From Chloroflexota bacterium (lineage in GTDB: Bacteria > Chloroflexota > Anaerolineae > Anaerolineales > Villigracilaceae), in contig QMIW01000029.1 in assembly GCA_024434165.1 (NCBI GenBank), forward strand, positions 1 through 45,644: 45,644 bases of DNA. The letters are read 5' to 3'. Below, piece by piece: positions 1 through 45,644 of this stretch (its first letter is position 1; the number at the start of each line of letters is the position of its first letter). The translations under genes and the position numbers were made by a program. Under the pieces are notes generated by a model. The model saw only the letters and a list, made by a program, of their open reading frames with translations, was not told the origin of the DNA and did no database searches.

Positions 1-549
1 CAGTTTTTTCGTGCTGGATACGGCTGTGACTTCCGCGCCGAGGGCTTTGGCAATTTGGACAGCGAACGTGCCCACGCCTCCGGACGCGCCGACAACTGCC
101 ACACGGTCCCCGGGCTTGATTCCACCCTTACGCAATCCCTGCAAAGCGGTGACCGATGCCATCGGCACCGCTGCTGTTTGCTCGAAGGTCAGGTTGGCGG
201 GCTTCTTCACCAGAATAGATTCGCGTGCGCAAGCATATTCGGCAAACCCGCCAAAGGCTGTGGAGATGTCGCCAAAGACTTCATCGCCCACTTTGAAGCG
301 GGTGACGTTTTTACCCACCGCTTCGATGCGCCCGGCAATGTCTGCGCCCATGATCTTGTTATTGGGCTTGAACAGCCCAAATCCCATCATACGTGGAATG
401 GGTCCGCTCAACAGGCGGTAATCGGCAGAGTTGACCGAGACAGCGCACACCTTGACCAGCACCTGGTCATCTTTGGGTTGGGGGATGGCGACCTCCGCCA
501 GTTTCAAATGTTCGGGTCCGCCGTATTGGGTTAAGACAATTGCTTTCAT
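1..549 (-). CDS. MDR-family NAD(P)H:quinone oxidoreductase-like protein, N-terminal part (runs off the window)
   Basis: The gene reads from ATG at 549 and stays open to base 1, so only the first 183 codons are present. The start MKAIVLTQYGGPEHLKL is typical of zinc-free quinone oxidoreductase/zeta-crystallin-type medium-chain dehydrogenases. Around residue 150 the Rossmann NAD(P)-binding motif GASGGVG is visible, preceded by a GroES-like domain with KVGDEVFGD. Known family members reduce quinones or enones with NADPH in the cytosol; the substrate here cannot be told. It is the last gene seen of a minus-strand series beginning with the LuxR regulator at 4567. The C-terminal half lies outside the window. 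Confidence 0.9.
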   Translation of the reverse strand, partial: MKAIVLTQYGGPEHLKLAEVAIPQPKDDQVLVKVCAVSVNSADYRLLSGPIPRMMGFGLFKPNNKIMGADIAGRIEAVGKNVTRFKVGDEVFGDISTAFGGFAEYACARESILVKKPANLTFEQTAAVPMASVTALQGLRKGGIKPGDRVAVVGASGGVGTFAVQIAKALGAEVTAVSSTKKL

Positions 550-591
550 TTTATCCTCAAGAAAATAACAAGTCGTTTGCATCCGTGGATT

Positions 592-1137
592 TCAGACCGA
601 AGGTCTCTCTTCTTTGCGTCCTCGCAGGAAGACAAATGGAGCAAGGACGATCTCGATCACTGTGCCAGCAAAGGGCTGAACGCCGAACGGTACATTGAGC
701 ATGACAAGGGCAGCCCCCGCCGCAGCAAGTAATAATCCACATAGCCAATATATCCGCATGCCAAACACCGTTGAGAAGGTGAAATACCGCCCGCCGATGA
801 TCAACAACATTGCGGGGAAAAACCACATCGGGTTCGCTTGCGCAAGAGCGTATGCCAAAGGCAAACAAAAGATCAGCCAGACGGTGCTTTCCATTGCCAG
901 TGTGACAAGCGGATTTCCGGGAACGCTTTTGCTGGGACGCCCTAAAGCCTTTGTGATTAGGTCGCTGATTGGTGAAATCAATACCCCGCCGATCAACAAC
1001 GCCCAAATGGCTCGATCCGTTTCTCCGGTAATCGCAATGATGCCAGCAACGAGCCACACCATGCCCGAAACGAACATACCAACACCGCCGCCCAAATAAT
1101 CATAGCGCATATCTTTTTGTGCATCAGAGATATTCAT
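592..1137 (-). CDS. Small multi-pass membrane protein of unknown function (perhaps DUF7010-like)
   Basis: The 181-residue protein starts at ATG 1137 with a good Shine-Dalgarno (GGAG, 6 nt upstream). A short polar N-terminus (MNISDAQKDMRYDYLGGG) is followed by about five hydrophobic segments, and the protein ends in a charged tail (RGRKEERPSV). No catalytic motif is seen. The overall look recalls the DUF7010 membrane family, but I cannot confirm that. It sits about 30 bp downstream of another small membrane protein gene and about 40 bp upstream of the MDR oxidoreductase, so the three are probably co-transcribed. The function is unknown. Confidence 0.75.
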   Translation of the reverse strand: MNISDAQKDMRYDYLGGGVGMFVSGMVWLVAGIIAITGETDRAIWALLIGGVLISPISDLITKALGRPSKSVPGNPLVTLAMESTVWLIFCLPLAYALAQANPMWFFPAMLLIIGGRYFTFSTVFGMRIYWLCGLLLAAAGAALVMLNVPFGVQPFAGTVIEIVLAPFVFLRGRKEERPSV

Positions 1138-1167
1138 TTTTTCTCCAGTGATGCGGTTTTCATCCTG

Positions 1168-1809
1168 CTAACTTTCTCTTTCCCATTTCAATGCGTTCCA
1201 GAAAATTATCAACAGACAGATCACTTCCACCGAAGCGAGGAAGATGTAATGCGGATATAACGTGCCGCCGACGACGATGTAGAGGATGTAAAGCGGGCTG
1301 ACGATCAGGTTGATCCAGCGGTTCACCCCGCGCTCCAAGATGCGGGAAAGAAGAATCATGGCGATGCCAACTGTCCCCATCACCGCGCCGAAAAGCATCA
1401 ACTGCGGAATAGAAGCGCCAGTGATGACTGAAGTCTGCGCCAATTCATCTGCGATACCAGGGATGAACAACGAGAGGATGTCCGCTTTGAGCAGACAGAA
1501 CATGACAATGATCCATAACGTGGAAAGCAGGTTTTTTTTATCGAATTTGAGATTTGCGTTCATTGGTTCAATCCTTTGTGTATTCAAAATTTGTTGATGC
1601 GATGCGTCGCTGAGTTGGGTCACCGAGATGAGCGGCAGACCGAGGTCACGCACCCGGCGTAGGATCCCGTACAGGGCGGGTTGGTCAGGCACAGGTCCAG
1701 AGAGAAGCGTGGTGCCATCTGCTTGCCGGGTCACAGTCCAGCCGTCGAACCAGTCCTGCCAGCGATCATCCAATTGCCCTTCGATGCGGATTTCGTAGAG
1801 TTTGGTCAT
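1168..1809 (-). CDS. Two-part protein: short soluble N-terminal domain plus DUF6326-like four-helix membrane domain
   Basis: I place the start at ATG 1809 (MTKLYEIRIEGQL); a GTG three codons earlier is possible. Neither has a clear Shine-Dalgarno. Residues 1-75 form a soluble alpha/beta-like unit with the segments DRWQDWFDGW and LRRVRDLGLPLISV. Residues from about 85, beginning MNANLKFDKKNL, look like a complete DUF6326-type membrane protein with about four helices. An internal ATG could start that part alone. The gene lies 76 bp downstream of the LuxR regulator and on the same strand. The function is unknown. The N-terminal half resembles small proteins encoded next to helical regulators, but I cannot name it. 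Confidence 0.75.
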   Translation of the reverse strand: MTKLYEIRIEGQLDDRWQDWFDGWTVTRQADGTTLLSGPVPDQPALYGILRRVRDLGLPLISVTQLSDASHQQILNTQRIEPMNANLKFDKKNLLSTLWIIVMFCLLKADILSLFIPGIADELAQTSVITGASIPQLMLFGAVMGTVGIAMILLSRILERGVNRWINLIVSPLYILYIVVGGTLYPHYIFLASVEVICLLIIFWNALKWERES

Positions 1810-1885
1810 CGTCAACACGCGCGAATATACCGGCAGGGCGGGTTTGCCGTTAGAACCAAAAGTATTGTTTTGGGTATTGTTGGGG

Positions 1886-4567
1886 TTAGAGGATGCCCAG
1901 TTCGCGGGCGCGGGCGACGGCTTCGGTACGGCTTTTGGCTTGCAGTTTGGCGAAGATGCGCAGGTTGTGCCCCTTGACCGTGCTTAACGCCACGACCAGT
2001 TTTTGGGTGATCTCCTGGTTGGAGAGCCCCTGCGCGATGAGTTGCAGCACTTCGAGTTCCCGGTCGCTCAAAGGATCAATCAAAGGTTGAAGGTTGAAAG
2101 TTGAAGGAGTAAGGTTTTGTTGCGGGGCAAATGAAGCCAGGATTTTCTTTGCGTATTGCTGCAAATTGCCGCTCTTGATCTTGGACAGCAACTCTGCCAT
2201 GGGTTTGCCTTCATCGGCAAAGAGGCGCAAATAACCTTCGGGTTCGGCAAGGGTTAGGGCTTGTTCAAGAGCAGCAAGGGCTTTGGCGGAATCCTTAGCG
2301 GAATATGCCAGCGCTTGCGTGATGAGAATCTCGATGCGGCTGCGCAGGCGGTTTTGACTCTCTGCCTGTTTCAAGAGAGACTCCAACATTTGCAGCATGG
2401 TCTGAAAATGCCCGTCGTTCTGATTTTCAGCGAGTACGATTCTGGCGAGCGTGAGATACCCAAACTCGTGCAGGAAGATGGGTTTATCTTGCAGTGAAAG
2501 CCCGCTCTGGTGTGCCCATGCCTGCGCTTTGTTCAAGTGGTTTTGCTTGATGTGAATACGCGCCTGCATGGCTTCCACCGGGCGCAAGTTGGGGATCGGC
2601 GTGTGGACGTAAACGCGCCCGGCTTCGTTCAAAAATGCCAACGCGGCGTCATAATCGCCTTCGGAATCTTTGAGGTATGCCTGCGCCAGACTCTTGCGAT
2701 ACATCCAATCCACAATGGTGGTTTGCCTGCCAAGTTCAAATGCTTTTTGCAAATGATGCGCGGCGCGTTCATCCTCCCCCATTTCGTGATGCAACAACCC
2801 AAGCCCCAAATGATGGTGCGCCGTGTGCTGTTCTGCGCCGTGTTCCGCCGCCAAACTCAACGCCGTTTGATAGACCTGCATGGCATCGCGCAAGCGACCC
2901 TGCGTGATCAGAATATCCGCTTTGCCGAACGATGCCGCCACCGCAAACACAAAATTACCGGCTTGCTGAGCCGCGTCCACCCAGTTGCTCATTAACTCGA
3001 AAGACTTATCCAACTCGCCGCTCGCCCAATACGCGGCGCTTAAGATCGACGATGCCTGCGCCTGCATGTACTGGTCTTCATGCGGGATCATATCCAGCGC
3101 TGTCTCGACGTATCTGACCACATCGTCAAAACGATTCTGCGTTTGCGCATTGTATGCGCGGGCGAACGCGATGCGCGCGGGCAGGGTGCGGAATTGCTCG
3201 GCTTCCACGATCACCAATTCTTCACGCGGACGCTTCAATGAATTTTCGGCATCCCGCAAACTGGACTCGCTCAGCATGGCATTGCCCGCGTCCATGTACG
3301 ACCAGCCGATCTGAGTCAGCAGGACGGGACGCACACGCTTCACACTCGCCGGGAGCTGTTTCACCCACCCAAGCCAGGCAGCCGTCTGGAAACTTTCATC
3401 CATCGCCAGCCAGGCTGTTTCCGCCAGCCGCGCCGCACGGTTGAAATCCGCCGCGGCGATGGCATGTTGGAATGCCTCCCCCACCTCGCCGTTTTGCTCG
3501 AACCACTCACTGGCGCGGATGTGCATGGACACGATTTCTTCTTTGCTGTGCTTTTGGCTCAACCGCTGACGCAGCAGGTCGCGGAAAAGGTGATGATAGC
3601 GATACCATTTCCGTTCGTTGTCCAGCGGGATGACAAACAAATTGGCGCGTTCCAGTTGTTCCAGAATTTCCTGTGTCGAAGCGCTTTCACTCAAAGCATC
3701 ACACAATGAACTGTTCAAACGATTCAAAATGGAGGTGCGCAACAGAAATCCCTGCACATGCTCGGATTGTCTTTGCAGCACTTCTTCGAGCAGATAATCC
3801 AACACGAATTGATTCGCCCCGCTGAACGAACGGATGAATTCGCTCGCATCCGCTTTACCTTGCATGGAGAGCGCCGCCAGTTGCAGACCGGCAACCCAGC
3901 CTTCGGTGCGCTTTTCCAACGCGGCAACGTCTTCGGCGGAGAGTTGCAGTCCCATCACTTGGTTGAGGAACTCGGCGGCTTCGGCTTCGCTGAAACGCAA
4001 TTCAGCAGCGCGGATTTCGGTCAGTTGATTTTTGGCACGCAAACGAGCCAACGGCAGGGCGGGGTCTTCGCGGGTGGTAATGACCAAATGCATGGCTGGC
4101 GGCACATGCTCCACCAGAAAACCAAGCAGGTCATCCACTGTGGACGAGTCTACGGCATGAAGATCATCCAGGGCGAGGACAAAATCATCTTCCGTGGAGG
4201 AAAGTTCATTGAGGAGCGTGGGTAATAATTCCGTGGGCGAAACAGGCTGCGACGATTGCAGCGCAGCCAACACACCGTCACCGACGCCTGAGATCAGGGT
4301 TTGCAGAGCCGCTACAAGGTACGTCAGGAAGCGCGCAGGGTCGCTGTCGCTTTCATCGAGTGAGATCCATGCCGACGGGAAATTATTTTTATTAATCCAC
4401 TCGCTCACGAGGGTGGTCTTGCCAAACCCCGCAGGTGCGGAAACGAGAGTTAGTTTATGCCCATGTTTGAGTCCGTCCGATAACAAACCAAGCAAATGCG
4501 TACGCGAAACTAAACTACGACGAAGTGCAGGGGCATTGATCTTTGTTTTGATGATGGTGTTGGGCAT
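1886..4567 (-). CDS. MalT-like ATP-dependent LuxR-family transcriptional regulator
   Basis: The 893-residue protein has the layout of large ATP-binding LuxR regulators (LAL/MalT type). A STAND-type NTPase carries the Walker A motif APAGFGKTT (residues 45-53) and a Walker B-like segment LALDDLHAVDS near residue 135. A central winged-helix region leads into a long array of TPR-like helices (about 340-800). A C-terminal GerE/LuxR helix-turn-helix is seen with DPLSDRELEVLQLIAQGLSN and STVKGH, ending at GIL. Known members switch on target genes after binding an inducer and ATP. It is followed on the same strand by two membrane protein genes and an oxidoreductase, which may be its targets. No strong Shine-Dalgarno precedes ATG 4567. 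Confidence 0.95.
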   Translation of the reverse strand: MPNTIIKTKINAPALRRSLVSRTHLLGLLSDGLKHGHKLTLVSAPAGFGKTTLVSEWINKNNFPSAWISLDESDSDPARFLTYLVAALQTLISGVGDGVLAALQSSQPVSPTELLPTLLNELSSTEDDFVLALDDLHAVDSSTVDDLLGFLVEHVPPAMHLVITTREDPALPLARLRAKNQLTEIRAAELRFSEAEAAEFLNQVMGLQLSAEDVAALEKRTEGWVAGLQLAALSMQGKADASEFIRSFSGANQFVLDYLLEEVLQRQSEHVQGFLLRTSILNRLNSSLCDALSESASTQEILEQLERANLFVIPLDNERKWYRYHHLFRDLLRQRLSQKHSKEEIVSMHIRASEWFEQNGEVGEAFQHAIAAADFNRAARLAETAWLAMDESFQTAAWLGWVKQLPASVKRVRPVLLTQIGWSYMDAGNAMLSESSLRDAENSLKRPREELVIVEAEQFRTLPARIAFARAYNAQTQNRFDDVVRYVETALDMIPHEDQYMQAQASSILSAAYWASGELDKSFELMSNWVDAAQQAGNFVFAVAASFGKADILITQGRLRDAMQVYQTALSLAAEHGAEQHTAHHHLGLGLLHHEMGEDERAAHHLQKAFELGRQTTIVDWMYRKSLAQAYLKDSEGDYDAALAFLNEAGRVYVHTPIPNLRPVEAMQARIHIKQNHLNKAQAWAHQSGLSLQDKPIFLHEFGYLTLARIVLAENQNDGHFQTMLQMLESLLKQAESQNRLRSRIEILITQALAYSAKDSAKALAALEQALTLAEPEGYLRLFADEGKPMAELLSKIKSGNLQQYAKKILASFAPQQNLTPSTFNLQPLIDPLSDRELEVLQLIAQGLSNQEITQKLVVALSTVKGHNLRIFAKLQAKSRTEAVARARELGIL

Positions 4568-4593
4568 AGAGACTTTTCGTTTGCGAGTCTATC

Positions 4594-4624
4594 ATGAAAA
4601 AGAGCATCCTTTTGGGATGCTCTT
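4594..4624 (-). terminator. Intrinsic terminator after the acyl-AMP ligase gene
   Basis: On the minus strand a perfect 10-bp stem (AAGAGCATCC with GGATGCTCTT) closes a 5-nt loop and is followed by four to five U residues. It begins 5 bases after the stop codon of the ligase gene, so it ends the acyl-transfer cluster and insulates it from the LuxR gene, whose start is only 27 bp further on. Confidence 0.9.
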
Positions 4625-4628
4625 CTCG

Positions 4629-6389
4629 TTATGCCTTGCCTATTTCCTTCAAAAACTTTTCCTTATTCGCCGAGCGTGCCGTCTTGCCGCTGGAAGTTTT
4701 GATGATCCATTTATCGTCCACCACTTTGACGTGGCGCAGGGCGATGGCGGAACTCTTTGTGACGTGTTTGCGGATGGCGTCAGCGATGGCTTCCTGCTCG
4801 GCGGGGTCTTTCGTGTCGGCTTCGGCGATGATGACCACTTCCTCGGTGCCTTCCTCTTCGTCGTAGATGCCGAAAGCAACCGTGCGCCCTGCGTGGACGC
4901 CGTTAACTTCGCTGGCGAGCGCCTCCAAATCCTGCGGGTACACATTCTTGCCGCCTACGATGATGAGGTCTTTCTTTCTTCCTGAAACATACAACTCGCC
5001 ATCCGCGATGTAGCCATAATCGCCAGTGAGATACCAGCCACTCATAGCAACGCTCCCGCTGCCGTCCTCGGCGGCGGGGAAAGTGCCCAGCATGGGTACG
5101 CCGCCTTGAGCAGGCAGGTTTTTGATTGCCGCTTCGGTGGCGTCGGGGCGGTTGAAGTATTCGGTCAACATGCAGTCGCTTTGCACGGCGATCTCGCCCA
5201 CGGTGCGGTCTGGCAGGTCGTTGAACGATTCATCCACCACGCGGATTTTCACGTTGGGCAGGGGACGCCCGGAGGAAGTCATCTTTATGGCGGGCTGACC
5301 AGGCTTGGGCGGAGTCGCGAGGCGTTTGGCCATGAAGGTCTCGCGGTCAATTTCATCCACAACGGGGATTCCATCCAGCGGGCTTTGAGTCACAGCAAAG
5401 ACGTTTTCCGCCATGGCATAACACGTTTGCAGCGCGGACTTCCTCAAGCCGTAGGCTGAAAATTTTTCAAAGAAGAGGTCGTGGCTTTCCACATGCACAG
5501 GCTCAGAGCAGTTGATGACGGCGCGCCACGAAGAGAGGTCAACGCCTTCGAGATTGCGTTCGCGGATTTTGTGAGCGCAAAAGTTGTAGGCAAAGTTCGG
5601 CAGCCAGGTGAGCGTGCCTTTGTATTGCGAAACGGATTGCAGGAGGCGATAGGGCGCGCGCACCCAATCGAACGGGGACATTTTGACCAGCGGGATGCGC
5701 AGAAGGATCGGCATGATGAAACAGGCGATGAACCCCATATCGTGATACAGCGGCAGCCACGAAACAATGACGTCGCTGGCGGGGTCGAGGCGGATGGCTT
5801 TGCCGTACGCGTCCATTTGATTCAGCACCGCGCGATGCGAAAGCGCCACGCCTTTTTGCAAACCCGTCGTGCCTGATGAATGCTGCAACACGACGATGTC
5901 TTCGGACGATGATTTGAAACCTTGCAGGGTTTCAAAGTTCGGTTCCGCCTCCGCTTCGATTTGACTCGTGAGAATCACATGGCGGACGGAGTCACCCTCC
6001 ACCAGCGCGCCGCGTACTTCGGCTTCAAATTCGGGATAGGTGACGATGGTGCTCGGCTTGGTGATGGAGATGAGCGAAGCGAGGTCGGCGCGGTATTTTT
6101 CGGGCGCGAGTTTCTCGGTGAGGAACGGCATGATGGAGGGAATCGCGCCGTGCAGGATCGCGCCCCAGAACGAATAAACGAGGTCTTCGCCGTGCTGGAG
6201 AATCAGGATGACCACTTCACCGGGTTTGATGCCTTCGCGGGCATACGTCAATGCAAAACGGTTCGCGCCGCGAATCAGGTCGCGGTAGGTAAGCGGCTTG
6301 TCGGGCTGTGCCGCGTGCTGGAGGATGATGCTGGTCTTGTCGGGGACGTCCTGATAACTTTGCTGAAGGAGGTTGGGGAGAGTGGTCAT
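4629..6389 (-). CDS. Fatty-acyl-AMP ligase (FAAL)-type AMP-binding enzyme
   Basis: The 586-residue adenylate-forming enzyme shows the AMP-binding loop HSSGTTGLQKGV, the FAAL-typical LPLYHDMGF, an acyl-pocket motif NCSEPV, YAMAENV, the Y-L-T-G-D motif, GRKKDLIIVGGKNVYPQD, and the C-terminal catalytic lysine (K569 in TSSGKTAR). Family members activate a carboxylic acid to acyl-AMP and pass it to an acyl carrier protein. Here the carrier protein gene lies 95 bp upstream on the same strand. With the MBOAT and SGNH genes further upstream it would play the DltA-like role of loading the carrier, but with a fatty or other acyl group rather than D-alanine. The exact acid is not known. The upstream spacer carries an inverted repeat and no clear Shine-Dalgarno. 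Confidence 0.92.
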   Translation of the reverse strand: MTTLPNLLQQSYQDVPDKTSIILQHAAQPDKPLTYRDLIRGANRFALTYAREGIKPGEVVILILQHGEDLVYSFWGAILHGAIPSIMPFLTEKLAPEKYRADLASLISITKPSTIVTYPEFEAEVRGALVEGDSVRHVILTSQIEAEAEPNFETLQGFKSSSEDIVVLQHSSGTTGLQKGVALSHRAVLNQMDAYGKAIRLDPASDVIVSWLPLYHDMGFIACFIMPILLRIPLVKMSPFDWVRAPYRLLQSVSQYKGTLTWLPNFAYNFCAHKIRERNLEGVDLSSWRAVINCSEPVHVESHDLFFEKFSAYGLRKSALQTCYAMAENVFAVTQSPLDGIPVVDEIDRETFMAKRLATPPKPGQPAIKMTSSGRPLPNVKIRVVDESFNDLPDRTVGEIAVQSDCMLTEYFNRPDATEAAIKNLPAQGGVPMLGTFPAAEDGSGSVAMSGWYLTGDYGYIADGELYVSGRKKDLIIVGGKNVYPQDLEALASEVNGVHAGRTVAFGIYDEEEGTEEVVIIAEADTKDPAEQEAIADAIRKHVTKSSAIALRHVKVVDDKWIIKTSSGKTARSANKEKFLKEIGKA

Positions 6390-6395
6390 GGTTGG

Positions 6396-6481
6396 ACGAT
6401 TGACGATGGACCACGGACGATGGAGGAGGAAATCATGGTCAATACCCTTCGGGTACGATGTCGTCTATGGTCTATCGTCAT
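6396..6481. repeat. Imperfect inverted repeat built from GGACGATGGACC-like words
   Basis: The spacer between the carrier protein and ligase genes holds GACGATGGACCACGG on one side and the near-complement ATGGTCTATCGTCA on the other, giving a long imperfect hairpin. The same word set recurs at 7761-7808. It looks like a dispersed palindromic intergenic element rather than a gene. Confidence 0.6.
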
Positions 6482-6484
6482 TTT

Positions 6485-6730
6485 TTACTTGCGGGAGGAA
6501 ATAAGGGCAGCCAATTGATCGAGATTATCGAACGTATCCGCGTTCAACTCGGTATCTTCGATGCGCACGCCGAAGGTATCTTCGATGAAGAGAGCGAGGT
6601 CCATCAGACTGAACGAATCGATCAGCCCGCTGGAGATGAGCGCTTCGTCCGCAGCGATGACTTTGTTCGGCTGCTTGAGGATTTTTTCGGCAATGAACTT
6701 TGAGATGGGAGCGATGATTTCGGTGGACAT
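6485..6730 (-). CDS. Acyl carrier protein
   Basis: The protein has 81 residues from ATG 6730, chosen because AAAGGA lies just upstream; an ATG seven codons earlier is less likely. It is acidic and helical with the phosphopantetheine attachment motif GLIDSFSLMDL, where S39 is the expected modified serine. Its carrier fold continues through FIEDTFGVRIEDTEL. As a carrier between the neighbouring acyl-AMP ligase and the MBOAT acyltransferase it would correspond to DltC. It is not placed near fatty acid synthesis genes, which argues for a dedicated role in the envelope acylation cluster. Confidence 0.93.
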   Translation of the reverse strand: MSTEIIAPISKFIAEKILKQPNKVIAADEALISSGLIDSFSLMDLALFIEDTFGVRIEDTELNADTFDNLDQLAALISSRK

Positions 6731-6740
6731 TTTTTCCTTT

Positions 6741-6812
6741 TCACTGGTCACTGTTTACTGCTGACTGATTACTGAGTCACTGATTACTGGTCACTGATTA
6801 CTGAGTCACTGC
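6741..6812. repeat. Short tandem repeat of ACTGATTACTG words
   Basis: Three exact ACTGATTACTG copies start at 6764, 6779 and 6793, embedded in related TCACTGGTCACTG words. The array fills the spacer between the SGNH lipoprotein gene and the carrier protein gene and overlaps the stop codon of the former (6806-6808). It is low-complexity, non-coding DNA. Confidence 0.75.
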
Positions 6813-7735
6813 TCTTCCAACCCTCTCCTCACCGCATCCAACGCCTGCAAAGCCGTGAGGTTGCGCCAGGGCCAGCCGCTGAGCATATTATCGGGCTGGT
6901 CGAAGAAATTGCGCGCAAACGAAAGATGAAAGCCGTCGTTGAATTCAATGGAATGACCCTGATTGGGCAAGGGCTGAAGCGCCGCCCAAAAGTTCCACAA
7001 CGGGATGTCGTATTCTACGGCAATTTCAGCGATTTCGGCATTGATGCTGTGATCGCCTTCGAGATTGTCGCCCTTGGTGGCGAGGATCGGCACCACACCC
7101 TGCTCGATGGAATACTCGACGATCTGGCGCATGTACTTGCCATAATCGTCCGCGGGGCGGCCGTTGAAATTCGTTTCGAGGCTGATCAGCGCGATGCTGG
7201 GATTGTGCAGGCGGAATTCACAGGCAATCGGCGTTTCGCCCTTTTCGCATTGCTTCGGGTCAGCCCGCAGCGGCGTGAGGATGGCGGCGACATTATACCC
7301 GTCCCGCATGGCAAGGCTGGTGCGCGAAAACGAACCTTCGTAATGATCAATCGTTTCCTGCAAGTAGGCATATTCCTCGCCGAGGCTGTACCAGCCTTCG
7401 TGATCGAAGTCCACGAGGTAGAAGCCAGTGTTGGTCTGGCAGTCGCCCACTTTGGAGAAGTGTGTCGGGTCGCGTCCCAGTTCCTGTCCGCGTTTGTAGA
7501 TTTCGCGGGCGGTGTCGGTCACGGTTGGCACAATGGGCAGGGATTTCCATTCGTCGGGTGCAAGCGTGGGGCGCGGCGTGGCGGTGGCTTCCATTGCGAC
7601 AACAACTTCCGTTGCCGCTTCGGTCGCTTCCACAGGCGCGGGCGTGGATTCCATTTCAGGTTGGGATGTCGCTGGCGCGCTGGTACAGGATGCCAGCAGG
7701 ACAGCCAGCAGTAAAAAGATGGATCGAACTTTCAT
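6806..7735 (-). CDS. SGNH-hydrolase-like lipoprotein with a Cys in place of the usual catalytic Ser
   Basis: The 309-residue protein has a lipoprotein signal peptide with lipobox LLASC (C17) and a Thr/Pro/Glu-rich linker to about residue 65. Then comes an SGNH-like domain. The first block reads KVGDCQT (G97-D98-C99), where GDS is expected. The last block has an Asp-x-x-x-His arrangement in NDGFHLS. A good Shine-Dalgarno (AGGAG) precedes ATG 7735. It is exported and probably anchored on the outer face of the membrane, within the acyl-transfer cluster. It may accept or hand on the acyl group, or have lost hydrolase activity. That it belongs to the SGNH superfamily is inferred from motifs only. 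Confidence 0.8.
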   Translation of the reverse strand: MKVRSIFLLLAVLLASCTSAPATSQPEMESTPAPVEATEAATEVVVAMEATATPRPTLAPDEWKSLPIVPTVTDTAREIYKRGQELGRDPTHFSKVGDCQTNTGFYLVDFDHEGWYSLGEEYAYLQETIDHYEGSFSRTSLAMRDGYNVAAILTPLRADPKQCEKGETPIACEFRLHNPSIALISLETNFNGRPADDYGKYMRQIVEYSIEQGVVPILATKGDNLEGDHSINAEIAEIAVEYDIPLWNFWAALQPLPNQGHSIEFNDGFHLSFARNFFDQPDNMLSGWPWRNLTALQALDAVRRGLEEQ

Positions 7736-7760
7736 TCAAACTCCTGTCAACAAAAGATCA

Positions 7761-7808
7761 TGGACGATGGACCGTAGACCGTGGTCAATCGTCCGTCGTC
7801 CATCGTCA
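7761..7808. repeat. Inverted repeat related to the 6396-6481 element
   Basis: TGGACGATGGACCGTAGACC is followed by a near-complement ending GTCCATCGTCA, forming an imperfect hairpin between two SGNH-type genes. It shares its word set with the element at 6396-6481. Its end overlaps the stop codon of the upstream gene (7806-7808). Confidence 0.6.
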
Positions 7809-8909
7809 TTTACATGCTTCCAAAATATACGGCGCAAGACTCTCCGCCAGCAATTTCTCTCCCGCAGGCGTGAGATGGATTGCGCTGTTGGTGAATTCAT
7901 TTGCAGGCACGATGTCCCACAAGTCCACATACGTCCAGCCATTTGCTTGGCTCAACGAAGTCATGATCTCGCGGTAATCGTCATACGCCCAGCGGGGGTA
8001 GAAAAAATTATAGCGGATGTCGCTGTTCGCGCCCGAACTTATTAACATCGGCTCATTTACGAGCAGCATGGGTGTCTCGCCCACCAAATTGAACCCCGCT
8101 TCCAACGCGTTGATGGCAAGTTGGTCTTCGGTCAGCGGCGCGGTTAGGTCGTGATAACTTTCGTCCGCTTCGAAATCGGTTTGCGCCTTTTCATAATCGG
8201 ACGGATAGACCTGGTCAATGCCCGTCGCCGCCCACATCACGCCGTAGATTTGCAGGCGGAAGAAGTCCGCCCATGCGCGACGGTCGCCAATGAAGGTTTT
8301 ACCCCAGAACGATTTGACTTCGAAATTGGGATCGTTCGCCTCGACTCTTAACTGGTAGTTGGTCGCCAGTTCCCGAATTTTTTCCTCGTTGTGAGCCACC
8401 AGCGGCGTGGACGTTTGCTTCTCCAGCGGGAACGCGTCGAGCGTGGTCATCCAGATGATGAGGTCAGGGTCGTATTGCTTTGCGTACGAAAGCAGCATCA
8501 CATCTTTAGTCAATGAGATGGTCGGGTACCCCAAGTTATACGCGCGGACATTTTTTCCGCAGGCGTTGAGCTTGGCTTGGTTCAATTGCCCCGCGAGCGT
8601 TTCTTCGGGCTTGAGCAGCGTCCCCCACACAGACGAATCTCCAACAATGATGACACGGAATTCATCGTCCGCTTTGGGTGTGCCGTGAATAACGTGCGAG
8701 GCAAACATCGCATCGAGGTCGAAGAGGCTGAGGTTGTAGGATTGTTTTGGATTCTCGCCGAAGGGCAATCGCTCCCGCCCTGGGTAGAGGACGTTGTATA
8801 GCGAGAATTGTCCAACCTGCGGCTGCCATGCGGCAATGACGAGGTTGAAGAGGACGAACAAGAGCAGTCCCTTGATGAGGACGTTGAGGGGTTTGGTTTC
8901 TTGATTCAT
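7806..8909 (-). CDS. Membrane-anchored SGNH/DltD-like acyltransferase partner of the MBOAT
   Basis: The 367-residue protein has one N-terminal membrane anchor (residues about 11-28). An extracytoplasmic SGNH domain follows, with the nucleophile block VGDSSVWG (S92), a middle block RAYNLGYPT, and a C-terminal His block NSAIHLTPAGEKLL. This is the layout of AlgX/J- or DltD-type proteins that work with MBOAT acyltransferases and move an acyl group to a cell-envelope acceptor. It lies about 100 bp downstream of the MBOAT gene on the same strand, with a palindromic repeat between. The acceptor polymer is not evident. Confidence 0.85.
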   Translation of the reverse strand: MNQETKPLNVLIKGLLLFVLFNLVIAAWQPQVGQFSLYNVLYPGRERLPFGENPKQSYNLSLFDLDAMFASHVIHGTPKADDEFRVIIVGDSSVWGTLLKPEETLAGQLNQAKLNACGKNVRAYNLGYPTISLTKDVMLLSYAKQYDPDLIIWMTTLDAFPLEKQTSTPLVAHNEEKIRELATNYQLRVEANDPNFEVKSFWGKTFIGDRRAWADFFRLQIYGVMWAATGIDQVYPSDYEKAQTDFEADESYHDLTAPLTEDQLAINALEAGFNLVGETPMLLVNEPMLISSGANSDIRYNFFYPRWAYDDYREIMTSLSQANGWTYVDLWDIVPANEFTNSAIHLTPAGEKLLAESLAPYILEACK

Positions 8910-8920
8910 AAGAGTTTCAT

Positions 8921-9013
8921 GTCATTGCGAGGGCGCTCTTGCTCTTTGCCCGAAGCAATCTCCTGATAATTGTGAGGTTGCTTCGTCGGGAAGATCACCC
9001 TCCTCGCAACGAC
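8921..9013. repeat. GTCATTGCGAGG palindromic intergenic element
   Basis: The element begins GTCATTGCGAGGGC and ends CCTCGCAACGAC, with an inner inverted pair CGAAGCAATCTC and GAGGTTGCTTCG. Similar GTCATTGCGAG elements occur at 11065-11147 and, as a half copy, at 13628-13660. This word is known as a dispersed MITE-like repeat in several bacterial groups. Confidence 0.8.
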
Positions 9014-9014
9014 A

Positions 9015-10448
9015 TTAATGGACTCCAAACAATTTCAAAATCACTTGCCATGAAATAGCAGGCGATGATAATGCAAAGAATATCCAGCCAATGACGACGA
9101 AATGAAAGGTGAACAAAATGCCACTGATATTGAGCGCGGCTTGTCTTGTTGGCGTCGTCGCCCATGCGGCGGCTTTGACTTTGGTCATATCATTCCAGCG
9201 GTTGTGGATGAAGAGTCCCAGCCCGTGCCATAAGCCCCAGAGGGTGAAGTTCCAGGTCACGCCGTGCCAGAAGCCGATCAGCAGCATGGTGGCGACTTGG
9301 GTCAGCAGAATCATCATCGGGATAGAAAGCGGTTTCTGCCAAGACCTGAGCCAGCGGGTGATGGGATTAAAGAAGTAAGCGCGGAACCACTGCGTGAGAG
9401 TCATGTGCCAGTTGTTCCAGAATTGAGTCAGGTTGGGTTTGAGGTAGGGCGAGGCGAAATTTTCAGGGAGTTTGATTCCGAGCAGCTGCGCGATGCCGAG
9501 AGCAATGTCGGTGTAGCCGCTGAAGTCGAAGTAAATTTGAAAGGCGTAGGCATAGACGATGACCCACATCCAAAACGTCGAGGTGACTTGGGTTGCGTTG
9601 GTGTCGTTCAGGGCAATGAGCGCCAGCGCATCCGCGATGACGAATTTTTTGAATAAGCCGAGGAGTAGGCGTTGACCTGCGGAATAGAAGGTTTCAAGAT
9701 TCAGACCTGCAAAGGGAGCGCGCAAGTCTTTGATGAAACGTTCGAGGCGGTCAATGGGACCGGCGGCGAAGGCGGGGAAGAAGATGACATAGGTGATGAA
9801 CTCGCCCACGTCTACGGAGGGGAAGCGACCGGATTGTTTATCACGGATAGTGTGGATGAGACGAAAAGCGACGTAGGAGAATCCCAGCCAACGAAAGTCA
9901 TTCGCAGAGACGTTGGTCAGTGATTGACCGGAGAGTGTGCGAAGGAAAGATGCGAGCCAGAGAGATAGGTCGGGAATTTTGATGAGTAGAAAAAGCCCGA
10001 TGGTTAGAACCAGAACCACCGTTAAGAAAGAAGCGCTGAAACGTGTCAGACGAGATAAAACTATCAGCGTCAGTCCAGTCACCAAAAAGATGAGGAGAGT
10101 CGTTTCGAGTTGGGGCGGGCGTGAGGCGGTGAGGAGTTGAAAGTCTGTGGAGAGGAAGCGGGTGAGGTTGAGGAGTAGGACGACGCCAGCGACGACGGCG
10201 AGGATGATGATGTTTTTGCGTTGCTTGCGGGTTTCGTCGTCGGCGGTGATGAACCAGGTGAGGACGACGAGGACGAGTGTGGCGAGGGGAGTGAAGAAGT
10301 CGGCGCCGCGGATGGGGAGGGCGGGTTGCAGCCAGAAGATGACGACGACGCTGGCGATGAGCATGAACCACGTTCTGCCATGGGTGCGGAAGGTCGTTGC
10401 CCAGAGGAGCGAGGCGGCGGCGAGAATCAGGATGTTTTCAAGCGCCAT
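9015..10448 (-). CDS. MBOAT-family membrane O-acyltransferase (AlgI/DltB-like), lacking a C-terminal tail helix
   Basis: The 477-residue polytopic protein shows the MBOAT core: FDFSGYTDIALGIAQLLGI, the FWNNWHMTLTQWFRAY block, and the catalytic histidine block FWHGVTWNFTLWGLWHG (H395). It would carry an acyl group from a cytosolic carrier across the membrane to an extracytoplasmic partner. Its start codon directly follows the stop of the 38-residue microprotein gene. It ends at LKLFGVH, without the extra helix and the aromatic-Ile-Tyr tail that the second MBOAT (14716-16113) has. That tail is supplied by the microprotein. Substrate unknown. Confidence 0.93.
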   Translation of the reverse strand: MALENILILAAASLLWATTFRTHGRTWFMLIASVVVIFWLQPALPIRGADFFTPLATLVLVVLTWFITADDETRKQRKNIIILAVVAGVVLLLNLTRFLSTDFQLLTASRPPQLETTLLIFLVTGLTLIVLSRLTRFSASFLTVVLVLTIGLFLLIKIPDLSLWLASFLRTLSGQSLTNVSANDFRWLGFSYVAFRLIHTIRDKQSGRFPSVDVGEFITYVIFFPAFAAGPIDRLERFIKDLRAPFAGLNLETFYSAGQRLLLGLFKKFVIADALALIALNDTNATQVTSTFWMWVIVYAYAFQIYFDFSGYTDIALGIAQLLGIKLPENFASPYLKPNLTQFWNNWHMTLTQWFRAYFFNPITRWLRSWQKPLSIPMMILLTQVATMLLIGFWHGVTWNFTLWGLWHGLGLFIHNRWNDMTKVKAAAWATTPTRQAALNISGILFTFHFVVIGWIFFALSSPAISWQVILKLFGVH

Positions 10449-10565
10449 TTAGAAGCCTTGATAGATCCACGTCGGGCTCGAGTCTGCGGTGAAGATGACG
10501 AGGGCGATGAGGATGAGGCAGAGGAGGAGGGCGAGGAGGTTTTCGCGGGTGAAGATTTGTTTCAT
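10449..10565 (-). CDS. DltX-like one-helix microprotein (38 residues) ending in WIYQGF
   Basis: A 39-codon reading frame, read by hand, lies between the lipoprotein and MBOAT genes; its TAA is immediately followed by the MBOAT ATG. The product starts MKQIFTREN, has one hydrophobic helix (residues about 10-26), then DSSPT and the terminal W33-I-Y-Q-G-F38. DltX, the microprotein of D-alanylation operons, has the same size class, one helix and a C-terminal FIYNEF-type motif that is proposed to relay the acyl group between DltB and DltD. The second MBOAT in this window carries the same kind of tail (FIYFQF) fused to itself. No Shine-Dalgarno is obvious. Identification rests on position, topology and tail motif. 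Confidence 0.78.
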   Translation of the reverse strand: MKQIFTRENLLALLLCLILIALVIFTADSSPTWIYQGF

Positions 10566-10570
10566 GTTTT

Positions 10571-10650
10571 TTAACCACGAAGGGTCACAAAGGTACACGA
10601 AGGAAGAGCTTTAAAACCTTAGTGACACTTCGTGACCCTTTGTGGTAAAT
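10571..10650. repeat. CCACGAAGGGTCACAAAGG inverted repeat
   Basis: ACCACGAAGGGTCACAAAG on the left is mirrored by CTTCGTGACCCTTTGTGGT on the right, with an AT-rich centre. It occupies the whole spacer between the lipoprotein and microprotein genes. Related inverted repeats occur at 16924-16995 and 20064-20129. Confidence 0.75.
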
Positions 10651-10654
10651 GTTT

Positions 10655-11041
10655 TTAACGTACGCCGCAGACGAGCCAGTCCCCGTCTTGTTCGATGACT
10701 TCGTAGGTGCGGTCGGCGAGGTCGAGGGATTGAGGTTCGCCGTTGTAGCTCATGTTGAGCATGCCCGTGCAGTCGACGAGGGTTTTGTCGCCATCTGCCC
10801 CAGATTCGGCACAGGACATTTCGTCTATGGTGACTTCGACGAGGGCGAAGGAGTCGAGCTCGATCAGGGCGTCATCTTCCCAGTCGGCGCAGGAGTTGGA
10901 GATGAGGGCGGCTTGGTCTTTGCTTGCAAGGGCGGTGATGTAGCCTTCAACGGCGGTGGTTGCTCCGCCCGAAGCGGATGCGCCGCAGGCGGAAAGGAGA
11001 ATGCTCAGGGCGAGCATGAGAATAGTGAGTTTGGTGCGCAC
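10655..11041 (-). CDS. Small secreted lipoprotein of unknown function
   Basis: I choose the GTG at 11041 because GGAGG stands 5 nt upstream; the ATG at 11053 would place that ribosome site inside the gene. The 128-residue product has a signal peptide with lipobox LLSAC, then a single small domain starting TTAVEGYITALASKDQAAL. This resembles NTF2/DUF4878-like lipoproteins. Three or four cysteines in the mature part (NSCADW, EMSCAES, VDCTGM, WLVCGVR) could form disulfides. It is the first gene of the minus-strand acyl-transfer cluster, separated by an inverted repeat. A link to acyl transfer is only positional. Confidence 0.8.
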   Translation of the reverse strand: MRTKLTILMLALSILLSACGASASGGATTAVEGYITALASKDQAALISNSCADWEDDALIELDSFALVEVTIDEMSCAESGADGDKTLVDCTGMLNMSYNGEPQSLDLADRTYEVIEQDGDWLVCGVR

Positions 11042-11064
11042 AGGTTCCTCCATGGGTTAATTAC

Positions 11065-11147
11065 GTCATTGCGAGCGGCGCCTCGCGCCACGAAGCAATC
11101 CCCAAGCGTATTCATGAGATTGCTTCGGGCTTCGCCCTCGCAATGAC
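11065..11147. repeat. GTCATTGCGAG palindromic element, complete copy
   Basis: The element begins GTCATTGCGAGCGG and ends CCTCGCAATGAC, with the inner pair CGAAGCAATC and GAGATTGCTTCG. It lies in the divergent gap between the lipoprotein gene and the ASCH gene. It is the cleanest of the copies in this window. Confidence 0.85.
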
Positions 11148-11200
11148 GGATACGAGGGCGGATTATAGCATGGAGGGATATAGGGGAATTTCGATGGGTT

Positions 11201-11206
11201 TATAAT
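11201..11206 (+). promoter_or_regulatory. Possible -10 box for the ASCH gene
   Basis: A perfect TATAAT lies 25 bp before the ATG at 11232, leaving room for a short leader containing AAAGGAGG (11219-11226). No convincing -35 box is seen, so this is a weak call. Confidence 0.35.
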
Positions 11207-11231
11207 CTTTGAAAATACAAAGGAGGTTTCC

Positions 11232-11636
11232 ATGAAGGCAATTACTGTTCGTCAACCATGGGCATGGGCAATTATCCATGCCGGAAAAGATGTCGAAAAC
11301 CGAAGCTGGAAAACAAACTTACGCGGCAAAGTTGCAATTCATGCTGGTGCAGGAATGACCCGGGCAGAATATGAAGAGGGGTGCAAAAGTATTCTCAGAC
11401 GTAAACCTAAAATCAAAATACCTGCATATGAAGAAATGGTAAGAGGTGCAATAATTGGTACAGTTGAGATCGTGGACTGTGTTGAAAAACCCAACTCCTC
11501 CTGGCATGCTAAAGGACTAATCGGATTTGTTTTGGCGCGTCCTAAGAAATTGCCCAAGCCAATTCCATGTAAAGGCGCTTTGAATTTTTGGAATGTCCCT
11601 AAAAGCATCGAAACTCGCATAACAAAGCCAAAATAA
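11232..11636 (+). CDS. ASCH-domain protein
   Basis: The 134-residue protein starts at ATG 11232 behind a strong Shine-Dalgarno (AAAGGAGG). The N-terminal MKAITVRQPWAWAIIHAGKD, followed by ENRSWKTNLRG and VAIHAG, is typical of the ASCH fold, a PUA-like beta barrel that binds RNA or modified nucleosides. The C-terminal part ends CKGALNFWNVP, also family-typical. ASCH proteins include RNA-processing and N4-acetylcytidine hydrolase members; which type this is cannot be told. Its codon use looks more AT-rich than the neighbours, and it stands alone on the plus strand between repeat-rich gaps, so lateral acquisition is possible. Confidence 0.9.
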   Translation: MKAITVRQPWAWAIIHAGKDVENRSWKTNLRGKVAIHAGAGMTRAEYEEGCKSILRRKPKIKIPAYEEMVRGAIIGTVEIVDCVEKPNSSWHAKGLIGFVLARPKKLPKPIPCKGALNFWNVPKSIETRITKPK

Positions 11637-11679
11637 CATCCCCTGACTTATTTCCCGCCCCGAATATCCATCCACGAAT

Positions 11680-11748
11680 GGGTCGCGAATGCACGAATAT
11701 GGGCGGACTCCATTCGTTCATTCGTGGTTTTATTCGTGGACGGTTTTT
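11680..11748. repeat. CACGAAT dispersed repeat, copy A
   Basis: About 69 bp containing GCACGAATATGGGCGGACTC and CATTCGTTCATTCGTGG. A closely similar copy in the same orientation lies at 12748-12816. Inner CCACGAAT/ATTCGTGG words can pair. The copy overlaps the last codons and stop of the reductase gene (11730-11748). Confidence 0.85.
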
Positions 11749-12653
11749 ATAGCCTTCTGACTCTTCGCCAAAATCATCTTCCCCAACAACTCCGTCTTCG
11801 GAACTTCCATCTGCATAGAATTGGCAATGCGCGCAATTTCAAGGTTAAGCGACTCGATCTCGGTTTTCCTGCCTGCTTGAATATCCTGCAACGTGGAGAT
11901 GAGTTGACCGTCTGACCGTTTGCTGATGGCAAGGAGCTGCTCCATGATCTCGGCTTGGGTCAGGTTGACCTGCAACTTTCCCATCAACATCACACATTCC
12001 CGAATAACTTCCGCAGCCATTTCGCGGACGCTTTCATCGCGGATGAAAATGCCATTATCCACTTCGAGCAAGGGACAGATCGAATTGAACACGGCATTGA
12101 TGATGGCTTTTTTCCAGACCTCGCGTTGAATATCCGCTTCGGCGCGGAAGGGGAATCCGTCTGTGTGCAAGGCGGAGATGCAATGGTTGAGTCCCGCCTC
12201 GTCGCCACGGATGATTCCAATCGGGGAGGCTGTGATCGGACGGAAGCGAAATTCATTTTCGGAAGCCGCCTGACTGGTCGCATAGAGAACGCAGCGATAG
12301 ACCTGAGAAAAGTCCGCGTTTAGGAAGGGTGTTTCGACGCCGACTCCGTTTTGGAGGAGGATGATCGGTGAGTCCGCGGTCTTTCCCCGCAGTTGAGCGG
12401 CAATAGATTCATTGGCATAGGATTTGGCGGTGATGACGAGAATCCCTTCGAGGCGGGGAAGTTTCGATAAGGAAATCGTTTCGATGGAGGCTTTGATCTG
12501 GTTTTCCGCCATACCTACAGTGACTTGAATCATAGTCTTGTCGATATCGTCCCTGCTGGTGCGGACTGCGATCACTTTCTTCCCTGCATGAACGAGGTTT
12601 GCGGCGAGTGCGAAGCCGATGGTCCCTGAACCGAGAATGTATATGGTTTCCAT
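11730..12653 (-). CDS. Ketopantoate reductase (PanE/ApbA)-family dehydrogenase
   Basis: The 307-residue protein starts at ATG 12653 behind AAAGGACA. The first strand METIYILGSGTIGFALAANL is a Rossmann NADP-binding site. NGVGVETPF and the helical C-terminal domain with KKAIINAVFNSICPLLEV fit the ketopantoate reductase family, where the lysine of such a motif is catalytic. Known members reduce 2-dehydropantoate to pantoate for coenzyme A; many paralogues act on other 2-oxo acids. No other pantothenate genes are near. The final residues (KTVHE) are encoded within a dispersed repeat. The gene is flanked by two direct copies of that repeat. Confidence 0.88.
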   Translation of the reverse strand: METIYILGSGTIGFALAANLVHAGKKVIAVRTSRDDIDKTMIQVTVGMAENQIKASIETISLSKLPRLEGILVITAKSYANESIAAQLRGKTADSPIILLQNGVGVETPFLNADFSQVYRCVLYATSQAASENEFRFRPITASPIGIIRGDEAGLNHCISALHTDGFPFRAEADIQREVWKKAIINAVFNSICPLLEVDNGIFIRDESVREMAAEVIRECVMLMGKLQVNLTQAEIMEQLLAISKRSDGQLISTLQDIQAGRKTEIESLNLEIARIANSMQMEVPKTELLGKMILAKSQKAIKTVHE

Positions 12654-12747
12654 GATTTGTCCTTTAGCACAATGATAAAACACGTTTATGCTTGGATCAA
12701 TCTCCTTCTTGAAACAACCATCCCCGAATACCCTCCGGGTATGATGT

Positions 12748-12816
12748 GGGTCACGAATGCACGAATATGGGCGGGCTCCATTCGTTCATTCGTAGGTTTA
12801 TTCATGGATGGTTTCT
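12748..12816. repeat. CACGAAT dispersed repeat, copy B
   Basis: Matches copy A (11680-11748) over about 69 bp with roughly nine differences, in the same orientation. Together they bracket the reductase gene. This copy lies in the leader of the prenol kinase-like gene. Confidence 0.85.
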
Positions 12817-12895
12817 CTCCATAAAACAACCACTCCCATCAATTCGGGGTAAACTACCCAACAAAGCGGTTACCAAACTACCTCTGGAGTCTTCC

Positions 12896-13597
12896 ATGAA
12901 CAACCTCATTGCCCTGATCCTCACCTTTGCCCTTTCCCTCATCTTCCTCCGCTCCATGGACTTCATCGCCCATCGCGGGTGGATGGATAGCAAACTCAGC
13001 CGCAAGGTCATTCACATTGGCACAGGTCCGCTGTTTGTGCTGTGCTGGTTTCTGTTCAACGACGACCCGTCCGCGCGGTGGCTGGCGGCGTTGGTGCCGT
13101 TTGCCATCACGGCGCAGTTCGCGTTGATCGGCTTGGGCGTGATCAAAGACGAAGCCTCGGTCAAAGCCATGTCCCGCACGGGCGACCCGAGGGAGATTCT
13201 GCGCGGTCCGCTGTATTACGGGATCATGTTCGTGGCGCTGACCATCGTCTATTGGAAAGATTCCCCCATCGGCATCATTGCTCTGATGATGATGTGCGGC
13301 GGCGATGGCATTGCCGATATCGTCGGCAGGAAGTTCGCTTCGGCGAGACTGCCCTGGAGCAGGGACAAATCTGTGGCGGGGACGGCAAGCGTCTTTCTTG
13401 GGGGATGGCTGATGTCTGCGGCGATGATTTTTATCTATGTGACGGCGGGGGTCTTCGAAGGAACGATTGCCAATTACCTTTTACCCATTACCGCCATTTC
13501 ATTGGTGGGTGCGCTGGTCGAGTCGCTGCATTACAAGGATATTGACAACATCAGCATGACGCTTGCCTCCGCACTCATGGGACATTGGTTCTTTTAG
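12896..13597 (+). CDS. Phytol/dolichol kinase-like integral membrane protein
   Basis: I start at ATG 12896, which has CTGGAG upstream and begins directly with a membrane helix; longer in-frame starts would lie in repeat DNA. The 233-residue protein has about six to seven helices, the motifs SRKVIHIGTG, GGDGIADIVGRKF and DKSVAGTASVF. These are typical of the CTP-dependent phytol/farnesol/dolichol kinase family related to CDP-diglyceride synthases. It would phosphorylate a prenol at the membrane. The gene stands alone on the plus strand, facing the second MBOAT cluster. Exact substrate unknown. Confidence 0.88.
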   Translation: MNNLIALILTFALSLIFLRSMDFIAHRGWMDSKLSRKVIHIGTGPLFVLCWFLFNDDPSARWLAALVPFAITAQFALIGLGVIKDEASVKAMSRTGDPREILRGPLYYGIMFVALTIVYWKDSPIGIIALMMMCGGDGIADIVGRKFASARLPWSRDKSVAGTASVFLGGWLMSAAMIFIYVTAGVFEGTIANYLLPITAISLVGALVESLHYKDIDNISMTLASALMGHWFF

Positions 13598-13627
13598 GAT
13601 AAGTTCCTTCACCCTCTCCAAAATGAT

Positions 13628-13660
13628 GTCATTGCGAGGGTGGTTTTCCCGAAGCAACGG
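13628..13660. repeat. Half copy of the GTCATTGCGAG element
   Basis: GTCATTGCGAGGGTGG and CGAAGCAACGG match the left half of the complete elements at 8921 and 11065, but the right half is missing. It lies between two convergent genes. Confidence 0.65.
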
Positions 13661-13690
13661 CATGAGGGAGAAGGAACTGCATAACGTGAG

Positions 13691-14707
13691 TTAATCGGTA
13701 AAAATTTCTTTTAATCCCTCGGCAACCAGTTGGGTGAAGAGGATTTTGCCTTCCTCGTTCAGATGGACAACGTCGCGGAAGAGGTCGCGGGTGAAGCGCG
13801 GGTCGTCGCCGAAATCGAGCAGGTACGCATCCTGTTCTTTCAAGTAGGTTCGCAGTGATTCGAGATATTCTGCCAGCCTGGAATCACTGGCTGAGTCGGC
13901 GGTCTCCACCTTGATGCGGACAAAAACCAGTTTGATGCCGTTCTCCTGTGCGATGCGAATCATCTCCGGCAGGTAGGAATCGCCGACCTGCGAAGCGAAA
14001 TCCAGCCGCTCCGGGGTGTAGAGATACGACTCCGCCGCGCCGACCGCATCCACGAGGGCTTGGGGTTCGAGGTCTGCGCCGGCGAAGATGTCGCCGAGGG
14101 AGTAGTCCACGCAGTTTTTGTCGCAGCCGAATATGGGCGGGAGGAGGTAGCGGATGCCTGCGTCAATGCGGCTGCGGATTTGCGTGCGAGTCACATAGAG
14201 CGGGAAATATTTTTCGGCGGCGCGTTCCAGCGGGTTCATCAGATTGACGAACGATTTTTGGATGAAAAGCGGCTCGTTGCGGCGCGCGTATTCGTCCACC
14301 AGTTCAAAGTAACTGCCGTGGACGCGGTATCCCGGCGCGGTCAGGATGGAGTCGCGGAAGACGATCAAAACGTATTCGGGTTTGTAGGTTGACTCGGCGA
14401 TGTTGTTCTTCAGGATGAGGTACCAAAGCGCGGATGCCGAGCCGGGGATGGCGATCTTGTAAACGGACTTTCCGGTTTGTTCTGCCAGCGCTTCGGTATC
14501 CAGACCGAGTTCGAGGGTCGAGTCGCCCATGACGACGATTTGCGGCTGGCGCTCCTCCAGGTATTTCAGATGGTCAGTGCGGACGCGCCGGTCGGTGACG
14601 GGACCCGGTTCGCGGGGAAAGGTCAGGTCGTAGGAGGGCGGGAGCAGAATCGAAGCGACGATCAGGAGGATGGTCAGGATCAGCCCGAATTTAAGAAAGA
14701 AGCGCAT
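13691..14707 (-). CDS. Membrane-anchored SGNH-hydrolase-like acyltransferase partner of the second MBOAT
   Basis: The 338-residue protein has one N-terminal helix (residues about 5-23), then an exported SGNH domain with the nucleophile block VMGDSTLELGL (S63), the second block IAIPGSASALWY and the C-terminal block FRDVVHLNEEGKIL carrying Asp and His. The start at 14707 follows the MBOAT stop by 8 bp and has AGGGA upstream, so the pair is surely co-transcribed. As in DltB/DltD and AlgI/AlgJ pairs, the MBOAT would deliver the acyl group and this protein would place it on an external acceptor. Confidence 0.88.
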   Translation of the reverse strand: MRFFLKFGLILTILLIVASILLPPSYDLTFPREPGPVTDRRVRTDHLKYLEERQPQIVVMGDSTLELGLDTEALAEQTGKSVYKIAIPGSASALWYLILKNNIAESTYKPEYVLIVFRDSILTAPGYRVHGSYFELVDEYARRNEPLFIQKSFVNLMNPLERAAEKYFPLYVTRTQIRSRIDAGIRYLLPPIFGCDKNCVDYSLGDIFAGADLEPQALVDAVGAAESYLYTPERLDFASQVGDSYLPEMIRIAQENGIKLVFVRIKVETADSASDSRLAEYLESLRTYLKEQDAYLLDFGDDPRFTRDLFRDVVHLNEEGKILFTQLVAEGLKEIFTD

Positions 14708-14715
14708 GTCGGTCC

Positions 14716-16113
14716 CTAAAACTGGAAGTAGATGAAGTCCGAATTCGTCGAGTTGACGTAAATCACAATCAGGGCGGCGGCGATGGCGTAAAAGGCGGCT
14801 TGGAGCCAGGTGCCTTTGGCGTGTTGGTCAATGAGGTGGTTCACCAACAACGGAATGGAGTACGCCAGCGCAGCCGTAAAGGTGATGAGGGCAAGCACGA
14901 ATTCGCTCCGGCTTGGGATGAACGGCGAGTGGATGAAAATGTTGACCAGCCAGTCGAGCGACGGCGCGCGGAACATCATCCAGCCGAAGACGATGAAGGC
15001 AAACATCGCCAGCCAGGCGAAGAAGGTCGTGATTTTGGAGGCGGGCTTCCAGTCGCCGCGGATGCCGATGAGCTGGTAGGCGGCGATGAGCGCGCCGTAA
15101 TACAAACCCCAGACGACGAAGTTCAACCCCGCGCCGTGCCACAGCCCGCTGACGAACATGGTCGCCAGCGGCGGGATGGACATGGCGAGTTTTTCGTTCA
15201 GTTTGAAGCGCAGTAAAGCGCGGCGGATGGGGAAGAAGACGTAATCCCTGAGCCAGGTCGAGAGGCTGATGTGCCAGCGGTTCCAAAAGTCGGTGGGGGT
15301 GAGGGAAAGGTAAGGCTGGCGGAAGTTTTCGACGGTGTTGAAACCCAGCAGAAATGCGATGCCGCGCGAAAGGTCGGTGTAGGCGGAGAAGTCGGCGAGG
15401 ATCTGCAGGGTATAGCCAAGCGCTCCGCTCAACAACAACAGACCCGACGGCTGGGCAAACCCAAAGACGCGGTCCACCAGGATCTGCACGCTGTTGGCGA
15501 CGACCAGTTTTTTGAAGAAGCCCATCAGGATCAAAGGAAAGGCTTGCGCAAGGTTTTCGGTCTTCCAACGGCGTGCGGCTTCGAATTGCGGCAGCAAATT
15601 TTGCGGGCGGTCAATGGGACCCGCGACAATCTGCGGGAAGAAGGAAACGTACAAGGCAAAGTCCACGAGCGAATGGGTCGGTTTGAGCGTCCCGCGCGAA
15701 ACATCCAGCATGTAGCCCAGTTTTTTCAGCGTGAAGAAGGAAAGCCCGGCGGGGAGCAGGATGCTCGCCAGGAACAGGTCCGGCTCGACGCCGAGCGCGG
15801 TGAGAAACGCAATGACATCGTCCGCGAAAAAGTTGTAATACTTGAAGAAGGCGAGTACGCCCAAATTGAGGAACAGGCTGAGCCAAAGGAAAGAACGCCT
15901 GCGTTCGGGCTGGAATGCCATGCCGCGCGCAAGCGCGAAATCCGCGAGGGTGGATGCGCCCAGCAAAACGGCATACCAAACCTGTAACGAGCCGTAAAAA
16001 TAATAACCCGCCGCCAGCAAAAGCAGGTTTTGCCAGCGGCGTTCGCGCACCGTCCAGTAGAGAACAAAGACGATGAAAAAGAAAAGCAGAAAGTCGTAAC
16101 TGGTGAACGCCAT
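14716..16113 (-). CDS. Second MBOAT acyltransferase, with a fused C-terminal helix and FIYFQF tail
   Basis: The 465-residue polytopic protein has the MBOAT core: LADFSAYTDLSRGIAFLLGF, WNRWHISLSTWLRDYVF and the catalytic block LWHGAGLNFVVWGLYYG (H326). It ends with an additional hydrophobic helix and the residues NSTNSDFIYFQF-stop. That tail is equivalent in topology and motif to the microprotein encoded upstream of the first MBOAT. The start follows the stop of the PIG-L deacetylase gene by 3 bp. It forms an operon deacetylase - MBOAT - SGNH. No acyl-AMP ligase or carrier lies in this cluster, so it may use acyl-CoA or share the carrier of the first cluster. Confidence 0.94.
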   Translation of the reverse strand: MAFTSYDFLLFFFIVFVLYWTVRERRWQNLLLLAAGYYFYGSLQVWYAVLLGASTLADFALARGMAFQPERRRSFLWLSLFLNLGVLAFFKYYNFFADDVIAFLTALGVEPDLFLASILLPAGLSFFTLKKLGYMLDVSRGTLKPTHSLVDFALYVSFFPQIVAGPIDRPQNLLPQFEAARRWKTENLAQAFPLILMGFFKKLVVANSVQILVDRVFGFAQPSGLLLLSGALGYTLQILADFSAYTDLSRGIAFLLGFNTVENFRQPYLSLTPTDFWNRWHISLSTWLRDYVFFPIRRALLRFKLNEKLAMSIPPLATMFVSGLWHGAGLNFVVWGLYYGALIAAYQLIGIRGDWKPASKITTFFAWLAMFAFIVFGWMMFRAPSLDWLVNIFIHSPFIPSRSEFVLALITFTAALAYSIPLLVNHLIDQHAKGTWLQAAFYAIAAALIVIYVNSTNSDFIYFQF

Positions 16114-16116
16114 GCC

Positions 16117-16851
16117 CTACTGTTCCGATTTCTCCTCCGAGATCTTCATCACCCGAAACGCCTCCGCATATTCGAACTCCTTGTCCTTTGCGTCTTCCCT
16201 CGCCCAGTCGCGCATCCACTTAGCGACCTCTTCCACGTTGACCTGGCTGGCATGTTTGCCCAGCGCTTCGATTTTGATCTCGATGGTCCCGCTGATGTCC
16301 ACCCACGTATCGGGATTTTCCACACCGTGAACGTACAGCCGTTTGACGTTGTGCGGTTCATACCCCGCTGTGAGCAGGTCGGTGAAAATGAGCCTTGTCC
16401 CCGCCGAAGGGAAGACCGCCTCGCAGGCGGCTTGCGCCGCGGCGCGATGGTCGGGGTGATTGACGTACTCATTGCCGTAGAACCACGCTTCGGGATTGCC
16501 CGCCAGCACCACATCGGGCTTGTATTGGCGGATGAGCCGTGTCAGGTCTTTTCGCAGTTGGATGGTCGGTTCGAGTTCGCCGTCGGGGTAGCGCAGGAAA
16601 ACCGTCTGCTTCACCCCAAGCGCCTCATTGGCAGACAGCTGCTCGGTCTCGCGGAGGCGAGCCAGTTCGGGCTTGTACTCCGCTCCCCTGCTTGGGTCGT
16701 TCGAGCCGGAATCCCCGCTGGTGATAACGACGGAGATGATCTCACAACCGGCGCGCGACCATTTGGCGAGCGTCCCGCCGATGGAAAATTCCTGGTCGTC
16801 GGGGTGGGCATGGATGCTCATGGCAATTTTGGGGATGTACTCGTCACTCAT
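16117..16851 (-). CDS. PIG-L (LmbE)-family N-acetyl deacetylase
   Basis: The 244-residue protein shows the zinc-binding HPDDQEFSIGGTL near the N-terminus, VVITSGDSGSND, and the distal NHPDHRAAA with the third metal ligand. These are the hallmark motifs of the PIG-L/MshB/LmbE deacetylases, which remove acetyl groups from N-acetylglucosamine-type substrates. It is the first gene of the operon with MBOAT2 and its SGNH partner. This suggests, as inference, that an amino sugar is deacetylated before or alongside acylation. No signal peptide is visible, so it should act in the cytosol. Confidence 0.92.
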   Translation of the reverse strand: MSDEYIPKIAMSIHAHPDDQEFSIGGTLAKWSRAGCEIISVVITSGDSGSNDPSRGAEYKPELARLRETEQLSANEALGVKQTVFLRYPDGELEPTIQLRKDLTRLIRQYKPDVVLAGNPEAWFYGNEYVNHPDHRAAAQAACEAVFPSAGTRLIFTDLLTAGYEPHNVKRLYVHGVENPDTWVDISGTIEIKIEALGKHASQVNVEEVAKWMRDWAREDAKDKEFEYAEAFRVMKISEEKSEQ

Positions 16852-16923
16852 AAAATTTGTTTTCTCCTATCAAGACCTTGTTTTTTTCGGTTCTTTGGGT
16901 TTAAGTGAGGTAAAAACCCGCAT

Positions 16924-16995
16924 TACCACAGAGCGCACAGAAATCACAAAGTTTTTTACGGCTCCTCTCTGTGAACTTCGTGATCTCCGTGGTGA
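16924..16995. repeat. TACCACAGAG...CTCCGTGGTGA inverted repeat
   Basis: A loose inverted repeat of the same general type as 10571-10650 and 20064-20129, with words ACCACAGAGCGCACAGAAA and CTCTGTGAACTTCGTGATC. It fills much of the 186-bp gap between the GNAT and PIG-L genes. No gene is seen there. Confidence 0.6.
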
Positions 16996-17037
16996 GAATT
17001 ACGGACAACCCCCCGCCTAACCCAAAAGAGCCGTTTT

Positions 17038-17658
17038 TTATCCTGGAGAAAAAGGTCTCTTGAAGGCGTAGATGGTAATGTCCGTGCCGTGCACGGGGCT
17101 TTGCTCCACACAGTGAAAGCCGAAATGCTCGTAAAACGTCAGGTTGACATTGTTCATGGTCTCAAGGTAGGTGAAGACTTTTCGTTCATCCGCCATGCGC
17201 AGGAAGGGACGGATGAGCGCGGAGGAGAGTCCCTGTCCGCGGGCGGAGGGGAGCACGCCGACATAATCCAGGTAAAAGTGCGGCTGGGATACATGTTTGG
17301 CATGAAGCGCCCGGATGCGCCTCATGATGGGCCGCGTTTTCAAGTAACCGATCGGATACACGGTGAAAAGGAGGGGAATGAACCTCCACCATGATTTGAG
17401 CCGGAGGGAGAGGGCTTCCTGTTCGGGAAACTTCCAAAACGCCACGCCTTGCAAGGGGCTGCCAACCCCATATCCGCGACCGTGTTGGATGGCCTGTTCC
17501 GCATAGATACGAAAGAACTTCACCAGGGTCTTGACGCGCGTCCGTTGCAACGGATACATATACGTCATGAACGGATTGTCTTCAAAGGCAATAGCAATGA
17601 CCTGCGCCGCCTGCTCCACGTCCGCCAGGGTCAACAGCCTGGGGTGGGAAATTGTCAT
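17038..17658 (-). CDS. GNAT-family N-acetyltransferase
   Basis: I start at ATG 17658 (MTISHPRLLTLAD), since the upstream extension is short and lies across a palindrome. The 206-residue product has the acetyl-CoA binding block YVGVLPSARGQGLSSALIRP (R/Q-x-x-G-x-G/A type), followed by YLETMNNVNLTFYEHFGF, typical of GNAT enzymes. The substrate cannot be told; similar proteins are annotated only as acetyltransferases. It lies upstream of the PIG-L-MBOAT-SGNH operon on the same strand, 186 bp away, so co-transcription is uncertain. Confidence 0.88.
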   Translation of the reverse strand: MTISHPRLLTLADVEQAAQVIAIAFEDNPFMTYMYPLQRTRVKTLVKFFRIYAEQAIQHGRGYGVGSPLQGVAFWKFPEQEALSLRLKSWWRFIPLLFTVYPIGYLKTRPIMRRIRALHAKHVSQPHFYLDYVGVLPSARGQGLSSALIRPFLRMADERKVFTYLETMNNVNLTFYEHFGFHCVEQSPVHGTDITIYAFKRPFSPG

Positions 17659-17663
17659 GGGTT

Positions 17664-17682
17664 GGATTGTACAACACAATCC
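17664..17682. promoter_or_regulatory. GGATTGT-N5-ACAATCC palindrome upstream of the GNAT gene
   Basis: A perfect 7-bp inverted repeat with a 5-bp spacer lies immediately before the chosen GNAT start. Position and symmetry fit an operator or a short leader hairpin. There is no evidence which. Confidence 0.4.
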
Positions 17683-17737
17683 AGTTTGTAGTAAAATAGA
17701 ACTGATTTTCTAGTTTCTCCCCCATTTCACCCAACCC

Positions 17738-17813
17738 GTCATACTGAGCGAAAGAACCAGTGCGGCGAGCGTTTCTTCGCGCATTCGAAGGTCTTTACCG
17801 CCGTCCAGCGTGA
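17738..17813. repeat. GTCATACTGAGCG element
   Basis: The stretch begins GTCATACTGAGCGAAAG and ends CCAGCGTGAC, whose complement is GTCACGCTGG. This is the shape of the GTCAT-CTGAGCG palindromic elements dispersed in many genomes. It lies in the gap between the divergent GNAT and ABC transporter genes. Confidence 0.6.
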
Positions 17814-17836
17814 CACAATTGCGGCCCTTAAAGTGC

Positions 17837-17999
17837 GAGAGCCAGGGTTCGCCTGTGCCCTGGCTCTCTTACAAAGGAGGAGAAGAGAATCTGTTACGTC
17901 CGCAAATGTAACATGCCCCGCCGAAAGGCGCTTGACGCAATCCCTACGTTTGATGCACGGAAACGCAACGATGGAGATTACAATTTTTTAAGGAGAATC
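17837..17999 (+). promoter_or_regulatory. Structured leader of the ABC transporter operon
   Basis: An 11-bp perfect hairpin (GAGAGCCAGGG / CCCTGGCTCTC, 17837-17868, 10-nt loop) is followed at once by AAAGGAGG (17873-17880), which has no long reading frame behind it at usable distance. Next come TGTTAC/GTAACA pairing and a CGCC-GAAA-GGCG tetraloop hairpin, then AAGGAG before the ATG at 18000. The leader may regulate expression, for example as an attenuator or ligand-binding RNA. It did not fit a riboswitch class I know. Confidence 0.4.
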
Positions 18000-19028
18000 A
18001 TGTCCGCTACACTTGCCATCGAAACCCGAAACCTGGGTCGCATTTACAAACTGCGCGGCAGCCGGAAGGAAACGCGCAAGGAACTCATCGCCTTGCAGGA
18101 TGTGAATTTGACCGTCGAACGCGGCGAACTGTTCGGATTGCTCGGTCCGAACGGCGCCGGCAAAACCACGCTGATCAAAGTCCTGACCACGCTTCTTTCC
18201 CCGACTTCGGGCTGGGCGCGCGTAGCGGGAGCCGATGTCACCACCGAGCCGCATCTGGTGCGCCCGAAGATCAACATGGTTTCGGGCGGCGAGTCTTCGG
18301 GGTATGGCTTGCTGACCGTGCGCGAAAACCTGTGGATGTTCTCGCAGTTCTACGGCGTACCGTCGAAGGAAGCCAACGAGCGCATCGAAGCATTGCTGGA
18401 AATGGTCGGCATGAAGGACAGGATGCACACGAAATCGTCCGACCTCTCGACGGGCTTGCGCCAGAAGATGAACATCGTGCGCGGATTCCTGACCGACCCC
18501 GAAGTTCTCTTTCTCGATGAGCCGACTCTCGGTCTGGATGTGGGCGCGTCGCGCGATGTCCGCAAGTTCATCATCGAATGGCTGAAAGCGGACAAGACCC
18601 GCACGCTCCTGCTGACCACGCATTACATGGTCGAAGCCGACGAGTTGTGCGACCGCGTCGCCATCATCAACAAGGGACGGGTGCTGGCGTGCGACACGCC
18701 GTCCGCGCTGAAACAGAGACTGCAAAAGGATGCGCTGTTCGAGATTCAGACGAGTCCGCTCAACGGGTTGAACCAGCAAATTTTGCTGGACCAGCCCGAA
18801 GTCACGAAAGCGGCGATCTCGGAGACGGAGACGGGCGCGAAGTTGAGTCTGGGTCTGGTCGAAGAATCCGCTTTGGCGCGGGTCATCAATCTCTTCACGC
18901 AAAAGGATGTAAAGGTCATGAGCCTGAGCAAGCGCGAATCCACACTCGAAGATGTGTTCGTTGATCTCGTGGGGCGCAGTATGGCGGAGGAGGAATCCAG
19001 TGAAACCGCGCAGCGCAACGCGAGATAG
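18000..19028 (+). CDS. ABC transporter ATPase (ABC-2 exporter type)
   Basis: I start at ATG 18000 (MSATLAIETRNLGR) with AAGGAG upstream; an earlier ATG at 17913 has no site and lies in the structured leader. The 342-residue protein has Walker A GPNGAGKT (49-56), a signature LSTGLRQK (149-156, degenerate from LSGGQ), Walker B VLFLDEP (169-175) and the switch histidine H208. A C-terminal domain of about 90 residues follows, as in DrrA/NatA-type exporters. Two ABC-2 permease genes follow, so the complex would export a drug, lipid or polymer. The last residues (SETAQRNAR) are encoded by the first unit of a 56-bp tandem repeat, and the stop lies in its hairpin loop. Confidence 0.95.
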   Translation: MSATLAIETRNLGRIYKLRGSRKETRKELIALQDVNLTVERGELFGLLGPNGAGKTTLIKVLTTLLSPTSGWARVAGADVTTEPHLVRPKINMVSGGESSGYGLLTVRENLWMFSQFYGVPSKEANERIEALLEMVGMKDRMHTKSSDLSTGLRQKMNIVRGFLTDPEVLFLDEPTLGLDVGASRDVRKFIIEWLKADKTRTLLLTTHYMVEADELCDRVAIINKGRVLACDTPSALKQRLQKDALFEIQTSPLNGLNQQILLDQPEVTKAAISETETGAKLSLGLVEESALARVINLFTQKDVKVMSLSKRESTLEDVFVDLVGRSMAEEESSETAQRNAR

Positions 19029-19175
19029 CATCTCGCGCAACCGAGGAGAAATCTAGTGAAACCGCGCAGCGTAACGCGAGATAGCATCTCGCGCAACCGA
19101 GGAGGAATCCAATGAAACCGCGCAGCGTAACGCGAGATAGTATCTCGCGCAACCGAGGAGGAATCCAATGAAACC
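18987..19175. repeat. 56-bp tandem repeat, three full units plus a fragment, across the ATPase/permease junction
   Basis: Units start at 18987, 19043, 19099 and (partial) 19155, giving an exact 56-bp period with few differences. Each unit contains GAGGAGGAATCCAATGAAACC-like sequence, that is, a Shine-Dalgarno and start codon, and a perfect hairpin CGCGAGAT-AGC-ATCTCGCG. The last fragment is the real ribosome site and start of the permease gene. The ATPase stop codon (19026-19028) is inside unit one. Confidence 0.95.
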
Positions 19176-20061
19176 CAGTAATGCGAAATTCATTTCGCGT
19201 GAAAGCGAAATAAATCTCGCTGTACAGAAGAAATATTCCCGCAAAGATACAGGCTGGCGGTTGTTTTTGAAGACCATCATCGCGCGTGCCTACCCGCGCA
19301 TCGTCGGGCAGCAGCGCGAGATTTCGTGGATGGTTTTTGACGTGATTATGCCGATGCTGATGGTCATTTCCTACGTGCTGGTCTATCGCGCGTTGAATGC
19401 GCCCGAAGAGTATATCGGCTTCGTGGTGATGGGCGGCGCGATGACCGCATTCTGGATGAACATTTTGTGGAGCATGTCCAGCCAGTTGTATTGGGAAAAG
19501 GAGCAGGGCAATCTCGCTTTGTACATCATGGCGCCGAACTCGATGATGGCGATCCTGCTCGGCATGGCGCTGGGCGGAATGCTGGCAACGGCGATGCGCG
19601 CGCTGGCGGTGACATTGCTCGGCATCTTCCTCTTCGGCGTGACCTATACCGTGTCGAGTTACCTGCAGCTGTTTCTCGTCTTCCTGCTGGCGATGGCGGC
19701 GCTTTACGGCATGGGGATGATGATGGCTTCGGCGTTTTTGCTCTTTGGGCGCGAAGCCTGGCACATGGCGAACCTGGCGCAGGAGCCGATCTTCCTCGCT
19801 TCGGGCTTTTACTTCCCAATCAAGTCGCTGCCGTTTTGGGTGGCGGCGGGCGCGTCGGTGATTCCGCTCACGCTCGGCATGGACGCGATGTGGCAGCTGG
19901 TCTTCCCGACGGGGTTTCAGTTCGGCTTCTTGAGCGTGCAGCTGGAAATCCTGATCCTTGCGATTCTTTCGGTGGTGTTCATTGTGACGGCAAAGATTCT
20001 GCTGGCGCACATCGAGAAATTGGCGGTGAGGGAGGGAAGGATTACGGAGAGTCGGAGATAG
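19168..20061 (+). CDS. ABC-2 type permease, subunit 1
   Basis: The 297-residue protein starts at ATG 19168 behind GAGGAGG. An N-terminal cytosolic stretch of about 45 residues leads to six membrane helices, typical of ABC-2 permeases (DrrB-like), with MQLV/FPTGFQFGFLSVQLEI near the end. It would form a heterodimer with the next permease under the ATPase encoded upstream. The first codons contain another hairpin (GCGAAAT-TC-ATTTCGC, 19183-19198), so the N-terminus may have been extended by repeat DNA. The transported substrate is unknown. Confidence 0.93.
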   Translation: MKPSNAKFISRESEINLAVQKKYSRKDTGWRLFLKTIIARAYPRIVGQQREISWMVFDVIMPMLMVISYVLVYRALNAPEEYIGFVVMGGAMTAFWMNILWSMSSQLYWEKEQGNLALYIMAPNSMMAILLGMALGGMLATAMRALAVTLLGIFLFGVTYTVSSYLQLFLVFLLAMAALYGMGMMMASAFLLFGREAWHMANLAQEPIFLASGFYFPIKSLPFWVAAGASVIPLTLGMDAMWQLVFPTGFQFGFLSVQLEILILAILSVVFIVTAKILLAHIEKLAVREGRITESRR

Positions 20062-20063
20062 TT

Positions 20064-20129
20064 TTAACCACGAAGGGGCACAAAGGCACACAAAGGTTTT
20101 CCTTTGTGTTTATGTCCTTTGTGGTGAGA
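20064..20129. repeat. CCACGAAGGGGCACAAAGG inverted repeat between the permease genes
   Basis: TTAACCACGAAGGGGCACAA and the mirror TGTCCTTTGTGGTGA can pair around an inner CACAAAGG-TTTT-CCTTTGTG hairpin. It fills the 79-bp spacer between the two permease genes and is related to 10571-10650. Confidence 0.75.
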
Positions 20130-20140
20130 AAAGAGACCTT

Positions 20141-20995
20141 ATGCAAACAACAACTTCATGGCGTTCGTTCCGCATGGCAGCGTGGCTGGGCTGGCTGATC
20201 GAATCCAACTGGACCGACCCGTTCCTGTTCGCGGTGTATTCCATCGTCAAGCCGATTTCGGGCGCGGCGATCCTGGTCATCATGTACGGCATCATCACGC
20301 AGGGAAATTACGACAGCGCGCTGTTCCCCTACATTTACCTGGGCAACGCCTTTTACATCTACGTCGGCGCGGTAATGACGGGCGTCTCCTGGGCGGTGGT
20401 GGACGACCGCGAGCATTACAAGACGCTGAAATACATGTACATTGCGCCGATCCACATCCCGCTTTATTTGCTTGGGCGCGGGGTGGCGCGCTTCATCACG
20501 GGTTCGATTGCGGTCTTCATCACCATCGCGGCGGGAATCTTGTTCCTGAACGTGAAAATCAACTTTGCGGAAGTGGACTGGCTGTTGTTCATCGTGACCC
20601 TCATCGTCGGCGTGGTGATGCTGGCGCTGCTGGGCTTGCTGTTGGCTGGTATTACACTGACAGTCGCCCGCCACGAAGGCTTCATCGGCGAAGCGACGGC
20701 GGGAGCGTTGTACATTTTCAGCGGCGCGGTCTTCCCGCTGGATGTGCTGCCCGAATGGCTGCGCCCCATCGGTTACTTCATGCCGACCACCTACTGGCTG
20801 GAACTGCTTCGACGTTCACTCGTTGGGAATGTGGCGCAGGCATTTCCGACACTGGCGAACTTCAGCAACGTGGAAATCCTCGGCGTGATGCTGGGATTGA
20901 GCGTGTTCTTCGGCGTGGTCAGCGTGTACGTGTTCCGCTGGTGCGACGCCCGCGCGCGGGAACTCGGCTTGATTGACCGGACGACGAATTATTGA
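20141..20995 (+). CDS. ABC-2 type permease, subunit 2
   Basis: The 284-residue protein has six predicted helices and the ABC-2 permease motifs LYIFSGAVFPLDVLPEWLRP and PTTYWLELLRR. This last pattern is the usual conserved end of the family. It begins at ATG 20141 after a spacer filled by an inverted repeat; GAGA lies upstream as a weak ribosome site. It pairs with the preceding permease and ATPase as one exporter. The two permeases are only weakly similar to each other, as is usual for heterodimers. Confidence 0.93.
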   Translation: MQTTTSWRSFRMAAWLGWLIESNWTDPFLFAVYSIVKPISGAAILVIMYGIITQGNYDSALFPYIYLGNAFYIYVGAVMTGVSWAVVDDREHYKTLKYMYIAPIHIPLYLLGRGVARFITGSIAVFITIAAGILFLNVKINFAEVDWLLFIVTLIVGVVMLALLGLLLAGITLTVARHEGFIGEATAGALYIFSGAVFPLDVLPEWLRPIGYFMPTTYWLELLRRSLVGNVAQAFPTLANFSNVEILGVMLGLSVFFGVVSVYVFRWCDARARELGLIDRTTNY

Positions 20996-21069
20996 TCCAC
21001 TGCCGGGGTTTTCGAATTTTCGAAAACCTGAAGGTCTTACAATCCAATTCGGGCGAGTCGAAACCAGGA

Positions 21070-21201
21070 ATGTCTCACCTGCGGAGGCACAAAGAAAAAC
21101 ACTTAAAAGTCGAAGAAGCAATTAAAATGGGCAAAGGAAGGAGCCTGGTCCATTACCATCGTAAAAGCAGCAAGGTAATGCACTGCCCAAAACACTCATG
21201 A
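21070..21201 (+). CDS. Possible small basic protein (43 residues) overlapping the HD-GYP start
   Basis: A reading frame MSHLRRHKEKHLKVEEAIK, rich in His and Lys, ends with a TGA that overlaps the ATG of the HD-GYP gene (ATGA). The ribosome site is poor (AGGA directly against the ATG). The overlap would suit translational coupling, but chance is possible. The rest of the 202-bp gap from 20996 shows nothing else I recognise. Confidence 0.25.
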   Translation: MSHLRRHKEKHLKVEEAIKMGKGRSLVHYHRKSSKVMHCPKHS

Positions 21202-22673
21202 ACGCCAGAAATAAAACGACTCCATCCCTTGAACTCCTTCAATTGCTGGTAGGTGGTTGGGTTCAGTTCGACCGCAATGGGATGATTCTTGGGGCTAATA
21301 CTTACACAAAGCAATTGCTCGGGCACCAAAGCGATACGGACTTGAGCGGCATAAATTTTTGGGATCTAATTTGTGACGCCTCGAAGCGCACCCAGCTGCG
21401 TTCCGCTTTGGAGAGATTTCGCAGGGCATTCGACGCCGGAGTTGAACTGAATTGCGTCAACGCGAATCATGTCTGGGTCAAGCTTATTTTATACTCCCCA
21501 ACGCCCGTGGATGACAGCGAGCTTGTATTTGAATGTGTGTTGGAGGAAATTACCGAGCTGGTCATCCTGCGCAGGGAACACAACCTGCAAAAAAATGTCA
21601 TTCAAAAGCAGCGCAGGCTGATGGACGCGCTTGGGAGGATCATCCTGTTTGCCAGCGTATTCCAAGACCTTAATTCATTGTTGACGCTTACCTGCAGTGA
21701 GGCGGTTGATTTGTTCGGAATGAGTTCCGCGCAGGTATGGCTTCAGGGGGAGAATAATCTGGTCGGGCTAATGTCTTATGGGGAAATAAAAGAAGACATC
21801 AAAGGGATGGAAATTCCAGACACTGCAACTGACAACGTAAGTATTCAAGCGCTGAGCGGAAAAATTCCTGTATTTACAACCAGCACCCATATGGACGCTC
21901 GCTCTGACCGAATAGTCAACAGGGTCATTCTGGCAACGCCATTGCTGACCGCCAGCAAAGCAGTGGGCGTTCTGGTGCTAATGGACGAAAGAACGGATCA
22001 TAGTTTTAGCGGCGATGATCTGGAAGTGTCGCTCCAGTTTGGTCACCAAATTGCAAAAGCCATCGAAACCTCCCAAATGGTGCACGACCTGCAGGACCTA
22101 AACCAAAGGATTACCGTCGCCTACGATGCAACCCTCGCGGGGTGGGCGCGGGCGTTGGAACTAAGGGATTTTGAAACAGAAGGACATACCCAAAGGGTGT
22201 CCAAAATAGCCAGAGAGTTAGCCCAACTATGTGGAATGAACGATGAAGCATTAACTCAAATCTACCGCGGCGCATTGCTGCACGATGTGGGGAAAATGGG
22301 TATACCGGACAGCATCCTGCTTAAGCCGGGACCGCTTTCAACACTTGAGTCGGAAATCATGCGCCGACACCCGACCTACGCATATGAGATGCTTAAATCA
22401 ATCGAGTATCTCCGCCCATCATTGGAAATCCCCCTCTACCATCATGAAAAATGGGACGGAAGCGGCTACCCTGCGGGACTGAAGGGGGAAGAAATTCCCC
22501 TGTCTGCCCGTATCTTCGCAATCGTTGATGTTTGGGATGCGCTGACATCGGATCGCCCATATCGGCCTGCCTTGGACAAAGAAAAGGCTTTGCAATACAT
22601 CATGGAAAACAGCGGGAAGCATTTCGACCCCCATATCGTGGAAAAATTCCTATTGCTTGTTGATAATCACTAG
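21198..22673 (+). CDS. PAS-GAF-HD-GYP protein, probable cyclic-di-GMP phosphodiesterase
   Basis: The 491-residue soluble protein has a PAS domain (about 15-125, WVQFDRNGMILGANTYTKQL), a GAF domain (about 150-300) and an HD-GYP domain (about 315-485). The last shows LHDVGKMGIPDSI (H362-D363), RRHPTYAYEML and YHHEKWDGSGYPAGL, so all metal and GYP residues are present. Known HD-GYP enzymes hydrolyse cyclic di-GMP. No transmembrane segment is seen. The gene stands between the ABC exporter and the convergent cyclase/GTPase pair. It may set second-messenger levels for the signalling block downstream. Confidence 0.93.
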   Translation: MNARNKTTPSLELLQLLVGGWVQFDRNGMILGANTYTKQLLGHQSDTDLSGINFWDLICDASKRTQLRSALERFRRAFDAGVELNCVNANHVWVKLILYSPTPVDDSELVFECVLEEITELVILRREHNLQKNVIQKQRRLMDALGRIILFASVFQDLNSLLTLTCSEAVDLFGMSSAQVWLQGENNLVGLMSYGEIKEDIKGMEIPDTATDNVSIQALSGKIPVFTTSTHMDARSDRIVNRVILATPLLTASKAVGVLVLMDERTDHSFSGDDLEVSLQFGHQIAKAIETSQMVHDLQDLNQRITVAYDATLAGWARALELRDFETEGHTQRVSKIARELAQLCGMNDEALTQIYRGALLHDVGKMGIPDSILLKPGPLSTLESEIMRRHPTYAYEMLKSIEYLRPSLEIPLYHHEKWDGSGYPAGLKGEEIPLSARIFAIVDVWDALTSDRPYRPALDKEKALQYIMENSGKHFDPHIVEKFLLLVDNH

Positions 22674-22754
22674 ATGAATAGATGTCCTGGAAAACCCGAT
22701 TTCCGCCCTGCCCAGGCGTCCTATCATGGCAGCAGGAGCAGGTGTAAAATGGGT

Positions 22755-23795
22755 TCAATCAATCAGTTTGTAGACCGGGACAGGCTCTTGAATCCCTTTT
22801 ACTTCAAAGTGTCCATGGAACTCATATTTGTACGGTTGATTGGTGAGTTCGAGGGTGGTCCTTCCAAATAACGCCTCACCTGCCCCTGCCAGTTGCTGAA
22901 AACGATAGGCGATATTTGTGGTTGTTCCAATGGCAGAATAGTCCATGGCGCGGTGCGAACCGACATTCCCCGTCATGGCGTGACCTGAATTAACTCCCAC
23001 GCCGAACCTTACATTTCCGCCCAAGCCGGGCAGCCTTGCGATCTGTCGTGCGCTGTCCAATGCATGGGAGGCATGGTGGGGTTGGTGCAGAGGGGCATTG
23101 AAAATTGACATAAATCCATCCCCCATCAATTGGTTGATCGTCGCACCATTGCCGTTCAAAATTTCGAAGGCTTGGGTGAGCAATTGATTCAGACTCGCCA
23201 GGGCGTCTTCGGGGGAATGGCTCTCGGCCCATGCGGTATAGCCCCTCAGATCTGCAAAGAGAATGGTAACCATTCGAATCTCTCCGCCCAACCTTGCTGT
23301 ATTTTTCTTCAAGAGGTCATCCACCACCGCGGTCGGTACGAATGTTCTTAAAAGCCGGTCTATCTTTTTGTGAGACCTTTCCAACTCTACAGATACGATT
23401 TCCAATTCGTTTCGCTGCTGGGTGATTTGCTGTTCCAGTTCGCCTGAAGAGGTGGTGTCACGCAGCACCACTATCCAGCCGTCACGAAATGACTTCACCC
23501 GCAGGCTGACATATCCCGGCTTTCCATTCAGGTTCGGGCGAAAGATGCGCCCGATATACAGTTCATCCATCTCCCGTTCTTTAATGGACACAAACGCCGC
23601 TTTCATACCGACCAGTTCGGGAAACAGATCCGAGACATGCCGGTTTAGTAATACTTGAGGAAGATTTTGTGGAAGGAGAAAGGCGCGCAGATCAGGGCTG
23701 TGATCTTCCAGTAATCCTTTTGCGTTAAATATTCCAATCCCAAAACTTTCATGGAAGATATATTCGAGAAACTCCTTGGATGTTTTCCAGATCAT
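22755..23795 (-). CDS. PAS-like/class III nucleotide cyclase
   Basis: The 346-residue protein has an N-terminal PAS-like domain (about 1-115, ending WIVVLRDTTSS), a coiled coil (120-150) and a class III cyclase catalytic domain. The metal-binding aspartates are present (ILFADLRGYT, D182; LMGDGFMSIF, D226), as are the transition-state N294 and R298 (TTTNIAYRFQ). The lysine that usually reads purine (K-x-x-G-D) is Q222 here, so the base preference is uncertain. The start codon overlaps the stop of the Ras-like GTPase gene by 4 bp. It probably makes cAMP or a related cyclic nucleotide, perhaps under GTPase control (inference). Confidence 0.9.
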   Translation of the reverse strand: MIWKTSKEFLEYIFHESFGIGIFNAKGLLEDHSPDLRAFLLPQNLPQVLLNRHVSDLFPELVGMKAAFVSIKEREMDELYIGRIFRPNLNGKPGYVSLRVKSFRDGWIVVLRDTTSSGELEQQITQQRNELEIVSVELERSHKKIDRLLRTFVPTAVVDDLLKKNTARLGGEIRMVTILFADLRGYTAWAESHSPEDALASLNQLLTQAFEILNGNGATINQLMGDGFMSIFNAPLHQPHHASHALDSARQIARLPGLGGNVRFGVGVNSGHAMTGNVGSHRAMDYSAIGTTTNIAYRFQQLAGAGEALFGRTTLELTNQPYKYEFHGHFEVKGIQEPVPVYKLID

Positions 23796-24310
23796 CGAAT
23801 ATCAACCATGGTTTGGGCAAGCGCTCGAAATGCAGCGTCTACGTTTTTTCCAGTTTTTGCGCTGGTCAGGAAATACGGCAACCCCGTTTTCTGCGCCAAT
23901 TCTATAACTTTCAGTTTTGACCTATGGACCGAGTCGAACAAATCAGACTTATTGCCAAGGATGACGACCCTCGCAGCAGGGCAATCTCCCCTTAATCTTT
24001 CAAGATATCCCATTAATGATTCGCGCGTGTTCTCACGAGAAAGGTCACACACCAAAAAAGCGCCTGAAGCCCCGCTTAGGTAACTTGTATGATTTCCGTT
24101 GAATTTATCTCTGCCGGAAAGGTCCCATACGATCAACCGCACCTTTGCGTTGGGCTCAGTCTCAACTTCTTTTTGCGAAATTGTGACCCCGATCGTGCCT
24201 AGGTATTTTTCTTCGAAACTGCTGTGGACGAAACGCTGAACCAAGCTGGTTTTCCCAACTCCGAAATCCCCAAGTATGCACACCTTTTTTAGAAAGGTCG
24301 CATTTAGCAT
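23792..24310 (-). CDS. Ras/Rab-like small GTPase
   Basis: The 172-residue protein has all five G motifs: GDFGVGKTS (14-22), a switch I threonine near GTIGVT, WDLSG (62-66), NKSD (120-123) and TSAK (149-152). The residue after DxxG, glutamine in most Ras-like GTPases and needed for hydrolysis, is arginine (R67 in DLSGRDKF). Bacterial Rab-like/MglA-like GTPases act in polarity and signalling. The gene overlaps the downstream cyclase gene by 4 bp (ATGA), so the two are translationally coupled and probably work as one module. Confidence 0.92.
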   Translation of the reverse strand: MLNATFLKKVCILGDFGVGKTSLVQRFVHSSFEEKYLGTIGVTISQKEVETEPNAKVRLIVWDLSGRDKFNGNHTSYLSGASGAFLVCDLSRENTRESLMGYLERLRGDCPAARVVILGNKSDLFDSVHRSKLKVIELAQKTGLPYFLTSAKTGKNVDAAFRALAQTMVDIR

Positions 24311-24935
24311 GGCTTAGGCACCTTATTATTGATTATTGGAAGCCAAATGAAAAACCACCAGAAATCACAAATATAATAGCATATCTGAGTTACAATGAAT
24401 ACTAATAAAAGTCATATAATTAGTACCTATATAAAATCCAACAATCATCTGTAATTAGCATATATGGGCGTGACAACCGTTTTTTTGCCTTTGCGCCCCA
24501 TATTTGTGGGGTAAGGTCGTCTGTCCAAGCTACGAGAACTTTTCAATCTGACAGCCGGGCAAGTCCGAATCATACTCCAATTTGTCTGACAAATACGGCT
24601 TTATGAGAAAACCTTCATGGTCCGGGTCAGTGATACGGAACCAGATCGCCATTCCACGTGATGGATAGCGATGGACGGCGATTGGGTTCAGATTTCACAG
24701 GTGTCTGAAACTGGAGCAGCGTTCACCGGCTGAACGCTGGTCGCTGGAACAAGCTGTTTGCGTTCATGCCCAACCATGTCATCATGCCTGCTTCGAATTT
24801 GTGAGCTGCATTCAGCGGCAACGAATCCGTCATGAGTAGATTCTTATGCGTCATGTACAATTGTCCAGAATCGTTCTGACCATAATCTGACAATACATGC
24901 TGCAACCTGGGGCTACTCCCGTATAGAGGCACAAA
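24311..24935. other. 625-bp intergenic region with AT-rich part and hairpins
   Basis: This gap separates the divergent GTPase and 1755-residue kinase genes. Bases 24330-24470 are strongly AT-rich, suiting a promoter region. Palindromes seen: CCCCA-N6-TGGGG near 24500, ATTTGTC-T-GACAAAT (24580-24594), and two adjacent hairpins at 24689-24713 (TTTCA/TGAAA with flanking CAG/CTG) and 24717-24739 (perfect 9 bp, CAGCGTTCA/TGAACGCTG). No U-tract follows, so they are not plain terminators. No convincing gene is present. Confidence 0.5.
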
Positions 24936-27900
24936 ATGAACAACATCTCCTCATTAATACTGCGGGGCGTTTCATATTTTCGTCGTTGGTTGGCTCCGCC
25001 AATCTTTACGGATGAGGAAAAGACATGGACAGCCTCCTTAATGAATTCACTGATCCTTGCCATCGTCGTGTCTTCCCTTGCTGGCATGGCTGTGCAAATT
25101 GTCCCGGATGTAATAAATCCCCGCAACGTACCTGTCGGTTTGATCGCCTGTGCCATGTTGCTGCTCATCCGGGCAGTCTCACGTACCGGACGATTACTGC
25201 TTGCCACAACATTACTTTGTACGTTTCTTCTGATCGGCATCGGTCTGACCATTTACAATACTGGAACGGTAAGTTCGGTGGAAACTTCGGCGCTGATGGC
25301 TTGCGTGATCGTATCAATACTGCTCGCGGGTGCGCGCGTGGGGGCGGTCTTTGCCGGTTTGACCAGCGCGTTCGTATTCATCCTGGCACGCGCGGAATTG
25401 GACGGCATGCTTCCCTCATTGACACCAGCCTCCAACCCCATAAACCAGTGGATTGTTTTCACCGCACTCGTTCTGTTTTTCTGGGCAGTAATCAGCACGG
25501 CAAGGAACTCAATGACCGAATCTTTGGCGCACGCACGGCAGGAAAACCTGGCACGGCAGGATGCTGAGGAGAAACTTCTCGAACTCAAAGCGTCACTGGA
25601 ACAGCGAATCGCGAAGCAGCTGCACGAACTCTCCGAATCAGAGACAAAATACCGCCTATTGACAGAACAATTGCCCGTGACTGTGTACCGCGACAGAGCA
25701 GACACCGGGAGAGGGAACATCTACTGCAGTCCGCAAATCGAAGTCCTGCTCGGTTACTCACCTCAAGAGTGGCAGGAAGGTCCAAAATTCCGACATGCGC
25801 TTATTTACCTCGAAGATTATGAAACGGCGAAAAGATTCCTGGATGATGTGATAGAAAAGGGCTTTTCGACCGGCGAATACCGCATGTTGCACAAGAACGG
25901 CAGCCTGGTCTGGGTTCGGGATGATGCCGTCCTGGTTCGAAACGAAGCGGGCAAACCATTGTTTGTGCAAGGCACCATGCTGAATATTACAGAGCAGAAA
26001 CTGGAAGCGCAGCGCCGCCGCGAAGCAGAGGAGATGATTGGTCACGTGCTGGATAATTTGAACGAGGTGTTCTGGGTTACCGATGTGACACGTGGAAGGG
26101 AAATCTATATCAGCAAGGCTGCCAGCATGGTTTGGGGGAAGAGCCCGGAGGACCTGATGGACATCCCCAATGCCTTTCTCGATTCCGTACTGGAGGAGGA
26201 TCGCCCGCTGGTAATGGACATGCTGGCAAGGCAGGCGCGCGGCGAAAGGACCGAAATGCAATACCGCATCCTCAAGCCGGATGGCTCCATCCGCTGGGTT
26301 TGGGACCGCAGTTTTCCTCTCTCTCTTGAAGAAGGTGGCAACTCGCGGGTTGCGGGGTTTGCCTCGGATATTACAGACCTCATCCACGCGCAGCAGGAGA
26401 AGGAAGCGCTTGCCAAAGAGTATCACGATCTGTTCGAGCAGTCGCCCGTTTCGCTGTGGGAAGAGGATTTTTCGGAAGTAAAGAAACTGTTGGACGGACT
26501 GGCAGAGCAGGGTGTGACCGATTATCCGCAATATTTCAAGGAACATCCGGAATTTGTCGAATTGTGCGTTGGGGCGGTGAAGGTCCTAAAGGTGAATGAA
26601 GCCACGATGCGTTTGTACAAAGCCAAAAGCAAGGCGGATGTGTTGAACAACTTCACGAGAATGTTCGACGATCAAAGTTTGATTGGTTTCAAATTTGAAC
26701 TGCTCAACATATCACGGGGCAACCTGCAATTCAGCTGGATCGGCGAAACCCTTACGTTGACGGGCGAGCGGATGAACATACACATGCAATGGTCTGTCAT
26801 GCCAGGGTATGAAGATACGCTATCGAGAGTACTGCTGTCCATCACAGATATTACCAGACAGATCGAGGCGCAGAACGTGCTGAAGCGCCAGGGCGAGGAA
26901 TACAAGGCGCTGAGTCAAGTCGCCGTGGAACTGCTCGAGCGGCGCTCGCTGAACCAGCTTTTGCAGACAGCCGTGAATCAGGTGTCGTTTTTGTTGGATG
27001 CGCCTTTTGTCGAAATCACCTTGAAGGAAGGTGAATACCTGGTAGTGCGCGGTTTTACCAGCAATTTGTCGTTCCTTGACAAGAGCCCTGTGAGCCGCCA
27101 GGAGGCGAAACTGACGTGGCGGGCAGTTGACACCCGCGAACCGGTATTTATTGACAATTACTCCGAATGGAGCAAAAAACGCGAGATATATGACCCGCTT
27201 CAGATTCATGCGATTGCAATATTTCCCATTCTAAAAGGCGACGAGTGCCTTGGAACCCTTGATGTTTCACGAAGCAAGCCAGGCTATCTATTCACGGAAC
27301 GCCAGAGACAGCTTGGCATGTGGTTTACTCAATTGCTGGCAGTGATTTTGGATAATATGCAATTGCTGGAAACCGCCAACCTGCGCGTCTCCGCTTTGAA
27401 CGCCGCCGCCAACGCGATTATGATTACTGATCACACGGGTGTGGTCGAGTGGGTGAACTCGGCATTCATCTCGCTCACAGGATATACCCTGGAGGAAATG
27501 GCCGGGAATATACCTCTCAAATCAATGGCGAATAAAAGCGTTTCACGAGAGTTTTTAGAGGAAATGTACGCCTTTATCAGGGAGGGAAGGGTATGGAACG
27601 GGGAGATTCCCAGTCTGCGCAAGGATGGCACGGAATATATCCAGGAAACCACCATCACCCCGGTCATGAACGAGGCGGGCGAAATATCCCGTTTTATTGC
27701 CATCATGCAAGACGTAACGCCCCGCAAGGAGATGGAAAAGAAACTGGCGGAAAACGAGCAGCGCTATCGCTCTGTGGTGGAAGCAATGAGCGAAGGGATC
27801 GTGATGCATGACAAAGACGGCCGCATCATTGCCCATAACAAGGCAGCGGAGAGAATACTGGGGCTTTCTCACGACGAATTAATCGGCAGGACTTCCATTG

Positions 27901-30203
27901 ACCCCCGTTGGCGCGCCATCCGTGCGGACGGAACGCCTTTCCCGGGCGAGGAACATCCCGCCATGCAAACCCTTAGAAATAGACAGCCCCAGCAGGGCGT
28001 TATCATGGGTGTTCACAAGCCGGATGGGATGTTGTCATGGTTATCAATCAACTCCCAGCCGATCATGGACGAGAACGACCCAAACCCAAAAGCTGTAGTG
28101 GCGACCTTTACCGATATTACGGAGAAAAAAGCGGCGGAGGAACTTCTGCGCGTGAGCGAAGAACGATACAGGTTGGTCACACAGATTACGATCCACTTGG
28201 TTTGGGACTGGGATTTGACCACCGATCAGGTTCTTTGGAATGCGGGGCTTCAAACCACATTCGGGCATCCCATTGATATAACCTCGCAAACCCACACCTG
28301 GAAGTTGTCCCACATTCACCCGGAAGATCGGGAAAAAGTGGAGGAGTCGATCCGTGAGGCACTGGAAGGCGGGTTGACGTTTTGGTCCAAGGAATACCAA
28401 TTCCTCCGTGGAGACGGCACATGTGCTGACGTTCTCGATCGGGCTTATATTTTGCGAGACGCATCAGGCCAGCCGTACCGTATGCTGGGAGCAATGATTG
28501 ATATTTCGGAACACAAACAGGCTGAAAATCAATTGCGGGCCAGCGAGGAGAGATACAGACTCCTTTATGAAAACATGGAGGATGTCGTATATCAGACGGA
28601 TTACCATGGCGTCATCACGGTTATCAGTCCGTCGGTCACCCGGCAGGCGGGGTACTTACCAGAAGAGCTTGTGGGGAAGCACGCCAGCCTTTTTTATGAG
28701 TTCCCAGAGGAACTGGCCGCCCTGGATGCGCTGATCGTTTCGCACGGGTCGGTGAACGATTATGAGGCGCGCATCAAAAAAAAGGACGGGGAGGTGGTTC
28801 ACGTTTCGATCACCGTGCGCACCATCTTCGCCAAGGATGGGACGCCCATCGGCACCGAAGGGATCATGCGCAACATTAACGAGCGAAAACGGGTGGAGGA
28901 ACGCATTGTACAGATGAACGCTGAATTGGAGCAGCGCGTTATCGAACGCACGGCTGAAATCGAACAAACCAATCAGTACCTGTCTGCCCTGCTCGATACC
29001 TCGATTATATTGAACAAGAACCTGGATCTGGAAGACCTGCTGGATCGCATCCTGCTTCAAGCGAGAAAAATCATTCCCTGCCGGGCAATCAACCTGATGC
29101 TGATCGAAGGTGAGTACGCCTATATCGCCCGCAGACAGGGTTATAAAGGCTTGGAGGAAATCGAACGGAATTTGGTGAACTTCAAATTCCCCCTTGAATG
29201 GCCGACCTTCAACCAAATGCTAAAGACGGGTGAAAGCATATACATCCGCGATACCTTTACCGAACCGGGCTGGCAGAAGGTCCCCAATTCGGAATGGGTG
29301 CGGGCATACATAGGAACTCCTTTGAGCGTCGGCAAAAACATCATTGGGTTCCTCAATTTCAGTCATGATCAGCCTGACTTCTTTACCGAAAAAGACACCC
29401 AATTACTGAAAGCGTTCGCCAATCATGCCTCGATTGCCATTCAAAATTCCCGCCTGCTCGGGGAAATTACGGCCTCGCTCGCAAAGGAGAAGAATTTGCG
29501 TGACCGCCTGGTGCAAGCCGATAAACTCGCCGCATTGGGCAAGATGGTGGCGGTGATCGCGCACGAGATCAACAACCCGATCCAGACCGTGAAGAATTCC
29601 TTTTACCTGCTCGAGAACGAAATCCCTTCAGACAGCATGGGCAGGGAATACCTGAAAATCGCCTCCGCCGAGGCAAATCGTATTTCGAATCTTGTCCTGC
29701 AACTGCGCGAAGCCTACCGTCCCAGGTCGAAGCGCTTCGAACCCGTCAATATCCCGGACCTGATCAGGGAAGTTCATGTCTTGTTGACACCCCAGTTGAA
29801 GAAAAGCCAGGTGGTATATATGCAGAATGACGCGACGCAGCCTTACGTCGTCAGGGGTATCCGCGATAACCTAAAACAAGTGTTTATCAACCTGAGCATG
29901 AACGCCGTCGAAGCGCTGTCGGCACATGAGGGCGGGATCATTAAAGTGGATTATGTGATCCCGGATGATAAAACTGTTGGCGTTGTTGTGAACAACAATG
30001 GACCGCTCATCTCTCCCGATGCACTTTCGAGTATTTTCGACCCGTTTTTTACGACGAAAGAGTCGGGCAGCGGGTTGGGGCTGTCTATCGCGTTTGATAT
30101 CGTTAAACAGCATGCGGGGGAGATCACAGTGGATAACGATCCCGATAGAGGCGTCACGTTCACCGTATGGCTGCCGCTCGCGGACAAGAATCAATCGGAG
30201 TAA
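24936..30203 (+). CDS. Very large multi-PAS/GAF sensor histidine kinase
   Basis: The 1755-residue protein starts at ATG 24936 (GAGG upstream). Order: an N-terminal region with about six membrane helices (1-200), about three PAS or PAS-like domains (235-650), a GAF domain (650-810), about four PAS domains (815-1320), a coiled coil, a GAF domain (1340-1500), HisKA with the phospho-acceptor H1543 in IAHEINNPIQTVKNS, and HATPase with N box NLSMNAVEALS and G boxes FFTTKESGSGLGLSIAFDIV. The HEINNP H-box is NtrB/HisKA-type. The kinase should phosphorylate the OmpR-type regulator encoded 5 bp downstream. Signals are unknown, but many PAS/GAF cavities suggest several inputs. Confidence 0.95.
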   Translation: MNNISSLILRGVSYFRRWLAPPIFTDEEKTWTASLMNSLILAIVVSSLAGMAVQIVPDVINPRNVPVGLIACAMLLLIRAVSRTGRLLLATTLLCTFLLIGIGLTIYNTGTVSSVETSALMACVIVSILLAGARVGAVFAGLTSAFVFILARAELDGMLPSLTPASNPINQWIVFTALVLFFWAVISTARNSMTESLAHARQENLARQDAEEKLLELKASLEQRIAKQLHELSESETKYRLLTEQLPVTVYRDRADTGRGNIYCSPQIEVLLGYSPQEWQEGPKFRHALIYLEDYETAKRFLDDVIEKGFSTGEYRMLHKNGSLVWVRDDAVLVRNEAGKPLFVQGTMLNITEQKLEAQRRREAEEMIGHVLDNLNEVFWVTDVTRGREIYISKAASMVWGKSPEDLMDIPNAFLDSVLEEDRPLVMDMLARQARGERTEMQYRILKPDGSIRWVWDRSFPLSLEEGGNSRVAGFASDITDLIHAQQEKEALAKEYHDLFEQSPVSLWEEDFSEVKKLLDGLAEQGVTDYPQYFKEHPEFVELCVGAVKVLKVNEATMRLYKAKSKADVLNNFTRMFDDQSLIGFKFELLNISRGNLQFSWIGETLTLTGERMNIHMQWSVMPGYEDTLSRVLLSITDITRQIEAQNVLKRQGEEYKALSQVAVELLERRSLNQLLQTAVNQVSFLLDAPFVEITLKEGEYLVVRGFTSNLSFLDKSPVSRQEAKLTWRAVDTREPVFIDNYSEWSKKREIYDPLQIHAIAIFPILKGDECLGTLDVSRSKPGYLFTERQRQLGMWFTQLLAVILDNMQLLETANLRVSALNAAANAIMITDHTGVVEWVNSAFISLTGYTLEEMAGNIPLKSMANKSVSREFLEEMYAFIREGRVWNGEIPSLRKDGTEYIQETTITPVMNEAGEISRFIAIMQDVTPRKEMEKKLAENEQRYRSVVEAMSEGIVMHDKDGRIIAHNKAAERILGLSHDELIGRTSIDPRWRAIRADGTPFPGEEHPAMQTLRNRQPQQGVIMGVHKPDGMLSWLSINSQPIMDENDPNPKAVVATFTDITEKKAAEELLRVSEERYRLVTQITIHLVWDWDLTTDQVLWNAGLQTTFGHPIDITSQTHTWKLSHIHPEDREKVEESIREALEGGLTFWSKEYQFLRGDGTCADVLDRAYILRDASGQPYRMLGAMIDISEHKQAENQLRASEERYRLLYENMEDVVYQTDYHGVITVISPSVTRQAGYLPEELVGKHASLFYEFPEELAALDALIVSHGSVNDYEARIKKKDGEVVHVSITVRTIFAKDGTPIGTEGIMRNINERKRVEERIVQMNAELEQRVIERTAEIEQTNQYLSALLDTSIILNKNLDLEDLLDRILLQARKIIPCRAINLMLIEGEYAYIARRQGYKGLEEIERNLVNFKFPLEWPTFNQMLKTGESIYIRDTFTEPGWQKVPNSEWVRAYIGTPLSVGKNIIGFLNFSHDQPDFFTEKDTQLLKAFANHASIAIQNSRLLGEITASLAKEKNLRDRLVQADKLAALGKMVAVIAHEINNPIQTVKNSFYLLENEIPSDSMGREYLKIASAEANRISNLVLQLREAYRPRSKRFEPVNIPDLIREVHVLLTPQLKKSQVVYMQNDATQPYVVRGIRDNLKQVFINLSMNAVEALSAHEGGIIKVDYVIPDDKTVGVVVNNNGPLISPDALSSIFDPFFTTKESGSGLGLSIAFDIVKQHAGEITVDNDPDRGVTFTVWLPLADKNQSE

Positions 30204-30207
30204 TGAA

Positions 30208-30993
30208 ATGATGGTTGATGGGAAAAAAATCCTGGTGGTTGACGACGATAAGAACCTGCGGCTGTCCCTTTCGCTTCTGTTAAAACAGGAGGGATATGAA
30301 GTGGAAACCGCCGCCACAGCACAGGCGGCGCTCGAGATGCTGAAAACCAGCAACTGGGATCTGATGTTCCTGGATTTAAACATGCCCGGCATGGGGGGCA
30401 TCGAACTGCTGAGTAAAATCTATGAGCAGTATCCGAACCTATCCGTATTGATCCTCACCGCAAACGCGACTCTGGAAACCGCCATTAAGGCGATACGGCT
30501 TGGCGCCCGGGATTATTTGCTCAAGCCGGCTGAGCCAAGGGAGATCCTTACGCGGGTTTCCGATGTGCTCGAAAAGAAAAAACCAGCCCGAAGGCAGCAG
30601 ATTGTCGGTGAACTGCAAAGCCTTCTTGCAGAACTCCATCAGATCGAGGGCATGTCCGAAGCGTCGGCTGAGTTGGACGACCCAGCCCGGTACTTAAGAA
30701 TATCCCCGTTTGTGGTTGATCTATACACCCGCAACGTTTCAATGGGAGAGCGTCACATTCCGATCAGTGGAATCTATTTCGATTATTTCGTGGTATTGCT
30801 GCGCCATGCCCCCAAATTCGTAGGGTACAAGACGCTGGTCAGGGAAGCCCAGGGATATGATGTACCCGTTCGGGAGGCGAAGGATCTGGCGCGCTGGCGC
30901 ATCCACGAACTGAGAAAACTGGTCGAGGACGATCCGCGAAGGCCTCGCTACATCCTGACGGTGCGGGGGGAGGGATACCGCCTCGCACAGTAA
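30208..30993 (+). CDS. OmpR/PhoB-type response regulator
   Basis: I use ATG 30208 with GGAG 7 nt upstream; a much longer in-frame extension overlaps the kinase gene in another frame and is not credible. The 261-residue protein has a receiver domain (VVDDDK; phospho-acceptor D56 in MFLDLNMPG; T in LILTAN; K in LLKPAE). A C-terminal winged helix follows (EAKDLARWRIHELRKLVEDD, YILTVRGEGYRLAQ). It follows the 1755-residue kinase directly, so the two form a two-component pair. Target genes are unknown; the palindromes at 31086-31130 are candidates. Confidence 0.93.
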   Translation: MMVDGKKILVVDDDKNLRLSLSLLLKQEGYEVETAATAQAALEMLKTSNWDLMFLDLNMPGMGGIELLSKIYEQYPNLSVLILTANATLETAIKAIRLGARDYLLKPAEPREILTRVSDVLEKKKPARRQQIVGELQSLLAELHQIEGMSEASAELDDPARYLRISPFVVDLYTRNVSMGERHIPISGIYFDYFVVLLRHAPKFVGYKTLVREAQGYDVPVREAKDLARWRIHELRKLVEDDPRRPRYILTVRGEGYRLAQ

Positions 30994-30994
30994 A

Positions 30995-31052
30995 TTGTGG
31001 ATTTTTTCCACAAAAGTCCCCGTTTTCTCCAATGAAAACGGGGACTTTTTTT
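30995..31052 (+). terminator. Double-hairpin intrinsic terminator
   Basis: A 7-bp hairpin (TTGTGGA/TCCACAA, 30995-31013) is directly followed by a strong one in which AAAAGTCCCCGTTTTC (31012-31027) pairs with GAAAACGGGGACTTTT (31034-31049), ending in a T run to 31052. It closes the kinase-regulator transcript and separates it from the receiver-rich operon. Confidence 0.95.
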
Positions 31053-31085
31053 ATTAAACTCACTCCAATTCCCGGGATGCCTGTA

Positions 31086-31130
31086 GTTCAGATATTGAAC
31101 GCCTCTTAGGAAAGTCAGTTCATTATGAAC
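31086..31130 (+). promoter_or_regulatory. Two GTTCA/TGAAC palindromes over the start of the receiver operon
   Basis: GTTCA-N5-TGAAC (31086-31100) and GTTCA-N3-TGAAC (31118-31130) have the same arms and centres 31 bp apart, about three helical turns. The second spans the ATG at 31125. This looks like a pair of operator sites, or a site controlling translation. The binding protein is unknown. Confidence 0.45.
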
Positions 31131-31895
31131 ATATTGCTTGTTGATGACGATCAAAATCTCGTAAAAACCCTGATGTTGGGGTTGAAGAGGGAATTTCCCG
31201 GAGCACACATTGAGAATTGCTACAGCGGGCAACAGGCAATGTATCTTTGTGAAAGAGAAACCTTTGACCTCATTGTCAGCGATTTCAACATGCCCGGGAT
31301 GAACGGCGTTGAGCTGTTCAAAAAAGTACGCGCCGGGCACGAACACCCATTCCTGATCCTGATCACAGCCTATGGGTCGAAAGAACTGGAAGAAGAAGCG
31401 GGAAAATATGCGGATGCCTACATCTCGAAACCTTTCGATGTACCCATCTTAATTAAGTTCATAGCTCAATTATTGGCGGAAAAACCCTCCTGGGGGAAAA
31501 CGAGCAATGTTCTGGTCATGGAAGATGACAACTACCTTCGCCGTTTGATCACCAAGGTCCTTCACACCGCCAGCATGGAGGTATATGAAGCCGCCAGCAT
31601 CTGCCAGGCTCAAGAACTGCTTAACGCCATGCCGTTCGATGTTGTCATATCGGATGTCAAGGTCCCCGATGGACTCGGCGTGGATTTGATCAAAAGGAAC
31701 CAGGCTTTACTTTCACAAAACGGCACCGTTGTGATCCTCGTAACAGGCGAAGCCCAATATCGCACCTATGAAGAAGAACTGGGAATCGCGATGTTCCTGG
31801 AAAAGCCGATTTCGGTGCCGGACCTGTTAACCCTTGTACAAAGGTGGTCCGCCGCCAGGGAAAAAAAACACCATGATACGAGCGCTGATCGTTGA
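31125..31895 (+). CDS. Double receiver-domain protein without output domain
   Basis: The 256-residue protein has two complete receiver domains. REC1 has VDDD at the N-terminus, D53 in LIVSDFNMPG, T81 and K102. REC2 (from about 127) has MEDD, D177 in VVISDVKVPD, T in ILVTGE and K in FLEKPI. The short tail is Lys/His-rich. There is no DNA-binding or enzymatic part, so it should act as a phosphate relay or sink, or by protein contact. It is the first gene after the terminator at 31052 and opens the long operon. The next gene begins inside its last 23 bp. Confidence 0.93.
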   Translation: MNILLVDDDQNLVKTLMLGLKREFPGAHIENCYSGQQAMYLCERETFDLIVSDFNMPGMNGVELFKKVRAGHEHPFLILITAYGSKELEEEAGKYADAYISKPFDVPILIKFIAQLLAEKPSWGKTSNVLVMEDDNYLRRLITKVLHTASMEVYEAASICQAQELLNAMPFDVVISDVKVPDGLGVDLIKRNQALLSQNGTVVILVTGEAQYRTYEEELGIAMFLEKPISVPDLLTLVQRWSAAREKKHHDTSADR

Positions 31896-32244
31896 TGATG
31901 AAGTTAATATTGCGAGAACGCTGGAAAGAACGTTGAACATTGCCTTCAGCGGTCAAATGGATATAGAAACCTGTAACACCGCAGAGCGGGCATTGCAGTT
32001 ATTAACCACCAAATCCTTCCACCTGTTGATTTCCGACTGGCACCTGCCGGGGATATCCGGCGTGGTTTTGATCTCCCGCGCGCGGAGGATGCACCCCGAT
32101 ATTCGGATCGTGTTTACAACCGCATCGCCGAATGCCGACCTCGAGGAACGAATACGATCTGTGGCAGATGTGTACATGGTCAAGCCGTTCAAAGCGGCTG
32201 AACTTGCACAACAAATCCAGACAATGCTTGGGGAGATCTCATGA
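31873..32244 (+). CDS. Single-domain receiver protein
   Basis: I start at ATG 31873, just after a run of eight A bases; the frame is open upstream to 31834 inside the preceding gene. The 123-residue receiver has VDDE, D55 in LLISDWHLPGISG, T/S in VFTTAS and K in MVKPFK. It has no output domain. It resembles the first receiver of the next gene (CNTAE, SDW-LPGISG shared), so the two are probably duplicates. It overlaps both neighbours (23 bp and 4 bp). Confidence 0.92.
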   Translation: MIRALIVDDEVNIARTLERTLNIAFSGQMDIETCNTAERALQLLTTKSFHLLISDWHLPGISGVVLISRARRMHPDIRIVFTTASPNADLEERIRSVADVYMVKPFKAAELAQQIQTMLGEIS

Positions 32245-33014
32245 AAGAAATGAACGTTCTGCTTCTCGAAGACGAGCTGGCGTTGGCATATACCCTATCC
32301 GCTTCGCTGCAAAAAGACTTCGGTGACGGCTGTACGGTGAAAATTTGCAACACTGCTGAAGTGGCAATGCAAATGTTGAAACTGCACAAGTTCGACCTGA
32401 TCATCTCCGACTGGCGCCTGCCGGGCATTTCAGGGCTGGAATTTATCACCGAAGTGCGCAAATCCATGCCGGAAGTTCCCATTATTTTCATGACCGCATT
32501 CGGCAGCGATGAATTCGAGGAACAGGTGAACTCGATCTCGGATCGTTACCTAAAAAAACCTTTTAACACCCCGGAATTGACCGAGGCCGTAAGCGACTTG
32601 CTGGATTCCAAGAACAACCCGTTTGAGATTGCCCCCATTTCGGCGGAAAAGCCGCACAGGATTCTGGTGTTGGAAGACGATGAGAGCCTGCTCCGATTGT
32701 ATAAAAAAGTGTTCAGCAAACTGGGGCATATCGTGCGCGATACAAAAACTCTGCCGGAGGCAAACAACCTGCTGGCAAACGAAGATTTCGATTTATTTAT
32801 TTGCGATGTTCGTATTGACAAAAGTTTCGGCATAGACCTGCTCTTGATCTGGCGGGAGAAACTGCTGAAGAATAACACCAAGGTTGCCGTGGTATCAGGC
32901 GACCCATGGTACCGTGTGATGAGCGAAAAGATCGGCGCGGACTTTTTCTTCCGCAAACCAGTGGAGATATCCACGTTGATCAACCTGGTCAATGGAACAG
33001 TATCTCAAGAATAG
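32241..33014 (+). CDS. Double receiver-domain protein
   Basis: The 257-residue protein has two receiver domains: REC1 with LEDE, D57 in LIISDWRLPGISG, T85 and K106/107, and REC2 (from about 140) with LEDDES, D189 in LFICDVRID, S in AVVSGD and K in FFRKPV. There is no output domain. The ATG overlaps the preceding stop (ATGA), with GGGGAG as ribosome site. Together with the two genes upstream it gives five receivers in a row. Confidence 0.93.
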   Translation: MKEMNVLLLEDELALAYTLSASLQKDFGDGCTVKICNTAEVAMQMLKLHKFDLIISDWRLPGISGLEFITEVRKSMPEVPIIFMTAFGSDEFEEQVNSISDRYLKKPFNTPELTEAVSDLLDSKNNPFEIAPISAEKPHRILVLEDDESLLRLYKKVFSKLGHIVRDTKTLPEANNLLANEDFDLFICDVRIDKSFGIDLLLIWREKLLKNNTKVAVVSGDPWYRVMSEKIGADFFFRKPVEISTLINLVNGTVSQE

Positions 33015-33059
33015 GCGATGTCTGGCGGATGAAAAGTTTGCAAAGGTGATGAGGAAACC

Positions 33060-35561
33060 ATGATCAACAAATCGTTTACAGGCACAGGAAATGGGAAGAG
33101 CGAAATGCCCCCCCGGTCCGTATATCGAACATCCCTGGTTACGGCGTTCTCAAGTCTTGCCATATATGTCGCAAGCCTGATCTTGTATCTCAACGGGCGG
33201 ATTCAATTCCATCCCAGCACGTTCACGTGGATCTTTTTTACCCTGGTGGCTCTTGTCTGTGCATGGCTCAGCACGAAGAACCGCGCCAGGCTGGCGGCAT
33301 GGCTTCTTGTGGTCTCATTCCTGATAGGTCCTCCATCCCTGGTGATTACTTTTTCAGGGCTTGGTTACGTTTATGGAACAATCGTATTCGTCGTGGCGGT
33401 TTTGCTTGCCTCTTACGCGGGTTTTCAAGGTCGGGATTTATTTTATATCTTGATCCTTGCTTCCATTGTAGATATTGCGATCATCGTTTACGACCTTTAT
33501 GGTCCGTTTCGCACCCCGGCGCCGGAAATCGGGAGATTGACAACCAGCTTCGTGGTAGCTGTGCTGGTGATCATATTGGTCGTCCTGTACGCCCGCCGGA
33601 TATCCGACTTTCCGCTGAGTATAAAATTCATCATGGCATTCATGTTCCTGGTCGTCATCTCAGTATCTGCCGTCGGTCAGATCGTTACAAGAGTACTGCG
33701 AACGGAACTAACAGCACAAATCGGCGCGGACTTGAGCGCGCTGGCAAACTCAAAAGCCATAGAGTTTGGGGGGGTGATCGAAAAGGAAAAGGACACCCTG
33801 CTTATTCAAACATTAAACCGGAGTTATCGCGAAACTGTTGCCAGCGCCAGCGCTGAAAATCACTTGAGAACGGCGGAGCTTGAAGCGCTGGACAAAGCCT
33901 GGCAAGCCGCAAAGGATGGCAGCGCGCTTGTACTTAAAGTAGTTGACAACCCGGTTTCCATTCAGTTACGGGAGTTTCAAAAGCAATTCCCGCAGCATGT
34001 GGAATTGTTTATGACAGACAAATACGGGGCAATCGTTGCCGCCACGAACCGCACATCGGATTATTATCAGGCGGACGAAGAGTGGTGGCAAAAAGCCTAC
34101 AATAACGGCAATGGCGGCACCTATATCGGGCAGTTGGAATACGATGAGAGTAGCGGTATTTATTCCATCATCATGTCTGCCCCGATGTATGATGTGAACA
34201 ACAGTCGAAAGATCGTTGGTGTATTTCGTACCACGGTGAATTTCAATATTCTCCTGGGCGCACTGGATGCCGGGGAGTTCGGTGAAACGGGAGGAGTTGA
34301 AATCTACTTCCCAAACAGCAATCAGGTGATCACGTCTGAAACCCATGACGGGCACGATCTTACAGCATCCGGAGGCAACAATCTCGAATTCATCCAGGAT
34401 GCCCATGTTTCCCCCGACATTTTGGAGCAACTATTATCCACTTCGTATGTTATTGCGCCGCATGCTGAAGAGGACACGATCCTCGCTTCCGCGTTCGTGA
34501 TCCCTCCGGCAGATGATGATTTGGAAGAGGAATCTGAATTCGAGCATCTTGGCTGGAGGGTGATTGCGTATCAGAAATTGGAAGAAGCGCTGATCCCTCT
34601 GAATCAGGTGGTTAGGGCGATCACAATAACCACTCTTGTTGTCATTTTCCTTGCCATGCTTGCAGCAATATGGCTTGCCGGGTTGATCTCCAAACCGATC
34701 CAGAAATTGACTGTTGTGGTGCAGGGCGCTTCAGAAGGGGATCTAAACCAGGAGGCGGCAGTCGAATCGAAGGATGAATTGGGGATTCTCGCCCAAAGTT
34801 ATAACATATTGATTCTCCGTCTGCGGGATCTAATCGGTTCTCTCGAGCAACGTGTGGCGGACCGCACAAAAGCTCTTGCCGCCTCGGCAGAGGTGAGCCG
34901 CCGCCTTTCAACGATCATTGACGAACATGAACTGGTAAAGGAAGTGGTGGAACAGGTGAAGAGCGCCTTCGATTATTACCATGCACATATTTACCTTTAC
35001 GATGAAAAAGGTGAAAACCTCGTCATGAGCGGCGGTACGGGACAGGCGGGTCGAACCATGCTTGCCCGCGGACATAAGATCCCCCAAGGGAAGGGATTGG
35101 TGGGACGCGCAGGCGAAAACAATATCCCAGTTCTTGTGCCCGATACATCACAGGACCCGGACTGGCTCCCTAATCCATTACTGCCTGAAACAAAATCCGA
35201 AGCGGCTGTGCCCATCTCCGTGGGAGATCGCGTGCTCGGCGTGCTGGACGTGCAGGATAACGTAACAAACCGCCTCAAACAGGACGATGTGGACCTTCTG
35301 CAATCCATAGCGAATCAGGTTGCCGTCGCCTTGCAGAACGCCCGCTCGTTCGAGCAGACCAGGCAAAGGGCGGAGCGCGAAGCGCTGCTCGCTTCCATCG
35401 CTCAGAAAATACAAAGCACGACATCGGTCGAAAGGGCACTGCAGGTCGCTGCCCGCGAAGCCGCATACGCCCTGGGCGGGGCTCCGGTGCGCATCAAATT
35501 AGGCAAGGCCGACGGAGCAGATCCCCGATCTGACTCGATAGTGGAGGGATCCGATGAATAA
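33060..35561 (+). CDS. Membrane sensor: 7-TM-like region, Cache-like domain, HAMP and GAF, but no kinase
   Basis: The 833-residue protein has about seven N-terminal helices (25-210), an extracytoplasmic Cache-like domain (about 230-525, with MTDKYGAIVAATNRTSDYYQ and ADEEWWQKAYNNGNG), a further helix (527-548), a HAMP domain (LISKPIQKLTVVVQGASEGD), a short coil and a GAF domain (about 620-765, [13 protein letters not shown]). It ends without HisKA, HATPase or GGDEF. It must therefore signal through a partner, most likely the 937-residue kinase encoded downstream. Its HAMP-GAF part is nearly the same as that of the 37589-39007 gene. Confidence 0.92.
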   Translation: MINKSFTGTGNGKSEMPPRSVYRTSLVTAFSSLAIYVASLILYLNGRIQFHPSTFTWIFFTLVALVCAWLSTKNRARLAAWLLVVSFLIGPPSLVITFSGLGYVYGTIVFVVAVLLASYAGFQGRDLFYILILASIVDIAIIVYDLYGPFRTPAPEIGRLTTSFVVAVLVIILVVLYARRISDFPLSIKFIMAFMFLVVISVSAVGQIVTRVLRTELTAQIGADLSALANSKAIEFGGVIEKEKDTLLIQTLNRSYRETVASASAENHLRTAELEALDKAWQAAKDGSALVLKVVDNPVSIQLREFQKQFPQHVELFMTDKYGAIVAATNRTSDYYQADEEWWQKAYNNGNGGTYIGQLEYDESSGIYSIIMSAPMYDVNNSRKIVGVFRTTVNFNILLGALDAGEFGETGGVEIYFPNSNQVITSETHDGHDLTASGGNNLEFIQDAHVSPDILEQLLSTSYVIAPHAEEDTILASAFVIPPADDDLEEESEFEHLGWRVIAYQKLEEALIPLNQVVRAITITTLVVIFLAMLAAIWLAGLISKPIQKLTVVVQGASEGDLNQEAAVESKDELGILAQSYNILILRLRDLIGSLEQRVADRTKALAASAEVSRRLSTIIDEHELVKEVVEQVKSAFDYYHAHIYLYDEKGENLVMSGGTGQAGRTMLARGHKIPQGKGLVGRAGENNIPVLVPDTSQDPDWLPNPLLPETKSEAAVPISVGDRVLGVLDVQDNVTNRLKQDDVDLLQSIANQVAVALQNARSFEQTRQRAEREALLASIAQKIQSTTSVERALQVAAREAAYALGGAPVRIKLGKADGADPRSDSIVEGSDE

Positions 35562-35610
35562 ATCCTCTTCCATGGCAGAAAGACGCCAGTTACAAAAAGG
35601 AAAAAAACCA

Positions 35611-36579
35611 ATGAAACACTTGCTTACCGCCTCGAATACCCTGTTGTTTTTGCTGTTGATCGGCATGTTGGCCGCTGGGTGCGCCCCCGCGCCTGCCTTG
35701 ACCCCAGTTCCAACCCAGCCTCCGGCTCCGACCGAAGCCGCGCCTGCCCCCACAGGCGTGTTGACCCTTGGCGATATTTCCGACGATCCCGCGGAAAAAA
35801 TCGAGAAATTCCGATCCCTCGCAGATTACCTTGCCGCAAATTTGGGCGAGTATGGAATCGGAAAAGTGGAGATTAAAATTGCCCCAGATCTTGACACCAT
35901 GGTTAAATGGTTGGAATCGGGGGAGGTGGATATTTATTTCGACAGCCCATTCCCGGCCATGTATGTGAGCGACAATTCCGGTGCCCAGCCCATTCTGCGG
36001 CGCTGGAGGAGGGGCGTCGAGGAATATCACTCCGTCATCTTTGTCCTGAAAGAGAGCGGCATCACCTCTGTGCAGCAATTGAACGGACACGCGATCGCCT
36101 ACGAGGAACCGTTTTCGACCACAGCCTATTTTCTCCCCACCGCCTATCTGATCAAAGAAGGCCTGACCCTGGTGGAAAAACAAAGCCCGGAGGCGGCTGT
36201 CGGCGAAAACGAGGTCGGCTACGTGTTTACGGGCGATGACGAAAATATCGTCCAGTGGGTGCTTTCAAAAAAAGTGACTGCGGGAGCGATTGACAACTTC
36301 ACGTTCTTTGAGGATATTCCCGAAGAAACCCGCGCCAATCTCACGGTCCTGTTGGAGACAGAGGATGTTGCCCGTCATATCACACTGGTATCCGCGAAGC
36401 TCGATGCGGAACTGGTTGAAGCCATCAAATCCGTGTTGGTAAACCTTGACGAACAGCCCGAAGGACCCAAAATCCTGGAAGAATTTGAAAAAACTTCCAA
36501 ATTCGACGAATTCCCAGAAGGATTGGAAGCTGCCCTGACGCGCATGCGCGAACTGTATGCGCTCGTTCAAGGGCAGTAA
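35611..36579 (+). CDS. PhnD-like phosphate/phosphonate-type binding lipoprotein, copy 1
   Basis: I start at ATG 35611 (MKHLLTASNTLLFLLL), since AAGGA lies upstream and the signal peptide follows at once; the frame is open back to 35554. The 322-residue protein has lipobox LAAGC, a Pro/Thr-rich linker and a type II periplasmic-binding fold. GDISDDPAEKIEKFRSLADY, DTMVKWLESGEVDIYFDSPF and VLVNLDEQPEGPKILEEF correspond to motifs of PhnD/PtxB-type proteins. Such proteins bind phosphonate or phosphate esters outside the cell. No permease or ATPase gene is near, so it probably serves as a sensor input for the membrane sensors on both sides. Confidence 0.9.
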   Translation: MKHLLTASNTLLFLLLIGMLAAGCAPAPALTPVPTQPPAPTEAAPAPTGVLTLGDISDDPAEKIEKFRSLADYLAANLGEYGIGKVEIKIAPDLDTMVKWLESGEVDIYFDSPFPAMYVSDNSGAQPILRRWRRGVEEYHSVIFVLKESGITSVQQLNGHAIAYEEPFSTTAYFLPTAYLIKEGLTLVEKQSPEAAVGENEVGYVFTGDDENIVQWVLSKKVTAGAIDNFTFFEDIPEETRANLTVLLETEDVARHITLVSAKLDAELVEAIKSVLVNLDEQPEGPKILEEFEKTSKFDEFPEGLEAALTRMRELYALVQGQ

Positions 36580-36605
36580 CCATCTGGAATAATGGAGAGC
36601 GCAAA

Positions 36606-37544
36606 ATGAACCACAATACTCGAACTGTACTGGTTAGTTTCCTGCTGATGCTCGCTCTGACGGCCTGCTCGATACCGCCCAAGCCCGCTACTGCACAGCC
36701 TGAAGTTGTACCCACAGCCGCAGGCACTGGTGTTTTCGTCCTGGGCAAAATCAGCAAAGAACCGGTTGGTGAAATCAAGGAAAATCAGCCAATTGCAGAT
36801 TGTGTAGCTGCCAGTTTGGGCGAGTTTGGCATCGGCAGGGGAGAGGTCAAAGTTGCAGAGGATGTCGAAGGCATGGCGGCATTGATCGCTTCAGGGGAAG
36901 TGCACATCTTCTTCGACAATGCGTTCTCTGCGGCACAAGTCATGGCCATCAGTAATGGAAAACCGATTGCCTTGCGCATCAAGGACGGCCCTGCCACCAA
37001 GCGAGGCATTTTCTTCGCATTACCCGGGAGTGGTCTGACATCTCTGGATGACCTGAAGGGGCATGTGATTGCCTTGCAGGATCCCACCGATATCGTGGGG
37101 TATCTGGGTGCCAAAGTTCTTATGATGGATGCAGGTCTTAATCCGGTTGAGGTGGAATCCCTGGAATCCCACGTCGAGCAGGATCAGGTGGGTTATATCT
37201 TCAGCGGCAATCCAGAAAATACACTCGAATGGGTATTGAGCGGCAAGGTCATCGCCGGGGCTGTTGAGGAGGATGATTACAAAGAAGCCACTGAAAAAAA
37301 CCCGGACATATTTGTGATTATCGGTGAGACCGAAGCGCTTACCAGACATCAGCCAGGTCTGGCTCCGGGGAATATCAACCCCGCTTTGGCAGATGCCATC
37401 GTTAACTCGCTGGTGAACTTGGCGAACACTTGTCCTGAAGCGCTCTCTCCCTCGGAAACTTTGGAGTTTATCCCCTACAGCGGCGACGGCAAAGCGGCCG
37501 TGGAACGCGTTCTGGAAATGTTTCAATTGATCCAAGATGAGTGA
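36606..37544 (+). CDS. PhnD-like binding lipoprotein, copy 2
   Basis: The 312-residue protein starts at ATG 36606 behind GGAG. It has a signal peptide with lipobox LTAC and a binding fold closely parallel to copy 1: [60 protein letters not shown]. The key pocket positions differ (DSPFPAMY in copy 1, DNAFSAAQ here), so the two may bind different ligands. It lies 26 bp after copy 1. The stop overlaps an upstream candidate start of the next gene. Confidence 0.9.
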
Positions 37545-37588
37545 TCGGGCAGTCCCGGTCATGGTGGCAGAAATGGAGCCTGAATATC

Positions 37589-39007
37589 ATGTTCAAGACA
37601 CTGTTCAGATTGCGAAACTGGCCGCTGGCGAACCAAGTTGTGGCCACCACTTTGTTGATTGCGATCATCGCCGTGGCCGCAACCTCTCTGCTCGCCATTC
37701 AGCGCGAACAACGTTCGTTTCGGGATGAATTACAGCAACAGGCCACGGTTATGCTCGATACGATTTCCAACCTGCTGGCCGACTCGCTCTATAGGCTCGA
37801 CACCAGTCAGATGAACGAAGCGCTGGAAAGCTTGGATAAGGAAATCGTTTTGAGCGGGCGCATGTACGATCTGCATGGCCGCATTGTTGCGGATTCTGTG
37901 TCCAATTTCACGTCACTACAACTTGAGCCCGATTCGTTCGGGCTTAAGTTGAGCGAATCGGATACATACATCTTCGAATGGCAATCCGACCGCCTGCTGG
38001 CTGGAAAACCTATCTTTGTGGGAAATCAGCGCCTCGGAGCGCTCTCTCTTGAATTTTCCTTTGTCCGGCTTGAGTCTCGCATTGTACAAGCACGCAACCA
38101 GGGCCTGTCGGTGGCGTTTATCATGACGCTTTTTGCAATGTTACTGGGCTATTTGTTCAGCCGTTCCTTGACATTCCCTCTGCAGGGCATGGTGACCGCC
38201 GCCCAGCGTATGGCATCTGGCGACTTCTCGGTTGAAGTGCCGGTTCGTTCGACAAATGAGCTCGGAAAATTATCCAGCGCCTTCAATAGCATGACGGCAC
38301 AATTGCGTGATCTGATCAATACGCTGGAGCAACGCGTGGCAGACCGCACCAAAGCGCTCGCCACCTCCGCCGAAGTGAGCCGTCGCCTTTCGACCATCCT
38401 AGACGAGAAAGAACTGGTCCAAGAGGTGGTGGAGCAGGTAAAGAGCGCCTTCGACTATTATCATGCACACATTTATCTTTACGATGAGGATAATGTGGAA
38501 TTGAGGATGATGGGCGGCACGGGTGAGGCGGGGCGGATTTTACTGGAGCGCGGACATAAACTTCCCAAAGGCAAAGGTCTGGTAGGGCGCGCCGCCGAGA
38601 ACAACACCCCGGTGCTGGTTTCGGATACATCCAAGGATTCGGACTGGCTGCCCAACCCATTATTGCCCGACACCAGGTCCGAAGTTGCCGTGCCAATCTC
38701 CATCGGCGGGCAGGTTCTGGGCGTGTTGGATGTGCAGCATAACCTTGTTGATGGGTTGAAGCAGGAAGATGCCGACCTGCTGCAATCCATTGCAAATCAG
38801 GTTGCCGTCGCTGTGCAGAACGCGCGTGCCTACGAGTCGGCACAAAAGACTGCGGAAGAGGAAACCGTCATCGCATCCATCAGTCAGAAAATCCAAAATA
38901 CAATCAGTGTCGAGGGCGCCTTGCAGGTTACTGTGCAGGAATTGGCGCAGGCGCTTGGCACATCCGAGATACGAATCGTGTTGGATACCCTGGAAGCCGG
39001 AAAGTAA
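37589..39007 (+). CDS. Membrane HAMP-GAF protein without kinase
   Basis: I prefer ATG 37589 ([13 protein letters not shown]) with GGAG upstream; a GTG at 37541 overlapping the preceding stop is also possible. The 472-residue protein has a helix (about 14-34), an extracytoplasmic domain of about 130 residues, a second helix (about 168-188), HAMP and GAF (about 275-410). It ends with a short conserved tail. No kinase or other output is present. The HAMP-coil-GAF part matches the 33060-35561 protein almost word for word ([36 protein letters not shown]). Confidence 0.92.
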
Positions 39008-39021
39008 GTGGAGGATTTGAT

Positions 39022-41835
39022 ATGAACGAAAATCCATACACCAATCGCAACGACTTTGAAAAAAATCGCCAGGAAAAGATGCAAAAACGTATCGAAGAGT
39101 TATTGCCCGATAAAACAGAACTGCCCACCTCCATAAGTATTCAGGAGGTGGAGGAGTTGAGGGTGCGCATCCTGGAATTGGAAAAAAAGTTGTCCGAACT
39201 TTCTGGTGAGTCTGCAAATCCAGATCGGGCTGTTGAAAAGGAATACGATGTCCCGTCGAACCTCGGAAATACCGATGCCGTAAAGGCTCACAATGAAAAA
39301 GAGAATAAACAACCGATAACGGGTTTTGGGGAGCGGCTGTTGGCTTTCTTGCGCCCACCGGTTTTTGACGACTCAACAAAAGATCGTATTGCATCGCTGG
39401 AAAACATCATCCTTTGGTTGTTTGCAGGCGCAATTGTTTTCCAACTCGTCATGGCAAGGGACCTGCCTGTATTTATCCTGTTGACGTTCATGGCGCTGGG
39501 GGTCGGATTTATCTATTTTTTGCTTCGCCAAGGATATGTTGACATTGTGGGATGGTCAATCGTCGGATTGGTTGTAATCGCTTCCAGTTTTGCATACTTC
39601 TCGTACGGTTTTAACAGCATTACCGTCATTACCACAGCGGTCGTTCTGGCGCTGACCAGTTTTCTCGTCCGCCGGCCAGGGTATGCCTTGAGCGCAAATA
39701 TTGTCAATGCGATCTTATTTGGGTATGCTGCATATTTGAACCTGCCGTTGCTTGAGGCCTTATCCGCCACCGTCAGCACCATCATCCTTGGGCTTTTGCT
39801 GACACTGGTTGCGCATCAAATTTCAAACTCGTTTCGGCATCTTAGTACGGTTACGAATGACCTGCGTTCTGCAAACCTCGACTTGCAGGAGAAGGCGGCT
39901 GCCCTGGGGCAGCGTACCCGCGAGTTAAATCTGGCTACACAGGTAGTTCAAATCATCGCCCAACAAGTGAATAATGCCGACGAAATGCTTGCAAATGCGG
40001 TGGAGCTGATCCGCAAGAACTTTGATCTATACTACACTCAGATCTACCTTACCGACCCCTCCGGGCGGACGATTGTATTGCGCTCAGGCACGGGTGATGT
40101 AGGCAGACATTTACTTGCACGCAATCACCGCTTGCTGATCAATTCGAAATCCACCAATGGTCGTGCTGTTTTGGAAAAACAAGCCGTTCTGGTAGCGGAT
40201 ACGTACTCAAGTGAAAGCTTTCTACCCAATCCCTTGTTACCCAAGACCCGCTCTGAGCTGGTGATGCCGTTGATCATTGCAGACCAGGTCATCGGCACCC
40301 TGGATATGCAAAGCGATAGACCGAACGCCTTTAACGAGGATAACCTGCCTGCCTTCGAAGCGCTTGCAGGGCAGATGGCTGTGGCTGTGCAAAACGCCAA
40401 CCTCTTTGAAAGGTCCGAGCGGGCGCGCCGAGAAGTGGAGGAGAATATCAAGGCGCTGACACAATCGGGATGGCAGACTTTCATGAATGCCATCGAAGTT
40501 AAAGACAAAATCGGCTATTCCTATAATTCGGACGGTATTGTTCCCGTTCAAGAGGCAATCGCCGATCCAGACTCCGAAAACGTATTGAATATGCCGGTGG
40601 AAATCGCCGGCGCTAAAGTTGGTTTCGTTCAAGTAGTTAATGAAGAGCGCCGCCTCAATGAACGCGATTCGAATATTTTGGGGGCGATCATGGCTCAACT
40701 TGCCCATCACATTGACAGCCTTCGGCTGCTGGGGCAAGCGACGAAATATCGTCTTGAAGCGGAAGAGTCCGCCCGGCGTTTGACACGTGAGGGTTGGAAA
40801 GCCTTCATCGAAAGTCAAAAAGAGCTTGGTCATGGCTTTGAGTATCATCAGAATAAAGTGTCGCCGATCTTTCTGGAACCTGGAAATGGACACAAGGCTG
40901 GTATGGCATATCCGATTGCCGTTCATGATGAAGTCATTGGCGAATTGGGGGTGGATGTTCCCAAAGAATCGAGTGAAGATGCCAAAAACTTGATTGCCAC
41001 GATCTCGCGCCAGTTAAGCGACCATGTTGAAAGTCTGCGTCTGTTGGAGCAGTCTGAACGTCACCGCATCGAAGCCGAAAACCTGCTCCAGGAGGTTAAT
41101 AAAACCGCCGAACGCTTGCGCGAAGTGGACAAGATGAAGAGCGAATTCCTCGCCAACATGAGTCATGAACTGCGCACGCCGTTGAACTCCGTGATCGGTT
41201 ACGCTGAAATCCTGCTCAACGGGCTCGATGGAGAATTGGATGACGAACAACGGACGGATATTGAGGCGATCTACGACAACGCCAAACACCTGCTAACCCT
41301 GATCAACGACGTTCTTGACCTGGCAAAAATCGAGGCTGGGCGGTTGGTCCTCAAGAAGGAAGTTGTGAATATCGGCGAATTGGTCGAAAGTGTGAAGAAC
41401 AGCAATTTCGGGTTGATCCATACCCATAAGAAACCTGTCGAGCTGGTTACCAACATCCAGCCGGGTCTTCCGGAGATCTTTGTGGATCCCGTCCGCATCA
41501 GCCAGGTATTGAATAACCTCGTCTCGAACGCCATCAAATTCTCTGAGAGAGGCACCATATCGTTGTCGGTTTCGTCAGACGACCAATGGCTATCCATCGA
41601 GGTCAAAGATCAGGGAATTGGCATTGCGGAAGCGGATCTCGAAAGAATCTTCGAGCGCTTCTCCCAGGTGGATGGCTCCGCCAGGCGGCGCGTCGAAGGG
41701 ACCGGGCTGGGGCTTCCCATTACGTATCATCTCGTTGAAATGCACGGCGGTTCGCTGACCGTGGAAAGCCGGGTGGGCGAAGGCAGTACGTTCACTGTCC
41801 GGCTTCCGATCTCCAAAGAAATCGCTCCGGTTTAA
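39022..41835 (+). CDS. GAF histidine kinase with tandem GAF-like half-domains
   Basis: The 937-residue protein starts at ATG 39022 behind GGAGG. A coiled N-terminus (1-100) precedes about six helices (130-270), a coil, a GAF domain (about 300-465), two tandem units of about 105 residues (about 477-580 and 584-690), HisKA with H715 in NMSHELRTPLNSVIGY, and HATPase with NNLVSNAIKFS, VKDQGIGIAEAD and GTGLGLPITYHLVEMHGG. It is the only complete kinase of this operon and so the likely phosphate donor for its receivers, including those of the threonine synthase fusion, whose ATG overlaps its stop (TAATG). Confidence 0.95.
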   Translation: MNENPYTNRNDFEKNRQEKMQKRIEELLPDKTELPTSISIQEVEELRVRILELEKKLSELSGESANPDRAVEKEYDVPSNLGNTDAVKAHNEKENKQPITGFGERLLAFLRPPVFDDSTKDRIASLENIILWLFAGAIVFQLVMARDLPVFILLTFMALGVGFIYFLLRQGYVDIVGWSIVGLVVIASSFAYFSYGFNSITVITTAVVLALTSFLVRRPGYALSANIVNAILFGYAAYLNLPLLEALSATVSTIILGLLLTLVAHQISNSFRHLSTVTNDLRSANLDLQEKAAALGQRTRELNLATQVVQIIAQQVNNADEMLANAVELIRKNFDLYYTQIYLTDPSGRTIVLRSGTGDVGRHLLARNHRLLINSKSTNGRAVLEKQAVLVADTYSSESFLPNPLLPKTRSELVMPLIIADQVIGTLDMQSDRPNAFNEDNLPAFEALAGQMAVAVQNANLFERSERARREVEENIKALTQSGWQTFMNAIEVKDKIGYSYNSDGIVPVQEAIADPDSENVLNMPVEIAGAKVGFVQVVNEERRLNERDSNILGAIMAQLAHHIDSLRLLGQATKYRLEAEESARRLTREGWKAFIESQKELGHGFEYHQNKVSPIFLEPGNGHKAGMAYPIAVHDEVIGELGVDVPKESSEDAKNLIATISRQLSDHVESLRLLEQSERHRIEAENLLQEVNKTAERLREVDKMKSEFLANMSHELRTPLNSVIGYAEILLNGLDGELDDEQRTDIEAIYDNAKHLLTLINDVLDLAKIEAGRLVLKKEVVNIGELVESVKNSNFGLIHTHKKPVELVTNIQPGLPEIFVDPVRISQVLNNLVSNAIKFSERGTISLSVSSDDQWLSIEVKDQGIGIAEADLERIFERFSQVDGSARRRVEGTGLGLPITYHLVEMHGGSLTVESRVGEGSTFTVRLPISKEIAPV

Positions 41836-43913
41836 TGGCTTGGGAAATGACTGATTCGCTTTTTAGCGCTGTTCGCTGTCTCGAATGCAGCGGGCAAATG
41901 CCGGCAGATCTGTTCCCTGGCGTTTGCCCGCATTGCGGCAGCCAATGGTTCGATGCGGAATACGATTATCAACGGCTTCCCAAAGACTGGGCTTCGGTAA
42001 TCGCATCCCGCCCGATGACCATGTGGCGGTACAGGGAACTCCTGCCGTTTCGACCCGAAATATCCCCCGTTTCGATGTGGGAGGGAGGAACCCCCCTGGT
42101 ACGCGCCGTGACTCTCGAGAAAAAATACGGCAACCTGAAAATTTACGTCAAGGACGAGCGCCGCGAACCGACCGGGTCTTTCAAAGACCGGCAAGCTTCG
42201 GGAACGGTCAGCGCATTGAAGGCGCAGGGGATCAAGGAAATGGTCCTCGCTTCAACAGGCAATGCCGCCGCCGCTTATGCTGCATACTGCTCGAAAGCCG
42301 GGATCAAGCTTTGGGTGTTTCTGGCAAACAACGTTCCTTCGGAAAAATTACGTGAACTGGCATTGTATGGAGCCGAGATCATAAAGATTGCCGGAACCTA
42401 CGATCAGGCGAAAGTCATCGCCTCCGATTTTGCACGCAGGCGCAATCTGGCGTTCGACCAGGGGGCAAAGGCAATCCCCGGCAAGGAAGGATTCAAGACA
42501 ATAGCTTTTGAGATCGCCGAACAATTGGACTGGCATTCACCCGACTGGTACATTCAGGCGGTTTCCGGCGGAATCGGTCCCCTTGGCGTACAAAAAGGAT
42601 TTCGCGAGCTATTCAACCTGGGTTTGATAGACAAAGTTCCAAAATTGGGGATCATCCAAGCCGAAGGATGCGCCCCCATGGTCCAGGCATATGAACAAGG
42701 GCTGGAGGAGGCGGAGCCCGTCATTCCTGAAACGCTCATCGCGGTTCTCGCTACGGGGAATCCGGGTCTTTCCTATAAATTATTGAAGAAATTAGTGGAC
42801 ACTCATGGGGGCGAATTCATTTCCGTGAGCGACGGAGAAACGTTTCGCGCCATGCGCAGAATGGCACGCCTCGAAGGCATTTCAATGGAACCGGCGAGCA
42901 GTGTGGCATTTGCCGGGTTGGAGAACCTCCTTGCTTTGGGAAAGATCAAACACGGAGAAACTGTGGTTGTGAATTGCTCGGGGCATACCTTCAGCGCTGA
43001 AAAGCATGTATTGGAGGATCGCTTCTCCCTTCATTTGACCCCCTCGATTGCAGGCAGCGAGCCGACTCTTGACGATCTCGATGTGGCGCTCGCTCAACTC
43101 GAAGAACAGGCGCGGGCTGTTGTGATCATTGACGATAACCCAAATGACAGCCGCATCATCCGCCGCTTCCTCCAACACTATAAGAAGTACCGCGTTTTCG
43201 ATGTCAGCAATGGACCCGATGGGATTGACCTCGTCCAACAACGCAAACCGGATCTGGTCATCCTCGACCTGACCCTTCCGGACATGGATGGATTCATGAT
43301 CTTAGAACGCCTCAAGACAGACCCGGCAACAAGAAACATCCCGGTGATCATCGTTTCCGCCAGGGCGTTAGCCGAAGAGGAGTGGCGTTTCCTGCAAACC
43401 CAGGGTGTTTCGGTGTGGGAAAAAGGCGGTTTCCGTCCTCAGGAACTTGTTGGTCATATTGTTCGGACATTGGGCGATTCCTGGAACACCGGCTCCCTGC
43501 GGGTGATGCCTTCTCCCTCGGAAAAATTCGGCAATTCCGAATTGAAGCGGATCATGATTGTGGACACGAACAAACGGGATTCCCGCATGCTCCATCAGTT
43601 ATTGATGAGCCGCCGCAAATTTGAAGTCCTCGAGGCTCATACCCTGAAAGAAGCGATTGCCAGGTGCAACGAGGCGCTCCCCTCTCTGATAATATTGGAC
43701 GATGAAACTTTATCAAGGAACGAAAAAACCACGCTTTTAAACAAGGTATCCGCTTCGGGTCCCCCGCCTTTCATGTTTCTTCTCAAGTCGGAAAAGGACC
43801 CCCCGGACCCATCCGAATTTGATCTACAGGATGTCTATGACTCCATCTGGACGAAAGAAGTACTGGATCGGAACAACCTATTAAGCAGGGTCGAAACATT
43901 ATTATTGGAGTAA
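41835..43913 (+). CDS. Threonine synthase-like PLP enzyme fused to two receiver domains
   Basis: The 692-residue protein starts at an ATG overlapping the kinase stop (TAATG). Residues 1-400 form a complete threonine synthase-type fold-type II PLP enzyme: a zinc ribbon (C15, C18, C31, C34), the Schiff-base lysine K117 in EPTGSFKDRQ, STGNAAAAYAAY, and the phosphate-binding VSGGIGPLGVQKG. After a linker, REC1 (about 425-550) has IIDDNPND, the phospho-acceptor D478 in LVILDLTLPD, S in IIVSAR and K in EKGG. REC2 (about 570-692) is degenerate (VDTNKRD, IILDDETL). The known reaction of the family turns O-phosphohomoserine into threonine; related enzymes use O-phosphoserine. Here activity would be tied to phosphorylation (inference). 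I know of no described example. Confidence 0.93.
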   Translation: MAWEMTDSLFSAVRCLECSGQMPADLFPGVCPHCGSQWFDAEYDYQRLPKDWASVIASRPMTMWRYRELLPFRPEISPVSMWEGGTPLVRAVTLEKKYGNLKIYVKDERREPTGSFKDRQASGTVSALKAQGIKEMVLASTGNAAAAYAAYCSKAGIKLWVFLANNVPSEKLRELALYGAEIIKIAGTYDQAKVIASDFARRRNLAFDQGAKAIPGKEGFKTIAFEIAEQLDWHSPDWYIQAVSGGIGPLGVQKGFRELFNLGLIDKVPKLGIIQAEGCAPMVQAYEQGLEEAEPVIPETLIAVLATGNPGLSYKLLKKLVDTHGGEFISVSDGETFRAMRRMARLEGISMEPASSVAFAGLENLLALGKIKHGETVVVNCSGHTFSAEKHVLEDRFSLHLTPSIAGSEPTLDDLDVALAQLEEQARAVVIIDDNPNDSRIIRRFLQHYKKYRVFDVSNGPDGIDLVQQRKPDLVILDLTLPDMDGFMILERLKTDPATRNIPVIIVSARALAEEEWRFLQTQGVSVWEKGGFRPQELVGHIVRTLGDSWNTGSLRVMPSPSEKFGNSELKRIMIVDTNKRDSRMLHQLLMSRRKFEVLEAHTLKEAIARCNEALPSLIILDDETLSRNEKTTLLNKVSASGPPPFMFLLKSEKDPPDPSEFDLQDVYDSIWTKEVLDRNNLLSRVETLLLE

Positions 43914-43916
43914 CCC

Positions 43917-44291
43917 ATGGCTGACCGTTTTGTTTTGTACATCGAAGATAACTTCCACAACCGGCGAATCGTCAATAAAGTCCTGGCTTCGAAAGGAATC
44001 CGGGTCGTAGAAGCCGAGGATGGCGAGAAGGGCTTGGATATGGTTCGGGAGTTGATCCCGCCCCTGGTTTTGCTGGATATCACCCTGCCCGGGATTGACG
44101 GGATCGAGGTTGTCAAACGCATGAAAGCAGACGACGTTCTGCGCCACATTCCGGTGATCGCCGTCACCGCCTCTGCCATGCGAGGCGACCGGGAACGCTT
44201 TTTGGAAGCGGGTTGCGATGATTATCTTTCCAAGCCCATCCAGGTAACCGAACTGGCGGAAATGGTGGACAAGCATTATCCCGCACATTGA
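43917..44291 (+). CDS. CheY-like single receiver protein
   Basis: The 124-residue protein starts at ATG 43917, 4 bp after the fusion gene. It has IEDN at the N-terminus, D54 in LVLLDITLPGIDG, T/S in AVTASAM and K in LSKPIQ, so all receiver residues are present. It has no output domain. It resembles DivK-type receivers, which act by binding partners. It should receive phosphate from the 937-residue kinase or relay it. Confidence 0.93.
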   Translation: MADRFVLYIEDNFHNRRIVNKVLASKGIRVVEAEDGEKGLDMVRELIPPLVLLDITLPGIDGIEVVKRMKADDVLRHIPVIAVTASAMRGDRERFLEAGCDDYLSKPIQVTELAEMVDKHYPAH

Positions 44292-44308
44292 GCGGAAAGA
44301 AGGCGAGC

Positions 44309-44680
44309 ATGAAAAAAATCCTGCTTATCGAGGATATTGAAGATAATGCGAATCTGGTGCGCAAGATACTGGCAGCCAACAATTACGAATTCCTTTGGGC
44401 GCGCAGCGCATGGGAGGGCTTATCCACGGCGCAGGCGCATAAGCCGGACCTGATCCTGCTCGATCTGGGATTGCCGGACATGGATGGTCAGACGATCTCC
44501 TTTTTCCTTCGTGAAGACCCGGACCTTGCGCATGTACCCTTGGTCGCCATGACAGCCTGGCCCGAAGATACCGCCCTGAAGATGGTGGAGGCGTATCAAC
44601 TGGACGCCTATATCGGCAAACCATTTGCCATTAAGAATTTTCTCGAAACGATTGAAAGATTGCTGGCTGGAAACGAATGA
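44309..44680 (+). CDS. CheY-like single receiver protein
   Basis: I use ATG 44309 (MKKILLIEDIEDNANL) with AAGGCGAG upstream; a TTG at 44288 is unlikely. The 123-residue receiver has D52 in ILLDLGLPDMDG, T in AMTAWP and K in IGKPFA. There is no output domain. It follows a similar receiver by 17 bp and overlaps the GNAT gene by 4 bp. Confidence 0.92.
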   Translation: MKKILLIEDIEDNANLVRKILAANNYEFLWARSAWEGLSTAQAHKPDLILLDLGLPDMDGQTISFFLREDPDLAHVPLVAMTAWPEDTALKMVEAYQLDAYIGKPFAIKNFLETIERLLAGNE

Positions 44681-45507
44681 CCCTTCAGCTTATGCCCGCC
44701 AGTCAATACACGATCGAAGAACTTGCAGGGATCTACAACCAGACCCGGGTGGATTATTTGATTCCTATGCCGATGAACGGGGAGAGACTCGCAGAATATG
44801 TTCACGATTTCGACATTGATTTGGATCTTTCAATGGTCGCATTGATGAACGGTAATGTTGCAGGGTTGGGAATGCTCGGCGTACGCGGCGATGAATGCTG
44901 GGTGACCCGCCTGGGTGTATTGCCGAACAACCGCAGGGTCGGAATTGGGGAGAACATCGTCAGAAAAATGCTTGAAATTTCAAAGACAAAAGGGACAAAG
45001 CGGGTTAATCTCGAAGTGATCAATGGGAATGAGAAAGCAGGGTCGTTGTTCAAAAAACTTGGGTTTCAGAAAACAATGGAATATCTTGTCTTGCGCCGCG
45101 CTCCGGGACATTCGGATGTCGAAATAGACGGGCAATTTACCCCGTTGGAGAAGGGTGAGGCTTTGGACCTCCTTAGGGCGAGTCCCCGCCAGAGCTGGGT
45201 CAACGATGTCCGATCCATGTCCAACGCCGCGGATATGATGGGAATGCGCCTGGCAATGGGGGATGGAAGCCGGGGCTGGATGCTCTTCCGCAAGAAAGCG
45301 CCAACGCTCACACATATCATCTTGCATACCGAACATGGGGATTCCGAGGTTGTCGGGCATAATTTGTTGCAACATTTGCATTCCACCCACTCCCGCTTCG
45401 ATACTTATGCCGAAAACATTGCCAGCACCGACAAACATGTTCCCGCCTTTTTATCCATGGGGTATTTCGAAGCATTTCGCCGCACCGAGATGATCCTGGA
45501 TTTGTAG
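44677..45507 (+). CDS. GNAT-family acetyltransferase with C-terminal second domain
   Basis: The 276-residue protein begins at an ATG overlapping the receiver stop (ATGA). Residues 1-145 are a GNAT domain with the acetyl-CoA block TRLGVLPNNRRVGIGENIV and LEVINGNEKAGSLFKKLGF. Residues 150-276 look like a second, diverged GNAT-like half ending AFLSMGYFEAFRRTEMILDL. The substrate is unknown. As the last gene of the receiver operon it may modify the product of the PLP enzyme or a protein of the pathway; this is only positional inference. Confidence 0.9.
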   Translation: MTLQLMPASQYTIEELAGIYNQTRVDYLIPMPMNGERLAEYVHDFDIDLDLSMVALMNGNVAGLGMLGVRGDECWVTRLGVLPNNRRVGIGENIVRKMLEISKTKGTKRVNLEVINGNEKAGSLFKKLGFQKTMEYLVLRRAPGHSDVEIDGQFTPLEKGEALDLLRASPRQSWVNDVRSMSNAADMMGMRLAMGDGSRGWMLFRKKAPTLTHIILHTEHGDSEVVGHNLLQHLHSTHSRFDTYAENIASTDKHVPAFLSMGYFEAFRRTEMILDL

Positions 45508-45522
45508 TGGTATCATCATGGC

Positions 45523-45644
45523 ATGACCACCGCCACTGCCCTCGCCCATCCGAACATCGCCTTCGCTATGTTGTCATAATGGAACACCGTATATGGTTAC
45601 CGCAAGGCTGGTTTTGCCCAATTATGGACGTAGAACTGGACAAA
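45523..45644 (+). pseudogene. mvaD: Start of a diphosphomevalonate decarboxylase gene that breaks after about 14 codons
   Basis: The frame from ATG 45523 reads MTTATALAHPNIAF, which is the recognisable N-terminus of diphosphomevalonate decarboxylase (normally continuing IKYWGNR). Here it continues AMLS and stops at 45577-45579. The match ends sharply near 45565. What follows contains another open frame from ATG 45579 (MEHRIWLPQGWFCPIMDVEL) to the window edge, possibly the edge of an inserted sequence. The rest of the gene may lie beyond the window. Identification rests on 14 residues. Confidence 0.5.

Follow-up and report, generated by a model that had tools for sequence, protein, structure and literature searches.

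A Dlt-like gene cluster with a fatty-acyl-AMP ligase in Anaerolineae and a proposed carrier-fed acyl relay

The window analyzed here, a stretch of 45,644 nucleotides from a Chloroflexota bacterium of the Villigracilaceae (contig QMIW01000029.1), carries on its minus strand a cluster of genes reminiscent of DltXABCD, the system for D-alanylation of teichoic acids in Bacillota (Table 1). A first-pass annotation had described five Dlt-like parts on one strand between positions 4629 and 10565, namely an acyl-AMP ligase, a carrier protein, an MBOAT, a membrane SGNH protein, and a one-helix microprotein, and all five were found exactly there. Pfam matches were obtained for the MBOAT (E 7e-21), for the phosphopantetheine-binding domain of the carrier (PF00550, 2e-7), and for the AMP-binding domain of the ligase (2e-47). 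Two further parts belong to the set, an SGNH-like lipoprotein and a small lipoprotein upstream of the microprotein. The small lipoprotein is a member of the cluster and lies 5' of the microprotein in 62 of the 66 loci for which over 700 nt of upstream sequence is available; its NCBIfam match, of the Rv0361 type, scores 25 bits, under the cut-off of 37.

Table 1. Genes of the cluster, in the order of transcription
Feature	Coordinates	Strand	Remarks
Small lipoprotein, 132 aa, with lipobox	10655..11053	-	Head of cluster
Microprotein, 38 aa, one helix, C-terminal WIYQGF	10449..10565	-	Tyr35 codon at 10463-10461
MBOAT1, DltB-like acyltransferase without C-terminal motif	9015..10448	-	Pfam MBOAT match; DltB relation; His395
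Membrane-anchored SGNH protein	7806..8909	-	Weak GDSL match; SGNH fold in model; Ser92/His345
SGNH-like lipoprotein, Cys99 (GDC) in place of SGNH Ser; Asp267/His270 kept	6806..7735	-	
Acyl carrier protein (ACP), phosphopantetheine Ser39 in GLIDSF	6485..6730	-	PF00550
Fatty-acyl-AMP ligase (FAAL), 586 aa	4629..6389	-	PDB neighbors and FAAL-type insertion

A DltB-like MBOAT with its motif on a separate gene

Judged by its sequence, the microprotein is a real gene, because the C-terminus W[IV]Y[QL]G[FY] is kept in 97 of the 99 rows found by similarity and because 229 of the 301 differences from the window in the last eight codons, counted over 69 loci, fall at the third base. The remaining two rows come from a single genome that contains a stretch of N (one genome can give two rows), and the motif Tyr is present in all 97 readable rows. 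Among 72 named Chloroflexota loci, for which counts of each part use the testable subset, the microprotein was seen in 69 of 70; its stop codon abuts or overlaps the start of the MBOAT gene or lies only a few bases away from it. The gene keeps the aromatic-x-Y-x-x-F pattern of DltX, with W replacing F or Y at the first place. In hhalign comparisons with five DltX-type proteins, only the last seven residues matched (probability 15%), homology outside the motif not being demonstrable by this method, and a PDB profile search with the microprotein returned no match. The family models for DltX (PF12459) and DltD (PF04914) likewise matched nothing in the genome, whereas both matched the B. subtilis and L. 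lactis controls. In DltX and PatA it is the Tyr of this motif to which the acyl group is bound (PMC12148441), and the microprotein is proposed to act as a DltX-like acyl shuttle.

The adjoining MBOAT1 has two DltB proteins as its only sequence relatives in the PDB at E ≤ 1 (best E 1e-44), and DltB is also its best fold match, with a Z score of 25.5 over 384 residues and the next MBOAT almost five lower. The DltB model TIGR04091 scores 220 bits against a cut-off of 375, and in a tree the MBOAT1 relatives form a separate group beside DltB; since this tree is unrooted, it carries no reading on a common origin of the split microprotein and DltX. His395 is conserved in 75 of 76 sequences, and none of 67 complete relatives bears a C-terminal motif on MBOAT1 itself. 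In a tethered single-chain model of 516 residues, with a glycine replacing the stop codon that separates the microprotein from MBOAT1, the MBOAT part was well folded (pLDDT averaging 88 over the whole chain); successive ten-residue blocks of the microprotein gave 69, 72, 53, and 50, with residues 27-36 below 50, so that the model supports no claim on contact between the two.

The protein encoded downstream of MBOAT1 matches GDSL at E 2e-4, short of the Pfam cut-off, and its assignment to the SGNH fold rests on a predicted structure (pLDDT 78). Ser92 and His345 are invariant in 68 of 68 sequences, and the gene follows MBOAT1 within 3.5 kb in 59 of 62 loci; it was not found close to MBOAT1 in the other three (L077, L087, and L088). 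DltD chains are among its tied SGNH fold matches (Z 12.6-13.4, about 250 residues). A relation to DltD did not emerge at the sequence level, as the hhalign comparison with six DltD proteins gave a probability of 0.75%, and Ser342 occupies the position, three residues before the His, at which DltD has Asp (in at least 90% of 31 rows). No match was returned by a PDB profile search, none of the 31 rows matched an NCBIfam model, and hhalign found nothing secure between this protein and the SGNH-like lipoprotein. Entries for PatB, AlgJ, and AlgX were not recognized among the 50 fold matches listed, which is not a test of their absence. The membrane SGNH protein is proposed to be the final acyltransferase, in DltD's place. 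The SGNH-like lipoprotein is present in 36 of 45 loci and keeps Cys99, Cys163, Cys172, Asp267, and His270 in all 46 sequences; its profile aligns with the thioesterase TesA across the Asp-His region (E 9e-4).

A FAAL and a neighboring carrier in the places of DltA and DltC

FAALs activate a free carboxylic acid as acyl-AMP and load it onto the phosphopantetheine of an ACP. A PDB search with the window ligase placed 18 matches, from 242 down to 122 bits, ahead of the first 4-coumarate:CoA ligase (105 bits) and FadD13 (86 bits). Seven of the 18 are named FAAL or FadD32/23/28; the others bear generic names (acyl-CoA synthase, polyketide synthase, McyG, amino-acid adenylation domain), and some of them are known FAALs. 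The NCBIfam result weighs against the assignment, as no model passes its cut-off and the top two tie, a CoA-ligase-named model at 350 bits and a FAAL model at 346. The ligase carries a FAAL-type insertion of 46 residues (331-376), through which known FAALs align in the PDB alignments and which has the same length in the FAAL of locus L201; the corresponding region spans 19-20 residues in five CoA-ligase-type proteins, which is to say that the insertion is missing there, as it is in four DltA proteins and one DltA-like ligase. The DltA model TIGR01734 gives 21 bits on the window ligase and 289 on the best protein of the genome, against a cut-off of 560. On family comparisons, the ligase is thus placed with the FAALs, nearer to them than to CoA ligases or DltA. 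This membership leaves the chain length of the acyl group unfixed, FAAL substrates ranging from C4 to C18 in the review PMC11837247.

Ser39 of the ACP is conserved in 39 of 39 sequences, the ACP adjoins the FAAL in 28 of 29 clusters, and it matches the DltC model weakly, at 23 bits. Stand-alone FAAL-ACP pairs of the JamA/JamB type in natural-product clusters likewise have the FAAL beside its cognate ACP (PMC11837247). In the present cluster, by contrast, the conserved partners are the MBOAT, the microprotein, and the SGNH protein, and no polyketide or peptide synthase was recognized among the genes read beside FAAL-ACP.

Linkage and co-occurrence among Chloroflexota

Scattering of these genes in relatives had been named in advance as evidence against the relay, and the outcome is divided. 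The cluster consists of two modules, each tight, microprotein-MBOAT-SGNH and ACP-FAAL; in 29 of the 45 loci the second follows within about 8 kb downstream of the first, and in the other 16 the two are separated. All 16 genomes without clustered ACP-FAAL have a FAAL elsewhere, mostly beside an ACP, and some of these separately placed FAALs adjoin other MBOATs (L167/L206, L176). Compact microprotein-MBOAT1-SGNH-ACP-FAAL sets without the SGNH-like lipoprotein occur in L207, L078, and L086, which indicates that this lipoprotein is dispensable for the core.

In a sample of 61 relatives, 39 with MBOAT1 and 22 without, the microprotein was found in 37 of the 39 and in none of the 22, a contig end cutting MBOAT1 in the remaining two. 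FAAL was found in 38 of the 39 versus 5 of the 22. Among these five, one carries the same cluster cut by a contig end (G025), one has its FAAL cut likewise (G013), one has FAAL-ACP adjoining another MBOAT (G036), one has FAAL-ACP alone (G009), and one retains only a FAAL piece (G010). The exception with MBOAT1 (G049) lacks a FAAL match at E ≤ 1e-60. In G015 the FAAL gene is interrupted by four in-frame stops, and in a separate set FAAL was not found in 2 of the 24 genomes searched.

A strict rule by which carrier-fed MBOATs use a split microprotein and CoA-fed ones a fused motif was considered and dropped: FAAL-ACP has a fused-motif MBOAT as its neighbor in L197, in L206, and, with a more distant FAAL, in L201, so that the pairing of carrier and split microprotein is not strict.

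Three cultured species carry the genes. Longilinea arvoryzae (L090) has microprotein, MBOAT1, SGNH protein, lipoprotein, ACP, and FAAL in a single locus; in Levilinea saccharolytica, microprotein-MBOAT1 lies where a contig ends, with ACP-FAAL at a different place; and Leptolinea tardivitalis has microprotein-MBOAT1 with no SGNH match nearby, its FAAL and ACP lying elsewhere, about 3 kb apart. Beyond the Chloroflexota, the search covered a plasmid collection queried with MBOAT1 and S. aureus DltB (136 records each, of which 30 and 40 were listed and 18 examined). A Klebsiella electrica plasmid (L195) carries, side by side, DltD, a 40-residue microprotein ending in FEYQKF, an MBOAT, an AMP-binding protein, and an ACP. 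This set differs from that of the window in that DltA models give its ligase the highest scores (390 and 384 bits, under their cut-offs), the FAAL insertion is missing from that ligase, the SGNH protein is annotated as DltD, and the MBOAT is very distant.

A proposed relay and its alternatives

From these observations we infer, as a probable reading, a carrier-fed transmembrane acyl relay. The substrate of the FAAL would be a free carboxylic acid, most likely a fatty one, which the enzyme would convert to acyl-AMP and then load onto the phosphopantetheine of the cluster ACP; from there MBOAT1 would accept the acyl group at the inner face. MBOAT1 would then pass it to Tyr35 of the microprotein, whose motif would enter the active-site funnel from outside; Tyr35 would hand the group on to the SGNH protein at Ser92, and the SGNH protein would attach it to a hydroxyl of an acceptor outside the cytoplasm, in all likelihood a glycan of the cell envelope. 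The first-pass proposal is supported in its core, a Dlt-like relay with a FAAL replacing DltA, by the family tests, the conservation of the motif, the order of the genes, and co-occurrence.

It is conceivable, though not the likelier case, that the same relay carries a non-fatty acyl group (short, hydroxy, branched, or aromatic) or serves an acceptor other than a glycan (a lipid, lipoprotein, or small molecule). The breadth of FAAL substrates would allow the former, and the two conserved lipoproteins could be acceptors or handlers. The window's cluster is without a glycan gene, and none was spotted, by eye only, around the expanded clusters L064, L070, L090, and L168. Against this, the MBOAT-SGNH pairs named in PMC12148441 act on extracellular polymers, the sister FAAL-ACP-MBOAT set of L206 sits among GDSL-like and glycosyltransferase genes, and the genome encodes four LCP-family proteins. 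As to the first-pass remark that such bacteria are not known to carry teichoic acids, the genome has, besides the LCP-family proteins, one borderline TagF-like match.

Plain O-acetylation from acetyl-CoA by MBOAT1 and the SGNH protein, with FAAL-ACP as an unrelated neighbor, is very unlikely. The separate placement of ACP-FAAL in the 16 loci and the few genomes lacking a FAAL match would suit it. The PatA/PatB pair (the alginate and cellulose pairs being compared by name only) shares with the cluster an acyl-tyrosine shuttle motif and the joining of an MBOAT with an SGNH protein. The window, unlike such pairs, has a carrier and a ligase, and its motif stands on a separate gene, MBOAT1 resembling DltB rather than the acetyl-CoA type with a fused motif, as in PatA and AlgI. 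MBOAT2 of the same window has that fused form, ending in FIYFQF as PatA-type MBOATs end in their own C-terminal motif. FAAL moreover accompanies MBOAT1 across genomes, and FAAL-ACP adjoins other MBOATs too.

Still less probable is a true Dlt system, in which, by way of a diverged ligase, a teichoic-acid-like polymer would receive D-alanine or some other amino acid. The gene set, the MBOAT, and the weak match of the ACP to DltC speak for it; the DltA score of the window ligase, set against 384 bits for the K. electrica ligase, speaks against it. The cluster would work like Dlt, yet is not Dlt, because none of the models for DltA, DltX, and DltD fits and the FAAL insertion is present in the ligase; it also has extra lipoproteins, belongs to another phylum, and places the microprotein gene before that of the MBOAT, whereas in Dlt it precedes dltA. 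That the SGNH proteins are esterases turning the modification over, with the Cys-SGNH lipoprotein in particular as a deacylase or second acyl carrier, is the least credible reading, since for all the TesA alignment and conserved Cys-Asp-His residues of the lipoprotein, compact sets do without it and the first SGNH protein occupies DltD's place in most loci.

Returning to the carrier-fed relay, such export through an MBOAT and a split tyrosine shuttle is described for D-alanine. According to PMC12148441 (2025), which generalized the mechanism, other MBOAT/SGNH pathways have neither carrier nor microprotein, and none of the papers listed by a literature search joined a fatty acyl-AMP ligase with an MBOAT or SGNH protein. 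The Chloroflexota envelope is described as atypical and layered, with unclear chemistry (PMC13319060). It is enticing to speculate, if rather doubtful, that in Anaerolineae a carrier-fed MBOAT-microprotein-SGNH relay puts fatty acids in ester linkage on a glycan of the wall or surface, and that this acylated glycan is the unexplained outer layer of an LPS-free envelope, a counterpart, made by unrelated transferases, of the mycolate layer of mycobacteria. The cluster constitutes a conserved set outside the phylum of Dlt, its presumed loader being a FAAL. If the proposal holds, such relays can take different ligases as feeders, FAALs would gain a new kind of tie to the construction of the envelope, and the genes would offer a testable handle on the Chloroflexota envelope, for which cultured hosts exist.

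Gene order and the microprotein

The cluster comprises seven genes, of which the first-pass annotation had named five, all at positions that proved right. The named loci closest to the window come from Anaerolineales and other Chloroflexota assemblies.

Genes of the cluster in the window, in order of transcription
Gene	Coordinates	Strand	Order
Small lipoprotein	11053-10655	minus	first
Microprotein, 38 aa	10565-10449	minus	second
MBOAT1	10448-9015	minus	third
Membrane SGNH protein	8909-7806	minus	fourth
SGNH-like lipoprotein	7735-6806	minus	fifth
Acyl carrier protein (ACP)	6730-6485	minus	sixth
Fatty-acyl-AMP ligase (FAAL)	6389-4629	minus	last

In the window, the start codon of MBOAT1, the DltB-like MBOAT of the cluster, abuts the stop codon of the microprotein (TAA-ATG), and in relatives the two codons adjoin, overlap or are separated by a few bases. 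Short repeats seem to fill the intergenic gaps at 6390-6480, 6733-6804, 7736-7805, 8910-9014 and 10566-10650 (the first and third judged by eye); a tandem array occupies 6733-6804, a 35-nt repeat at 10569 has a further copy at 20062, and the core of an element at about 9000 is present in 16 of 206 loci, at least three of them copies of the same place.

The microprotein consists of a basic start, a single hydrophobic helix and a C-terminal WIYQGF. This motif or a near variant terminates 97 of the 99 microprotein rows, which are not independent genomes, obtained by similarity search (loci L004-L105); the other two rows belong to one genome with a run of N. Across 69 loci, the last eight codons differ from the window 229 times at the third base, 31 times at the first and 41 times at the second, and Ala12, Pro31, Trp33, Tyr35, Gln36, Gly37 and Phe38 are invariant among 24 chosen rows. 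On such comparative grounds, the microprotein is judged a real gene. Of 400 genomes sampled from the phylum, 35 are hit by a model built from it, 34 within the window's class and one, weakly, within a 662-aa frame elsewhere. The corresponding C-termini are FIYNEF in DltX of S. aureus, YIYNDF in a Niallia microprotein, and FIYFQF, FLYFEF, FIYANF and similar in MBOATs with the motif fused to their own C-terminus; thus, the cluster has tryptophan as the first motif residue.

The acyltransferase, SGNH and ligase components

MBOAT1 is DltB-like and has no such motif of its own; none of 67 complete relatives carries one at the MBOAT1 C-terminus. In a PDB sequence search at E ≤ 1, MBOAT1 matched a pair of DltB proteins (E 1e-44 and 3e-44) and nothing else, and DltB is the top fold match of its model (Z 25.5, 384 residues, 3.6 Å), followed as next family by human MBOAT7 (Z 20.7). 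The NCBIfam DltB model scores 220 bits with MBOAT1 and 160 bits with MBOAT2, the window's other MBOAT, against a cut-off of 375. An unrooted tree of 32 rows splits into three groups, made up of MBOAT1 relatives (12), DltB proteins (7) and MBOATs with a fused motif (8 labelled). MBOAT2, about 4 kb from MBOAT1, is of the fused type (FIYFQF) and lies in a second MBOAT system (13691-16851, minus strand) with a PIG-L deacetylase and a DUF1574-like SGNH protein; this trio recurs in L037, L043 and L055, where it is upstream of microprotein-MBOAT1, and in L176, where it lies near ACP-FAAL. The genome's third MBOAT (L001 1066-2502, contig C154) ends in the motif variant AIYGNF.

The membrane SGNH protein has an N-terminal helix and a predicted SGNH fold (pLDDT 78), with Ser92 and His345 invariant in 68 of 68 sequences. 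Fold matches are numerous and close, at Z 12.6 to 14.7 among the 50 listed, of which four DltD entries (Z 12.6-13.4) give the longest alignments (242-253 residues). Whereas Asp358 and His361 (S. aureus numbering) are invariant in six aligned DltD proteins, the cluster protein has Ser342 at the place of the Asp. In the SGNH-like lipoprotein, Cys99 replaces the usual Ser, and Cys99, Cys163, Cys172, Asp267 and His270 are each conserved in 46 of 46; its profile aligns to TesA (E 9e-4). Multiple copies of this lipoprotein occur close to one cluster in L067, L071 and L079.

By sequence, the ligase is assigned to the FAALs. In a PDB search, 18 matches (242 to 122 bits) precede the first 4-coumarate:CoA ligase (105) and FadD13 (86); seven are named FAAL, FadD32, FadD23 or FadD28, and some of the generically named remainder we take to be FAALs as well. 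Among NCBIfam models, none passed its cut-off, and a CoA-ligase-named model (350 bits) and a FAAL model (346) were tied at the top. One paper describes an insertion that distinguishes FAALs (PMC11837247). In the cluster ligase, it spans 46 residues (331-376), as in the FAAL of L201, vs 19-20 residues in five CoA-ligase-type proteins, one adjoining that L201 FAAL and four from the window's own genome; four DltA proteins and a DltA-like ligase lack it. With the DltA model, whose cut-off is 560 bits, the cluster ligase scores 21, the best protein of the genome reaches 289, and none passes. The DltX and DltD models matched nothing in this genome and did match the B. subtilis and L. lactis controls.

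Conservation and co-occurrence of the genes

Conservation was assessed in 72 named loci located with MBOAT1. Of the 70 with sufficient upstream DNA, 69 have the microprotein, the single miss being a run of N, and the SGNH gene lies within 3.5 kb of MBOAT1 in 59 of 62 (not found in L077, L087 and L088). The SGNH-like lipoprotein was found in 36 of 45 loci and ACP plus FAAL in 29 of 45, the latter two mutually adjacent in 28. At the genome level (E ≤ 1e-80), a FAAL was found for all 16 loci with none nearby and for six of eight with shorter flanks. Of the 23 FAAL places so located, 20 had their neighbourhoods read, and an ACP is adjacent in 18, about 3 kb off in one and absent in one. Some of these FAALs adjoin other MBOATs, of the fused type (L167/L206) or an MBOAT2 relative (L176), and another (L163) follows a microprotein, cut MBOAT1 and SGNH pieces and an ACP, in that order, seemingly an incomplete second cluster copy in the genome of L079. 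Besides L092 itself, the genome of that locus carries a further FAAL that belongs to L207, a second complete set of microprotein, MBOAT1, SGNH, ACP and FAAL, and it also has a FAAL-ACP with a fused-motif MBOAT. In Leptolinea tardivitalis (L173 7722-10630), ACP and FAAL are separated by two proteins, one LPG_synthase_TM (flippase-like) and the other, of 658 aa, matching nothing in Pfam.

Among 61 relatives, MBOAT1 is present in 39 (E ≤ 1e-120). The microprotein occurs in 37 of these vs none of the other 22, and in both misses (G041, G059) a contig end cuts MBOAT1. A FAAL occurs in 38 of the 39 (not found in G049) vs 5 of 22, a count that includes a cut piece (G001) and a gene with four in-frame stops (G015), omits the 38% FAAL of G040, and yields Fisher p values that ignore kinship. 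The five FAALs without MBOAT1 comprise the same cluster cut by a contig end (G025), a FAAL truncated by a contig end (G013), a FAAL-ACP adjoining a fused-motif MBOAT (G036), a FAAL-ACP on its own (G009) and a FAAL piece (G010).

ACP-FAAL also directly adjoins fused-motif MBOATs in L197 (FIYIQF) and L206 (FLYVQF), as well as in L201 (FVYQEF), whose FAAL is more distant; the neighbours in L206 include a GDSL-like protein and glycosyltransferase families. These arrangements break a strict link between the carrier and a split microprotein, support FAAL-ACP as donor for MBOAT relays generally, and hint at glycan acceptors.

A proposed relay resembling Dlt

In the Dlt system, as set out in a 2025 paper, the MBOAT takes the group off the carrier and places it on the Tyr in the motif of DltX, from where it goes on to the SGNH Ser, and PatA performs an analogous transfer from acetyl-CoA to its own C-terminal Tyr (PMC12148441). 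Another report gives the DltB active-site residues and still terms the role of DltX unclear (PMC11035591). The parts of the cluster match the published Dlt path stepwise, with the FAAL as putative loader; by analogy, the acyl group would pass from FAAL to carrier, MBOAT1, microprotein Tyr and SGNH Ser.

In the same 2025 paper, MBOAT-SGNH pathways other than Dlt are described as lacking the carrier and a DltX-like microprotein (PMC12148441). A Klebsiella electrica plasmid (L195 1083-5135) encodes DltD, a microprotein, an MBOAT, an AMP-binding protein and an ACP; thus, carrier-fed sets exist outside Bacillota, although the ligase there is DltA-like, vs a FAAL in the window. That set lies between IS elements, and its 40-aa microprotein, annotated as hypothetical, ends in FEYQKF. 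Among the papers covered by our literature search, none was found linking FAAL to MBOAT or SGNH. A wall glycopolymer is possible, since the genome encodes four proteins of the LCP family and a single borderline TagF-like one. We place the cluster among the MBOAT-SGNH acyl relays as a new form, one that would work like Dlt and yet is not Dlt.
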